DNA of 64,000 nucleotides from an uncultured Sulfitobacter sp. Its GTDB lineage: Bacteria; Pseudomonadota; Alphaproteobacteria; Rhodobacterales; Rhodobacteraceae. The notes under the pieces were generated by a model that was not told the DNA's origin, did not search any database, and was given only the letters and a program-made list of their open reading frames with translations. Position 1 is the first letter of the stretch, and every line of letters starts with the position of its first letter. The position numbers and the translations under genes were made by a program. The DNA lies in assembly GCA_913060815.1 (NCBI GenBank), contig CAJXSZ010000005.1:62001-126000 (forward strand). Reading direction: 5' to 3'. Below, piece by piece: positions 1 to 64,000 of the stretch.

Positions 1-110
1 TATCCATTCGGATAGAAATGCGTGCAGTCATTGCAAAGCTTGTAATACGGTCGCGTGCACACCATATTTCGTATAAGATCATGTAGATAAACGATGAAAT
101 TTTCAAAATA

Positions 111-1124
111 ATGATATGTGGGGCTCACTTGCAGTATTCTATCCTCGATTTATGTCCTGTCCCTGAAGGGCTGACGGCCGCCGACGCCATGCGCAACAGC
201 GCCGATCTGGCGCAGCATGCGGAAAGCTTGGGATACCACCGTTATTGGATGGCAGAGCATCACAACATGCCGGGGATTGCTTCGGCGGCGACATCTGTGT
301 TGTTGGGCCATATAGCAAGCAAAACCTCGACCATACGCGTGGGCGCGGGCGGTATCATGTTGCCCAACCACGCGCCGCTTACTATTGCCGAGCAATTCGG
401 CACATTGGCGAGCCTTTATGGTGATCGTATTGACCTTGGTCTGGGCCGTGCGCCAGGTGGTGACCATGCGGTCTGGCAGGCCTTACGCCGTGGCCGCGCG
501 GGGGAGGATGATTTCCCTGCGGAAGTGGCTGAGCTTATGGGGTATTTGGGCGATGCCGATCCGCGTGCCCCTGTGCAGGCGCATCCGGGGCAAGGCACAC
601 ATGTGCCGCTGTGGATTTTGGGCTCATCGCTATATGGTGCGCAAATGGCGGCACATTTCGGGCTGCCCTATGCGTTTGCCTCCCATTTCGCGCCCGATGC
701 GCTGGAAGATGCAGCCTACATTTACCGCCGTGACTTCAAACCTTCGGCCACGCTGCAAAAGCCAAAGTTCATGCTGGCCATCAATGTAATCGGTGCTGAA
801 ACCGATGCCGAAGCACAGTATCTGCGGACATCTGTACAGCAGGCCTTTGCCCGCCTGCGTAGCGGGACACCTGGTAAGTTGCCGCGTCCCGTTGATGATA
901 TTGATGCCGAGATCGGGGCTTCCTTGCGGCGCGGTGTGGATCAGGCGCTCAGGATAAATACGACTGGGTCGGCGGCGACAGTGCGTGCACAACTGCATGA
1001 GATAATATCCAAGTATCAGCCTGACGAGGTCATTCTGACGGGCCAGATACACGATCACGAGGCACGCAAACGCTCCTTCACTATCGCGGCAGAGGCATTG
1101 TCGCGCGAAACCGCAGCGGCTTAG
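111..1124 (+). CDS. LLM class flavin-dependent oxidoreductase (luciferase-like monooxygenase)
   Basis: 337 aa ORF; SILDLxPVPEG N-terminus, [16 protein letters not shown] and GRAPGGD motifs typical of bacterial luciferase-like oxidoreductases. A TTG at 129 is an alternative start. Confidence 0.85.
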
Positions 1125-1738
1125 TCGTCGGGCGCAATGAGCCCCAAGCCGCGCAGATAGATGCCGATGCCGGTTTCCAGCAAATCCTCGGGCGGGAAGG
1201 GCGACGCGCGCCCTGGTGAATTGCGGGCGAACAGCTCGACAACCCCGTGGCTCATCGCCCAGATATGGGCAGAGAACATGCTGGCAGGGGGGCGTTTGTG
1301 TTCTGGAATATGCTGGCTCAGATCAGTCGCGGCTTTCTCCAGCACCCCGTTAGCGCGGTTGGCAACTGTAGCAAGCGCCGCGGTGCGGTTTACTTGCACG
1401 CCGCTCTCGAACATTGCGATGTAATGACCCGGATATTTGCGCGCGAACGCAAGATAAGCGCGGCCCGTTGCCTCGAACGCCTGAAGCGCCGAGGGCTGTC
1501 CGCTTTCGTAGGCATATTCCATCAAGTCGCCGAAGATCTCATAGCCTTGTAGTGCGGCCTCAGCGATCAAATCCTCACGGCCCTCGAAATGGCGGTAGAC
1601 GGCGGCAGGGGTCACGCCCGCCTGTTTTGCCGCTTCCGACAGAGTGAACCCTGTAGGCCCGCGTGCCTCGATGAGCTGGAGGGCTGCATCGACCAAAGCC
1701 TGACGCAAGTTGCCATGGTGATAGCCGCGCTTAGGCAT
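1121..1738 (-). CDS. TetR/AcrR family transcriptional regulator
   Basis: N-terminal [56 protein letters not shown]; start placed at MPKRGYHHG. Confidence 0.9.
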
Positions 1739-2600
1739 CCCAGATATCAGGCCCGCCGCAAATGGCGTCATCGATCGGACCAATTGCATCGGTATCTTTG
1801 CGGGTATAATCAAAGCGGTGCAAAACTGTACGGATCGCATTCAGCCGCGCGCGGCGTTTGTCATCTGTGCGCAGGATGATCCATGGGGCGATCTGTGTGT
1901 GGCTGCGGTCCAGCGTGTCGGCAATGGCAGCGGAATATTCGTCCCACAGGTGCAGGCCTTTCACGTCGATGCCGCTTAGCTTCCATTGCTTGAGCGGGTC
2001 GCTCTCGCGCTTGAGCATGCGGCGCAATTGTTCGGGGCGGCTCACGTTGAGCCAGAACTTGAACAGGTGGATGCCGTCTTCCACCAACATTTTCTCGAAG
2101 GGCTGGACCTGTTCAAAGAACAGCGCGTTTTGCGCAGGTGTGCAAAAGCCGAACACAGGCTCCACCACGCCGCGGTTATACCACGAGCGGTCAAAGAAGA
2201 TCATATCACCCGCAGAGGGAAGATGCTTAATATATCGTTGAAAATACCACTGGCTGCGCTCGGTCTCGCTCGGCTTGCTAAGTGCGATCACACGCGCGGC
2301 ACGCGGGTTGAGATTCATGCGGAAGCGCCCGATTGTGCCGCCTTTACCCGCCGCATCGCGTCCCTCGAATACCATCGCGATGCGCGTGCCACTGTCGCGG
2401 ACCCATGATTGCAGCTTAACGAGTTCGATCTGGAGCGCTGCCATCTCTCGCTCATAGGCTTTGCGGCCCATGCGCTTGCTGTGGGGATACTCAGGTGAAA
2501 GAATATCCCCCTTGTCGGCGGTTTCGAGAGCGGTGCGGATCTCGTCAGGAGCGTCGTTTTCGTAGAACGCGCTTATCGCACCGTCAAAGGGCAGTTGCAT
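1731..2600 (-). CDS. ppk2: Polyphosphate kinase 2 family protein
   Basis: Walker A-like FEGRDAAGKGGTIGR, FFDRSWYNRGVVEPVFGFC and SDPLKQWKLS motifs diagnostic of PPK2. Confidence 0.93.
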   Translation of the reverse strand: MQLPFDGAISAFYENDAPDEIRTALETADKGDILSPEYPHSKRMGRKAYEREMAALQIELVKLQSWVRDSGTRIAMVFEGRDAAGKGGTIGRFRMNLNPRAARVIALSKPSETERSQWYFQRYIKHLPSAGDMIFFDRSWYNRGVVEPVFGFCTPAQNALFFEQVQPFEKMLVEDGIHLFKFWLNVSRPEQLRRMLKRESDPLKQWKLSGIDVKGLHLWDEYSAAIADTLDRSHTQIAPWIILRTDDKRRARLNAIRTVLHRFDYTRKDTDAIGPIDDAICGGPDIWDA

Positions 2601-2648
2601 GGCGGGTCTCCTGCTTGAAATTCAATGCATTATGCGATGTTAAAAGGA

Positions 2649-3635
2649 TTAACGCAAACCCGCACGAGCCGCTGCACGGTCGATGGCATCCTCGACCGCA
2701 TCAGGGGCCACATGCTGAGGCATATGACCTATGCCTTCGAGCACGGTAAGGTTGGCGCGTGGAACCTGCTGCGACAAGGGTTCGGAGTGCACCGAAAGCG
2801 GCACAATGGTATCCGCATCGCCGTGCACAATCTCGAACGGCATCTGCAAGTTCCCGTATTTCTTGGATAACTTGACGATGTGGGGATAGAGCCCGTTCAC
2901 CTGCTGCGCATTGGCGCGCAGACTTTCACGGCGCAGCACAAGGCCAGCACCCACATGCGCGGCATAGCCTTCGGGCGCGGGTTGAGGGGCGAAGATGCTC
3001 TCTACACTACCGTCGATGTAGGACTGCGGCACAAATGCCGAAAGTACGGGCACGACAAGCGCGCCGCCCCATGCGCTGCCGTTCACCGTGTAGGTCCAGC
3101 CAAGCCCACCCGGCCATGGGTTGGAGACAGCGCCAACCATTACGACGGCCGCTGTCTCATCGGGCTGATTGACGGCCCACGCCATCGCGACAGCGCCGCC
3201 AAAGGAATGGCCCACGACGATCGGGCGCTCGATCCCGATGATGGCGGCAGCTTTTTGCAGCAGCGCGGCCTGCTCGGTCGGGCTTTCTAGCGCTGTGTTC
3301 CAAGCGCCTGCCTTGCCCGGCAATCGTCCTGTCCAGCCCAGACCCGGACGGTCAAACATTATGACGCGGTAGCGGTCCGAGAGGCGGTCCGTGAAGCCAA
3401 AGGTCCAGTCGCGGACATTGCCGCTCGCCCCATGCAGAAGCACCAGATCTGGGCCGCTGCCTTGGGTGAGCACATGAACGGGCGTGCCGTCTACGTCAAT
3501 GACGCGCCCCTGCGGCGGATAAGCGGCAGTTGCAGCGGCCTCGCGCGCGCTGGCACGCCACTGGACGGCGACAATGAACACCGCGATGAGGCTGAGCAGG
3601 ATCAGCATGCTACGTCCCAATTGTTTCAATGTCAT
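2649..3635 (-). CDS. Alpha/beta hydrolase with N-terminal membrane anchor
   Basis: [28 protein letters not shown] nucleophile elbow, HGDADTIVP; hydrophobic N-terminus. Confidence 0.87.
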
Positions 3636-4527
3636 ATGGCGTTGATTGATAGATTTCCTGTATCCAGTTGCCATAGAGCAGATGCGCATGGCTGCGCCAG
3701 CGGTTCACAGGCGGCAGATCGGGATTGTTGTCGGTATAGTAGTTCAAAGGGACATTGATCGGCGTACCCTCGGCAATATCGCGGTCATATTCCTGCTTGA
3801 GCGTGTCGCGGTCATACTCGAAGTGGTTGAAGATATAGACCGTGCGGTGGTCCGAGTCCTCGATAAGGGCAGGTCCGACCTCGTCACTGCCCAAAAGGGT
3901 TTTGAGCGCGGGCACGGCATCAACTTCATCCTGCCTGATCTCGGTCCAACGCGACACGGGGATCACGCAATCATCCGAAAACCCATTGAGATAGGGTGAG
4001 GCGGGTTGAAGGTTCTGGTGGCGGAAACAGCCAAAGGCTTTGGCCTCCAGCATATGCTTTTTGACGCCATGAAAATGATTGATCATCGCCATCCCGCCCC
4101 AGCACACGGCCATGGTGGATTGCACATTGGTCTGGGTCCAGTCCATCACGCGCTTCAGCTCTGCGTAGTAGTCCACGTCCTCGAAATCCAGATGCTCGAT
4201 TGGCGCGCCTGTGATGATCAGCCCGTCAAACTTCTGATCCCAAACCTCTGACACGGGGCGATAGAAGCTCTCCATATGCTCGGCGGCGGTGTTGCGTGTC
4301 TTGTGATCGGACATGCGCAGCAAAGTCAGCTCGATCTGCAACGGCGTTGCACCAATAAGCCGCGCAAACTGGTTCTCTGTCTGGATCTTCTTGGGCATCA
4401 GATTGAGCAGGGCGATGCGCAGGGGGCGGATATCCTGACGGGCGGCTTGATCTTCGTCCATGACCTGCACGCCCTCACGGGTGAGAACGTCATATGCAGG
4501 CAAATCGGAGGGAATTTTAATTGGCAT
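3610..4527 (-). CDS. metA: Homoserine O-succinyltransferase/O-acetyltransferase (MetA family)
   Basis: [23 protein letters not shown] start, [23 protein letters not shown]; full-length MetA. Confidence 0.95.
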
Positions 4528-4609
4528 TAGGTCGGTTACTTTTTATAAGTGTAGCGCGTTAAATAGGGCGGTAGATGTCGTGCCTCAAGGGGGACACACG
4601 CGCCTGTGT

Positions 4610-5458
4610 TCACAACTTTGAAGCAATCAGGTCGTTGAAATCTTCAGCAGTATTTACGGCGTGGATATCGTCGGCGGTCACGGTGATACCGTAGCGTGCC
4701 ATGGCCGCGTAGCGCGGTTGGCGGTGTGCCAAGGCCTGCGCATAGGTCCAGCGGATAAAGCTGTCGGGATTAACTTCATCCTCTTGTTGGTTGTTTTCTT
4801 TCAGATATTCACTCCAAACGCGCTCTAGGAACTCTGGCTGATACGCCATCGGCTTTGGCGCACGGTCAAATCGTTCGATCAAGGCTTGGGTATGAGCCTC
4901 ATCCCCTTTGATCCAAACGGGCAAGCAGCTTTCGCGAAGCATCGTCATCAACGGATCGTCGTCGATTTCGGGATTGATCCACTCGCAAATGGAGCCACCA
5001 GTATCGCAGATGAAATGTGGATAGTGATAGAGGGTCTGTGCGCGGGTCATGAATTGAGCAGTCTCCTGCAAGGCTTTGATTTCTGCCCTGCGAAACAGAT
5101 CCTGACGGCGTCGATACTCCTCGAAAGGAAGCCCGCCCGCAGCAGGGTTCCCGGGCTTGCCGAGGTAGGACGCAACAGCGCTTAGATCATGGTCGTGCAC
5201 ATTGGGTTCAAGGTAGATTGCGTCGCGCTTCAGCATTTCGGCGAGATAGGGGTTCTTCATCGCCTCGGTGATCAGATTGTCCTTGATGTGCTGGTACATA
5301 CCCGATGTCCCGATCCGGTAGTCGATCGAATAATGAAACCATCCGCCCTGCTGCACCAGAAATTTGGAGATGTGCGTTTTTCCCAGTCCCGACATGCCAA
5401 ATAACATTACCGATTTACGCGGTGCCGCGTGCCAGCTTTTGGCGTTTGGATATGTCAT
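4610..5458 (-). CDS. Uncharacterised P-loop ATPase/kinase-like protein
   Basis: MLFGMSGLGKTHISKFL P-loop near the N-terminus, followed by HYSIDYRIGT and CDTGGSICEW. No confident family assignment. Confidence 0.7.
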   Translation of the reverse strand: MTYPNAKSWHAAPRKSVMLFGMSGLGKTHISKFLVQQGGWFHYSIDYRIGTSGMYQHIKDNLITEAMKNPYLAEMLKRDAIYLEPNVHDHDLSAVASYLGKPGNPAAGGLPFEEYRRRQDLFRRAEIKALQETAQFMTRAQTLYHYPHFICDTGGSICEWINPEIDDDPLMTMLRESCLPVWIKGDEAHTQALIERFDRAPKPMAYQPEFLERVWSEYLKENNQQEDEVNPDSFIRWTYAQALAHRQPRYAAMARYGITVTADDIHAVNTAEDFNDLIASKL

Positions 5459-5489
5459 GCTGCTCTCCGGCGAAAATTCGTATTCTTCC

Positions 5490-6398
5490 CTACCGTGCGC
5501 GCCGCAAGCGGTCAATCAGCCGCCCGTCTATGATCACCAGCCCAATGGCCAGCAGGGCAAAGCCTTTGTACGCGTTGGGGGCCAGCGTCTCTTCCAGCAC
5601 CAATGCGCCCAGTACAATTGCGATAGGCGCAATCATTAACGTCACCAGCATCAGATTACCGCTGCCCGCCAGCCCCAGCACGCGGTAATAGAGTAGATAG
5701 GCGAGGGCAGTGGCCCCCAGCGCGTAATAGGCGATCGCCAACACGGTGCGCGGTTGCAGATTGAGGCGGATCGGGCCGTCAATCATCCATGCCAATGGCA
5801 GCATGATCAGGGCCGAGGCTGTGAGCATCCCTGCTGCTGCGACTTGGGGCGCCAGACCTGTAAGTCGCTTGCGCGCCCATACCCCTGCGAAGGCATAGGA
5901 CAAAGTTCCTGCAAGCACGGCGAGCTGTGCCAGCGAGGTAACGTCGAAATCGCGCAAGCTCTGGGTGCCAATGGCTGTAACAACGCCTGCGAATCCTACG
6001 GCCACTCCAATGGCCTTGCGGCCGGACAGCCGCTCATCGTTCAGCAAAAGCGCTGCGACAAGCACACCGAAAATCGCCGTTGAGGCGTTGAAAATCGACG
6101 TAAGGCCAGAGGGAATATACAGCTGCCCCCACGCCATGAGGGAAAAGGGGATGACATTATTGAGAAAGCCCATTCCCGCGAAGGAGATCCAGACAGCGCG
6201 GCCGCGGGGCAGGGGCAGACCTTTTAGCAGTACATAGATCCAGAGTGCAGCTGTGGCCCAGCCAACGCGGTGCGCGACCGAGGTCAGCGGCGGTACCTCG
6301 TCCAAGGCGATGCGGATCGAAAGAAATGAGGCGCCCCAAATCAGGGCAAGCAACCCTAGCAGACCCCAAGCGTGCAGCGATATCGTGCGTTCATTCAT
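5490..6398 (-). CDS. DMT family (EamA) transporter
   Basis: About 10 TM segments; LALIWGASFLSIRIAL...PPLTSVAHRV EamA signature. Confidence 0.88.
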   Translation of the reverse strand: MNERTISLHAWGLLGLLALIWGASFLSIRIALDEVPPLTSVAHRVGWATAALWIYVLLKGLPLPRGRAVWISFAGMGFLNNVIPFSLMAWGQLYIPSGLTSIFNASTAIFGVLVAALLLNDERLSGRKAIGVAVGFAGVVTAIGTQSLRDFDVTSLAQLAVLAGTLSYAFAGVWARKRLTGLAPQVAAAGMLTASALIMLPLAWMIDGPIRLNLQPRTVLAIAYYALGATALAYLLYYRVLGLAGSGNLMLVTLMIAPIAIVLGALVLEETLAPNAYKGFALLAIGLVIIDGRLIDRLRRAR

Positions 6399-6456
6399 CT
6401 GTTCGTAATACCCGCGCTCTGTATTGGCGCACGATCCGAATGATGCGCAAACTTCA

Positions 6457-7317
6457 TCAAGTTTTGCGCGTTTCATTCCAGATGTTGAGGTAGTTAGCCC
6501 CGAATATCATCAACGCGCCGATAAACACCCAGATCTCAAGTGGCTCGCCATAAAGAATCATCGCGACGACGGCGATCACGGGCAGGCGCGCGAAATCAAT
6601 CGGGACCACAACCGTGGCGGGCGCGATCGACAGCGCGGTTGTCAGGCAGAAATGTGCCAACAATCCCGCACAGCCCACGAGGAAGAGAAACGGAAAGCTC
6701 TCGGCTGTGGGCAGGGCGATATCACCGTCATAACCAGCCGCGATCAGGCCAAAGACCAATTGGGTCGCGGTCAGATAGAATAGGATCGCGGTAATGGAAT
6801 TGTCCCGCGTGAGACGTTTGGTCAGAAGTATCGTCAGGGCAAAAAACACCGCTGCCGTAGCTGCCGCCAGCAACCCGATTTCGAAGGTTTGCGGATCGGG
6901 GCGCGTGACAATCAGGATGCCGATAAAGCCAAGCATAGCTGCAAACGCCCGCGTGCGGGTCATTTTCTCGCCCAGAATTAGCGGTGCAAGAACGATCACC
7001 CAGAGAGGAGATGTGAATTCGAGTGCGAAAACCTGCGCCAGAGGAATGACCGCTACAGCAAAGAACCAAAGATTCTGTCCCGTGAAATGAAAGAGATTGC
7101 GTAGGAGTTGTTGGCGGATGTTGCGGGTATGAACTTCGTGCCACCGGCGACTGAGCGTGGTGAGCGACAGGACGATGATCAGGCCAACCGCACTCCGATA
7201 GAGCATAATCTCGAATGTATCATACTCACCAGCAAGCTCGCGGCCTGCCACAGCCATAAATGAGAAGGACGCAATCGCACCCGTCATCCAAAGCGCGGCT
7301 TTGAGGATCACATTCAC
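6457..7317 (-). CDS. DMT family (EamA) transporter
   Basis: 10-TM EamA-like protein; FHFTGQNLWFFAVAVIPLAQVFALEFTSPLWV. Confidence 0.88.
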   Translation of the reverse strand: MNVILKAALWMTGAIASFSFMAVAGRELAGEYDTFEIMLYRSAVGLIIVLSLTTLSRRWHEVHTRNIRQQLLRNLFHFTGQNLWFFAVAVIPLAQVFALEFTSPLWVIVLAPLILGEKMTRTRAFAAMLGFIGILIVTRPDPQTFEIGLLAAATAAVFFALTILLTKRLTRDNSITAILFYLTATQLVFGLIAAGYDGDIALPTAESFPFLFLVGCAGLLAHFCLTTALSIAPATVVVPIDFARLPVIAVVAMILYGEPLEIWVFIGALMIFGANYLNIWNETRKT

Positions 7318-7342
7318 ATGTAGGCCTTAGCGTTTTTGCCAG

Positions 7343-8905
7343 TTACTCCCACTCGATGGTGCCCGGTGGTTTGGAAGTGATGTCATAGGTCACGCGGTTA
7401 ATACCTTGGACCTCGTTGATGATGCGTGTCGCCGTCTCGCCCAGAAACTCATGACTGAACGGGTAGTAATCGGCGGTCATGCCGTCGACAGAGGTCACAG
7501 CGCGAAGCGCGCAGGCAAAATCATAGGTGCGCCCGTCGCCCATGACGCCCACGGTGCGCACAGGCAGAATCGCCACGAAGGCCTGCCAAATGTCATCATA
7601 GAGACCGTGTTTGCGGATTTGATCAATGTAGACCGCATCAGCTTCGCGCAGAATATCGAGTTTCTCGCGCGTGATCTCACCGGGACAGCGGATCGCAAGA
7701 CCCGGACCGGGGAAGGGGTGACGGCCAATAAAGCTGGCGGGCAGGCCCAGTTCGCGGCCCAGCGCGCGCACCTCGTCTTTGAAAAGCTCGCGCAGCGGCT
7801 CAACAAGGCGAAGGCCCATTTTTTCAGGCAGACCGCCCACGTTATGGTGGCTTTTGATCGTTACGGAGGGACCGCCAGAAAAGGACACGCTTTCAATCAC
7901 ATCAGGGTAGAGCGTGCCTTGGGCCAGAAACTCGGCGCCCTCGATCTGGTTGGCGTACTTCTGGAAGACGTCGATAAACAGACGGCCGATGATCTTGCGC
8001 TTGGTCTCGGGGTCGGACTGGCCCTCAAGCTCGCCCAGAAAGAGGTCTTTTTCATCGGCGTAGATCACCTTGAGGTTCATGTTGTCGCGGAACATTGTCA
8101 CGACTTCTTCGGCCTCATCCTTGCGCAACAGGCCGTGATCGACAAATACGCACGTAAGCTGGGCGCCTACCGCTTCATGGATCAAAGCGGCGGCGACAGA
8201 CGAATCAACACCGCCTGACAGACCGCAGATTACTTGTTTGTCGCCCACCGTGGCGCGGATCTTCTCGATCGCCTCTTCGCGGTAGGCATTCATTGTCCAA
8301 TCGCCTGTGAAGCCTGCCATACGCACGAAATTTTCATAGAATTTCAATCCGTTAGGCGTGTGATGCACTTCGGGGTGGAACTGCACGGCATAGAATTTGC
8401 GGCTTTCGTCGGCGGTGATGGCAAAGGGTGCATGGGGGGAGGTGCCAAAGACCTCGAACCCTGGTGCGATCTTACTGACGTGGTCGCCGTGGCTCATCCA
8501 GACCTGCTCGCGGTCGGTCAGAAACCAGCCTTGCAGCAATTCTGTCTGGGCGGCAGTCGGCGTGACATAGGCACGACCGAATTCTTTTGTGCTGTGACCC
8601 GTCTCGACCTTGCCACCGAGCATTTCCATCATAACCTGTTGGCCGTAGCAGATGCCGAGGACAGGTACGTCCAGTTCGAACACAGTCGAAGGCGGTCGAG
8701 GGCTGTCTGCGTCGATCACTGATGCGGGGCCTCCTGACAGGATGACGGCTTTTGGTGAGAACTCGGCAAGAAACGCATCATCAACCGTATTGAACGGGTG
8801 GATTTCACAATAAACATTCAACTCGCGCAGGCGGCGGGCAATCAGCTGGGTCACTTGGCTGCCGAAGTCGATGATCAGGAGGCGGTCATGGGTATGTTGT
8901 GTCAT
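7343..8905 (-). CDS. guaA: GMP synthase (glutamine-hydrolysing)
   Basis: GATase GICYGQQ, ATP-PPase [14 protein letters not shown]-terminal [17 protein letters not shown]. Confidence 0.98.
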
Positions 8906-8949
8906 GCTCTCTGATTATGCGCGCCTGTGCAGGGTGGCAAGGTCGATTT

Positions 8950-9014
8950 GGGGGCCAGCCCCCCAGTCTTGCGCTGCAAGACCGCCCCCCGGGATATTTT
9001 TGACCAAAAGAAAC
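8950..9014 (-). repeat. Structured extragenic repeat, copy 1 (29-nt head plus two hairpins)
   Basis: Reverse complement reads GTTTCTTTTGGTCAAAAATATCCCGGGGG (identical to copy 2), then GTCTTGC-AGC-GCAAGAC, then GGGGGC-TG-GCCCCC. Confidence 0.8.
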
Positions 9015-9126
9015 AGGGTGCGTTGGTTTTTATGTCGCTTTTCTACCTGCATGGCCGCAATCTGCGCGAAAGGCAGTAAGCGGATGCGATACTTCCTGTG
9101 CAAGTAATTCAGCAAGGGATCGGGAC

Positions 9127-10665
9127 ATGGCAGAAGCAGCAAGACGGGCACGGGGTGGCGGTGGTGCCGCACGGCGTGCGCAGCGCACGGCAGTTTCATT
9201 CGAGACTGCAAAATACATCGAGCGCAATATTCCCAATTTCGAGGTGCTGACAGAAGAAGCACTTCAGATTATCGAGGCCAACGCCGAAACGATTCTCGAA
9301 GAAGTTGGAGTGAATTTTCCCGATAACCCGCCTGCATTGGAGCGGTGGCGTAATGCCGGCGCAGATGTGCAGGGAGAGCGTGTGCGGATTCCGCGCGGAC
9401 TGGCCCGTGAGTTGATCAAAACGGCGCCCTCAAGCTTTGTCCAGCATGCGCGTAACCCTGAGCGTAATGTCGTGATAGGGGGCAATAATCTGGTACTGGC
9501 GCCTGTGTATGGGCCGCCGTTTGTGCGCGATGCTGCGGGTGGCCGCCGGTATGCGACGATGGCTGATTTCCAGAAATTCGTAAAGCTGGGCTATATGTCA
9601 AAGTGGCTGCACCATTCGGGTGGCACGGTCTGTGAGCCAACGGACGTGGCCGTGAACAAGCGCCATCTCGATATGCTTTATGCGCATATGACCTTGAGCG
9701 ACAAACCGTTCATGGGGTCCGTGACAGAGCCAAGCCGCGCGCAGGATTCCGTCGACATGTGCAAAATTCTGTTCGGTGAGCAGTTTGTTCATGAAAACAC
9801 GGTGATGACCTCGCTCATCAACATCAACTCACCCATGACATTTGATGATGTGATGATGGGGGCGCTGGAGGTCTATGCTCAAAACAATCAGGCCTGCATC
9901 ATCTCGCCCTTTATTGTCGGCGGTGCCATGGCGCCTGTGTCCGTTGCTGGCACGTTGACGCAGGTTTTGGCCGAGAGCCTTGCTGGTGTCGCATATAGCC
10001 AATTGTGCCGCGCTGGTGCGCCTGTCGTTTTGGGCGCAATGGTGACTTCGATTGATATGAATTCTGGCGCGCCCACTTTCGGGACGCCTGAGGCAAGCCA
10101 CATCACCTACGGGATGGGGCAGCTGGCAAGGCGTCTGGGGCTTCCTTATCGCTCTGCTGGTTCGTTCTGTGGCTCCAAGCTGCCTGATGCGCAGGCGGCC
10201 TACGAGACGGCGAACAGCCTGAATATGGGACTTTTGTCCGGTGTTAACTTCATGTTGCACGCTTGTGGTTGGCTTGAAGGGGGGCTTGTGGCCTCTTTCG
10301 AGAAATTTGTAATGGATGCCGATCAGCTGGGCGTTTTGCATCACCTCGCCCGCGGGGTTGAAATGGACGAGAATGCGCAGGCAATGGACGCAATCCGTGA
10401 AGTCGGGCCCGGTGGTCATTACCTCGGATGCGAGCACACGCAGGCCAACTTCAAGCAGGCGTTCTGGAAGTCGGACCTGTTGGATTACAAACCTTTCGAG
10501 ACGTGGGAAGACGAGGGCGCACGCGATACGCAAACCCTTGCTACCGCGCGCATCGAGAAGATGTTGGGTGATTATCAGCAGCCCGCACTGGACCCCGCGA
10601 TTGTCCAGGCCCTTGATGCCTTTGTGGCGGAGCGCAAAGCCGCAGAGCCAGATAGCTTTATCTAA
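9127..10665 (+). CDS. Trimethylamine methyltransferase (MttB) family protein, no in-frame amber codon
   Basis: 512 aa ORF; MttB superfamily pattern (ETILEEVGVNFPDNP...CEPTDVAVNKRHLDM...QACIISPFIVGGAMAPVS). Confidence 0.88.
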   Translation: MAEAARRARGGGGAARRAQRTAVSFETAKYIERNIPNFEVLTEEALQIIEANAETILEEVGVNFPDNPPALERWRNAGADVQGERVRIPRGLARELIKTAPSSFVQHARNPERNVVIGGNNLVLAPVYGPPFVRDAAGGRRYATMADFQKFVKLGYMSKWLHHSGGTVCEPTDVAVNKRHLDMLYAHMTLSDKPFMGSVTEPSRAQDSVDMCKILFGEQFVHENTVMTSLININSPMTFDDVMMGALEVYAQNNQACIISPFIVGGAMAPVSVAGTLTQVLAESLAGVAYSQLCRAGAPVVLGAMVTSIDMNSGAPTFGTPEASHITYGMGQLARRLGLPYRSAGSFCGSKLPDAQAAYETANSLNMGLLSGVNFMLHACGWLEGGLVASFEKFVMDADQLGVLHHLARGVEMDENAQAMDAIREVGPGGHYLGCEHTQANFKQAFWKSDLLDYKPFETWEDEGARDTQTLATARIEKMLGDYQQPALDPAIVQALDAFVAERKAAEPDSFI

Positions 10666-10968
10666 TCAGACTTGCTGCGGGTATGGTGTAGCCGCCCGCA
10701 GCTCGCGCGCTTCGCCGACAATGGTGATAAGTACGTCGACATGGCGCACAAGGTTGTAACACGCATCGGCATTTGCGCGTTGCTCTTCCAGTTCGGCCTC
10801 TATTTCGAGAAGGCGCATAAGCGCATCGCCGTGCCGTGGCAGAACGCCATATCCCAGAAGGCGGGGCAGTTGGGCCGTGCGTCGGTATTCCTGTGCGCCG
10901 ATGCGCGCAGCCCGCATGAGCAGACGAGGGCGGTGAAGAGTGGCCAGAAGGCTGTGGATATCTTGCAT
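10666..10968 (-). CDS. Small DUF6477-like protein
   Basis: 100 aa ORF convergent with and abutting mttB; family name from recall of Rhodobacteraceae neighbours. Confidence 0.6.
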   Translation of the reverse strand: MQDIHSLLATLHRPRLLMRAARIGAQEYRRTAQLPRLLGYGVLPRHGDALMRLLEIEAELEEQRANADACYNLVRHVDVLITIVGEARELRAATPYPQQV

Positions 10969-11127
10969 GATGTCGGGCTCCTAATGTGGATCAGCGGGAC
11001 GTTTTCCTGCTGTACGATCCCTATTGTTCACTAGTTTTCCGTGTGTTGCGTCCCTTGTCATGGAAGCGTGCGCCGCTTTCAGCATTGTTTATCATTTGTG
11101 AACAATCATGTTCTGCGGGCACCTATT

Positions 11128-11142
11128 TTAACGAATAGGTAA
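11128..11142 (+). promoter_or_regulatory. CtrA-like box 1 (TTAA-N7-GTAA)
   Basis: TTAACGAATAGGTAA upstream of the DUF6456 gene; one mismatch from TTAA-N7-TTAA. Confidence 0.4.
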
Positions 11143-11164
11143 CCAATTCACCTCTAGGTTGTGA

Positions 11165-11179
11165 TTTACCTATTGTTAA
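11165..11179 (+). promoter_or_regulatory. CtrA-like box 2 (TTTA-N7-TTAA)
   Basis: TTTACCTATTGTTAA; one mismatch from TTAA-N7-TTAA. Confidence 0.4.
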
Positions 11180-11203
11180 TACGCTGAGGAGGGACACTCA
11201 GGA

Positions 11204-12310
11204 ATGGGACAGATGGGACATATGGGAATAAGTTGGAAGAATTCGGGGGGCACCGCCGCAAATGGTGTGCCAAATTGGGTGCCGCAATCGGTACAGAATT
11301 ACATTGATCACACGGAAATGGGCGTGCCTATCCGTGCGTTGGCACGCCAGCAGGGCTGTCACGCATCAACCGTCTTGCGCCAGATCAGGCGGGTTGAGAC
11401 GTTGCGCGATGATCCTATGGTAGATGGCGCGTTGAAAACGCTGGGGGGCACAGTGCAAAACAATCCTCGGTCTGGCGCAGATGTCGTGCCGTTGCGCGCT
11501 GCGCAAACTCCACAGGATTTGCCAGACCGGACGCAACTGTCCGTTCATGGCATGCGTGTCCTGCGCAGATTGTGTGAAACGGGCGCTGTTTTGGCAGCGG
11601 GTGCGGAGATGGACACGGCCGTAATTGTACGGGACGGGCAGAGCGGCCAAAGCACACGTACAGGTGTGGTCGACCGCACGATTGTTGAGGCAATGGCGCT
11701 CAAGGGCTGGATTTCAGCGCCTGAAGGCGGACGCATCGCACGCTATCACATTACAGCAGCGGGGCGCAGCGCCTTGGCTGATATGATGGCGCGGGACGAG
11801 AGTGCGCAGGCCTCGGGCCTCGCGGGCTCTGAGGATGACGCACAGGGCGAGGTGCCGCGTCGTATTCGTTACGGTGTCGCAGAAAGCCCGCTTGCCGCTT
11901 TGGCGCGCCGCCGTGATCGTGAAGGTGAGCGGTTTTTGACTCCGGATCTTGTGCATGCAGGCGAGCGCTTGCGTGAAGATTTCGAGTTGGCGCAAATGGA
12001 GGCAGAAATTTCGCGCGACTGGCACGGATTTCTCACGTCATTGCGTGAGACAGTGGTGCAGGCGGGTCCTAACGCATCCAGCGCAGCAGAACGTGCGCGT
12101 GCCCGCGTTGTCGCTGCATTGCAAGACATCGGTCCGGGCTTGTCCGATGTGACATTGCGCTGTTGCTGCTTTCTGGAAGGGCTCGAGACTGCAGAGAAAA
12201 CGCTGGGATGGTCGGCGCGTTCGGGCAAGATTGTGCTACGGATCGCGCTGATGGGGTTGAAACGTCACTACACCGATCGCGCAGACCCGCGTGGCGCAAT
12301 GATTGGATAA
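11204..12310 (+). CDS. Helix-turn-helix protein with DUF6456-like C-terminus
   Basis: GVPIRALARQQGCHASTVLRQIRRVE HTH; C-terminal LRCCCFLEGLETAEKTLGWSARSGKIVLRIALMGLKRHY. Confidence 0.75.
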   Translation: MGQMGHMGISWKNSGGTAANGVPNWVPQSVQNYIDHTEMGVPIRALARQQGCHASTVLRQIRRVETLRDDPMVDGALKTLGGTVQNNPRSGADVVPLRAAQTPQDLPDRTQLSVHGMRVLRRLCETGAVLAAGAEMDTAVIVRDGQSGQSTRTGVVDRTIVEAMALKGWISAPEGGRIARYHITAAGRSALADMMARDESAQASGLAGSEDDAQGEVPRRIRYGVAESPLAALARRRDREGERFLTPDLVHAGERLREDFELAQMEAEISRDWHGFLTSLRETVVQAGPNASSAAERARARVVAALQDIGPGLSDVTLRCCCFLEGLETAEKTLGWSARSGKIVLRIALMGLKRHYTDRADPRGAMIG

Positions 12311-12396
12311 CCTGCATAGCGGCAATGCGCCACGTATGGGTTTTGTTTGATCCGCAATGTGATAAGTAGACCTTAGCCAACAGCCGAGGTCACCTG

Positions 12397-13350
12397 ATGC
12401 GCGATTTGAAAATCCCTGAGCAGCGCCACCCTGAGAAGGCCCGCCGCCCTGACAATGCCCAACCGAAAAAGCCCGACTGGATTCGCGTGCGCGCGCCAGG
12501 TGGTAAGGGCTATGAGGATACGGCGCGGATCATGCGCGAGAACAAGTTGGTGACAGTCTGTGAAGAGGCGGGCTGTCCCAACGTGGGCGAATGCTGGTCG
12601 CAGGGTCATGCAACGATGATGATCATGGGTGAAGTCTGTACACGCGCCTGTACTTTCTGCAACATTGCGACGGGAAAGCCGCCAGAGGATCTGGACGCGT
12701 TCGAGCCAGGTCGTGTTGCCGATGCGGTGCAGAAGCTCGGGCTCAACCATGTCGTGATCACGTCCGTTGACCGCGATGACGTCGAGGATGGCGGGGCAGA
12801 GCATTTTGCACAGACCATTCGCGCTGTGCGCCACCGCTCGCCCGATACAACGATTGAAATTCTGACACCTGATTTTATCAAATGTGGGCCGGAAGCTCTT
12901 GAGAAAGTGGTGGAGGCGCGTCCCGATGTGTTTAATCACAACCTCGAAACTGTGCCCGGTCTCTATCCCGAAGTTCGCCCCGGTGCGCGGTATTTCCACT
13001 CCTTGCGCCTGCTCCAGCGGGTGAAAGAGCTTGATCCGTCGATGTTCACCAAATCGGGCATCATGGTCGGACTGGGTGAGGACCGTCAGGCGGTGACGCA
13101 GGTGATGGACGATATGCGCGCCGCTGACATCGATTTTTTGACGATCGGCCAATACCTTCAGCCCACGCCAAAGCACCACCGCGTGGACCGTTTTGTGCAC
13201 CCTGATGAATTCGCGGCCTATGAAAAAGCGGCCTACGGCAAAGGCTTCTTAATGGTATCTGCCACGCCGCTGACCCGCTCAAGCTATCACGCAGGCGATG
13301 ATTTTGCGCGCCTTCGCGAGGCGCGCAATCTTAAGCTCGGGATTGCTTAG
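12397..13350 (+). CDS. lipA: Lipoyl synthase
   Basis: Radical [18 protein letters not shown] and second cluster [21 protein letters not shown]. Confidence 0.97.
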
Positions 13351-13409
13351 GGCACGGTTAAGGCTTTGAGGTAGAGGGCGATATCGCGCAGGTCGCTTTT
13401 ATTTGGACA
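13347..13409 (-). pseudogene. Possible decayed C-terminal remnant of a c-type cytochrome
   Basis: Reverse strand reads [22 protein letters not shown]; tail resembles cytochrome c C-termini; no heme motif or longer frame remains. Confidence 0.25.
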
Positions 13410-13486
13410 CCGCTCTCACTCAATTGACGCTAGTTGTCGCAAGAAAATTTCTCATACCATCTGGCGCACAGGTGGTATCGATCCAT

Positions 13487-14032
13487 CTAATTGCTATCGG
13501 TAAAGCGCACCTTGCCAATGAAAGGCAGGTTGCGGTTGCGTTGGGCAAAATCAATGCCGTAGCCCACCACAAATTCGTCGGGGATCTCAAACCCGATGTG
13601 ATCGGCGCGCATATCGACTTCGCGGCGCGTCGGCTTGTCCAGCAGTGCCACGGTCCGCAGCCTTGCAGGTTTGCGAGCGCGCAGCATTGCTGTGACATGA
13701 AACAGGGTGTGGCCCGTGTCCACGATATCCTCGACAAGCAGCACGTCGCGCCCTTCAATGCCGCCACGCAAGTCTTTGAGAATACGCACTTCCCGGCTGC
13801 TTTCCATACCGTCACCATAACTGGAAGCCTCAAGGAAATCGACCTCGATCGGCAGGTCCAGCTCGCGCACCAGATCAGCGATGAAGACAAAGCTGCCGCG
13901 CAGCAGGCCAACAACCACCAGCTTATCCGTATCGGCGAATTCCGTCTGGATCTCTGTACAGAGTTCTTCAATCCGCGCCGCAATAGATTTGGCCGAAATC
14001 ATCTGGTCTATGACATATGGACGCGCGTGCAT
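13487..14032 (-). CDS. hpt: Hypoxanthine phosphoribosyltransferase
   Basis: [36 protein letters not shown] and [18 protein letters not shown] motif. Confidence 0.95.
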
Positions 14033-14100
14033 GGCCACCTCTTGATTGTACGCCCCCACGGGCTTTGATACAGCGCTACGCAAACGAGCTCAGGAAATCA

Positions 14101-14544
14101 ATGCCCACCCATACCGAGAACCGCACGATGCCCTACACCGCTCAACAGATGTACGATCTGGTGGCCGATGTTGGGAAGTATCCGCAATTTTTGCCGTGGA
14201 CAGCGGCGGCGCGAATTAAGTCTACGACCGACAAGGGCGATCACACGGTCATGGACGCCGATCTGGTGATCTCATTCAAGGTTTTTCGCGAGCGCTTCAC
14301 CTCCCGCGTTGTGCTTTGGCCGCAGGCCAAAAAGATCGACACCGAGTATCTCGATGGGCCGTTCAAGTATATGAAATCGAATTGGGCTTTTCGCGATGTG
14401 GAGGGCGGATGCGAGGTCAATTTCTTTGTCGATTTTGAATTCCGCAACGCGATTTTGCAAAAAATAATCGGTGTCGTCTTCAACGAGGCGATGCAGCGGG
14501 TTGTCAAAGCGTTTGAGAAGCGTGCCCAAGCGCTTTATGGCTAG
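14101..14544 (+). CDS. Coq10/RatA family START-domain protein
   Basis: YTAQQMYDLVADVGKYPQFLPWTAAARI and GCEVNFFVDFEFRNAILQKIIGVVF typical of COQ10/RatA. Confidence 0.9.
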   Translation: MPTHTENRTMPYTAQQMYDLVADVGKYPQFLPWTAAARIKSTTDKGDHTVMDADLVISFKVFRERFTSRVVLWPQAKKIDTEYLDGPFKYMKSNWAFRDVEGGCEVNFFVDFEFRNAILQKIIGVVFNEAMQRVVKAFEKRAQALYG

Positions 14545-14578
14545 GCCCAAGGCGGAATAAACCGTCACGGAGGACGCC

Positions 14579-15850
14579 ATGGGCATTACCGAGCAGCTTA
14601 TCAAATTTAGCACAGTAGAGGTCCCCGAGGAGGCCGCAGCGATGATGCGGCTGTCGCTGCTTGATTGGGCAGCCTGCGGGATTGCGGGGGCAGGCGAGGC
14701 AGATTTTGCCAGCTTCCGCCGCGCGCAGATGGTCGAGGACGGCCCCGCGCATGTGTTTGGCGGGGATACCCTTGGGGCGGCTGCGGCGGCGCTGGTCAAT
14801 GGCACGCTCAGCCATGCGCTAGATTACGACGACACGCACTTTGCACATATCGGGCATCCCTCTGTTGCCGTTCTGCCGTGTGTTATGGCTCTGGCCGAAA
14901 CGCTGGACATACCGCTCGGCGATGCGGTTGATGCGGCCACTATCGGAGTTGAGGCGTCAATCATTGTGGGCGTCTGGTTGGGGCGCGCGCATTATCAGAT
15001 CGGATACCACCAGACGGCAACGGCTGGCGCTTTCGGCGCGACGGTCGCTGCGGCACGCCTGTTGGGTCTCGACAAGGAGCAGACCCGCCATGCGCTGGGG
15101 CTTTGTGCCTCGATGGCGTCAGGCGTTAAGGCGCAATTCGGTACCATGGCCAAGCCACTTAACGCAGGGCTCGGCGCCCGCACGGGGGTAGAGGCTGCCC
15201 TGTGGGCGCAAGCAGGGATGACAGCGGCGCAAGACGGTTTGGCGGGCCCCTTGGGGTTTGGCGAAACCCATCACGCTGAGGCCTTGGAGGTCAAGCTGCC
15301 CCGCAAGGAATGGCAGATCAGCACGATCAGTCACAAGTTTCACGCCTGTTGTCACGGCTTGCACGCCATGCTGGAAGCACTCAGCGGCGCAAAGATCCAG
15401 GCAGACCGCATTGCCGGCATAAAAATCCGCACCCACCCGCGCTGGATGTCTGTGTGCAACATCTCTGCGCCTGCAACAGGGTTGGAGGTCAAGTTCAGCT
15501 ATGCCCATACCGCCGCCATGACGCTGCTGGGCCATGCGACAGGCGTGGTTGAGAATTTCAGCGACGAGATCGCGAAAGACAAGACCTTGATCGCGCTGCG
15601 CAGCAAGGTTGAGGTCGTCGCGGACGAGACATTGAGCGAGACACAATCACAAGTGACCATCACGCTGGAGACAGGCGAGGTGCGGCGCTTGCGCCATGAT
15701 CTGCTTGCGCCCATTTCGCTGGAGCAACGCAGTGAGAAGCTGCGGAAGAAAGCTATTGCTTTGCTAGGGCATGAACCCGCGGAGCAGTTGTGGAATGCGG
15801 TAATCGGTGCGGAGCTTGATGCTGTCACGGCCTGCTTTAGCGCTCAATAA
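14579..15850 (+). CDS. MmgE/PrpD family protein
   Basis: NGTLSHALDYDDTH, HPSVAVLPC and KFHACCHGLHAM MmgE/PrpD signatures. Confidence 0.92.
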   Translation: MGITEQLIKFSTVEVPEEAAAMMRLSLLDWAACGIAGAGEADFASFRRAQMVEDGPAHVFGGDTLGAAAAALVNGTLSHALDYDDTHFAHIGHPSVAVLPCVMALAETLDIPLGDAVDAATIGVEASIIVGVWLGRAHYQIGYHQTATAGAFGATVAAARLLGLDKEQTRHALGLCASMASGVKAQFGTMAKPLNAGLGARTGVEAALWAQAGMTAAQDGLAGPLGFGETHHAEALEVKLPRKEWQISTISHKFHACCHGLHAMLEALSGAKIQADRIAGIKIRTHPRWMSVCNISAPATGLEVKFSYAHTAAMTLLGHATGVVENFSDEIAKDKTLIALRSKVEVVADETLSETQSQVTITLETGEVRRLRHDLLAPISLEQRSEKLRKKAIALLGHEPAEQLWNAVIGAELDAVTACFSAQ

Positions 15851-15851
15851 G

Positions 15852-15881
15852 AAAGGGGCGCACCCTGCGGCACGCCCCTTT
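15852..15881. terminator. Bidirectional hairpin terminator
   Basis: AAAGGGGCG-N12-CGCCCCTTT between convergent MmgE/PrpD and amtB genes. Confidence 0.75.
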
Positions 15882-15899
15882 GTTCTGATTTAAGTCGGG

Positions 15900-17087
15900 T
15901 TAGCTCGAAATGTCGTAAGCCCGCTCACCATGCACGGCGAGGTCGAGACCATTGACTTCGGTCTCTTCGTCGACCCGCAGGGACGTAATCGCACGGCAGA
16001 CTACAACAAGGACCACGGTTACAATGGTGGTGTAGACACCGACAATCGCGAGGGAGCCAAGCTGGGCCGCCCATGTTGCATCGCCTGCGCCAAAAGCTGC
16101 GATCATGATTGTGCCGAAGATACCGCCAACACCGTGCACGGCCATAACATCCAGCGTGTCGTCAATCTTGGCCTTGTTGCGGATCAGCACGACCGCTTCC
16201 TGACACAGAATACCTGCAACGGCACCGATGATCAGTGCCTCCCAAGGGCCGACAAACCCCGAGGCAGGCGTGATCGAGGCAAGCCCCGCAATGGTGCCTG
16301 TCACGATCCCCACGAGGGAGGATTTGCCGAATTTGATCCGCTCCCACAGCGCCCAAGTGAGCGAGGCCGTGGCGGCAGAGATGTGTGTGACTGTGATGGC
16401 CATCGCTGCACCGCCGTCCGCAGCAAGCTGCGAGCCGCCGTTGAAGCCAAACCAGCCGACCCAGAGCAAAGCCGCGCCGATCATCACCAGACCAGGACTG
16501 TGTGGTGGTGTGTGCTGGTTCTTACGCGCGCCAAGAAAGATCGCCAGAATGATCGCGGCAAGGCCCGCCGTTTCATGCACAACAATACCGCCCGCAAAGT
16601 CGCGCACGCCCACGTCGCCAAAGATCCCGCCATCGCTGAGGAACCCGCCGCCCCAGACCCAATGCACCACAGGCGCATAGCACAAGAGCATCCAAAGCCC
16701 CGAGAAGAGCATGACAAAGCCGAACCCGATCCGCTCGACGTAAGCGCCGACGATCAACGCAGGCGTGATGATGGCGAATGTCATCTGGAAGGCAAAGAAC
16801 AGGATTTCGGGCAGGGTGCCTGACAGGCTGTCCGCTGTAACGCCGTTCAGGCCTATTTTTCCCAAACCGCCCCAGAAGCCGCTGCTGCCGTCGCCAAAGG
16901 CGATGCTATAGCCGACCAGAAACCACAATACGCTCATCAAACAGGCAATGGCATAGCAGTGCATGAACACGCTCAGCACGTTGCGCGCCCGTACCAGCCC
17001 TCCGTAAAAGAGCGCGAGCCCCGGTAGTGTCATCAACAGCACCAGTGCTGTTGCGGTCATAATCCATGCTGTGTCGGCACCGTTCAT
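15900..17087 (-). CDS. amtB: Ammonium transporter
   Basis: Starts MNGADTAWIMTATALVLLMTLPGLALFYGGLVR; Amt fold motifs throughout. Confidence 0.96.
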   Translation of the reverse strand: MNGADTAWIMTATALVLLMTLPGLALFYGGLVRARNVLSVFMHCYAIACLMSVLWFLVGYSIAFGDGSSGFWGGLGKIGLNGVTADSLSGTLPEILFFAFQMTFAIITPALIVGAYVERIGFGFVMLFSGLWMLLCYAPVVHWVWGGGFLSDGGIFGDVGVRDFAGGIVVHETAGLAAIILAIFLGARKNQHTPPHSPGLVMIGAALLWVGWFGFNGGSQLAADGGAAMAITVTHISAATASLTWALWERIKFGKSSLVGIVTGTIAGLASITPASGFVGPWEALIIGAVAGILCQEAVVLIRNKAKIDDTLDVMAVHGVGGIFGTIMIAAFGAGDATWAAQLGSLAIVGVYTTIVTVVLVVVCRAITSLRVDEETEVNGLDLAVHGERAYDISS

Positions 17088-17227
17088 GTCGTTCCTCCCT
17101 TTGATTTGGGATCGCATAGAACCGATGCTGTGTGGCGCGAAAAGCGGCAAGTTGGTTGCAGATGCTCAATTCAAGAGCATTTCCGCAAGTGCGCAATGTT
17201 TAGGCGGAAAGTTGGGTCTTTTGGCTA

Positions 17228-17701
17228 TTATTCGGGCAGTTCGAGAAGTGCCTCATGCAAGAGGGTCAGGGCATGATCCCGCGAGGCTCTACGGACAGCG
17301 TCACGCCCCAAAGGGCCGAACTCGATTGTTTGGGTGCGGGTCCCTCGCGCGTCGCTTACCCCGAAACACACCCGACCCTCGGGCTTATGTTCCGATCCAC
17401 CTGGTCCCGCGATGCCTGTAAGAGACACGGTAAGGTGCGCGGCACTATGGCTTAGCGCGCCTTGTGCCATCTGTGCCGCCACTTCCTCGGACACCGCGCC
17501 ATGTGCATCAAGTGTTGCGGGTTCGACGCCCAGCATTTCCACCTTGGCAGCGTTGGAATAGGTGACAAACCCGCGCTCGAACACAGCGGATGATCCTGCC
17601 AGATCTGTCAGGGCGGCGGCGACCATACCTGCGGTGCAGCTCTCGGCGGTGGCGATCATCACACCGCGCGCGCGCGCAAGGGCGAGGATGTCAGAACGCA
17701 T
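17228..17701 (-). CDS. CinA family protein (NMN amidohydrolase-type domain)
   Basis: IATAESCTAGMVAAALTDLAGSSAVFERGFVTYSNAAKVEMLGV...SLTGIAGPGGS. Confidence 0.92.
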   Translation of the reverse strand: MRSDILALARARGVMIATAESCTAGMVAAALTDLAGSSAVFERGFVTYSNAAKVEMLGVEPATLDAHGAVSEEVAAQMAQGALSHSAAHLTVSLTGIAGPGGSEHKPEGRVCFGVSDARGTRTQTIEFGPLGRDAVRRASRDHALTLLHEALLELPE

Positions 17702-18188
17702 GGGCAATCCCTGCGAGCACGACGACGCCGATCGCCGCGAGAACACCTGCGATCACATCATCCAGCATTACGCCAAACGGCGTGTCCATTCGGTCCGCCC
17801 AGCCCACTGGCCCCAGTTTGGTGATGTCGAAAAAGCGGAACAGCACAAATGCGGCGATCCAGCCGGGCCACATGACGGTGATCTCGATCCCCATGTTCCA
17901 ACTTGCGATGGAGAGGGGCAGCAAAGCGATCCACTGACCGATGAGCTCATCCACGACAATCTCGGACGGGTCATGATTTTCCTGACCTTCTGTCATCTTG
18001 GCCGTGGCCCACCAGCCTTTGAGAAACCCTACAACAATAGCAAGCGCGAGTAACGGCATTCCGCCCAACACATGCAGTGCCCATGCCCACGGAAGCGCCA
18101 CAAGCGACCCCCATGTGCCTGGTGCAGGTCGGATGTAGCCTACACCAGCAACAGTCCCGATCATGCGGGGGAGTATGCCCGCGCTCAT
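17691..18188 (-). CDS. pgpA: Phosphatidylglycerophosphatase A
   Basis: [45 protein letters not shown] motifs. Confidence 0.93.
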
Positions 18189-19315
18189 GCCTTCACCAGC
18201 GTCGCTGTTGCGATACAAGCGATGCCCTCGCCGCGTCCTGTAAATCCGAGCCGCTCTGAGGTAGTCGCTTTGACCGAGACGCGCGACACATCAATGCCGA
18301 CCATCTCCGCCACAGCGTCTCGCATCGCGGCGGCGTGGGGCCCGACCTTTGGGTATTCGCAGATCAATGTGCAATCTACATGAGTAAGGGAGAAGCCCTG
18401 ATCGCGTGCCATCTGTGCTGCGTGGCGCAGAAAGATATGACTCTCGGCGCCTTTCCACTGCGGATCAGACGGCGGAAAATGTGTACCAATATCGCCCGCG
18501 GCCAATGCACCATAGATCGCATCGGTTACCGTATGCAGGCCGACGTCGGCATCAGAGTGCCCCACAAGCCCCTGATCATGAGGAATTTTCACACCGCATA
18601 GCATAACATGGTCACCCTCGCCAAAGGCGTGCACGTCAAATCCGTTGCCTGTCCGAACATCCATCGTCTTCTCCAATATCCGAGCGGCCCGCGCAAAATC
18701 GGCCTGTGTTGTGATCTTGATGTTATCAGGGTCGCCTGCTGTAATGGCAACCTCAATCCCCGCCGCACGCGCCACTGCCACATCATCGGCGGCAGCGCCG
18801 TTGTATGCCGCATGTGCAGCGACGATTGCATCGCGGTGAAATCCCTGCGGAGTTTGTGCGGCGAACAATCCATTGCGGTCTTGTGTGCCCGTAACCTGCG
18901 CATCCGCACCTGTCCAAAGGGCATCGGTAACCGCAAGCCCTGGCGCTGCGGCTTTGGACGTCTGCAATGCGTTAATGACAGTTGTAATCAATTCTGCCCG
19001 CACACAGGGGCGCGCTGCGTCATGGATCAGCACCGCGTCGCAAGGGGGCAGCGCATCGAGGCCTGCGCGCACAGAATCGCTTCGCTCTGCGCCACCAATG
19101 GCGATGCTGAATCCTTGTTCTCTGAATGCTTCGGCTTCAATCACGTCATCTGAATGCAAAACGATTGCGATCTCTGCGATCTGCGCATGTTGCTGGAAAG
19201 CGGCAAGAGTGTGGTCGATGACACGGCGTTGGCCCAACTGCTGCCATTGCTTCGGGCGCGGTCCACCTGCGCGGGTGCCGCGTCCTGCTGCAACGATAAG
19301 AGCACATACGCGCAT
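18185..19315 (-). CDS. ispDF: Bifunctional 2-C-methyl-D-erythritol 4-phosphate cytidylyltransferase / 2,4-cyclodiphosphate synthase
   Basis: IspD N-terminus ([20 protein letters not shown]) fused to IspF ([41 protein letters not shown]). Confidence 0.96.
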
Positions 19316-19520
19316 GGCATTCACTTTCGTTTGGGGTATAGCGCAGTCTTAGGAAATTCACCTCCTGTACGCAATGTGCAGCATGAGCGTGCTACCGGCT
19401 CGGTTGCTTAAATTTTAGGCACCCTGCCTCCGGTGGTGCTGCGCAAAGTCGTCTGTTTGTTGTGTTATTACCCGCTCTCACCTAGATATAAGCCATCGCC
19501 TAAGGATTAAGCAAACCCCG

Positions 19521-20498
19521 ATGACCTTTCCGCTCGATCTCGACCCTCCTGTTTTTCTGGCCCCTATGGCTGGCATCACTGATTTGCCGACTCGCAGTCT
19601 TGTTGCTCGTTTCGGGGCGGGGCTGGTTGTGTCTGAGATGATTGCCTCGGGCGAATGGCTGACCCAGCGTCCCGGCACGCGAGAGAAGGCCGAGTTGGGG
19701 CTTGGCGTAGAGGGGACGTCGGTCCAGATCGCAGGCCGCGAGGCGGCCCCGATGGCGGAGGCGGCACGCATGATCGCGGGGCAGGGCGCGCGCCTCATCG
19801 ACATCAACATGGGCTGTCCTGCCAAGAAGGTAACCCAAGGCGCCTCAGGTTCTGCGCTGATGAAAACACCCGATCACGCGCTGCGCCTGATCGAGGCGGT
19901 GGTGGAAGCGGTGGACATTCCCGTCACGCTCAAGACCCGCCTCGGGTGGGATGACGACATGCTGAACGCGGCACCGATAGCACAGCGCGCCGAGGCCGCT
20001 GGGATAAGGATGATCACCATCCACGGGCGCACGCGCTGCCAGTTCTATAAGGGACAGGCGGATTGGGCCGCCATTCGCAATGTAGTGGATGTGGTGGACA
20101 TCCCTGTGGTGGCAAACGGAGATATCGTGGATACGGCCACGGCCCGTCGGGCACTGGCGCAATCAGGTGCGCAGGGTGTGATGGTCGGGCGCGGAGTGCA
20201 GGGGCGGCCATGGCTGCTGGCCCAGATTGCACATGATATTTACGGCACTGCTGCACCCGAGGTGCCGCAGGGGGCGGCTTTTGTCGATATGGTGATGGGG
20301 CACTATGATGCGTTGCTGGCGTTCTACGGAACCAAGCTTGGTCTGCGTGTGGCGCGCAAACATCTGGGGTGGTACATGGACCATGCCGGCACCGGACCTG
20401 ACTTGCGCCGCAAGGTACTTACCGCCAAATCCGTCGAAGAGACCATGATCGCTTTGCCAGATGCGCTTGATCCTGAAAACAGGGATGTTGCGGCATGA
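19521..20498 (+). CDS. dusB: tRNA dihydrouridine synthase (DusB/NifR3)
   Basis: APMAGITDLPTRSLVARFGAGLVVSEM, INMGCPAKKV; immediately upstream of ntrBC as in other alphaproteobacteria. Confidence 0.95.
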   Translation: MTFPLDLDPPVFLAPMAGITDLPTRSLVARFGAGLVVSEMIASGEWLTQRPGTREKAELGLGVEGTSVQIAGREAAPMAEAARMIAGQGARLIDINMGCPAKKVTQGASGSALMKTPDHALRLIEAVVEAVDIPVTLKTRLGWDDDMLNAAPIAQRAEAAGIRMITIHGRTRCQFYKGQADWAAIRNVVDVVDIPVVANGDIVDTATARRALAQSGAQGVMVGRGVQGRPWLLAQIAHDIYGTAAPEVPQGAAFVDMVMGHYDALLAFYGTKLGLRVARKHLGWYMDHAGTGPDLRRKVLTAKSVEETMIALPDALDPENRDVAA

Positions 20499-21619
20499 GT
20501 GATGTGCAATCCCCGCTGGCGCAACCGCAAGAACGCGCACTCTGGGCCTCGCTTCCTGTGCCTGCGGTTTTGGTTGATGCGGGTGACAATATCATAGACA
20601 TCAACGCCGCCGCCGAGGGGTTTCTGAACGCTTCAGCCAAGGCTGTCATTGGTTCTCCCGTCTGGGATATGATCGCCGTCGACGCCCCGCTGGAGGAGGC
20701 ATTCGCCCGCTCCCGCTCGGCCCAGACGACTCTTTTTGTAAATGATGTGGATGTCGGCAGTGGCCAGCGTGCGCCTCTGCAATGCCAGCTCCAGATCGCA
20801 CCCCTTTCGGGTGTCGAGGGTGTGATGATTCTGATGATCTCCCCGCGCGAGCTTGCAGGGCGAATGACCCAGAACCAATCGGTAAAATCGGCCGCGAAAT
20901 CTGCAATTGGCATGGCCGAAATGCTGGCTCACGAGATCAAGAACCCGTTGGCGGGGATCACGGGGGCCGCACAGCTGCTGGGAATGAACCTGCCGCCGCA
21001 GGACCTTGAATTGACCGACCTCATCGTCGCCGAGAGCCGCCGCATTGTAAAACTGCTCGAACAGGTTGAGCAATTCGGCAATCTGACGGTGCCGGAACGT
21101 GCACCCGTAAATCTGCATGATGTGCTCGACCGTGCGCGCCGCTCTGCATTGCTCGGCTTTGGGGCGCAGATGAAGATTGTTGAGGATTACGATCCTTCCT
21201 TGCCCTTCGCGTGGGGTGATAAGGACCAGCTGTTGCAGGTGGTTTTGAACCTGATCAAGAACGCCTCCGAGGCGGCAGGTGGCGAAGGCGGTACCATCCG
21301 TTTGCACAGCTATTACGAGCATTCCTTTCGCCTGCGCCGCGCCGACGGGCAGGGGATCGCCCTGCCGCTTCAGATCGAAGTGATCGACGATGGGCCCGGC
21401 TTGCCCGACAGCATCGCGGGAGATGTCTTTGATCCGTTTGTCTCTGGCCGTGAGAATGGCACGGGGCTGGGCCTCGCGCTGGTGAGCAAGATTATCTCGG
21501 AGCATGACGGCTGGATTTCCGTGGCTTCCACGCCGGGCCACACAGCATTTCGCATCTCGCTGCCGCGCGCCGATGCACGCGCGGATCAACGCGCCACGCC
21601 TCATGAGGAGAGTAAATAG
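20495..21619 (+). CDS. ntrB: Nitrogen regulation histidine kinase NtrB
   Basis: PAS domain, H-box AHEIKNPLAGITGAAQLL, N/G boxes; overlaps dusB stop. Confidence 0.95.
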   Translation: MSDVQSPLAQPQERALWASLPVPAVLVDAGDNIIDINAAAEGFLNASAKAVIGSPVWDMIAVDAPLEEAFARSRSAQTTLFVNDVDVGSGQRAPLQCQLQIAPLSGVEGVMILMISPRELAGRMTQNQSVKSAAKSAIGMAEMLAHEIKNPLAGITGAAQLLGMNLPPQDLELTDLIVAESRRIVKLLEQVEQFGNLTVPERAPVNLHDVLDRARRSALLGFGAQMKIVEDYDPSLPFAWGDKDQLLQVVLNLIKNASEAAGGEGGTIRLHSYYEHSFRLRRADGQGIALPLQIEVIDDGPGLPDSIAGDVFDPFVSGRENGTGLGLALVSKIISEHDGWISVASTPGHTAFRISLPRADARADQRATPHEESK

Positions 21620-22987
21620 ATGGATGGCACAATTCTGGTCGCCGATGACGACCGCACAATTCGCACGGTCCTGACACAGGCGCTTACCCGTGCTGGGTGT
21701 AAGGTGCACGCGACCTCAAGCCTGACGACGCTGATGCGCTGGGTGGCCGAAGGCAAAGGCGATGTTGTGATCTCGGATGTGATGATGCCTGACGGCAACG
21801 GCCTCGAGATGCTGCCCAAGATTGCTCAGGACCGTCCCGATCTTCCCGTGATCGTCATCTCGGCGCAGAATACGATCATGACCGCGATCAAGGCGGCAGA
21901 GGCGCAGGCCTATGATTATCTGCCCAAACCCTTCGACCTCCCCGACCTGATGAAGCGTGTTGCCCGCGCGCTAGAGCGCAGGACTGCGCCGCGCCGTGCA
22001 CCTGCGCCCGAGACTGGTGCAGATGAAGATGATTTGCCGATGGTGGGTAAAACCGCGGTGATGCAGGCGCTTTACCGTGTGATTGCACGTGTGATGAATG
22101 CGGACCTCCCCGTTCTGATCTGGGGCGAAAGCGGGACAGGAAAATCCCTGATTGCACGCGCTATTCATGATCTGTCCGACCGCCGCAGCTTGCCCTTTGT
22201 CACGGTGACCGAAGCCGATTTGCGTGACATTGAAGGGCCAGCTCGCGTGTTGGCCCGTGCGCGCGGTGGCACATTATTGATCGACGAGATTGGTGATATT
22301 TCGGCGGAGGGGCAGGCACGCATTGCGCGAATGATGGATGCCCAGACCGACAATCCGCCGCGCTTCATCGCGACATCGCAAATTGATTTGGGGCATGAAG
22401 AGCACGAGTCAAAGCTGCGCCGCGATCTCTACTACCGCCTTTCGGGTGCTACGCTCCATGTGCCCGCGCTGCGCGACCGCGTTGAGGACATCCCGCTGTT
22501 GATTGCGCATTTTCTCGAAAAGGCGGACACGGGCCTTGGTGTGCCGCACGCCGTATCGGACGGTGCGGCGAAGGTGTTTGCGAACTACACATGGCCCGGG
22601 AATGTACGCCAGCTTGAGCACGCCATGCGGCAGCTTGCGCTCACCAGCCGCGCGGAGGAGATATCGGGTGCTGAGGCCGAGCAGATCGTCGGCAGCCAAC
22701 CTGGTCCAGAGCCGACCCGTGCCATCGGCACCAATGAAAAGCTGGGGGCAAGTGTGGATCGCCACATTCGCCGTTATTTCGAATTGCACGGCAACATGCT
22801 GCCACCGCCTGGCCTTTATCAACGGATACTGCGCGAGGTCGAGGCCCCGTTGATCGAAGTCGCCTTGGCGGCCACTTCGGGAAATCAGGCGAAATGCGCT
22901 GAACTTCTGGGAATTAACCGAAATACTTTGCGAAAGAAGATAACGGACCTCGAAATAGAGGTTACACGCGGTCGCAAAATGATGTAA
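21620..22987 (+). CDS. ntrC: Nitrogen regulation response regulator NtrC
   Basis: Receiver domain ([14 protein letters not shown]), AAA+ domain ([16 protein letters not shown]), Fis-type HTH ([17 protein letters not shown]). Confidence 0.95.
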
Positions 22988-23002
22988 AACTGTCACATAA
23001 CC

Positions 23003-25330
23003 GTGGCCATCAAGGAACAACCTTGGTCAGGACCACATAATATGGCGGTACGGTGCTTTCGCACCACATCAGGTGAGGGTCCCGGCGTGGCTTCCCGAGC
23101 ACGTAATTCTTGGCTGTCCCAGCTGTCGCGTTTGCGGCGGCGCAGACGTGTGCGCACGTTGATGACAATCGGATTGGTTGTTTTGGGCCCCGTTCTGGCT
23201 CTTGCGACCTATTTGGCGCTTGGGCCACTGGATCAGGGTACGACGGACACGCTGCGTCTCGTTTTGCTGCTCGATGTTGTCTACATCCTGTTCGTTGCAG
23301 CCCTCGTTTTGTCCCAAGTGGCACGGCTCATTGCCGCGCGGCGTGCTAAATCCGCAGGGTCGCGATTGCACTTGCGGCTCACTGGGGTTTTTGCGCTGAT
23401 GGCGCTTATTCCGACCGTTTCAGTGGCCGTCTTTGCCGTTCTCACGATCAATGTCGGCATCGAGGGCTGGTTTTCCGAGCGGGTGCGCGTCGTGGTAGGC
23501 AACTCCCTTTTGGCGGCTGAGGCCTATGCGGAGGAGGAGCGCCAAGGCCTTGAGGATGATGCTCTGGGCCTTGCGCGCAGCATTGACCGTGCGCGCCGTG
23601 GCGGCATCGATCTCAGCGACAGCGAGCTTTTGGCCGATGGTCAGCGGCAAATACAGCGCGGCCTGCGCGAAGCCTATATGATTGACGGGACAGGCGAAAT
23701 TCGCGCACGCGGTGATCGCTCCTATCTGTTCTACTATGACGCCCCTACGGCCGAGCAAATAGCGGGGGCCAGCGTGTCGGATGTCCAGATCATCGAGGAT
23801 TGGGCCAATAACGAGTTTCGCGCATTGGTGCGGCTTAGCTCTTTTGTGGACCGGTTCCTGTACATCTCCCGTGAGGTCGACGGCGAAATCCTCAGCCTTC
23901 TGGAAGAGACCCAAGAGACGATCCTGCTCTACCAACAGCTCGAGAATGAACGGGGCAAGATGCTGTTCGACTTCGGCCTGTTGTATCTCGCTTTTGCCGT
24001 GATCATTATTCTTGCGGCGGTCTGGCTGGGCCTGTGGTTTGCGGAGCGCTTGTCTGGCCCTGTGGGGCGTCTGACGGGGGCAGCCCAGCGCGTGGGCGCG
24101 GGTGATCTGGACATTCAAGTGCGCGAGGATGACGGCGACGACGAGATCGCGATGCTTGGGCGTTACTTTAACCAGATGACCAAGCAGTTGAAGGGACAGC
24201 GCGACACGCTCCTCGACAACACCCGCCAGATTGAGCGCCGCCGCCGCCTGTTTGATTCTGTGCTGACGTCTGTAACCTCTGGCGTTGTGGGTCTTGACCC
24301 CGAGGGGCGCGTCACATTCGTGAACCGCTCTGCCATGCGCTTGCTGGATTGGTCCGAGGACCAGCAATCGCTGGCGCTGCCCGTGGCGGTGCCAGAATTC
24401 GGCCCACTCTATGAGACGCTCACAACGACCCGCACCGAGGCGACCCAGCAGGAGATCAAGGTTTCGCGTCAGGGCAGCATGGAAAACCTGCTGGTGCGCA
24501 TGGCAACACGGCGCACCGATGACGGGCGGCTTGAGGGCTATGTTGTGGCCTTTGATGATGTGACTGATCTGGTGAGCGCACAGCGCATGGCGGCATGGGG
24601 GGACGTTGCGCGCCGCATCGCGCATGAGATCAAGAACCCGCTCACGCCGATCCAGTTGTCAGCCGAACGCATCAAACGCAAATTTGCTCCCAAACTCGGC
24701 GAGGACAGCGACAGCCTCGAACAGATGACAGGGGTGATCATCCGCCAGACGGGTGATCTGCGCCGGATTGTAGACGAGTTTTCCAAATTCGCCCGCATGC
24801 CAGAGCCCGAGCGTCGCTCGGAAGACCTCAGCCAGCTGTTGCGCGATGCGGTTCTACTACAAAAGACGGGCAGACCCGACATAGAACTCATATCTGACGT
24901 GCCGCGCGAGGAACTCCCCGCGCTGATTGACGCGACAATGATTACACAAGCCCTGACGAATTTGATCAAGAACGCAGGCGAGGCTATCGACACCCTTATT
25001 GAAGACGGAGCGCCTGAAAATCTGGCGCCGCAAGTCCACGTTAAACTGACAACAGATGAGACCCACGCCCATATCACTATCGCCGACAACGGCATCGGGC
25101 TTCCCGAGGACCGCGCGCGCCTGTTCGAGCCCTATGTGACCACTCGTTCGGAAGGGACAGGGCTGGGTTTGCCGATCGTGAAAAAGATTATCGAGGAACA
25201 TGGCGGCAGCCTGACCCTCACTGATGCTTCCGTCTTTGACGGGCAAGACCACTTTGGCGCAATGGCGGTGATCACCCTGCCACTGGGCACCGACCATAAC
25301 GGCCACACCAAGGAGCACCCCCATGAGTGA
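23003..25330 (+). CDS. ntrY: Sensor histidine kinase NtrY (true start may be GTG at 23087)
   Basis: Multiple TM, HAMP, PAS, AHEIKNPLTPIQLSAERIKRKF H-box; followed by ntrX. Confidence 0.94.
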   Translation: MAIKEQPWSGPHNMAVRCFRTTSGEGPGVASRARNSWLSQLSRLRRRRRVRTLMTIGLVVLGPVLALATYLALGPLDQGTTDTLRLVLLLDVVYILFVAALVLSQVARLIAARRAKSAGSRLHLRLTGVFALMALIPTVSVAVFAVLTINVGIEGWFSERVRVVVGNSLLAAEAYAEEERQGLEDDALGLARSIDRARRGGIDLSDSELLADGQRQIQRGLREAYMIDGTGEIRARGDRSYLFYYDAPTAEQIAGASVSDVQIIEDWANNEFRALVRLSSFVDRFLYISREVDGEILSLLEETQETILLYQQLENERGKMLFDFGLLYLAFAVIIILAAVWLGLWFAERLSGPVGRLTGAAQRVGAGDLDIQVREDDGDDEIAMLGRYFNQMTKQLKGQRDTLLDNTRQIERRRRLFDSVLTSVTSGVVGLDPEGRVTFVNRSAMRLLDWSEDQQSLALPVAVPEFGPLYETLTTTRTEATQQEIKVSRQGSMENLLVRMATRRTDDGRLEGYVVAFDDVTDLVSAQRMAAWGDVARRIAHEIKNPLTPIQLSAERIKRKFAPKLGEDSDSLEQMTGVIIRQTGDLRRIVDEFSKFARMPEPERRSEDLSQLLRDAVLLQKTGRPDIELISDVPREELPALIDATMITQALTNLIKNAGEAIDTLIEDGAPENLAPQVHVKLTTDETHAHITIADNGIGLPEDRARLFEPYVTTRSEGTGLGLPIVKKIIEEHGGSLTLTDASVFDGQDHFGAMAVITLPLGTDHNGHTKEHPHE

Positions 25331-26720
25331 CATTCTGATTGTTGATGACGAGCGTGATATTCGCGAGCTGATTTCGGATATTCTTGAAGATGAGGGCTTT
25401 GCCACGCGGCTCGCGGGCAATTCCGATGATGCGATGGCGGCCGTCAATGCCGAAGCGCCCGCGCTGATGATCCTCGATATCTGGCTCAAGGACAGCCAGA
25501 TGGACGGCATCGACATCCTCAAAGCCGTCAAACGTGACAATCCTGATGTGCCCGTGGTGATTATTTCGGGGCACGGCAATGTCGAAATCGCGGTGGCCGC
25601 GATCAAGCAAGGTGCCTATGACTTTATCGAAAAGCCGTTCAATATCGACCAGCTGATGGTGGTGATCCGCCGCGCGATGGAGACGTCCCGTCTGCGCCGC
25701 GAGAACCTGACGCTCAAACGCCGCGACAGCACTTCGGCCGAGATGATTGGCAATTCGGGTGCGTTCCGTACGCTCGTAGGGCAGTTGGACAAAGTGACAA
25801 AATCCAACGGTCGCGTGATGCTCACAGGTCCTGCGGGATCAGGCAAGGAAGTCGCAGCGCGCTATATCCACACCAATTCCAATCGCGCCTCTGCCCCCTT
25901 TGTGACCGTAAATTGCGCAGGGGTCGCGCCTGAGCGGATGGAAGAGGTGCTGTTCGGCCGCGAGACGCCAGAGCGCGGTGTCGAGCCTGGTTTGCTTGAA
26001 CAGGCGCACGGCGGTGTGGTCTACTTCGACGAGGTGGCGGACATGCCACTGGGGACGCAGTCCAAGATCCTGCGCGTACTGGTGGACCAGCAATTCACCC
26101 GCGTGGGCGGTAGTGATAAGGTCCGCGTGGATCTTCGCGTAATATCGAGCACAAACAAAGACCTGTCAGCCGAGATTGAAGCGGAGACCTTCCGCGAAGA
26201 ACTTTACCACCGCCTCAACGTCGTTCCAATCGCTGTCCCGTCCTTGGCGGAACGGCGCGAGGATATCCCACTGCTTGCCGCGCATTTCATTGCTGAATTC
26301 AACAGCGTACAAGGTTTGCCCCTGCGCGAGATCACCGATGATGCCCAAGCGTTGATGCAAACCATGATCTGGCCCGGCAACGTCCGACAGCTCAAGAATA
26401 TGGTAGAACGCGTGTTGATCCTCGGTGAAGGCACCGCCCCGATCGAGGCGCGCGAACTGCCCGGTGAAGAAGATCACGCCGAAGAAGAAGGCCGCGTTGT
26501 GCTCTCAGGGGCCATGGCCAGCCTGCCACTGCGCGAGGCCCGCGAAGCGTTCGAGCGCGAATACCTTCTTACGCAGATCAACCGCTTTGGCGGCAACATC
26601 TCCCGCACCGCAAATTTTGTCGGCATGGAACGCTCCGCGCTGCACCGCAAACTCAAGAGCCTCGGTGTCGTCACTTCCGCAAAATCCGGTAGCCGCGTGG
26701 CCCACGTAGACGAAGATTAA
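25323..26720 (+). CDS. ntrX: Nitrogen assimilation response regulator NtrX
   Basis: Receiver (SDILIVDDERDIRELISDIL), sigma-54 AAA+ domain, Fis HTH (NFVGMERSALHRKLKSLGV). Confidence 0.95.
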   Translation: MSDILIVDDERDIRELISDILEDEGFATRLAGNSDDAMAAVNAEAPALMILDIWLKDSQMDGIDILKAVKRDNPDVPVVIISGHGNVEIAVAAIKQGAYDFIEKPFNIDQLMVVIRRAMETSRLRRENLTLKRRDSTSAEMIGNSGAFRTLVGQLDKVTKSNGRVMLTGPAGSGKEVAARYIHTNSNRASAPFVTVNCAGVAPERMEEVLFGRETPERGVEPGLLEQAHGGVVYFDEVADMPLGTQSKILRVLVDQQFTRVGGSDKVRVDLRVISSTNKDLSAEIEAETFREELYHRLNVVPIAVPSLAERREDIPLLAAHFIAEFNSVQGLPLREITDDAQALMQTMIWPGNVRQLKNMVERVLILGEGTAPIEARELPGEEDHAEEEGRVVLSGAMASLPLREAREAFEREYLLTQINRFGGNISRTANFVGMERSALHRKLKSLGVVTSAKSGSRVAHVDED

Positions 26721-26723
26721 CCC

Positions 26724-26791
26724 GTTTCTTTTGGTCAAAAATATCCCGGGGGATCCTTGCGCTGAAAAGCGCAGGGATGGGGCAGCGCCCC
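26724..26791 (+). repeat. Structured extragenic repeat, copy 2
   Basis: GTTTCTTTTGGTCAAAAATATCCCGGGGG head, then ATCCTTGCGCT-GAAA-AGCGCAGGGAT hairpin and GGGGC-AGC-GCCCC hairpin. Confidence 0.8.
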
Positions 26792-26929
26792 TTATGGTCA
26801 ACGTTCTTTGCAAAGAGCAAAAACAATTGAATTGACCCCCGTCGCCCCATCTGACATCTCTTGAACCCTCATGGGCCGCGGTACAGTCTCGCGCCTTTTG
26901 TGCTCATCGCAGCAGGGGATTTCCTTACT

Positions 26930-28306
26930 ATGAAAGTCATCATTTGCGGCGCAGGGCAGGTCGGCTGGCAAATCGCACGCCACCTGTCAGGAGAGCTGAA
27001 CGATGTTACCGTGGTGGACAACAACACCGATCTCGTCCGCCGTGCGACAGATACCCTTGATGTGCAGGGGATCGCAGGTTTTGCGAGCTACCCCGACGTG
27101 TTGGACCGCGCGGGCGCGCGCGATGCGGATATGATCATCGCCGCGACACATTCTGATGAGGTCAACATGGTCACCTGTCAGGTGGCGCATTCCGTGTTTG
27201 GCATCAGCCGCAAGATCGCGCGCCTGCGCTCGCAATCCTACCTCGATGCCATCTACTCCGATCTTTACCGGCGTGACCACCTTCCCATCGATGTGGTGAT
27301 CAGCCCCGAACGCGAAGTGGCGGCCGCAGCGCTTCAACGTCTTGCCGCGCCTGCTGCCTTCGACACAGAGGTCTTCATGGACGGTGATGCGCAGCTTTTG
27401 GGCATCACGCTGGATGAGGACTGTCCCGTCCTCAACACGCCGTTGCGCCAACTTACGGATCTCTTCTCGACCCTGCGCGCCGTGGTGGTTGGCATTCGCC
27501 GCGAGGGCAGGCTTTTCGCGCCCGAGCCCAAGGACCAGTTATTCGCGGGCGACGATGCCTATCTGTTCGTACACCGCGACGACATCAGCCGCGCCATGGA
27601 GATTTTTGGTAAGAAATCCTCATCCCAGGACCGCATCGTTCTGGTGGGTGGCGGCAATGTCGGTCTGGCGGTTGCCCTCACTCTCGAGCGGCGCACGAAA
27701 CGCGTGCGCACCAAAGTCATCGAGAAGAATCGCAAATGCGCCGAGCGCGCCGCCGAAACACTCGAGCGCACGATTGTGCTTAATGGCGATGGCCTTGACG
27801 CCGCGCTGCTGGCCGAAGCAGGGATCGAGCGCGCAGATGCCATGCTGGCGATCACCGATGATGACAAAACAAACATGCTTGCCTGTGTGCGCGCCAAAGC
27901 AGAGGGTTGTGACTATGTGATTGCCCTTATCAATGATCCAACGTTGGTTCCGCTGATGCAGCCGCTGGGCATTGATGCCTATATCAACCCGCGCGCCACC
28001 ACGGTAAGCTCGATCCTGCGCCACATCCGACACGGTCGCGTGCGTGCAGTCTATTCCATTGGCGATGCCGAGGCAGAGGTGATCGAGGCGGAGGTGATGT
28101 CGACTTCCCCGATGGCAGGGCGCAAGATCAACGAGATCGATTTCCCCGAAGGGGCACTGGTGGGCGCGGTACGCAAGGGCGGCAAAATCATACGACCCCT
28201 CGGCAATACTCTCATTGAAGAAGGTGATGTGATTGCAGTCTTCGTGCTGACAAAGGATGTGGCGCAGCTTGAACAGTTGATGCAGGTCTCCATCGACTTT
28301 TTCTAA
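26930..28306 (+). CDS. trkA: Trk system potassium transporter TrkA
   Basis: Two TrkA-N domains (MKVIICGAGQVGWQIARHL; IVLVGGGNVGLAVALTLE) and TrkA-C domains. Confidence 0.96.
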   Translation: MKVIICGAGQVGWQIARHLSGELNDVTVVDNNTDLVRRATDTLDVQGIAGFASYPDVLDRAGARDADMIIAATHSDEVNMVTCQVAHSVFGISRKIARLRSQSYLDAIYSDLYRRDHLPIDVVISPEREVAAAALQRLAAPAAFDTEVFMDGDAQLLGITLDEDCPVLNTPLRQLTDLFSTLRAVVVGIRREGRLFAPEPKDQLFAGDDAYLFVHRDDISRAMEIFGKKSSSQDRIVLVGGGNVGLAVALTLERRTKRVRTKVIEKNRKCAERAAETLERTIVLNGDGLDAALLAEAGIERADAMLAITDDDKTNMLACVRAKAEGCDYVIALINDPTLVPLMQPLGIDAYINPRATTVSSILRHIRHGRVRAVYSIGDAEAEVIEAEVMSTSPMAGRKINEIDFPEGALVGAVRKGGKIIRPLGNTLIEEGDVIAVFVLTKDVAQLEQLMQVSIDFF

Positions 28307-28317
28307 GAAGGGTCACC

Positions 28318-29847
28318 ATGCGCCAACGAAATAGCATCACCTATGATCTCCTGCGGCTCCCGCTGTTTCTGCAGATGTTCGGGCTGGGCGCAGCGTCGAT
28401 GTTTATCCCTTCGGGCTTTGCTGCTGTGGTGGATCGGCACGACAGCAGTCAGGCATTTTTCTATGCTGGTCTGCTCGGCGTGATTGTTTTTGTACTGGTG
28501 GGGTTTGCCCATGCAGGGCGAACACCGCGACAGGGCGCGCTAGGACCACTGCTGTCGCTTTCCGCAGCATTTGTGTTCCTGCCTGCTTTTTTTGCTATTC
28601 CTTTTGTCGAAACGCTTCCCACCACGCGGTTCTATAACGGTTATATCGAGATGCTGAGTGCGTTCACCACTACGGGGGCCACACTCTTTGACAACCCAGA
28701 GCGGCTTGGCCCCGCACTGCACCTGTGGCGGGCACAGGTCGGTTGGATGGGGGGGCTGCTGATGTGGGTCGCTGCGGTTGCCATCCTTGCTCCGCTCAAT
28801 CTGGGTGGTTTCGAGATCACGGCAAGGGCGGAACCGGGCCGGCGTGAGACGGCGCTTTATACCACCCGCACCATCAGCCCTCACCGACGGTTTGGACGCG
28901 CCCTACAGGTGTTGGCACCGCTCTACTGCGCACTGACGCTGCTGTTGTGGGTGCTGTTGGTGTTTGCAGGGCAAGACGCTTTGGACGCTTTGGTTCATGC
29001 AATGTCCGTCATCGCCACTTCAGGAATTTCCACAGGTGGAGAGACGGGGGACGGAGGGGTTGTCGCCGAGATGCTGATGGCGATGTTCATGTTGTTTGCC
29101 CTGTCGCGGCTCACATTCTCATCCGACACCATGACGGCAACCCAAGGGGGGCTCAGGACAGACCCCGAATTTCGCATCGGGCTGAGCATTATCATTCTTG
29201 TCCCGTTGATCCTCTTCGGACGACATTTCATAAGCGCACTTGATCTGCTGACCGAAGATACCCTTATCGGGGCGGCGCAGGCGTTTTGGGGATCGCTCTT
29301 TACCGTATTGTCGTTTCTATCGACGACTGGCTTTGTCTCGGAATACTGGAGCGATGCACAAAGCTGGTCTGGCTTGCGCACTCCGGGCATAATTCTGATG
29401 GGGCTGGCGCTGGTTGGGGGCGGGGTTGCTACGACGGCTGGCGGGGTCAAGCTGCTGCGCGTCTTCGCCCTTTACCGCAACGCGGTGCGCGAGATGGAGC
29501 AGCTTGTTCATCCCAATTCCGTCTCGGGTGCCAGTGCGGCGGGCAAGCGCCTACAATCAGGAGGGGCGTTCATCGCATGGATATTCTTCATGTTGTTTGC
29601 CATCTCTCTGGCTGCAGTCACGCTCCTTCTGACGCTGTCTGGTGTCTCTTTCGAGGAGGCGTTGGTGCTATCTGTCGCTATGCTGTCGAGCACAGGCCCC
29701 CTTACGGAAGTGGGGGGATCGCAACCGATTGTGCTGATGTCGCTGAGTGATACAGCCAAGGCAATCCTTGCAGCTGCGATGGTTTTGGGACGCCTCGAAA
29801 CCCTTGCAATCATTGCATTGCTCACACCCGACCTGTGGCGTAGCTGA
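28318..29847 (+). CDS. trkH: TrkH family potassium uptake protein
   Basis: Polytopic; TTTGATLFDNPE, GWMGGLLMWVAAVAILAPLNLGGFE, AMSVIATSGISTGG pore-loop repeats. Confidence 0.94.
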   Translation: MRQRNSITYDLLRLPLFLQMFGLGAASMFIPSGFAAVVDRHDSSQAFFYAGLLGVIVFVLVGFAHAGRTPRQGALGPLLSLSAAFVFLPAFFAIPFVETLPTTRFYNGYIEMLSAFTTTGATLFDNPERLGPALHLWRAQVGWMGGLLMWVAAVAILAPLNLGGFEITARAEPGRRETALYTTRTISPHRRFGRALQVLAPLYCALTLLLWVLLVFAGQDALDALVHAMSVIATSGISTGGETGDGGVVAEMLMAMFMLFALSRLTFSSDTMTATQGGLRTDPEFRIGLSIIILVPLILFGRHFISALDLLTEDTLIGAAQAFWGSLFTVLSFLSTTGFVSEYWSDAQSWSGLRTPGIILMGLALVGGGVATTAGGVKLLRVFALYRNAVREMEQLVHPNSVSGASAAGKRLQSGGAFIAWIFFMLFAISLAAVTLLLTLSGVSFEEALVLSVAMLSSTGPLTEVGGSQPIVLMSLSDTAKAILAAAMVLGRLETLAIIALLTPDLWRS

Positions 29848-29972
29848 CACGGCGCAATGCAGGCTGCTGCAGTTGCTTGACTTTGGGGGTGGAAACTTCG
29901 GGAATCGCTCGCCATAGTCGGAACCTGACGGCCTCTTTGGGCAAATTATAAGAAAAAATGGAAGAATAAACT

Positions 29973-30212
29973 ATGGCGTCTGATAGACAGAACCTTCAGG
30001 ATGCGTTCCTGAACCACGTACGCAAGAGCAAAGTACCGGTTACGATCTTCCTGATTAACGGGGTTAAGCTGCAGGGTGTGGTCACCTGGTTTGACAATTT
30101 CTGCGTCCTGTTGCGCCGCGATGGCCAGTCCCAGCTTGTCTACAAGCATGCGATTTCAACAATCATGCCAAGCCAGCCGATCAGCCTCTATGACGGCGAA
30201 GATGCTAATTGA
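29973..30212 (+). CDS. hfq: RNA chaperone Hfq
   Basis: [64 protein letters not shown]. Confidence 0.98.
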
Positions 30213-31507
30213 GCAAGCCTGAGTTTCAGATCGACGAGACCGAAGGCCCCAAGCAGACGCGTGCTTGGGTCCTTCATCCCGATATCAAAAACGACAATGA
30301 CCGGCGCGATCCTGTACCTGCTTTGGCAGAAGCTGTTGCTTTGGCCGAGGCATTGCCCAATCTGGAGGTCGTGGGATCGGATATCGTTCCGCTGCGCACG
30401 GTCAATGCAGGTCAGCTCTTTGGCAAGGGCAAGATCGAAGAGCTTCGCGTGCTTATGCACGACAACGATGTAGAACTGGTACTGGTGGACGGTCCTGTCA
30501 CGCCTGTGCAGCAGCGCAACCTCGAGAAAGCATGGTCGGTCAAACTGCTCGACCGTACCGGCCTCATCCTCGAGATATTCAGCGACCGTGCTGCTACCCG
30601 TGAAGGTGTGTTGCAGGTCGAGATGGCAGCGCTCAATTACCAGCGTACGCGATTGGTGCGTGCATGGACCCACCTTGAGCGGCAGCGGGGCGGGCTCGGG
30701 TTTGTCGGTGGTCCCGGTGAAACGCAGATCGAGGCGGACCGCCGCGCCATTGACGACCAGCTTGTGCGTCTGCGCCGCCAATTGGACAAGGTTGTGAAGA
30801 CCCGTGCATTGCACCGTGCGGCGCGCGCCAAGATCCCGTATCCGATTGTTGCATTGGTCGGATATACCAACGCGGGGAAATCCACGCTGTTCAACCGTTT
30901 GACGGGTGCAGATGTGATGGCCAAGGATATGCTGTTTGCCACGCTTGACCCGACAATGCGCAGTCTCGAATTGCTGGATGGGCCAGAGATCATTCTGAGT
31001 GACACCGTCGGTTTCATATCCGATCTGCCAACGGAGCTGGTCGCGGCGTTTCGCGCCACGCTTGAGGAAGTTCTGGCAGCTGATATCGTTCTGCATGTCC
31101 GCGACATCAGCCACGCGGAGACGGAAGAGCAGGCGCGCAACGTGCGCGATATCATGACTTCTCTTGGTGTGCCTGAAGAGACCCGCACGTTCGAGGTCTG
31201 GAACAAGCTTGATCTGCTGCCTGCAGACCGCGCCGAAGCTGTCCGTGCACGTGCCGAGCGTGATGACGCGGTGCTTGCGATATCTTCGCTGACGGGTGAA
31301 GGGTTGGAATTGTTGCAATCCACCGTGGCGGAAGCCTTGCAGGGTGCATTGCGGACCGCTGATTTGTTCCTGACATTTGCCGAGGGGCGCAAACGGGCGT
31401 GGCTCTTTGCGCAGGAAGTCGTGACTAATGAAGAACAGACCGAAGAGGGGTTCGCTCTTACTGTGCGCTGGTCTGCTGATGTCGAGGCGGCCTATCAGCG
31501 TCTTTAG
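30209..31507 (+). CDS. hflX: GTPase HflX
   Basis: Follows hfq; [12 protein letters not shown] and [17 protein letters not shown] GTPase motifs. Confidence 0.96.
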
Positions 31508-31561
31508 CTGCGTGGAACCAATGTCACTGCTCCACAGTTAGGTAAAAAACGGAGCCCCTAC

Positions 31562-31969
31562 ATGACATATCTCGTAGCATACCTTGCGACCTTCATTATC
31601 TTCCTCATCGCAGACTATATAGGCCTGTCTTATATGCTCAAGCCGCTGTTCCAGCGCTACATCGGTGATCTGATGCTTGAGCAGTTCCGCATTGTGCCTG
31701 CGCTGCTGTTTTACGGATTTCTGGTCTTTGTCGTGATGTGGTTTGTTGGCTGGCCTGCGCTGGAAAATGGTAAATCTCTTTTGTGGGTCTTTGGCTCGGC
31801 GGCTTTGATCGGAGCTGCGTCATATGGGACGTATGAGTTCACCAACTATGCTGTCATGCGCGACTGGACCGCGACGATGGTGGCAGTGGATGTGACATGG
31901 GGCACAGTCGTGACGGGCGGGACCGCAGTGATCGGCGTATGGATTACGCGTCTGCTCGGACTTGTATAG
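31562..31969 (+). CDS. DUF2177 family membrane protein
   Basis: 135 aa, 4 TM; FLIADYIGLSYML, GAASYGTYEFTNYAVMRDW. Confidence 0.85.
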   Translation: MTYLVAYLATFIIFLIADYIGLSYMLKPLFQRYIGDLMLEQFRIVPALLFYGFLVFVVMWFVGWPALENGKSLLWVFGSAALIGAASYGTYEFTNYAVMRDWTATMVAVDVTWGTVVTGGTAVIGVWITRLLGLV

Positions 31970-32006
31970 CCGAACACTCCTGGGCATCAGCCACTGACCA
32001 ATCTTC

Positions 32007-32032
32007 ACGGGATATTTCAAGCAAAAGAAGGT
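32007..32032 (-). repeat. Degenerate copy 3 of the structured extragenic repeat head
   Basis: Reverse strand CCTTCTTTTGCTTGAAATATCCCGTG versus GTTTCTTTTGGTCAAAAATATCCCGG; directly after the rluE stop. Confidence 0.45.
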
Positions 32033-32035
32033 GGA

Positions 32036-32605
32036 TTAGCTACCGTTCGCAGAGGCGAAACGCCAAGCGCCCGGTCGCAATTCGTTTAGCTGCCAATCGC
32101 CCACAGACAAGCGTATTAAACGCAATGTAGGCAGCCCCACATGCGCAGTCATGCGTCTGACTTGTCGGTTGCGGCCTTCAGTTATGCTGATACTCAGCCA
32201 TGCGTCAGGTACGGATTTGCGAAACCGCACAGGCGGGTCGCGGGGCCATAGCGTCTCGGGTGCGTCGATCTGTTGAACATTAGCTGGGCGTGTTCGCCCA
32301 TCTTTGAGCGTGACGCCCGCGCGCAGGGCATTGAGGGAAGCCTCGTCAGGAGTGCCTTCAACCATTACCAGATAGGTTTTTTCGAGCTTGTATTTCGGAT
32401 TGGCAATACGTGCCTGCAGCGGGCCGTGATCTGTAAGCACCATCAGGCCTTCGCTGTCGCGGTCAAGGCGGCCTGCGGGATAGAAACCTTTTTCGTCAAT
32501 AAACTTCGAAAGAGTAGGGCGCGGGGATCCTTCCGTGCCTTTGTCTGTGAATTGCGACAGTACGCCGTAGGGTTTGTTGAACAATATGACGCGAGGGGTG
32601 CTCAT
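32036..32605 (-). CDS. Pseudouridine synthase (RluE-like)
   Basis: [55 protein letters not shown]. Confidence 0.93.
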
Positions 32606-35070
32606 GGCGTTTGCGGGACCAACTGCGTGACGCCGACGGCGGCAGCACGGGCAAGGTCTTGGTCCAGTGACATTGGTATATATTCACCGCGGCGCCATAG
32701 CTGCGCCAGATCGTCGTAATGCCGTGACAGGAAGTGACCTGATTGACCCGTTGACGTCACAAAGACCGAGCTGTCAGGATCGGCGAAATCATAGACCCCG
32801 CGGTAGCCCGCGCCGTGTACGTTTTGAAAGGGATCAGGATCGCTCCCCTTGGTGCGACCTCGCATGAGGGTGTTATCTCCGCCAGAGGTGCTTTGGCGGA
32901 TGTTGACGAAATACCGCAGGAGCGGAACCTCGCCCAGCACGGGATGGTCATGGGTGGCCTGATGGGCATCGCCCCAGCGCAGGGATTCGAGGGCTGTTCC
33001 ATAGTCTTGCGATATCTCGAGCAGCGCGTCGTCCAGCGCCAGTCGCGCCATATCTGCACAGGTCTCGACAGGAGCGGATTGGAACACATCGCACCATGCG
33101 GATGCCCCCTCAATGTCGCGGAACACGCGCTCAATAAACAGCGGCTCCACGTGCTCGAATTCGGTCGCGAGGGGTCCCAGTTCGTCGCGAATGAGGCGCT
33201 CTTGCAGGGCGCGCAGCCAAGTGGCGTAGATGAGCGGCTCTGGCATATGCTCGTTCATCTCACCGGACCAGCCTGCCAGCAGCTCCAGCGCATCCTCGCG
33301 CAGCGCTTCGGGCGTGCCAGCGGGGGCAGCCTCCCCCGTGAACCACAGCTCGGCACCGATCAGAGGTAGGAGCGAGCGGGCGGTGAAGCTGACGGTATCG
33401 AGTTGGACTTCGATGAAGCTGTCGCGGGTGTGGACCTGACGGCCTTGCATCAGGCGCTGCCAGCGCTGTACGCGCTGTGTGTCTCCCCACAGATAGGAGA
33501 TGTGGTTGGGAAAAGGTCGCGAAACCATCTTGTTGTTTGTGTTGCCCAAGATGCCGCCAGCCGGCGCAACAAATCCGGGATTGGCGGTAAAGGGCAAGAT
33601 ACCTTGCCAGCGGTTTGCCGCGATCCAGCCGGGACTAGGCATGCGCCCTTGGCTCTGGTGATTGGGATCACGCTTGGGGACCGCACCTATGGTTTTCATC
33701 GCAATGGTCTCGCGGTCCACAAGCGTGAGGTTCTGGGAGGGGGCCGTGAATTTTGCCGCAGCCTCAATGCCGTCGGCTACCGTTTTGGAGCGCATAAGTT
33801 CCATTGCGGCCTGTAGCGTTGTGTCGCGCTGGCTCAGCACTGTCCACGCAACAGACGCCACATGACCAGGTGGCGTGATTGCAGCGAGATTATAATGGCT
33901 TCCAGGGAGGACGGGGCCGTTATCTGTCCAGCGCAAGGTGAGCGTGACGGGATCGAGGTCTTTGACGTTGATGATAGAGGCGCGGGTGCGAAACTTCTTG
34001 AATCCGTCGGGCGTGCGGTACTCTTCGCGATTGGCGGGGTTAAGCTCTTCGATATAGACGTCCTGGTCATCAAGGTAGGATGAGGTCAGCCCCCAACCCA
34101 GATCGGCAGAGCGACCTGCCAGCACCACAGGAATGCCGGGGATCGTTGCGCCAATCACGCCGCCTGTCTCAAGCTCGAGCCGCGCGAGATACCAGATGGC
34201 GGGAGCAGTAAAGCCCAGATGCGGATCGTTCGCGAGCAAGGTACCACCAGAGGCAGATCGCGAGGGGGCCGCCGCCCATGCATTGGATGCACCCGCGAGC
34301 GCAGTCCGCTTGAACGGCGAAAGCGGATGTTGGGCAAACGGTTCTGTGTTCGCAAATTGTGGTACATCAGGGAATAGCGTCGCATAGCGGGGTAAGGCGG
34401 CAACGCCTGTGCCAGGGGCGTCGGGCAGGATATCGCGCAGCCGTGCATCATCGGGCAGCGCCAGCGAAACGCGCGCGCGTATCACTTCGGCGTCCAGATG
34501 GCCTGACAGTTGGAGCCCCATGAGTTTTATTATGGCAATGCTGTCGGCAGGCCGCCACGGGGCCATAGGCGCGTTAAACAGGAACATCTCGGGCGCCCCA
34601 CGGCCGAGTGCCTCCGTGTTGATCTGGTCAAGCCGTGCGTTCACACCCGCAGAATATGCGCGCAATGCGCTTTGAGTGGCAGGGTCGAGCGCCTCCATTG
34701 AGGCGACAGACAAAGCGTATATGTCAAAACGGCGCAGAAGCTTGTCCACATCCAGTGTCGATGCACCGAAAATCTCGGACAGCCGCCCTTGCGCCGTGCG
34801 GCGCAGCGTCGTCATCTGCCACATGCGGTCTTGGGCATGGGCAAAGCCGAGGCCAAAGAAGACATCCTCATCCGCGGGCCCGAAGATATGGGGCACATTT
34901 GCATTGTCGCGCACAATCTCCACGGGATGCGCAAGGTTGGGCACTTCGATTTCAGCGGTATAGTCGGGCAGGGAGCGCGAGGCGAGCCAATAGATCATGC
35001 TCACCGCCAGCACGGCCAAGACCAGCAATGTCGCGGCCAGTCTGATTAGCCAGCGAAAAACCAATGCCAT
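32602..35070 (-). CDS. Penicillin acylase family protein (Ntn hydrolase)
   Basis: 822 aa; [31 protein letters not shown] with presumed Ser nucleophile; [14 protein letters not shown]. Confidence 0.94.
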
Positions 35071-35172
35071 TGCGATATCCCTCTCAAAACAGACACCGCG
35101 CGTTTGACCCTACGGTCTGCGGTGATAGGTAGTTGCGCAGCAATAGCGCAACATCAAAGCAAGGAAAAGCAA

Positions 35173-36045
35173 ATGGCTAAGCTGGCATTTTTAGGTCTGG
35201 GCGTAATGGGAGGGCCAATGGCGGGCCATCTGCAAAAAGCGGGCCATGATGTAACCGTATATAACCGTACGACGTCGAAAGCGGAAAGCTGGGCCAAGAC
35301 ATATGGCGGCACGCATGCCGCTACGCCGAAAGAGGCCGCCGAGGGTGCCGAGTTTGTTTTCTCATGTGTAGGCAATGATGATGATCTGCGCTCTGTCACA
35401 CTTGGGGATGAGGGCGCGTTCGCTGCAATGGCGTCTGGTACCGTGTTCGTTGACCACACCACCGTATCAGCAGCAGTGACCCGTGAGCTGTTTGATGTGG
35501 CCAAGGCGCAGGGTGTCGATTTCGTCGATGCGCCCATCTCGGGCGGTCAGGCGGGCGCGGAAAATGCGCAACTGTCGATCATGTGCGGTGGTGATGCGCC
35601 TGCGTTTGACCGTGCGCTGCCCGTGATGGAGGTTTATTCCAAAATCTGCCGCCGCATCGGCGAGAGTGGCGCAGGCCAGATGACCAAGATGTGCAACCAG
35701 ATTGCAATCGCGGGTGTGGTTCAGGGCCTCTCCGAAGCGCTGCATTTCGCGGAGAAGGCGGGCCTTGACGGGCGCGCGGTTGTCGAGGTGATCTCTCAAG
35801 GTGCGGCGGGCAGCTGGCAGATGGCCAACCGCTATGAGACGATGCTTGATGATGAATTCAACCACGGCTTCGCGGTCGACTGGATGCGCAAGGATTTGGG
35901 TATTTGCCTTGATACGGCGGATGAGACGGGTGCGAGCTTGCCGCTCACGGCCTTGGTCGATCAATTCTACAAAGATGTGCAGAACATGGACGGCGGGCGT
36001 TGGGACACCTCAAGCCTGATCCAGCGCTTGCGTAAACTGGGCTAA
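35173..36045 (+). CDS. NAD(P)-dependent oxidoreductase, 3-hydroxyisobutyrate dehydrogenase family
   Basis: AFLGLGVMGGPMAGHLQKAGHDVTVYNRT; FVDAPISGGQAGAENAQLSIMCGG. Confidence 0.93.
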   Translation: MAKLAFLGLGVMGGPMAGHLQKAGHDVTVYNRTTSKAESWAKTYGGTHAATPKEAAEGAEFVFSCVGNDDDLRSVTLGDEGAFAAMASGTVFVDHTTVSAAVTRELFDVAKAQGVDFVDAPISGGQAGAENAQLSIMCGGDAPAFDRALPVMEVYSKICRRIGESGAGQMTKMCNQIAIAGVVQGLSEALHFAEKAGLDGRAVVEVISQGAAGSWQMANRYETMLDDEFNHGFAVDWMRKDLGICLDTADETGASLPLTALVDQFYKDVQNMDGGRWDTSSLIQRLRKLG

Positions 36046-36060
36046 TCACCCCAAAGTAGT

Positions 36061-36088
36061 ATCGGCGCCAACATGTGCTGGCGCCGAT
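36061..36088. terminator. Bidirectional hairpin between convergent genes
   Basis: ATCGGCGCCA-N8-TGGCGCCGAT, 10-bp perfect stem. Confidence 0.65.
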
Positions 36089-36093
36089 TGTAC

Positions 36094-36660
36094 TCAGGGA
36101 ATGATGCGGGTGTATTTGCTGCCCTCTAGGGTGGCACCGACCCGCAGGCCTGCCCGCGCAAAGACCACGGCGAGCACGGGCGATAGCGCCGTTGTGGTAT
36201 CCGCGTTCACGCTGTCTCCGCGGTCCGAGATCACATATTCGACGTTTGCTCCAGCCGCCCAACCAGGGGCACTGCGAAAGTCGCCAAGAGCTTCATCGGT
36301 CATGAAGAACAGCACATGGGCGTATTGTTGTGCGCCGATCTGCAATCCGCCACTGGCCTTGGTCACAGAATAATAATCAACGGGCGTATTCCCGACCAGC
36401 AAAGCGCCACGGCCATAAGCGCCCCCAAGGCCAAGCCCAGCTTCGGTCACCAGCGGCATCACCAGCATGCCGTTCGATTTTTCGGCCAGTATGCGCGTGT
36501 TCGGGAACTCGCGGTACATCTGCGCCAGCGTGCTGTTCACACGCGCGTCAATCGTGCGCGCCCCGCTGGAGCCTACGCCATTGCCACACGCCGCAAGCGC
36601 GCCCGTGCTGGCTATTGCGCCAAGCGCAAATGCGCGGCGCGTAAAATTTGATTGGGTCAT
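36094..36660 (-). CDS. YSC84/SYLF-domain lipid-binding protein with signal peptide
   Basis: NFTRRAFALGAIASTGALAACG signal/lipobox-like; SNGMLVMPLVTEAGLGLGGAYGRGALLV SYLF pattern. Confidence 0.85.
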   Translation of the reverse strand: MTQSNFTRRAFALGAIASTGALAACGNGVGSSGARTIDARVNSTLAQMYREFPNTRILAEKSNGMLVMPLVTEAGLGLGGAYGRGALLVGNTPVDYYSVTKASGGLQIGAQQYAHVLFFMTDEALGDFRSAPGWAAGANVEYVISDRGDSVNADTTTALSPVLAVVFARAGLRVGATLEGSKYTRIIP

Positions 36661-36792
36661 TTGATTTGCCTGTCTCGTTACACTGCTCAATGGATGTGCC
36701 GGTATTGTCCAGCTTGACGTCTTGATAAGCGTTTTTTCGCGCCTTGTCATTGTATTTGAGCGCTTGGGCAAAAAGATGCCTCTGCTGTCGCT

Positions 36793-37149
36793 CTATAGCT
36801 GCATAAATCTGTGATCAAGGATATGAGGAAGGGTGAATTCAACCACCAGAACGGCACCGAAGAAAAGGATGAAGGCAACAATCACGACAATCCCTGCTTT
36901 GCGGAACTTACCACGCAAGAGGGTCGTGTCAGGGTTGGCGCGCCAGCGGGCTAATTCGTGCTCCAAGGGGAGCCTTGTCCAAAGGAACCGCCACGGTTTA
37001 AGCCCGTACGCCCGCCATATCACGCCCCAAATCTGCAAGATGAGGCGGAACTGGAAGAAGAGCATGATCAGAAACGCCATGACGAGAAAGACATAGATCG
37101 CGCCCAAGAGGACGATGACGGCTAGATCGAAGAAAGGTAAATCCGCCAC
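36793..37149 (-). CDS. Hypothetical membrane protein
   Basis: 118 aa with two hydrophobic segments; directly downstream of hemB on the same strand. Confidence 0.65.
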   Translation of the reverse strand: MADLPFFDLAVIVLLGAIYVFLVMAFLIMLFFQFRLILQIWGVIWRAYGLKPWRFLWTRLPLEHELARWRANPDTTLLRGKFRKAGIVVIVAFILFFGAVLVVEFTLPHILDHRFMQL

Positions 37150-37159
37150 GCCGCAGCGA

Positions 37160-38158
37160 TTATTTCGCCAGAAGCCGCGCCGCTGCAGGGGCGAAATATG
37201 TCAGGATGCCGTCACAGCCCGCGCGCTTGAAGGCCATCAGGCTTTCCATCATCACGCGTTCTTCGTCGATCATGCCCGCCGCTGATGCGGCTTTTATCAT
37301 GCTGAATTCGCCCGAGACCTGATAGGCGAAGGTGGGCGCGCCAAAGCTGTCTTTGACGCGGCGGCAGATGTCGAGATAGGGCAGGCCGGGTTTGACCATC
37401 ACCATATCCGCCCCCTCGGCAAGGTCCCGCGCCACAAGGCGCAGCGCCTCATCCGAGTTGGCATAATCCATCTGGTAGGTCTTTTTGTCCCCCGTGAGCG
37501 CACCTGATGCACCCACCGCATCGCGGAAGGGGCCATAGAACGCACTGGCGTATTTCGCGGCATAGCTGAGGATCATCACGTTGCGGTGCCCGTCCGCCTC
37601 GAGCCCCGCGCGGATCGCCCCGATGCGCCCGTCCATCATATCGGAGGGTCCGATGATGTCGGCCCCTGCACGGGCCTGCTCGACCGCCATCTTGACGAGC
37701 GCCTCAACCGTTTCGTCGTTGATGATCTCACCGTCTACGACAAAGCCGTCATGCCCGTTAATGTTGTAAGTATCCAGCGCCACATCTGTCATAATGATCA
37801 GATCAGGCAGCACCGCCTTGATCGCGCGAATGGCGCGGTTGACGTGGTTATCGGGATCCCAAGCGCCGGCACAATCCTCTGTGCGTTCCTCCAGCCCTGT
37901 GTAGGGAAACAGACACAACGCGCCAATACCCAGATCCCAAGCTTCCTGCGCGGCTTCTACAATCCGATCGACCGAGCGTCGCTTGACCCCCGGCATGGTC
38001 GGGATGTCTTCCACGATATCCTCGCCCGAGCGCACAAAGACAGGCCAGATAAAATCAGCGGGCGAAAGGTAGTTTTCACGCACCAAACCGCGGATGCCTT
38101 CGCTTTGGCGCACGCGGCGCAGGCGGGTTGCAGGGAACGGGGCTTGGATCGGGTTCAT
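37160..38158 (-). CDS. hemB: Delta-aminolevulinic acid dehydratase (porphobilinogen synthase)
   Basis: IQAPFPATRLRRVRQSEGIRGLVRENYLSPADFIWPVFV...IGPSDMMDGRIGAIR...MVKPGLPYLD. Confidence 0.97.
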   Translation of the reverse strand: MNPIQAPFPATRLRRVRQSEGIRGLVRENYLSPADFIWPVFVRSGEDIVEDIPTMPGVKRRSVDRIVEAAQEAWDLGIGALCLFPYTGLEERTEDCAGAWDPDNHVNRAIRAIKAVLPDLIIMTDVALDTYNINGHDGFVVDGEIINDETVEALVKMAVEQARAGADIIGPSDMMDGRIGAIRAGLEADGHRNVMILSYAAKYASAFYGPFRDAVGASGALTGDKKTYQMDYANSDEALRLVARDLAEGADMVMVKPGLPYLDICRRVKDSFGAPTFAYQVSGEFSMIKAASAAGMIDEERVMMESLMAFKRAGCDGILTYFAPAAARLLAK

Positions 38159-38287
38159 GGCGGATGTCCTTTTGGGCGCTGTCGGTTGAAGCTGACACGT
38201 ATTTTTGCGCGCCTCAAGAGGCTCTAGGGGTAGATATCGGACCGCCGCCCCGCTATGACACGGGTAACACGAATAACGAGTATTGCC

Positions 38288-38815
38288 TTGGACTGGTATC
38301 AGACCCTTTTTGAACTGATCGACATGCGCTCTTTCTCGAACCTGTGGTTCTGGATTGTGCTGGCTGTGGTGTGGTCAACGACCTCGCACTATGGGCTTGG
38401 CGTGCCGTTCGATATGGTGCTGCGCGCCAAGCGGCACGGGGGTCAGACAGAGATTGACCTAGAGGATCTGGTCCGCATCAACACCAACCGTTTGCTGTTC
38501 ATCGCACAGATGTCAGGGCTCTGGATTGCGGGATTTGTGTGCTTTTTCCTCACGATGCTCGGGCTATTGGGGTTCGTTTACGGCAATGAGTTTGCGCAGG
38601 CGCTGATCCTGCTGGGTTTGCCGCTATCACTGGTGGGCTTGCTGAGCCTTTCGACTGCGCGCCTGATCCAGGAAGAGGGCAGCACGGGCGAGCAATTGCG
38701 CCGCCGCTTGATGCGCCATCGTCTTTATACCCAGATCATCGGGATGATTGCCATTTTCGTGACGGCCCTGTGGGGCATGTATCAGAACCTTAGTGTCGGC
38801 CCTTTTGGCGGTTGA
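38288..38815 (+). CDS. Conserved roseobacter-type membrane protein (probable TTG start)
   Basis: LDWYQTLFELIDMRSFSNLWFWIVLAVVWSTTSHYGLGVPFDMV; ORF extends upstream to 38255. I recall homologues being labelled as a Suf-related component, unverified. Confidence 0.6.
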   Translation: MDWYQTLFELIDMRSFSNLWFWIVLAVVWSTTSHYGLGVPFDMVLRAKRHGGQTEIDLEDLVRINTNRLLFIAQMSGLWIAGFVCFFLTMLGLLGFVYGNEFAQALILLGLPLSLVGLLSLSTARLIQEEGSTGEQLRRRLMRHRLYTQIIGMIAIFVTALWGMYQNLSVGPFGG

Positions 38816-38848
38816 CGCCGCGCCTGCGCGTACCACATCAGAGGTCAC

Positions 38849-41800
38849 ATGAAACAATCCACCCATATAACGCTTTCTGGCGCGCCCGAGGGGTTTGACG
38901 CATCGCTACTGCTTGCAGAGGTTGCCAAATCAGGCAAGCCGCTGATCCATGTAGCGCGCGATGACAAACGCATGGCCGCGATGCAAGAGGCGCTGCGCTT
39001 TTTCGCACCAGACATGCCCGTGATCGTCTTTCCGGGGTGGGATTGCCTGCCCTATGATCGCATTTCGCCCAATGCCGACATTTCAGCCACCCGCATGGCG
39101 ACGCTGGCGGGGTTGGTTCATGCAATGCCCGCGCAGTTTATCCTGCTCACCACGATGAGCGCGGCGACCCAACGTGTACCGCCCCGCGACACCCTGCGCA
39201 CCGCGGCGTGGAGCGCGCAGGTCGGCGGGCGTGTGGACGAAAAGGCGCTGCGCGAATTTCTGGTGCGCATGGGTTTTGTGCAAAGCCCCACGGTGATGGA
39301 GCCCGGCGATTATGCCGTGCGCGGGGGCATTATCGACATCTACCCACCCGGTGATCTTGGGCCTGTGCGCCTTGATCTCTTCGGGGATATCCTCGACGGC
39401 GCACGCCGTTTCGACCCAGCAACTCAGCGCACGACGGAAAAGCTGGAGCTGGTCGAGCTTGCGCCTGTCTCCGAAGTCATCCTCGACGAGGCCGCGATCA
39501 CGCGCTTTCGCCAGAACTACCGTATCGAATTCGGCGCGGCGGGCACGGATGACCCGCTCTATGAGGCAATCAGTGCGGGACGCAAACATCAAGGTGCAGA
39601 GCATTGGCTGGCCTTTTACTACGAGAGCCTCGAGACGATATTCGACTATTTGCCAGAGGCGGCGGTCACCCTTGACGATCAGCTCACGGCGGCGCGGCTT
39701 GCACGTTGGGACTCCGTAGCGGATCAATACGAGACACGCAAAATCGCGATGGCCAACCGCTCGAAGATGGACAGTGTCTATAAGCCTGCGCCTGCGGAGG
39801 GGCTTTACCTCGACGATGCGGGCTGGGAAAACGCAATTGAAGGGCGGCGCGTGCTGCAACTCGCACCGCTTGCGCAGCCTACCGGAATGGGCGTGCTGGA
39901 TGCTGGCGGGCGTATCGGGCGCAATTTCGCCCCAGAGCGACAGCAGGAATCCATAAGCCTTTTCGGTGCCTTGGCGTCCTTTGTGAAGTCAAAACTTGAA
40001 GATGGTCCCGTTCTCATCGCAAGCTACTCCGAAGGCGCGCGCGAACGCCTTTCGGGATTGATCGAAGAAGAAGGCCTGTCCGAGGCGATCCCCGTACGCG
40101 ATGCCACCCGTGTCGGTAAACGCGGCCTTCATCTGGCCGTTTGGGCGTTGGAGCACGGGTTCGAGGGGCCGATGCCCACCGATAAGGAGCGCACGCTCAC
40201 TGTCATTTCCGAACAGGATGTCTTGGGCGATCGCCTGATCCGTCGCCCCAAACGCAAGCGGCGCGCCGAGAATTTCCTCAGCGAGGTTCAAAGCCTTACG
40301 CCCAATGATCTGGTCGTCCATGTGGATCACGGCGTGGGCCGCTATCTCGGGATGGAGGTCATCACAGCCATCGGCGCGGCCCATGAATGTCTGGTGCTGG
40401 AATACGCGGAGCAATCGAAGCTGTATCTGCCAGTCGAGAACATCGAACTGCTGAGCCGCTATGGCCATGAGGAAGGCTTGCTCGACAAGCTCGGCGGCGG
40501 GGCGTGGCAGTCCAAAAAGGCCAAGCTCAAGGAACGCATTCGCGAGATGGCCGACAAGCTTATCCGCATTGCGGCAGAGCGCGCCCTGCGCCGCGCGCCG
40601 GTGCTGGAGCCGCCTGCGGGCATGTGGGACGCATTTTCTGCGCGGTTCCCGTATCAGGAGACTGATGATCAGCTTTCCGCCATTGGCGATGTGATCGACG
40701 ATCTGACCAGCGGCAATCCGATGGACCGTCTGGTCGTTGGCGATGTTGGCTTTGGCAAGACCGAAGTGGCGATGCGCGCCGCCTTTGTCGCCGCCATGTC
40801 AGGCGTGCAGGTCGCGGTGATCGCGCCCACGACGCTGCTTGCACGCCAGCACTATAAGTCCTTTGCCGAGCGGTATCGCGGCTTTCCCATTGAGGTCCGT
40901 CAGCTTAGCCGCTTTGTAAGCGCCAAAGAAGCCACCGCCACGCGGGACGGCATCACAAAAGGAACCGTGGACATCGTCATCGGTACCCATGCGCTGCTGG
41001 CCAAAACGATCAAATTCAACAACCTCGGTCTGCTCGTCATTGATGAGGAGCAGCATTTCGGTGTGGGCCATAAAGAAAGGCTCAAGTCCATGCGCACGGA
41101 TGTGCATGTACTAACGCTGACTGCCACACCGATCCCGCGCACCCTGCAACTGAGCCTGACAGGGGTGCGTGATCTGAGCATTATCGGCACGCCGCCTGTG
41201 GATCGCCTCAGCATTCGTACATATGTCTCCGAATTCGACAAAGTGACCCTGCGCGAGGCGCTGCTGCGCGAGCATTATCGCGGGGGGCAGTCTTTCTATG
41301 TTGTACCGCGCGTCTCCGATCTGCCCGAGATTGAGGCGTTTCTCAAAGAGCAGCTGCCCGAGCTAAGCTATATCGTGGCGCATGGCCAGATGGCGGCGGG
41401 CGAGCTGGATGACCGCATGAACGCCTTTTACGACGGCAGCTATGACATCCTTCTGGCCACGACCATTGTAGAGAGTGGGCTGGACATCCCGACTGCCAAC
41501 ACGATGATCATGCACCGTGCGGATATGTTCGGCCTGGCGCAGCTTTACCAGATCAGGGGCCGTGTGGGCCGCTCCAAAACCCGCGCTTATGCGTATCTGA
41601 CCACCAAACCACGCGCCAAGCTCACCCCGCTCGCGGAGAAACGCCTGCGTGTCATCGGCTCGCTCGACACGCTGGGGGCAGGGTTTACGCTTGCCTCCCA
41701 AGACCTCGATATTCGCGGCGCTGGGAACCTGCTGGGCGAAGAGCAATCAGGCCAGATGCGCGACGTGGGCTTTGAGTTGTACCAGTCTATGCTCGAGGAC

Positions 41801-42343
41801 GCGATTGCAAAGATCCGCTCGGGCCAGCTGGAGGGAGTGGTGGACAATGACGGCCAATGGGCACCGCAGATCAATCTTGGCGTGCCAGTGCTCATCCCCG
41901 AGGCCTATGTACCTGATCTGGATGTGCGCCTCGGCCTCTACCGTCGCCTGTCAGAGCTCACTAAGAAGGTCGAGCTTGAAGGCTTCGCCGCCGAATTGAT
42001 TGACCGCTTTGGTCCACTGCCGCGCGAGGTGAATACGCTCATGCTCGTGGTCCGTATCAAGGCCATGTGCAAGCGCGCAGGCATCTCGAAACTTGACGGC
42101 GGCCCGAAGGGAGCGACGATCCAGTTCCACAACGATAAATTCGCCTCTCCCGAAGGTCTTGTGCAGTTCATTCAGGACCAGCGCGGGTTGGCGAAGGTTA
42201 AAGACAACAAGATCGTCGTGAAACGGGATTGGCCTACAGATACCGACAAGATCAAAGGCGCGTTTGCAATTGCCCGTGATCTGGCCGAGCATGTGGTCGC
42301 CCGTGAGAAAGGGCTTAAAAAGAAGGCCAAGGCCAAAGCTTAA
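38849..42343 (+). CDS. mfd: Transcription-repair coupling factor
   Basis: 1164 aa; DLVVHVDHGVGRYLG, GDVGFGKTEVAMRAAF, DEEQHFGVGHKERLK, QIRGRVGRS. Confidence 0.98.
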   Translation: MKQSTHITLSGAPEGFDASLLLAEVAKSGKPLIHVARDDKRMAAMQEALRFFAPDMPVIVFPGWDCLPYDRISPNADISATRMATLAGLVHAMPAQFILLTTMSAATQRVPPRDTLRTAAWSAQVGGRVDEKALREFLVRMGFVQSPTVMEPGDYAVRGGIIDIYPPGDLGPVRLDLFGDILDGARRFDPATQRTTEKLELVELAPVSEVILDEAAITRFRQNYRIEFGAAGTDDPLYEAISAGRKHQGAEHWLAFYYESLETIFDYLPEAAVTLDDQLTAARLARWDSVADQYETRKIAMANRSKMDSVYKPAPAEGLYLDDAGWENAIEGRRVLQLAPLAQPTGMGVLDAGGRIGRNFAPERQQESISLFGALASFVKSKLEDGPVLIASYSEGARERLSGLIEEEGLSEAIPVRDATRVGKRGLHLAVWALEHGFEGPMPTDKERTLTVISEQDVLGDRLIRRPKRKRRAENFLSEVQSLTPNDLVVHVDHGVGRYLGMEVITAIGAAHECLVLEYAEQSKLYLPVENIELLSRYGHEEGLLDKLGGGAWQSKKAKLKERIREMADKLIRIAAERALRRAPVLEPPAGMWDAFSARFPYQETDDQLSAIGDVIDDLTSGNPMDRLVVGDVGFGKTEVAMRAAFVAAMSGVQVAVIAPTTLLARQHYKSFAERYRGFPIEVRQLSRFVSAKEATATRDGITKGTVDIVIGTHALLAKTIKFNNLGLLVIDEEQHFGVGHKERLKSMRTDVHVLTLTATPIPRTLQLSLTGVRDLSIIGTPPVDRLSIRTYVSEFDKVTLREALLREHYRGGQSFYVVPRVSDLPEIEAFLKEQLPELSYIVAHGQMAAGELDDRMNAFYDGSYDILLATTIVESGLDIPTANTMIMHRADMFGLAQLYQIRGRVGRSKTRAYAYLTTKPRAKLTPLAEKRLRVIGSLDTLGAGFTLASQDLDIRGAGNLLGEEQSGQMRDVGFELYQSMLEDAIAKIRSGQLEGVVDNDGQWAPQINLGVPVLIPEAYVPDLDVRLGLYRRLSELTKKVELEGFAAELIDRFGPLPREVNTLMLVVRIKAMCKRAGISKLDGGPKGATIQFHNDKFASPEGLVQFIQDQRGLAKVKDNKIVVKRDWPTDTDKIKGAFAIARDLAEHVVAREKGLKKKAKAKA

Positions 42344-43560
42344 ACAATTGGCAAATTTGCGATATGGCGCTTCATCCGCATCATCGCCCCAAGGCTGATC
42401 GCTGCCAGAACGAGCACTGAGACAACGAGGAGTGTCTCACTTCCGTTGAACATCGTGCCAATCGGGCCAGAAATTGCCACGGCGCCGACAGTCGAGACAG
42501 CCCCGATCACAGAGGCTGCCATCCCCGCAATATGGCCCATCGGCTCCATCGCGAGGGCGTTCAGGTTGCCAAAGCTCAGGCCTGCTTGGAAGAAAATAAA
42601 AATCTGCCAGAAAACGAAAAAGTAGAACCCCGTACTGCCTGCGCCGAGATCAAAGACGATGAAGGCACCCGACAGCGCTATCTGTGCGACCAGTGCAGAG
42701 GTGATAAGCCGCCACATTCCCAAACGGACCACAAGAAGCGCGTTCAGCAGGCTGGCACTCCCCGAAGCGAGGGCAACGAAAAAGAACCAGTACGGAAACT
42801 CATCTCCGCGCCCGTAGACCAGGTCATAGACAGGTTGGACGAGCATAAGCGTGAGAAACAGCATGGCCGACACCAGCATTTGCACCACAATCGACAAGCG
42901 CGCGACAGGATGGCCCATGACCTCGGCCACAGCAGAGAGTACCAGCGACATGCGCATCGGCCGGCGGTTCTCAACGGCAAGGGTCTCGGGCAGGCGGATC
43001 ATCATCCAGATGACGTGGAGGAGACCAAAGGCGATGAAGGCGATAAAAATGCTCCGCCAACCCGAGAAGCTGATGATCCAAGCGCCCAGCAGCGGTGCAA
43101 TGGCGGGAACAAGCACAAAGACCATCATCACGACCGACATCACCTGTGCCATTTGACGCCCCAGAAAACGATCACGTGCAATGGCGTTCGAGATGACACG
43201 TGGACCCGCGGCGCCAAGCCCCTGGAGAACCCTCGCAGCAAGTACCACCTCGAAAGACTGACTTACAAAGGCGATGCCTGCGCCTGCGATGAATAGACTG
43301 CTAAAGAACACCAGCACCCGTTTGCGCCCGAAAGCATCCGAAAGGGGGCCGGTAAAGAACGTACCAACTCCCATCCCCAGCAAGAACGCGCTCAGGATTA
43401 GCGGCGCGTTTTCCAACCGCTCGGGCGTGAGCTCCAGCCCGATCTGGGGCAGGGCGGGCAACATTGCGTCAATTGAAAACGCCACAGAGGCGAGCATCAT
43501 AGCGAGAAGGGCGACAAATTCTGTGCGGCCCATGGGGAAAGTAGTTTTTGGGCCTGACAA
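42340..43560 (-). CDS. Bcr/CflA-type multidrug efflux MFS transporter
   Basis: 12-TM MFS; SIDAMLPALPQIG, GPLSDAFGRKRVLV; stop overlaps the mfd stop. Confidence 0.92.
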   Translation of the reverse strand: MSGPKTTFPMGRTEFVALLAMMLASVAFSIDAMLPALPQIGLELTPERLENAPLILSAFLLGMGVGTFFTGPLSDAFGRKRVLVFFSSLFIAGAGIAFVSQSFEVVLAARVLQGLGAAGPRVISNAIARDRFLGRQMAQVMSVVMMVFVLVPAIAPLLGAWIISFSGWRSIFIAFIAFGLLHVIWMMIRLPETLAVENRRPMRMSLVLSAVAEVMGHPVARLSIVVQMLVSAMLFLTLMLVQPVYDLVYGRGDEFPYWFFFVALASGSASLLNALLVVRLGMWRLITSALVAQIALSGAFIVFDLGAGSTGFYFFVFWQIFIFFQAGLSFGNLNALAMEPMGHIAGMAASVIGAVSTVGAVAISGPIGTMFNGSETLLVVSVLVLAAISLGAMMRMKRHIANLPIV

Positions 43561-43657
43561 TGGGTGCTCCAGTACGGATGCGTACCAAACGCACGATCCT
43601 CAAGGTTTGATAACCCTAAGTTGCAACGCCTGCAATCTTATTCATTACAACGGGTTG

Positions 43658-44095
43658 TCAGCCAACCGAGGCAAGCCGCAGACCCTGCTGCGGGACGGAA
43701 TGAAATGGTTTGCGCTGCCCGATAATATCCGCACGTGGCACATAAACAACCTGCGCGATATCTTCGAAATGGTCAAACTGCCCTGTCCAGTCGTCGCCCA
43801 TGGCAAAGACAGAGACATTGTAATTCACGATATCGGTATATTTCTGATCCCAGTCCTGCTCGGCAATGACGCGGCTGACAAAGCGGCAACTCTCGAGCAT
43901 GAGGCGGCGTTGCGCATATGGAGTGACGGCAGGCACACCCATCTTCGCGTTATAGGCATCGGTCGAGCAGCCAACGATAAGCTCGCTGCCCAGCATGGAA
44001 AGCCGCTGAAGCAGCCGCGCATGACCTTGATGGAACAAATCAAACGATCCGTAGGTCAGAACAACCCGTGACGACATGGAGGAAAACATCTGCAC
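43658..44095 (-). CDS. Adenylyltransferase/cytidylyltransferase family protein (TagD-like)
   Basis: VVLTYGSFDLFHQGHARLLQR HxGH nucleotidyltransferase motif; QRRLMLESCRFV. Confidence 0.87.
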   Translation of the reverse strand: MQMFSSMSSRVVLTYGSFDLFHQGHARLLQRLSMLGSELIVGCSTDAYNAKMGVPAVTPYAQRRLMLESCRFVSRVIAEQDWDQKYTDIVNYNVSVFAMGDDWTGQFDHFEDIAQVVYVPRADIIGQRKPFHSVPQQGLRLASVG

Positions 44096-44345
44096 ACCTT
44101 TCTCAATTTACCAAACCCCGCGCTAAAGCACGGACCGAGCGGTACGGCGGCGAAAATCGCCACAAAATTGGAAAGGTATATCCCTTAGCGGGACATCTGC
44201 CTGTTCACTGCCTGCATACCTGCTCAAAGGTATTATTATTCGATGAGGCTTTTTGCCCCTTGGTCTTATTCTTAGATCACAACAGGCTGTTCGCCTAGTC
44301 TTTTTGATGCAATTGCGCAAATCCAGCGGCGCAATTGTCACATCT

Positions 44346-44984
44346 CTAGGCGCCAGAGACTTCTTGGATCACCTTCGCCCAAAGCTCGGGTGGCTGCGCG
44401 CCTGGTACTGCATGTTTACCGCCTACGATAAAGGTCGGGACAGAGTTCACTCCCATCGAGCGGCTGTGGGCGTCGCGATCCCGGATGTTTTGCATGTCTT
44501 CATCGGTCGCCAACAGACGGGTCACAACCGAAGCGTCCATTTCGATGCTGTCGGCAATATCGGCCAGTACTTCGGCATCACCGATGTCGCGCGTATCCAC
44601 GAAATAGGCTTTGAAAAGGGCGGAGACTGCTGCGGTCTGGCGCCCCTCAATCCCTGCCCAGTGGATCAGGCGGTGGGCGTTCAGGGTATTTGGCGTGCGC
44701 TGCATCCCCTCGAAGTTGATCTTGAGGCCTGCCGCCTCTGCGTGCTCGACCACAGGCGCATAGGCTTTCACAGCGCCTTCCTTGCCACCAAATTTCCCCT
44801 CAAGATAGGCGCGGCGGTCCATCCCGCCTGCGGGCATATCGGGGTTTAGCTGGAACGGATGCCATTCAATCACGAACGGATGATCGGGCGCTGCTGCCAA
44901 GGCGCGGTCCAGATGCGCTTTGCCGATATAGCACCAAGGGCAGATCGGATCGGACATGATATCGAGCTTTACAGGATCGGTCAT
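44346..44984 (-). CDS. DsbA family oxidoreductase (FrnE-like)
   Basis: LDIMSDPICPWCYIGKAHLDRAL CxxC; GVNSVPTFIVGGKHAVPGAQPPE. Confidence 0.93.
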   Translation of the reverse strand: MTDPVKLDIMSDPICPWCYIGKAHLDRALAAAPDHPFVIEWHPFQLNPDMPAGGMDRRAYLEGKFGGKEGAVKAYAPVVEHAEAAGLKINFEGMQRTPNTLNAHRLIHWAGIEGRQTAAVSALFKAYFVDTRDIGDAEVLADIADSIEMDASVVTRLLATDEDMQNIRDRDAHSRSMGVNSVPTFIVGGKHAVPGAQPPELWAKVIQEVSGA

Positions 44985-46486
44985 CGGGAGGCCTCGAATT
45001 GCTGGCGCAGACGCGCGCGCAGGATTTTGCCGTTTGCGCCCATCGGGAGGTCTGGCACATGAATATAGAGGCGCGGCTGTTTGTAGCGCGCCAGATTATC
45101 TTGCGCATACAAGCGCAACGCCTCCTCGTCCAGTGCGGCGGCACTGGTGTAGAAGGCGGCGATGACACGCACGTCCTGTTTGACCTGCACTTCAGCCGCA
45201 CCAACGGCGGTGATACCGTCGTATCGGGCAAGGCAGGCCTCGACCTCTACGGGGGAGACGCGAAAGCCGCCTGCGTTCATCATATCATCGTTGCGTCCGA
45301 GATATGTGATCTGGTCTTCTGCGTCCATGCTGCCCTGATCGCCCGTCAAGAACCAGTCTCCACGCATCTTGGCCGCTGTCTCGTCGGGTGCATCGAGATA
45401 GCCGAGCATCAAGCCCGGATCATCGCGGTGAACGGCGATTGTCCCTTCGGACCCGCGCGGTACCGGCCCGTCATCGCCGAGGAGTGCAATGTGACGCCCC
45501 GCTTGCGGGCGGCCCAGAACATCCGTAGCTGTCGGGTTGCGCGGGCTTGAGGATATAAAAGTCGAGCATTCGGACATGCCGTAGGCCTCAAAAACACGCG
45601 TGCCTGTTGCGGCCTCCCATCGCGCACAGACAGCAGGCGGGATCTTCTCGCCCGCGCTCAGACCGTGGCGCAGGTGCGGCATGGGGGCGATTTCTTCTTG
45701 GTTGAGAAGTTGGCGGTAAACACCAGGCGCAGCGGCAAAGATACTCGCCTCATGCGCGGCAATCAGAGCGGGCAGTTCGGTCGCAAGGGTGCCCGCAGCA
45801 GGGATGAGTGCGGTTGCCCCGATGGTCCAAGGGTCCATCAGACCCGTGCCCAAGGTATAGGTCCAATTGAACGCACCTGCATGTAGCAGTCGTTCTTGGG
45901 GCGTAAGCCCGTACCAATCCGTGAACATCATTTGCCGCGCCCAGATGGCGCGATGGGCATGGACCACCGCACGTGGCTTGCCCGAGGTGCCAGAAGTATA
46001 GATAATATACCCAGCGCGCTCGGGGTCGCCCATGTGCCACGGAGCCGGGGGCAAATCGCGCATCTTGCGCAGTGCCTCGAGAGGCATGATGCGGCTGTCA
46101 TCGGGGCATTCCACTGCTGCGTCGTGCAGGATTAGCGCGGGATTGATCGTTTTGATCATCGGGGCCACTTCTCGCTTGGTCAGTGCAGAGGATGTTGGCA
46201 CAGGGACCAGACCCGCCGCCAAGGCCCCCAGATACGCCAGCGGGAAATCGACGGTGTTGCCGAGACGCATGAAAACGCGGTCCCCGGGTTCAAGGCCCGC
46301 CTCCAGAAGACCGGTGGCGGTGCCACGCACAGCCGCGATCAGGCGGGAATAGCTCCATTCCGCCTCGCCCAACACGGACAGGGCAATTTTGTCAGGTGTT
46401 TGTTCCCCTTTCGCCAAGACATATGCGGCAAGGTTGAAAGGGCTGGGGCAGGGCGGCAGGGTGCCGCTTTGGAAGACAGAAATCAT
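44981..46486 (-). CDS. Class I adenylate-forming enzyme (acyl-CoA synthetase/ligase)
   Basis: YIIYTSGTSGKPRAVVHAHRAI AMP-binding motif; FLTGDQG; YLGRNDDMMNAGGFRVSPVEVE. Confidence 0.93.
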   Translation of the reverse strand: MISVFQSGTLPPCPSPFNLAAYVLAKGEQTPDKIALSVLGEAEWSYSRLIAAVRGTATGLLEAGLEPGDRVFMRLGNTVDFPLAYLGALAAGLVPVPTSSALTKREVAPMIKTINPALILHDAAVECPDDSRIMPLEALRKMRDLPPAPWHMGDPERAGYIIYTSGTSGKPRAVVHAHRAIWARQMMFTDWYGLTPQERLLHAGAFNWTYTLGTGLMDPWTIGATALIPAAGTLATELPALIAAHEASIFAAAPGVYRQLLNQEEIAPMPHLRHGLSAGEKIPPAVCARWEAATGTRVFEAYGMSECSTFISSSPRNPTATDVLGRPQAGRHIALLGDDGPVPRGSEGTIAVHRDDPGLMLGYLDAPDETAAKMRGDWFLTGDQGSMDAEDQITYLGRNDDMMNAGGFRVSPVEVEACLARYDGITAVGAAEVQVKQDVRVIAAFYTSAAALDEEALRLYAQDNLARYKQPRLYIHVPDLPMGANGKILRARLRQQFEASR

Positions 46487-46551
46487 AACCTTTGCGCTAC
46501 AACGCGCAGGCCTACGTTGCAAGGTTCACGGCCAGACCGTATACACCCCCC

Positions 46552-47175
46552 ATGACAACAGATGCTGCAAAATCCATGATCCAGATTGCTCGCGAAGACG
46601 GAGCCGCGCACACCGTGCCGCCCGTCGATCTCGGCGCGCGCGTGCGCGAATTGCGCAAGGCCCGCGGCTGGACGCTTGAGCATGCGGCAACGCAGGCGGG
46701 ACTGGCGCGCTCGACCTTGTCGAAGATCGAGAATGCGCAGATGTCGCCTACATACGACGCGCTTAAAAAGCTGGCCGTGGGGTTGGAAATATCGGTCCCC
46801 CAGCTTTTCACGCCGCCAGTCGGCGATCAGATCAACGGACGCATGGCGGTCACCAAGTCAGGTGAGGGCGCAGCGCAGGCCACCGCCACCTATGAGCACG
46901 AATTGCTTGCCGACAGTCTGCGCAAGAAGAACATGCTGCCCTACCGCGCTCGCATCCGTGCCCGCGATATGGACGAATTCGACGGCTGGGTGCGCCATGA
47001 CGGCGAGGAGTTCTTGTTCGTGCTGACGGGTGTGATCCAGCTCTATACCGAGTTCTACGAACCGATCGAGATGCGGCGCGGCGACAGCGCCTATTATGAC
47101 GCGTCCATGGGCCACAATGTGATCTCGACCTCGGACGATGATGCGACAATCCTCTGGGTCACATCACTCGTCTAG
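46552..47175 (+). CDS. XRE family transcriptional regulator with C-terminal cupin domain
   Basis: VRELRKARGWTLEHAATQAGLARSTLSKIENAQMSPTYDALKKLA HTH; GEEFLFVLTGVIQLYTEFYEPIEMRRGDSAYYDASMGH cupin. Confidence 0.92.
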   Translation: MTTDAAKSMIQIAREDGAAHTVPPVDLGARVRELRKARGWTLEHAATQAGLARSTLSKIENAQMSPTYDALKKLAVGLEISVPQLFTPPVGDQINGRMAVTKSGEGAAQATATYEHELLADSLRKKNMLPYRARIRARDMDEFDGWVRHDGEEFLFVLTGVIQLYTEFYEPIEMRRGDSAYYDASMGHNVISTSDDDATILWVTSLV

Positions 47176-47413
47176 GAGCCGCTAAAACACCTTCTGCCCG
47201 AAAAAGGCCGCGACCAATATCTTTACGACAAACATCCGGCAGACGCGCGACCATGATGCTCCAGCCGATTATCGAGATCATCAACATACCCTCACTACTA
47301 AGTTCTGTGGCTGGTTTACGCATCATCACGGAGGAGCACATATTCTTCAGGCGGCTTATAACTAGGCGGGCGTGAGGCGATATGGCCCTACAGCTTTCCG
47401 CCGAAGATAGGTA

Positions 47414-49228
47414 TCATTCTTCCCACCACCACGTCTCGGGCATCCATTGAGAGCCGTCGCCATAAATTGGCAAGTCAGGAGAGAATTTCATCTGGCGCAC
47501 ATGTGCGATCCGGCCTTCGGTATAGGACCAGAAAGGGATGACATAACGGCCCGCCGTCAGCACACGATCCAGCGCGCGGGTGGCCGCGATGAAATCTACG
47601 CTGTCGCGGGCATTGAGCATGGTGTCGATCATTGCATCAATCGCAGGATTGCGCGCACCCATCAAATTGCGCGAGCCAGCCTGATCTGCGGCGTCACTGC
47701 CCCAATAGAACTTTTGTTCGTTTCCAGGGCTAAGGGAAAGCGAACGGCGAAATACAGTCATATCGAAATCGAAGTCACCCGTACGCCCGAAGAACTGAGC
47801 GTCGTCAACGGTCTCGATACTGGCCTTGATGCCCAGCCGTTCTAATGCGCGCAAATACAGCTCGGCGATGGCAACGTCTTCGGTGCTGCCTTTGGCAATA
47901 AGGATTGTGAAGGTCACGGCCGAGCCATCGCCGCGCATCATGCGCCCTTCCTGAACAGAATAGCCCGCCGCTTCAAATTGGGCCATTGCGGCACGAATGC
48001 CTGCACGGTTACGCGCCGAGCCATCGGAGACGGGCAGGGCATAGCCGTCCATCGCTCCCGCAGGCAGCGTGTCGATATAGGGCAGCAAAAGTTCGGCCAC
48101 GCGGCCAGACGCGGCACCGTCTTCCTTGCCCAGTACCGAGTTGGAGAAGTAGGAGGTGATCCGAGGCTGCGCACCACCTGTCAGCGTGTCGTTGATATAT
48201 TCAAAGTTGAACGCCTTGATCAGGGCATCACGCACGCGCCAGTCATCAAAGGGCGCGCGGCGTGTGTTCATCACAAAGCCAGTCATGCCCGACGGCTTTT
48301 GATGGCGAATGACGGATTTGACGATATCGCCGCGCGTGATGGCAGGGAAGTCGTATTGCGTCGCCCATGTCTCGGCGTTGAATTCCCGAACGGCAGAGAC
48401 TTCGCCCGCTTTGAACCCTTCGAACAGGACTTTGGAGTCGCCGTAGAAATCCAGCTTCACGGAATCGAAATTATGCGTGCCCTGGCGCAGCGGCAGATCA
48501 GCCCCCCAATATTCAGGGTTACGCGTGAGCTGCACAAAACGACCAGGCTCGTAGTCAGTGATGCTATAGGGGCCAGAGCCGAGCGGGATGTCCTGCACTT
48601 GCGCATTGGCAAAATCGCGGCCTTCCCATTGGGCCTTGGAAATGATGGGGCGCAGGCCCGCCAGCAAAGCCAATTCGCGATTTTCGGTGGTGAAGATGAT
48701 GCGCAGGCTACGCGGAGCTGTCTGCTCAATGCTTTCGATCTGGTTATACAGGCTAAGATAGCGAGGATGTCCCTCGGTCCCGAGCAACTCGAAGCTGAAA
48801 ATCACATCCTCAACCGTTAGCGGGCTGCCGTCAGAGAACGTCGTGCCTTCGCGCAGGGTAAATTCAACCCATGTGCGGTCTTCAGCCGTCTCGATCGTTT
48901 CAGCCAGCAGGCCATAGAGGCTGAACGGCTCGTCCCAAGAACGTCCCATAAGCGTCTCATGGGTAAAGAAGGGCAGTTGCCACGGCGAGGTGCCTTTGAG
49001 CACGAAGGGATTGAGGCTGTCATAGCCGCCCGTATTGCCCAGCGTAATGCTACCGCCTTTGGGTGCATCGGCATTCACATAGGGCAGATTGGTGAAGTCG
49101 GGCGCAAGCGCTGGCGCGCCGTACATAGCGATCGCGTGCTGCGGCTCAGCGGTGGCGGCGATTCCCCAGAGAATCAGTGAAGATAGCGCCACAAAGCCCT
49201 GTACCCGCGAGAAATTATCTAAAGCCAT
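47414..49228 (-). CDS. Extracellular solute-binding protein, family 5 (YejA-like ABC substrate-binding)
   Basis: Signal peptide; HAIAMYGAPALAPDFTNLPYVNADAPKGGSITLG; SBP_bac_5 architecture. Confidence 0.93.
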   Translation of the reverse strand: MALDNFSRVQGFVALSSLILWGIAATAEPQHAIAMYGAPALAPDFTNLPYVNADAPKGGSITLGNTGGYDSLNPFVLKGTSPWQLPFFTHETLMGRSWDEPFSLYGLLAETIETAEDRTWVEFTLREGTTFSDGSPLTVEDVIFSFELLGTEGHPRYLSLYNQIESIEQTAPRSLRIIFTTENRELALLAGLRPIISKAQWEGRDFANAQVQDIPLGSGPYSITDYEPGRFVQLTRNPEYWGADLPLRQGTHNFDSVKLDFYGDSKVLFEGFKAGEVSAVREFNAETWATQYDFPAITRGDIVKSVIRHQKPSGMTGFVMNTRRAPFDDWRVRDALIKAFNFEYINDTLTGGAQPRITSYFSNSVLGKEDGAASGRVAELLLPYIDTLPAGAMDGYALPVSDGSARNRAGIRAAMAQFEAAGYSVQEGRMMRGDGSAVTFTILIAKGSTEDVAIAELYLRALERLGIKASIETVDDAQFFGRTGDFDFDMTVFRRSLSLSPGNEQKFYWGSDAADQAGSRNLMGARNPAIDAMIDTMLNARDSVDFIAATRALDRVLTAGRYVIPFWSYTEGRIAHVRQMKFSPDLPIYGDGSQWMPETWWWEE

Positions 49229-49308
49229 TTTCGAAACAATCCTGCACTGCCCTTTTTTTTATTATCTAAACGTCTAACGGGGTCTGTGCGAGGGCGCAAA
49301 CTTAATGC

Positions 49309-49337
49309 TTGGCGTTTGCGCAGTAATTCCTTATAAA
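49309..49337 (+). promoter_or_regulatory. Predicted sigma70-type promoter of the intergenic sRNA candidate
   Basis: TTGGCG (49309-49314) - 17 nt - TATAAA (49332-49337). Confidence 0.5.
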
Positions 49338-49343
49338 GAAGTC

Positions 49344-49419
49344 ACTGCTCGATAGGTTTCTTGCCTGTATGAAACCTGCCTCAATAACTTGACGCCCGCC
49401 TTGCGCGGGCGTTTTTTTT
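49344..49419 (+). ncRNA. Candidate small RNA of about 76 nt
   Basis: Promoter-like element upstream, stem AGGTTTC/GAAACCT (49354-49377), and an intrinsic terminator with U8; no CDS upstream on this strand. Confidence 0.5.
49393..49419 (+). terminator. Rho-independent terminator
   Basis: CGCCCGC-CTTGC-GCGGGCG followed by TTTTTTTT. Confidence 0.85.
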
Positions 49420-49509
49420 GGCCCTTTGGTTGCGCAAGTGTGATCTATCGACCTTTCGCAGGTGCAGCATTTTCGATAAGCTCCTTAAAACGGATATAGG
49501 AGAACGACA

Positions 49510-50295
49510 ATGGCCCTTACATATGATCTGAGCGGAAAGACCGCCGTTATCACTGGTTCCAATTCTGGTATCGGCCTCGGCATTGCACAGCAATTGGCAC
49601 AGGCGGGTGCGCATGTGGTGCTCAACTCTTTCACAGACCGTAAACAGGACCATGCGCTGGCCGAAGAGATCGCCAATGTGACAGGTGTGAACGCACGGTA
49701 TATCGCCGCTGATATGTCCAAGGGCGATGATTGCCGGATGCTCATCGAAGAGGCGGGTGCCTGCGATATTCTGATCAACAACGCGGGCATTCAGCACGTT
49801 GCCCCGATCCCTGATTTCCCTGCGGCAAAATGGGATGCGATTATCGCGATCAACCTGAGTTCAGCCTTCCACACCACAGCGGCAGCACTGCCGATGATGC
49901 GCGATGCAGGCTGGGGCCGCGTCATCAACATATCTTCCGCCCACGGCCTGACGGCATCGCCCTATAAAGCAGCCTATGTTGCGGCCAAGCACGGCATTGT
50001 AGGGCTGACCAAGACAACCGCCCTTGAGACCGCCGAAGAGCCGATCACGGCGAATGCGATCTGTCCGGGCTATGTGCTGACCCCGCTGGTCGAAAGCCAG
50101 ATCCCCGACACGATGAAAGAATACGACATGAGCCGAGAGGACGTGATCAAAAACGTTATGCTCAAGCGTCAGCCCAGCAAGGACTTTGCGACAGTTGAGC
50201 AGTTGGGTGGCACAGCAGCCTTCCTTTGCTCCGCTGCGGGGGACCAGATCACAGGCACAACGATCAGTGTCGACGGCGGCTGGACCGCACTCTAG
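49510..50295 (+). CDS. bdhA: 3-hydroxybutyrate dehydrogenase (SDR)
   Basis: KTAVITGSNSGIGLGIAQQLAQAGAHVVLNSF; YKAAYVAAKHGIVGLTKTTALE; SDR typical of BdhA. Confidence 0.92.
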   Translation: MALTYDLSGKTAVITGSNSGIGLGIAQQLAQAGAHVVLNSFTDRKQDHALAEEIANVTGVNARYIAADMSKGDDCRMLIEEAGACDILINNAGIQHVAPIPDFPAAKWDAIIAINLSSAFHTTAAALPMMRDAGWGRVINISSAHGLTASPYKAAYVAAKHGIVGLTKTTALETAEEPITANAICPGYVLTPLVESQIPDTMKEYDMSREDVIKNVMLKRQPSKDFATVEQLGGTAAFLCSAAGDQITGTTISVDGGWTAL

Positions 50296-50342
50296 GGTCT
50301 CACACCTCAGAACACAGCCGCAAATTTAAAGGGCACCAACCG

Positions 50343-51377
50343 ATGGCCAAGACCAAAAAGATCAACCTCGCCCTCCAAGGCGGCGGCGCTCATGGGGCCT
50401 TCACATGGGGGGTGCTTGACCGTTTGCTTCAGGAAGACGCTCTTGAAGTATGTGGAATTTCAGGAACTTCTGCGGGGGCTTTAAACGGTGCCGCCCTGAA
50501 GTCAGGCATGATCAAGGGCGGGCGGCAGGGTGCGCGCGATACGCTCGACTGGCTCTGGATGGAGGTGGCGGGGGTATCCGATCTGAGCATCGGCAACTGG
50601 ATGGCGCCGTTCGGCCTTGAAGCGTTGAGCAAACAGATCGAATTCAGCGTGCCCTATATGATGGGTGATGCGGTGACGCGGATGGTATCGCCATATGGAT
50701 ACGGGCCTCTTTATAAGAACCCGCTGCGCAGCATCGTAGAGAAGCTGGATTATGACCGCGTATGCGATCACCATGCGCCGCTGTTCTTTGTGGGAGCCAC
50801 ACGGGTGCGCAACGGCAAGATACGCGTGTTCCAAGGGGATGAGATCGGTCCAGATGCGCTGATGGCGTCGGCCTGTCTGCCGACTGTGTTTCAGGCGATC
50901 GAGATGTACGACAAGACCACGGATCGGGTCGAAGCATTCTGGGACGGCGGCTTTACCGGAAACCCCGCTCTTTTCCCGCTGTTTAGCGGAGATTTGCCCG
51001 CCGATATTGTGATTATCAATATTAATCCGCTGGAGCGGGACGAGATTCCGACCACGCCGCAGGACATCCAGAACCGCATTAACGAGATCAGCTTTAACTC
51101 AAGCCTGCTGCGTGAATTGCGTGCGATTGAATTTGTGCAACGTCTGATCGAGGAAGGGACGATGACCTCTGACGAGATGCACCGCGTGCGCATTCATATG
51201 ATCGCGGATGATGCACTGATGGCCAAATTGTCGGCCGCGACCAAAATGGTGGCCAATGCCCGCGTGATATCCGAGCTGAAAGAGGCAGGCATCGCCGCAG
51301 CGGAGCAATTTCTGCGCGGGGATGTGGACAATATCGGCATCAAAAGCAGCGTCGATCTGCGCGAGATGTTCGCCTAG
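50343..51377 (+). CDS. Patatin-like phospholipase family protein
   Basis: LALQGGGAHGAFTWGVLDRLL oxyanion hole, GISGTSAGALNG GxSxG motif, DGGF. Confidence 0.92.
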   Translation: MAKTKKINLALQGGGAHGAFTWGVLDRLLQEDALEVCGISGTSAGALNGAALKSGMIKGGRQGARDTLDWLWMEVAGVSDLSIGNWMAPFGLEALSKQIEFSVPYMMGDAVTRMVSPYGYGPLYKNPLRSIVEKLDYDRVCDHHAPLFFVGATRVRNGKIRVFQGDEIGPDALMASACLPTVFQAIEMYDKTTDRVEAFWDGGFTGNPALFPLFSGDLPADIVIININPLERDEIPTTPQDIQNRINEISFNSSLLRELRAIEFVQRLIEEGTMTSDEMHRVRIHMIADDALMAKLSAATKMVANARVISELKEAGIAAAEQFLRGDVDNIGIKSSVDLREMFA

Positions 51378-52114
51378 CCGCGGTTGTTCAGGTCCGCGAT
51401 GGGTGGTTCACCGTCTTCCAAGGCTTTGCCATTCGGATAGACCAAGCCAGCCGATATCACCAATTTTGCCGAATCCTCGACTGTCATGTCGAGCGTGATC
51501 ACGTCGCGTTTGGGAACAAACAGCAAGAAGCCCGAAGTGGGGTTCGGCGTGGTCGGCAGGAAGATCGACATCATATCGCCCGTATCGTCGGTCTTTGCCG
51601 CGATTTCACCCTTCGCTTCGGTCGAGACGAAACCGATCGCCCAAATCCCCTTGCGCGGATATTCGATCAGGCAGGCTGTCTCGAAGCTGCGCTCGTTTTG
51701 CGCGAAAATCGTTTCCGAGATTTGTTTGATCCCCGAATAGATTGAGCGCACGACGGGTGTGCGCTCCACCAGACTTTCTGCAAAGCGGATGAAGGAGCGG
51801 CCAATAATCCCTTTCGCCAGCCAACCCACAAAAACAGTGAAGATCAGAAAAATCACCACACCGATGCCGCGCACATTGATCTGTGCCAGCGGATCAAGAC
51901 CCAGCAAGTCCTGAATAAGGCGGTCCGGATGGTAGGTTTGCGGCACGAGCGGCAAAACGAAACCGTCGATCCAGCCGACAACGCTCCAGATGAGCCAGAT
52001 CGTCAGGCCGACGGGTGCGATCACAACTAGACCCGTTAGGAAATTTCCGCGTATACGGCTCAAAAGACCGCGTCTGGGCGGTTGAACCGGATCGTGGTCA
52101 AAGGGCGTGTTCAT
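51374..52114 (-). CDS. DUF502 domain-containing membrane protein
   Basis: GNFLTGLVVIAPVGLTIWLIWSVVGWIDGFVLPLVP; IYSGIKQISETIF; TTPNPTSGFLLFVPK. Confidence 0.9.
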   Translation of the reverse strand: MNTPFDHDPVQPPRRGLLSRIRGNFLTGLVVIAPVGLTIWLIWSVVGWIDGFVLPLVPQTYHPDRLIQDLLGLDPLAQINVRGIGVVIFLIFTVFVGWLAKGIIGRSFIRFAESLVERTPVVRSIYSGIKQISETIFAQNERSFETACLIEYPRKGIWAIGFVSTEAKGEIAAKTDDTGDMMSIFLPTTPNPTSGFLLFVPKRDVITLDMTVEDSAKLVISAGLVYPNGKALEDGEPPIADLNNRG

Positions 52115-52198
52115 GGGTAGCGGGTATCCGACAAGTAAAATATCAAACTACAGCTAAGCCTTGGCTTGCATAGCTACAATGGGTCGCTGTCGTCTAAT

Positions 52199-53110
52199 CT
52201 ATGCCTTCTTGCCCAATTCTAGGGCAATTTCGGCGGCCAGACGGGCATTGTTGCGCACAAGCGCGATATTCGCCTCAAGAGAACGGCCTTCGGTCAACTC
52301 GAAGATACGTTGCAACAGGTAGGGCGTGACCGCTTTTCCGGTAATGCCTGCGCGCTCCGAATCTGCTTGGGCGGTGGCGATGATCGGGGCCAGCTCGGCG
52401 CTCGGGATCTCCGCTTCGGCAGGGATCGGGTTGGCGACCAGTTGCCCCCCTGTAAGGCCCAATTCACCACGCATGCGATGTGCGGCTGCGATTTGGGCCG
52501 CGTTATCCATACGCAAGGGCGCCTTGAGTTTCGATCCACGCGACCAGAAAGCGGGAAACGCGTCTTGGCCATAGGCAATTACAGGGACGCCTTGCGTCTC
52601 GAGCACTTCGAGGGTTTTTGCCACATCGAGGATCGCTTTTGCACCCGCTGCGACAACTGTAACGGCAGTTTGCGCAAGCTCCATCAGATCGGCGGAGATA
52701 TCGAAGCTGTCTTCAGCCCCTTTATGCACGCCGCCAATGCCGCCAGTGGCAAAGACATGAATGCCTGCAATCTGTGCGGCAATCATGGTTGCGGCAACAG
52801 TCGTTGCACCGGTGCCGCCTGTGGCGATGCAAGCGGCCATATCGGCACGGCTCAGTTTGGCCACACCTTTGGCCTGCGCCAGTTTCGAAAGCTGGTCATC
52901 GTCCAATCCGATGTGCAGCGTGCCCTCCATCACTGCCATTGTGGCAGGGACGGCACCCGCATCGCGAATATCCTGCTCGACCTGACGGGCCAGCTCGATG
53001 TTCTGCGGAAAAGGCATGCCGTGGGTGATGATTGTGCTTTCGAGTGCGACGATCGCGGCCCCGTTGGCACGTGCTTCGGTCACTTCGGCGGAGTAGGTGA
53101 TGGGGATCAT
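52199..53110 (-). CDS. psuG: Pseudouridine-5'-phosphate glycosidase
   Basis: VALESTIITHGMPFPQNIELARQVE; ATGGIGGVHKGAEDSFDISADL. Confidence 0.96.
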   Translation of the reverse strand: MIPITYSAEVTEARANGAAIVALESTIITHGMPFPQNIELARQVEQDIRDAGAVPATMAVMEGTLHIGLDDDQLSKLAQAKGVAKLSRADMAACIATGGTGATTVAATMIAAQIAGIHVFATGGIGGVHKGAEDSFDISADLMELAQTAVTVVAAGAKAILDVAKTLEVLETQGVPVIAYGQDAFPAFWSRGSKLKAPLRMDNAAQIAAAHRMRGELGLTGGQLVANPIPAEAEIPSAELAPIIATAQADSERAGITGKAVTPYLLQRIFELTEGRSLEANIALVRNNARLAAEIALELGKKA

Positions 53111-54000
53111 ATCGTTGTCTTTCCAGATACGTAGAGGGCGGCGGCAGCGAGCGCCTGTTCAAGTGCATCCCCAGCGGACGCACCTCGTAATTCTGCCGCA
53201 ACATGGGCGGCCATAAAGGTATCACCAGCGCCCGTGACACGGGTGACATCGACAAGTGGCGGTGTTTGGCTGAGCAGCGTATCGCCTGATGCGAAGCTTG
53301 CAGGATTGCCACCGTCCGTCACAACGGCGCGGGCAGCCCCACGCGCAGAAAGGGTTTGTGCGGCATCGAGAGAAGTGTCGAATTTGGTCTGGCACAACAG
53401 ACCTGCCTCCTCGATGTTCACATAGATCGTGCCGCGACCCGTTTCCAAGAACGGCAAAAGACGCAGCGCTTTTCCAGGTGAAGCGGGGGCAACCCGCAAA
53501 TCCGCGCGCGCCAATAGAGGGCTGCGTGCCATTTCCGAGAGCAGATCAACCGTCAAATTACCATCAAGCGCCACAGTCCCCTCGAAGCTCTCGGTGATTG
53601 CGGCCAGAGGCTCAAGTATCTTTGCACCCGCAGCCTCCAGTGAGTGTGCGTCTGCAATGGCTGCAATCAGGCCATTCGAGGCTTCTACAGCCATATATTG
53701 GTCGGTGGGCAAATCCGCCGAGCGATAGACCATATCCGTGTGCACGCCGCGTGCCGCACAAGCACTGATCAGCGCATGGCCTTCGACATCAAGCCCAACA
53801 GCACTCAGCAAAGAGGGCGCGAGCCCGAAACGGCGCAGAGCCATCGCGATATTGAGGGCGACGCCCCCTGGCACACGGGTGATACGGCCCGGCATATCGC
53901 CGCCTTCGTGCATCGGATTTGCACAGCGGCCGATAACATCCCACAGGACGGAGCCTATGCAAATCAGATCTGGCAAAATGGGTTCAGGGGCTTGGGTCAT
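53107..54000 (-). CDS. psuK: PfkB family carbohydrate kinase, probable pseudouridine kinase
   Basis: RITRVPGGVALNIAMALRRFG; DVTRVTGAGDTFMAAHV; overlaps psuG start. Confidence 0.85.
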   Translation of the reverse strand: MTQAPEPILPDLICIGSVLWDVIGRCANPMHEGGDMPGRITRVPGGVALNIAMALRRFGLAPSLLSAVGLDVEGHALISACAARGVHTDMVYRSADLPTDQYMAVEASNGLIAAIADAHSLEAAGAKILEPLAAITESFEGTVALDGNLTVDLLSEMARSPLLARADLRVAPASPGKALRLLPFLETGRGTIYVNIEEAGLLCQTKFDTSLDAAQTLSARGAARAVVTDGGNPASFASGDTLLSQTPPLVDVTRVTGAGDTFMAAHVAAELRGASAGDALEQALAAAALYVSGKTTI

Positions 54001-54053
54001 ATTTGCGTTTTGGCCCGTGCGGCTGCTGTGTGCAACCCGAATACCTGAAGCCG

Positions 54054-54872
54054 TTAGCGTTGAGGCACCGCAAAAGTCATAGATGCCCAAAGTGTCTCCC
54101 AGACCGGACCTTCGGCAACTGTCGTTGCGTCGGCCGCAGGGCGGAGCACGACGGCATCGAGCAGATACTCCATCCCTGCTTCGACAGGAATCGCGGCGCG
54201 CCCCTGATCGCCTGTGCGCACGATTGTAACCTCGACCATGTCCTCTTCATCACGGGCATAGACCTCGATCTGTGCATTTGCACGTGGAGCGTCATTATAC
54301 AGCAGTTCTACATCCAGCACGCCGTCAAAATCGGCGGCGTAGGGGTTGTCGAGCGCTACAAATTCTGTGGCCAGCCCCAGCGCACGGTCCGCGCCTTGGC
54401 CTGTTCCCACTGCAATCAGGGATTTGGAATGGCGGGTGTAGGTCTCCTTAAAGCCCTCTTTGTCCCAGCCGCGCGCGGTATGGGTTGCCTCGGCCTCGCT
54501 GAAATCCTTGTGCGCCACAAACTTCATAAATTTGGGCCAGTCTTTGTAGGTTATGACGGCGGGAGCGGCCTCATGCGCTAATATCATCAGCCCGTTTTGC
54601 TGGGGCGCGGGCAGCTGGATCGCGGGGCGGTCGCCCATACGGCCCTCGATCGGGGCTGTCGTGTCTCCGATCGTGGCTTCAATACGTGTCGTCGTGCGCT
54701 CGAAATACGACTGCTGCGATCCTTTGAACAATTCGCCATTTCGCAAGTCGGCGGCAATGGGCGCATCGCTTTTCACTTGAAACTCCAGTGGATCAATCCA
54801 GAATTCATGGGACAGGGCTGGTGCCGTGTGGAGCGACAAAAATAACAAAGCGACCAAATTGGGGAATTTCAT
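54054..54872 (-). CDS. DUF4198-like periplasmic protein with signal peptide
   Basis: MKFPNLVALLFLSLHTAPALSHEFWIDP signal peptide plus SHEFWI motif typical of DUF4198/NikM-like proteins. Confidence 0.8.
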   Translation of the reverse strand: MKFPNLVALLFLSLHTAPALSHEFWIDPLEFQVKSDAPIAADLRNGELFKGSQQSYFERTTTRIEATIGDTTAPIEGRMGDRPAIQLPAPQQNGLMILAHEAAPAVITYKDWPKFMKFVAHKDFSEAEATHTARGWDKEGFKETYTRHSKSLIAVGTGQGADRALGLATEFVALDNPYAADFDGVLDVELLYNDAPRANAQIEVYARDEEDMVEVTIVRTGDQGRAAIPVEAGMEYLLDAVVLRPAADATTVAEGPVWETLWASMTFAVPQR

Positions 54873-56040
54873 GAGACGGCAATCCTTTTTTCTACTGATC
54901 AAGCTGGCACTGGTGCTGCTATTGTCAAGCAATCCTGCACAGGCACATGAGGTTGTCCCTACAATCGCAGATGTGGCAGTTGTGGAGGACAGTGCCAAGC
55001 TTCATCTGAGCATCAACCTTGATGCGTTCTTGGCGGAGGTTGATCTTGGTGCTGTCGATAACACGGATGAGGCACCCCAGGCACGTGAATATGATACCCT
55101 GCGCGCGCTGTCCGCAGATGCTCTGGCCGATCGTGCGCCCGAGCTACTGGAGCAGTGGAACGCTCTTCCTGTACTGAGCGTCGACGGCACGCCTTTGATC
55201 TTACAGACCGAAGCTCTTTCTGTGCCCGCAGACATAGATCCCGAACTGCCCCGCATCGCCGAATGGTCGCTTGTTGCGGATATGCCCGCAGGCGCCGCCA
55301 TCACGGTTGCATGGCCAGAAGGTGGCGGCGATCTGATCGTCCGCCAGCAGGGCGTTGAAGCTCCTTTTACAGGTCTGGTAAGCGGCGGCGGCGTAAGCCC
55401 GCCGATCTCGCTTGGCGGTGGAGACCAGATGACAGGTTGGCAGAGCTTCGTAGCCTATATCCCCGTGGGTTTTGACCACATCCTGCCGAAAGGCCTTGAT
55501 CACATCCTGTTTGTGATGGGGCTTTTCTTTTTGTCCACGAAGCTGGGGCCGCTTATCTGGCAAGTGTCTGCGTTTACTCTCGCGCACACCGTGACACTGG
55601 CGCTTGGCGCGCTGGGTTTGGTCAACGTACCGGGAAGCATTGTAGAGCCGCTGATTGCGGCCTCCATCGTATATGTCGCGGTCGAGAATATCTTTGCCCG
55701 CGGTCTTACCAAATCACGGCCATTCATCATCTTTGGCCTTGGCCTGTTGCACGGGTTGGGCTTCGCTTCCGTGCTGGGCGCTTTCGGCTTGCCCGAAGAT
55801 CAATTCATTCCTGCGCTTATCGGGTTCAACGTCGGCGTCGAGGTGGGTCAGCTCACAGTGATTGCAATGGCCTTTGCACTCATCTGGTTGGCCGTTCTGG
55901 CTGCGCGTCAGGGGAGGCTGACGGGCGTTGAGGAAATGGTGACGGAATACCCTGTGATGTTCCGCGCCCTGTCGATGACAGGATCGCTTATCATCGCCAT
56001 TATCGGCGTCTATTGGGTGATCGAGCGGACGTTGCTGTAA
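54871..56040 (+). CDS. HupE/UreJ family membrane protein
   Basis: Signal peptide MRRQSFFLLIKLALVLLLSSNPAQAHEVVP; GFDHILPKGLDHILFVMGLFFLS, HTVTLALG, LLHGLGFAS. Confidence 0.88.
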   Translation: MRRQSFFLLIKLALVLLLSSNPAQAHEVVPTIADVAVVEDSAKLHLSINLDAFLAEVDLGAVDNTDEAPQAREYDTLRALSADALADRAPELLEQWNALPVLSVDGTPLILQTEALSVPADIDPELPRIAEWSLVADMPAGAAITVAWPEGGGDLIVRQQGVEAPFTGLVSGGGVSPPISLGGGDQMTGWQSFVAYIPVGFDHILPKGLDHILFVMGLFFLSTKLGPLIWQVSAFTLAHTVTLALGALGLVNVPGSIVEPLIAASIVYVAVENIFARGLTKSRPFIIFGLGLLHGLGFASVLGAFGLPEDQFIPALIGFNVGVEVGQLTVIAMAFALIWLAVLAARQGRLTGVEEMVTEYPVMFRALSMTGSLIIAIIGVYWVIERTLL

Positions 56041-56044
56041 CGCC

Positions 56045-56668
56045 TTAGCGGGTTGCAGACCAAAGTGTGGTCAGGGCGGCAACTGGATCGTCCTGACCCC
56101 AAATTTCGTCTCCGATACCGAAAAAGTCGGTCACGGGAGCGAGCTTTGCAATCATCGCGGAATCGAGCTGACCTTCGGCCACGCATGGCACTTCGATTAC
56201 GTCCGACCACCACTGGAACATATCCATTTCTGCAATCTCGCCGTCAAACAGAGCCGTGGGTTGGACTGGGCCGAAAGACACGTAATCTGCGCCTGCTTCG
56301 CCTGCGGTCATCCCGTCGTGCCGCGAGCCTGCGCAGAAACTGCCGACGATTGCGTCAGGGCCAAGCGTGCTACGCGCATGGCGGACCGAGCGGGCCGCAT
56401 CCGACAAATGAACGCCGTCGAGGCCAAGCCGCTCCGCAAGAATCGTATGGTCCTCAATGACCAGCGCCACATCGCGCGCATCCGTCACACCGCGAAGCGT
56501 ATCAGCGGCACGTGACAAGACGTCTTCATCCTTGCTCGACAGTGCAAGGCGCACGCAGGCTGTCGCATGGGAATCCAGCACACGGGCAAGCGTTTGCGGA
56601 TAGACTTCAAGGTCAAGCACGCTCGGCGTGATAAGGTAGAGTTGTGGCTGCTCTGGTGCGTCTGTCAT
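56045..56668 (-). CDS. thiE: Thiamine phosphate synthase
   Basis: LDGVHLSD, GADYVSFGPVQPT motifs of ThiE/TenI fold. Confidence 0.85.
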   Translation of the reverse strand: MTDAPEQPQLYLITPSVLDLEVYPQTLARVLDSHATACVRLALSSKDEDVLSRAADTLRGVTDARDVALVIEDHTILAERLGLDGVHLSDAARSVRHARSTLGPDAIVGSFCAGSRHDGMTAGEAGADYVSFGPVQPTALFDGEIAEMDMFQWWSDVIEVPCVAEGQLDSAMIAKLAPVTDFFGIGDEIWGQDDPVAALTTLWSATR

Positions 56669-56785
56669 CTTTACTGTCCTCCAAGGCGTGGCTGTGGCTT
56701 TAGCGTAATCCGCGACAGTTTGGAAAGCCAATTCAGCGCATCACACCATATTGGCAAGGGCAGGGGCGTGGGGTAACACCGCAAT

Positions 56786-57532
56786 ATGACAGTTGAACAC
56801 CCCACCGCCCCGAGTTTCGTCCTTGTCCGCCCGCAGATGGGTGAAAACATCGGCGCCGCTGCGCGCGCGATGCTTAATTTCGGGCTTGAGAATATGCGCA
56901 TCGTCGCCCCCCGCGATGGCTGGCCAAATCCTGCTGCGGTTGCGATGGCGTCAGGTGCGGGGCGCGTGCTGGACGGTGCAGTTGTTTCACCTGATCTGCC
57001 TGATGCTCTGGGTGATTGCAGTTTCGTTTTCGCCACCACTGCGCGGGACCGCGACCTCACAAAACCAGTCTACACACCTGAGGCTGCGATGCAGCTTGCT
57101 GCTGAAAAGATCGCAAATGGAGAGCGTGTGGCAGTGCTGTTCGGGCCGGAGCGCGCAGGGTTGGAGAACGACGATATATCGCGCGCCAATGCGATTGTAT
57201 CGGTGCCGACCAATCCCGATTTCGCCTCCCTTAACCTTGCGCAATGTGTACTGCTGATGGGCTACGAATGGATGCGCTTGCAAAGTGATCAGGCCCCTGT
57301 AGACGCGGCACTTGCGGGGACGCAATGGGCAGAACATGCCGAGATCGAGCATCTGGCAAAGCACTACGAGGACCGGATGGAGGAAGCAGGCTTCTTCTAC
57401 CCCGAGCATAAAGCCGCTTCGATGAAGACCAACCTGCGCAATATGTGGAGCCGCCTGCCGCTGACGCGCGCCGATGTGCAAATCCTGCATGGTACCTTGC
57501 GGCAGATGGTCCGCTGGAAGGAACGCGGCTAG
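56786..57532 (+). CDS. trmJ: RNA methyltransferase (TrmH/SpoU family, TrmJ-like)
   Basis: PSFVLVRPQMGENIGAAARAMLNFGLENMRIVAPRDGW; VLFGPERAGLENDDISRANAIVSVPTNPDFASLNLAQCVLLMGYEW. Confidence 0.92.
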   Translation: MTVEHPTAPSFVLVRPQMGENIGAAARAMLNFGLENMRIVAPRDGWPNPAAVAMASGAGRVLDGAVVSPDLPDALGDCSFVFATTARDRDLTKPVYTPEAAMQLAAEKIANGERVAVLFGPERAGLENDDISRANAIVSVPTNPDFASLNLAQCVLLMGYEWMRLQSDQAPVDAALAGTQWAEHAEIEHLAKHYEDRMEEAGFFYPEHKAASMKTNLRNMWSRLPLTRADVQILHGTLRQMVRWKERG

Positions 57533-57585
57533 ACGACTGGGGCGCAAAGGACTACCTCGAACCTAAGAGGAAGACGGAGAATATC

Positions 57586-58737
57586 ATGGCTACCAACCGA
57601 AAGCTTTTTGAAGACGTAACTGCCGGAACAGCAAAACCCGTTGCCACAAAAGGCGTGATTGATGCAGGGCGCACAGATGCACGCGGTGCTATCCGCAAAT
57701 GGCTGTTCATGCTCTTTGGGCTGGTGTTCCTGATGATCCTTGTGGGCGGTGCCACGCGCCTGACCGACAGCGGCCTGAGCATTACCGAATGGCGGCCTGT
57801 CACAGGAGCCGTCCCGCCGCTAAGCGCGGCGGAGTGGGAGTCCGAGTTCGAGCTTTACCGCCAGATCGACGAATACCAGCTTCAGAACAAAGGCATGACC
57901 CTCGCCGAATTCAAGGTCATCTATTGGTGGGAATGGGGGCATCGCCAGTTGGGCCGCGTGATCGGGCTTGTCTGGTTTATCGGCTTTGCGTGGTTTGCGC
58001 TGCGCCGTCAGATCCCTACAGGCTGGACACCACGTTTGCTGCTTTTGGGCGGCTTGGGCGGTCTGCAAGGGGCGATCGGCTGGTGGATGGTGGCCTCTGG
58101 TGTGACTGTAGGCGAGGGGATGCTGGATGTTGCGAGCTACCGCCTTGCGACCCATCTGGGGCTGGCCTTTGTCATCCTTGGTTTCATCACATGGTACGCG
58201 CTGCTGTTGGGGCGGCCAGAACGCGACCTGATGCAAGCGCGCCGCAGCGCGGACGCGGGCCTCAGCAAACGTGCCACGGGCTTGATGCACTTCACGCTGC
58301 TGCAAATCCTTATTGGTGCGCTGGTCGCAGGGATCGACGCAGGCCGCACCTACAACGACTGGCCGCTCATGGCGGGGGCTTTCCTGCCACCGTTTCCCTT
58401 CGAGCTTGAGCCCGTTTGGCGCAATTTCTTCGAAAACGCTGGGCTGGTGCAGTTCATCCACCGCATTACGGCCTATCTGCTCTTTGCCTACGGTCTGTTT
58501 GTCTGGCTGCAGGGGCGCAAATCCGCGCATTCTGCAACACGCTTTGCCTTTAATGCCGTCATGGCAGTCCTGCTGCTACAGGTCGTCTGGGGCGTGATCA
58601 CCGTGCTTTATGGCGCACCCGTTCACATCGCCCTTGTGCACCAAGGGCTGGCCGTGGTCCTGTGGGTTCTGATCCTGCGGGCCCGCCATCTGGCGATGTA
58701 TCCGCAGACCGACAGCATCCGAGGAGCGACTGCATGA
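57586..58737 (+). CDS. ctaA: Heme A synthase (COX15/CtaA)
   Basis: GGATRLTDSGLSITEWRPVTGAVPPLSAAEWESEFELYRQIDEYQ; WWEWGHRQLGRVIGL; FIHRITAYLL. Confidence 0.96.
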   Translation: MATNRKLFEDVTAGTAKPVATKGVIDAGRTDARGAIRKWLFMLFGLVFLMILVGGATRLTDSGLSITEWRPVTGAVPPLSAAEWESEFELYRQIDEYQLQNKGMTLAEFKVIYWWEWGHRQLGRVIGLVWFIGFAWFALRRQIPTGWTPRLLLLGGLGGLQGAIGWWMVASGVTVGEGMLDVASYRLATHLGLAFVILGFITWYALLLGRPERDLMQARRSADAGLSKRATGLMHFTLLQILIGALVAGIDAGRTYNDWPLMAGAFLPPFPFELEPVWRNFFENAGLVQFIHRITAYLLFAYGLFVWLQGRKSAHSATRFAFNAVMAVLLLQVVWGVITVLYGAPVHIALVHQGLAVVLWVLILRARHLAMYPQTDSIRGATA

Positions 58738-60209
58738 CCGCATATGATGATTTGATGGCCTTTACCCGCGACACACAGGCTTTGGGGCAGGTAGCGGGCC
58801 GCTTGGGGTGGGATCAGGAAACGATGATGCCGCGCGGGGCCGCACCACAGCGCGCCGAGGAAATGGCCGCGATGGAGAGCGTGCTGCACAGCCGCCGCAT
58901 TGATCCCCGTGTGGGTGACTGGCTGGCGGCGATTGACGACAAAACGCTGGATACCGTGGGCCAAGCCAACATGCGCCACATCCGCCGCAGTTTCGAGCGC
59001 ACCAGCAAACTGCCTGCTGCCTTGGCCACCAAACTGGCCAAACTCACCTCCGCAGCGCAAGGCATCTGGGCCGAGGCGCGCGCAGCTGATGATTTCAAAG
59101 CCTTTGCACCAACACTGGCCGAGGTGATCATGCTCAAGCGTGAGGAGGGTCAAGCACTGGCCGCGGGCGGCGACGTGTATGACGCGATGCTTGCCGATTA
59201 TGAGCCGGGCACAACAGGCGCCGATCTTGAAGCGATGTTCGGCTCGATGCGCCCAGTTCTGTCGGATTTGCGTGCCGCCATTCGCGATGCATCCCCTGTT
59301 TCAAAGCTGGAGGGAACATTCGACGAGGCCGCACAGATGAAACTGACACGGCAGCTGGCCAAAACCTTCGGCTATGACATGTCGCGGGGGCGTGTGGACA
59401 AAGCGGTTCACCCGTTCTCCAGCGGGTCTGGTCTGGACGTTCGTATCACAACGCGCACCAACGAGGCCGATCCCTTCAACTGTTTTTACTCCACCATCCA
59501 CGAGGTCGGCCACGCGGCTTATGAACAGAACATCGATGATGCCTATCTTTTGACGCCATTGGGCAGCGGTGTGAGCATGGGCGTTCACGAAAGCCAGAGC
59601 CGCATTTACGAGAACCAGATCGGCCGCAGCCATGCGTTCACGGGTTGGCTGTTCAGTCAGATGAAAGAGGCGTTTGGCGATATCGGCGTGGCGGATGCAG
59701 ACGCATTTTATGCCACCGTCAACCGCGTCGGCGACGGGTTTATCCGCACTGAGGCAGACGAGTTGCAATATAACCTGCACGTGCTGCTGCGCTTTGATCT
59801 GGAGCGCGCATTAATGGCGGGTGATCTGCAAGTAAGCGAGCTTGAGGCCGCATGGAACGACCGTTTCAAAGCGGACTTCGGCTATGCCGTGGACAAGCCG
59901 TCAAACGGCGTGTTGCAGGATGTGCATTGGTCCGTAGGCCTGTTCGGCTACTTCCCGACGTACTCTCTTGGGAATGTCTACGCGGGCTGTCTTAACGAAG
60001 CGATGCGCGCCGCGTTGCCCGATCTGGATGCTGATCTTGCGCAGGGCGACACATCCGCCGCGACAGCCTGGCTGGGCGCAAATGTGCAAACGCACGGCGG
60101 TCTTTATGAACCGCGAGAGGTGATTGAACGCGCTGCGGGGCAAGCACCCAGCGAGGCGCCGTTGCTGACCTATCTTAAAGAAAAGTTCAGCGGCATTTAC
60201 GGGCTTTGA
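58734..60209 (+). CDS. Carboxypeptidase M32
   Basis: STIHEVGHAAYEQN HEXXH-type (HEVGH) zinc motif; HPFSSG; GVHESQSRIYENQIGRS. Confidence 0.95.
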   Translation: MTAYDDLMAFTRDTQALGQVAGRLGWDQETMMPRGAAPQRAEEMAAMESVLHSRRIDPRVGDWLAAIDDKTLDTVGQANMRHIRRSFERTSKLPAALATKLAKLTSAAQGIWAEARAADDFKAFAPTLAEVIMLKREEGQALAAGGDVYDAMLADYEPGTTGADLEAMFGSMRPVLSDLRAAIRDASPVSKLEGTFDEAAQMKLTRQLAKTFGYDMSRGRVDKAVHPFSSGSGLDVRITTRTNEADPFNCFYSTIHEVGHAAYEQNIDDAYLLTPLGSGVSMGVHESQSRIYENQIGRSHAFTGWLFSQMKEAFGDIGVADADAFYATVNRVGDGFIRTEADELQYNLHVLLRFDLERALMAGDLQVSELEAAWNDRFKADFGYAVDKPSNGVLQDVHWSVGLFGYFPTYSLGNVYAGCLNEAMRAALPDLDADLAQGDTSAATAWLGANVQTHGGLYEPREVIERAAGQAPSEAPLLTYLKEKFSGIYGL

Positions 60210-60646
60210 CCGTGTTCTTCAGAAGTCTCTCTGTGGCCATGGTGCTCTGCGCAGGCACGGCCGTGTCAGCAGGGTGCGCGCCACCGTTGAAGAAATTTCT
60301 GTATTGCCAGATCGAAGGCGCTCAGAAAGAGGTTGAGGTTTGCTTTGATGAAAACGCGGCCAGCTACCGCTTTGGTCCGGTTGGAGGACAGGCGGAACTA
60401 GTGCTCAATCGCAGGATTTCGGATGGCGCGCGCTATCATCCGTGGCAAGGAATCGGGCGCAGCATTGCAGAGGCCATCGAATTCGACAATCAGGGCTATG
60501 TCTATGAAGCGTACGGTGGATTCGACCGACTGACTGGCGCGGATGAGAGTATCGAATCCAGCTTCGGGGGCATTCGTATCTCGAAAGATGACGTGAAGGT
60601 TGCCGAGCTGATTTGTATCCCTAAAACCGTCGAGTGGTCCTACTAG
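60206..60646 (+). CDS. Hypothetical secreted protein
   Basis: 146 aa with signal peptide (VFFRSLSVAMVLCAGTAVSAGC); TTG/GTG start, 4-nt overlap with the M32 gene. Confidence 0.6.
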   Translation: MTVFFRSLSVAMVLCAGTAVSAGCAPPLKKFLYCQIEGAQKEVEVCFDENAASYRFGPVGGQAELVLNRRISDGARYHPWQGIGRSIAEAIEFDNQGYVYEAYGGFDRLTGADESIESSFGGIRISKDDVKVAELICIPKTVEWSY

Positions 60647-60690
60647 CCTAAACCAACGGCAACATGGACTTGCACTGCTAGACAAAATAG

Positions 60691-60728
60691 AAAAAGCAGC
60701 CACTCCGATCGGAGGCGGCTGCTTTTTT
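60691..60728. terminator. Bidirectional intrinsic terminator
   Basis: AAAAAGCAGCC...GGCTGCTTTTTT between convergent 60206 CDS and gyrA. Confidence 0.88.
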
Positions 60729-60746
60729 GTTTGAACGGCTTAGCTT

Positions 60747-63488
60747 TTATTCCACGTCAGCTTCGTCTTCATCGCCTTGATCCGCGATCCAAGCCACAGA
60801 AACAACTTCCTCGTTCTTGCCTGTGTTGAACACCTTCACCCCGCCAGCACTACGTGAGCGGAAGGAGATGCCGTCCACAGGCACGCGGATCGACTGGCCT
60901 TTGGAGGTGGCGAGCATGATTTGGTCGTCCATCTCAACAGGGAAGCTGGCCACAATATCGCCGAGCGGCAAACCCTTGGTCCACGCAGTCACACCTTGGC
61001 CGCCGCGCCCGCGCAGGGGATAGTCGTGGCTGGAGGTGAGTTTACCCGCGCCGCCTGCAGTGATCGTAAGGATCAGGTTTTCGGCGGCTGACATCTCGAC
61101 GTAGCGCTCATTGGAGAAGTTCGGATCGGCTGGCGCGTCTTCTTCATCGTTCGCATCCTCGTCCGACAGACCCGCCATGGCGCGGCGCATCTTGAGGTAA
61201 GCGGTACGCTCTTCCGAGCTTGCGTCGAAGTGGCGGATGATCGACATGGAGACAACACGATCGTCACCGCCCAGCTTGATCCCGCGCACACCAACGGAAT
61301 TGCGGCTGTTGAATACGCGCACATCTGTGGCGCGGAAGCGGATCGCGCGGCCCGAATTGGTGGTCAGCATCACATCGTCATCATGGCTCGCGATGCGCGC
61401 ATTGATCAGGGTAGTGCCCTCATGCTCATCCTCGAATTTCATCGCGATCTTGCCGTTGCGCATGACGTTGGTGAAATCAGAGAGCTTATTGCGGCGCACG
61501 GTGCCTGCGGAAGTGGCGAACACCACTTGCAGGTCGTCCCATTCCTTCTCGTCGCGGTCCACGGGCATAATTGCCGCGATGGAGACACCCGCAGGGATTG
61601 GAAGGATGTTCACAATCGCCTTGCCCTTGGAGGTGCGGCCCCCTTGAGGCAGGCGCCATGTCTTGAGTTTGTAGACCATGCCATCGGTGGTGAAGAACAA
61701 CAGTTGCGTATGCGTATTGGCCACAAAGAGGGTTGTGACGACATCCTCTTCCTTCGTAGCCATGCCGCTGACACCCTTGCCGCCGCGGCGCTGACTACGG
61801 AAATCGGCCAGCGGTGTGCGCTTGATGTAGCCACCGGAGGTAACGGTGACGACCATATCCTCACGTTCGATCAGGTCTTCGTCGTCCATATCGCCGGACC
61901 AGTCGACAATCTCGGTGCGGCGCGGCACGGCGAAGAGCTCGCGCACCTCGGCCAGCTCATCGCGGATGATGGCCATGATGCGGTCGCGGCTGCCCAGAAT
62001 TTCGAGGTATTCCTTGATCTTCGCTGCCAGCTCTTCCAGCTCATCCGTGACTTCTTTCACGCCGATCTGGGTGAGGCGCTGCAAACGCAGCTCGAGGATC
62101 GCACGGGCCTGCGTCTCCGACAGGTTATAGGTGCCATCTTCATTCGCTGTGTGCGTTGGGTCGTCAATAAGCGCAATATATTGCAGGATGCTTTCCGCAG
62201 GCCAGCGGCGCGTCATAAGCTTTTCACGTGCCTCACCTGCATCGGCAGAGGAGCGGATGGTGGCGACGACTTCGTCGATGTTGGTGACGGCGACAGCCAG
62301 ACCACACAGGATGTGGCTGCGCTCGCGCGCCTTGCGCAGCAGATAAGCGGTACGACGCGCGACGACGTCTTCGCGGAAGTCGATGAAGCAGGTAAGGAAG
62401 CGGCGCAGGGTTAGCGTCTCGGGACGGCCACCGTTGAGCGCCAGCATGTTACAACCGAAATAGGTTTGCATCGGCGTAAAGCGGAAGAGTTGGTTCATCA
62501 CCACTTCCGCCGTCGCATCGCGCTTGAGCTCGACCACGACGCGCACGCCGTTGCGGTCACTTTCGTCTTGCACGTGAGCAATGCCTTCAATCTTCTTTTC
62601 GCGCGCTTGCTCGGCGATCCGCTCGATCATGGTGGCTTTGTTCACCTGGTAGGGAATTTCGTCGATGACAATGGCCCAACGGTCCTTGCGGATCTCTTCG
62701 ATCCGCGTTTTCGAGCGTACGATGACAGAGCCGCGCCCTTCCAGATACGCTTTGCGCGCGCCTGAGCGGCCCAACATGATGCCGCCTGTGGGGAAATCAG
62801 GGCCAGGTACGTATTCAATCAGCTCTTCGGACGTGAGATCGGGATTCTCGATCAGCGCGAGGCAAGCATCCACCACTTCGCCCAAGTTATGGGGGGGGAT
62901 GTTGGTGGCCATGCCGACAGCAATACCGCCTGCACCGTTGACCAGCATATTGGGAAAACGTGCGGGCAGTACGGTAGGTTCACGGTCTTTGCCGTCATAG
63001 TTGTCCTGAAAATCAACGGTTTCCTTGTCGATGTCCGTCAGCAGATAGGCCGCAGGCTTGTCCATGCGTACTTCGGTGTATCGCATCGCAGCAGCATTAT
63101 CACCGTCCATGGAGCCAAAGTTGCCCTGTCCGTCAAGCAGCGGCAAAGACATGGAGAAATCCTGCGCCATGCGCACCAGCGCGTCATAGATCGCGGAATC
63201 CCCATGGGGGTGGTATTTACCCATCACATCGCCCACGCCACGCGCTGACTTACGATAGGGTTTGTCATGCGTATTTCCGCCCTCGTGCATCGCATAGAGG
63301 ATGCGGCGGTGCACTGGCTTTAACCCGTCGCGCAGATCGGGGATGGCGCGACTGACAATAACGCTCATCGCATAGTCGAGATAGCTGGTGCGCATCTCGC
63401 TTTCGATGGTGACAGAGGGGCCCTCGAATAGAGGGCGCGTGTCGCGGTTTTCGTCTTCGTTATCAGGGGTTTCTGGCGTGTCGGTCAA
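60747..63488 (-). CDS. gyrA: DNA gyrase subunit A (TTG start)
   Basis: [50 protein letters not shown] catalytic Tyr region; C-terminal beta-pinwheel [10 protein letters not shown]. Confidence 0.97.
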
Positions 63489-63531
63489 TGTCTGTCCCAG
63501 CTTGGCTGATGTGCGCTATATCTTGCGTCAT

Positions 63532-63561
63532 AGTATAGCGCGAAGCCCAGATAAGGTGCAA
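63532..63561 (-). promoter_or_regulatory. Predicted gyrA promoter (TTGCAC-N18-TATACT)
   Basis: Reverse strand TTGCAC (63561-63556), 18-nt spacer, TATACT (63537-63532). Confidence 0.4.
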
Positions 63562-63702
63562 TCCCAATGCTGCGCAAAAGCGGCGATCTCGGGGCCGCTT
63601 CGCTTCGCCAGTATTGGCGCTGCCGCAACTCTGACGCCACGTTACGTTTCAGACATGAAAAAGGGCGCTTAAGGTCGACCAAACAGTTCTGGGAGATCAC
63701 CG

Positions 63703-64000
63703 ATGCAACGCTTGCTCACAAACCATAAAAATATCACGGCAACACGGCTTGAGGATGTGGCCGCTGTCGCATTGGGGGCAGGGCAAGCACGCCTGAAGCT
63801 TGAGAGCTTTGCGCTAACAGCAAATAACGTCACCTACGCCGCATCAGGCTTTGCCATCGGGTATTGGAAGTTCTTTCCTACGGATGTCGAAGGCGAGGGT
63901 TTGGTCCCTGTCTGGGGCACCGCCGAAGTTGTCGAAAGCGCCAGTGACGCGCTCGCTGTTGGGACACGGCTCTATGGCTTCTACCCGCTGGCGCAGGAAT
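63703..64000 (+). CDS. DUF2855-like protein, truncated by the window edge
   Basis: Open frame MQRLLTNHKNITATRLEDVAAVALGAGQARLKLESFALTANNVTYAASGFAIGYWKFFP to the window end; MDR-like fold pattern. Confidence 0.65.
   Translation, partial: MQRLLTNHKNITATRLEDVAAVALGAGQARLKLESFALTANNVTYAASGFAIGYWKFFPTDVEGEGLVPVWGTAEVVESASDALAVGTRLYGFYPLAQE

Follow-up and report, generated by a model that had tools for sequence, protein, structure and literature searches.

A widespread Rhodobacteraceae small RNA gene beside bdhA, very probably the Sulfitobacter version of StsR, and its predicted pairing with the dcw leader

The window, a 64-kb stretch of DNA from a Sulfitobacter-like genome, contains an intergenic region flanked by two divergent genes, as the initial annotation had described. 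A gene for a solute-binding protein (SBP) occupies the minus strand (47414-49228), and bdhA, encoding 3-hydroxybutyrate dehydrogenase, the plus strand (49510-50295). Both were identified as open reading frames (ORFs) and by profile searches: the bdhA product scored 358 bits against TIGR01963 (3-hydroxybutyrate dehydrogenase; cut-off 307), and the minus-strand product matched substrate-binding-protein families with scores below their cut-offs. Beyond bdhA there is a patatin-like ORF (50340-51377), whose match to an anti-phage phospholipase family is weak and far below threshold (22 vs 400 bits). The hfq gene reported earlier for this window corresponds to an hfq-like ORF of 79 aa, likely an RNA chaperone gene recognised by sequence (29973-30212, plus strand); it is unlinked, lying ~19 kb from the intergenic locus, and its presence in the same 64-kb window is no evidence that an RNA encoded there binds Hfq.

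Outside both flanking genes, on the plus strand, lies a small RNA (sRNA) gene of probable StsR type (49344-49419; ACUGCUCGAUAGGUUUCUUGCCUGUAUGAAACCUGCC..., the sequence that StsR would be expected to share). Its promoter elements were read directly from the sequence: a -35 element TTGGCG (49309-49314; conserved core CTTGG, 49308-49312) and a -10 element TATAAA (49332-49337; conserved core TATAA), separated by 17 nt. Further upstream, ~41-47 nt before the start, a CAAACTT box (49297-49303, plus strand) is conserved in the alignment. Transcription is predicted to begin at A49344 and to end inside a U8 tract (49412-49419, read directly, its T-run conserved), giving an RNA of 72-76 nt. This RNA would carry a 5' stem-loop (49353-49378) with an 8-bp stem (49353-49360/49371-49378), which includes the inverted repeat AGGTTTC/GAAACCT, and a 10-nt loop, UUGCCUGUAU (49361-49370; loop letters in the sRNA, GCCUGUAU). 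A linker (49380-49390), single-stranded according to fold prediction and alignment, separates it from a GC-rich intrinsic terminator stem-loop of 9 bp with a 5-nt loop (49391-49413), supported by covariation. The promoter, stem-loop, linker and terminator proposed in the initial annotation are all present where it placed them, and its predicted start near 49344 and length of about 76 nt both match the conserved block described below.

Taken singly, the terminator and promoter signals are modest. A terminator scan found 3 sites where 2.1 were expected, and the promoter falls outside the hits of a strict sigma-70 scan. The RNA 49344-49419 folds at -25.7 kcal/mol against a mean of -15.4 for shuffled sequences (z -4.2; 0/200 shuffles as good). 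With simple scans alone at chance level, one could read the locus as a promoter and a terminator that arose by chance, with no function. We consider the locus to be beyond chance because it is conserved.

Homologues occur in 387 of the 397 genomes examined (396 genera of the family), and in 348 of the 350 with a completeness of at least 90%. A DNA search with the intergenic stretch matched every same-genus and same-family genome tested; other families of the class yielded nothing convincing. The first 37 nt of the sRNA are identical in all 140 loci examined, and alignment columns 1-40 are invariant among 55 distinct sequences. This invariant block begins exactly at 49344, and conservation falls to background right after the T-run. 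Upstream of the start, a 95-sequence alignment showed conservation of CTTGG, TATAA and the CAAACTT box, the positions of the latter being 90-100% conserved. A second conserved block (49226-49242) lies just upstream of the divergent SBP gene and is perhaps its ribosome-binding region or leader. In the terminator stem, both-side changes occurred in 6/9 pairs and 97.6% of cells were paired (55 distinct sequences), against at most 47% of cells for the whole structure in a control with slid partners. The 5' stem never varies, so covariation neither supports nor refutes it. From this conservation pattern and the terminator covariation, we conclude that the locus is a gene for a structured RNA with its own terminator. 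The chance reading is already refuted by the 40 invariant columns, the covarying terminator and the near-universal presence in the family, and we give it practically no weight.

The initial annotation had recognised no known RNA family, and Rfam 15 bears this out: no family reached its gathering score, a search at E-value threshold also returned no match reaching the cut-off, and the best sub-threshold match was BjrC1505 (27 vs 50 bits). A search of viral sequences found no phage copies of the sRNA; four viral contigs sharing an 18-mer were dismissed as a chance match inside an apparent coding gene. In four Paracoccus records, the sRNA gene sits on a 1.5-2.2 Mb megaplasmid or chromid.

The position ahead of bdhA raises the question of whether the RNA is the attenuated 5' leader of that gene, with a promoter and a conditional terminator ~90 nt upstream of the start codon, an alternative offered by the initial annotation. 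In favour of such a leader, 134 of 140 loci have bdhA on the same strand, downstream of the sRNA. Yet the sequence between terminator and bdhA is not conserved, dropping to background level past the T-run, and the distance between them ranges from 53 to 1351 nt. Six bdhA loci have no copy of the sRNA inside the flank examined, though 348 of 350 near-complete genomes have one. Together with the unconserved gap, these six loci argue against a bdhA attenuator, as does the divergence from the SBP gene, which is kept in all 137 loci where that gene was found. A conserved leader peptide is also absent: the stop of the 7-codon frame ATG AAA CCT GCC TCA ATA ACT TGA is missing from roughly one copy in four, and we rejected this frame, both as a leader peptide and as the ORF of a dual-function RNA, because neither stop nor frame is conserved. 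An attenuated bdhA leader thus appears highly improbable.

The stand-alone sRNA gene has a promoter of suggestive type. Published RpoHI/HII cores comprise TTG at -35 and TAT at -12 (PMC10673084), and both are conserved at matching spacing in the window genome and in the Rhodobacter sphaeroides copy introduced below. By sequence, the promoter thus matches the RpoHI/RpoHII type, and it is also compatible with sigma-70. The CAAACTT box, which recurs upstream of the R. sphaeroides copy, is possibly an activator site or an UP-type element.

The 17 nt that comprise most of the loop and the 3' arm of the 5' stem-loop (GCCUGUAUGAAACCUGC, 49363-49379, plus strand) are complementary to the leader of the dcw (mraZ) operon, the cell-division gene cluster. 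In R. sphaeroides, this 268-nt leader yields UpsM, a product of 206 nt, which RNase E cuts to release a 130-nt 3' fragment in a process that requires Hfq and RpoHI or RpoHII (PMC5089854). Subtracting 130 from 206 places the cut near UpsM nt 76. The R. sphaeroides mraZ leader (GCAGGCTTCATACAGGCA) and sRNA (UGCCUGUAUGAAACCUGC) are complementary at 17 of 18 positions; the site covers UpsM nt 54-71 when numbered from the published start, which places it just upstream of the implied cut. The leader of the window's own genome is divided between two contigs (C37 and C15) that share a 55-nt overlap at their ends, and its site (GCAGGTTTCATACAGGC) is complementary to the sRNA at 17/17 positions. Complementarity never exceeded 13 nt in 2000 trials with shuffled sRNAs, and 17 nt was never reached. 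The core CATACAGGC is kept in all 31 mraZ leaders examined; in the 30 other family leaders it is preceded by CAGG-TTT variants, usually giving a perfect match. The sequence evidence thus predicts that the sRNA base-pairs with UpsM and the dcw 5' UTR. The earlier proposal of a compact sRNA that acts in trans and is transcribed from a promoter of its own is supported.

In terms of energy, the predicted binding in the window's own genome shows a clear gain over shuffled 5' parts (-18.3 vs -5.9 +/- 3.2); in R. sphaeroides the gain is unclear (-11.1 vs -7.8 +/- 2.9), so it is conservation, not energy, that carries the pairing argument. Free UpsM is predicted to be double-stranded at nt 72-83 except nt 76. 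In the predicted complex, the UpsM hairpin is broken and nt 72-75 are mostly unpaired, part of the remainder being re-paired. StsR of R. sphaeroides is reported to bind UpsM and thereby to open a formerly double-stranded region to RNase E (PMC8307010). The modelled opening agrees with this published RNase E access, with a cut position deduced from fragment sizes.

Beyond the pairing site, on its downstream side, a further stretch is highly conserved among the mraZ leaders (AGATCCGGCGCGCGAGCGAGCAGACATCCCCCCAGGTG). It contains a conserved CGAGCAG, complementary to the invariant 5' end of the sRNA, CTGCTCG. Pairing of the sRNA 5' CUGCUCG with this motif was considered as a second site, which we do not claim because the partition function gives it little weight. 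A search of the window's own genome for other seed targets gave 13 more 12-mer sites with one mismatch; most lay within ORFs or antisense to them, and none was convincing.

A homologue is present in a genome (G169) that we take to be R. sphaeroides because its PufL matches that of R. sphaeroides with 100% identity. This copy (C4:1443990-1444072, minus strand) lies between bdhA and the same SBP gene, is preceded by CTTGG...TATAA, and is predicted to span 72-76 nt. In its invariant segment, TGCCUGUAUGAAACCUGC, it shows complementarity to UpsM beside the implied RNase E cut. These properties resemble those of StsR (formerly RSs0827), a stress-induced, 72-nt, Hfq-associated sRNA under RpoHI/RpoHII control whose level is maximal in stationary phase (PMC8307010). 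StsR and the window sRNA agree in length (predicted 72-76 nt for the latter), RpoH-type promoter, intrinsic terminator and UpsM complementarity beside the RNase E cut, and the R. sphaeroides genome has a copy with the gene neighbours seen in the window. They differ in the leader match, which is a perfect 17 nt in the Sulfitobacter-like genome and has 1 mismatch in 18 in R. sphaeroides. StsR also pairs with rpoE mRNA, ~10 nt after the GTG start (PMC8307010); no orthologous RpoE-ChrR pair was identified in the window's own genome, and the expected rpoE/chrR region of R. sphaeroides (2848-2888 kb) was masked. Likened to StsR through its published description and not through its sequence, the window sRNA is very probably an StsR orthologue. 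What speaks against it is the position of the R. sphaeroides copy on the chromosome.

That position favours the main rival, in which the sRNA pairs with the dcw leader but is distinct from StsR, which would lie elsewhere in R. sphaeroides. The index numbers of R. sphaeroides sRNAs with published positions run linearly along the chromosome; linear interpolation would put RSs0827 near 853 kb, whereas the StsR-like copy lies at 1,444 kb, which would correspond to an index near 1370. Close to the interpolated position there is a terminator (858,135) with 11 nt that could pair with the 5' part of UpsM. The region around it (~858.1 kb) lies 3' of an rRNA methyltransferase-like ORF and contains TTCACTGTCCC, which is complementary to UpsM in its 5' part; as CCTTCACTGTCC, the element is also complementary to a spot near the mraZ start. 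We tried this element as StsR and rejected it: UpsM complementarity is present, but a TTG/TAT promoter of RpoH type at the right distance is absent, and the predicted pairing lies well away from where RNase E cuts. Between 760 and 920 kb, the search for RpoH-type sRNA candidates returned none. A scan of ~2.4 Mb of R. sphaeroides chromosome 1 for TTG-TAT followed by a terminator at sRNA distance (outside 80 kb masked stretches, 2.16-2.72 Mb and 2.96-3.19 Mb) returned six candidates, among which only the bdhA-adjacent locus has at least 12 nt of UpsM complementarity, the others having 7 nt or fewer. Length, promoter type, UpsM pairing and cut-adjacent position of the bdhA-adjacent RNA all fit published StsR, and a distinct second sRNA is therefore unlikely. 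Were it true, the window would hold an undescribed sRNA that is nearly universal in Rhodobacteraceae and likewise acts on the dcw leader, and two stress sRNAs converging on UpsM would gate cell division in the family.

Returning to StsR orthology, we propose the following model. The stand-alone gene would produce a 72-76 nt StsR orthologue, driven under stress and in stationary phase by the RpoH-type promoter (TTG/TAT). The RNA would be loaded onto Hfq, presumably via the terminator U-tract. First contact would be made by the loop UUGCCUGUAU, which would meet the dcw (mraZ) 5' leader as well as UpsM, terminated early from that leader; AGGTTTC of the leader would then displace the 5' arm of the sRNA, extending the pairing to a duplex of 17-18 bp. 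The RNase E cut site lies in the 3' arm of a leader hairpin that this duplex would break, after which RNase E could cleave the leader or UpsM and dcw expression would fall. In this model, the anatomy of the gene, its conservation across the family, the covariation of its terminator, the conserved complementarity and the predicted refolding were established here, and RpoHI/HII control, UpsM pairing, RNase E cleavage and lower dcw mRNA come from R. sphaeroides papers. We infer that these R. sphaeroides findings carry over to the Sulfitobacter-like organism and that this locus encodes StsR.

The predicted partner, UpsM, is a 206-nt leader product encoded outside this window, and like the window sRNA it is reported to be confined to Rhodobacteraceae. 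Among better-known systems, Hfq-dependent trans-acting sRNAs such as RyhB (PMC5089854) are likewise short, with their own promoter, a terminator with U8, a seed in a loop or single strand, and RNase E cleavage of the target, here predicted; they have no sequence relation to the window sRNA.

The find is real and widespread, yet its kind is already described: the window sRNA is very probably the marine (Sulfitobacter) version of StsR. The initial annotation could not see that its sRNA candidate is, very probably, an StsR orthologue, with the dcw/mraZ leader (UpsM) as its likely target. What is usefully added is how widely the gene is conserved, a core of 37 nt that never varies, a partner site that is likewise conserved, and the lack of an Rfam match for an RNA gene that is near-universal in its bacterial family. 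The invariant 37-nt core and the conserved 17-nt partner site together offer one probe, one seed and one target for many cultured species. Most marine roseobacters, including many that are not phototrophic, belong to the Rhodobacteraceae, a large family of ecological importance. If our reading is right, the StsR-UpsM-dcw switch from stress to division, described in one phototroph, would be ancestral and near-universal in this family.
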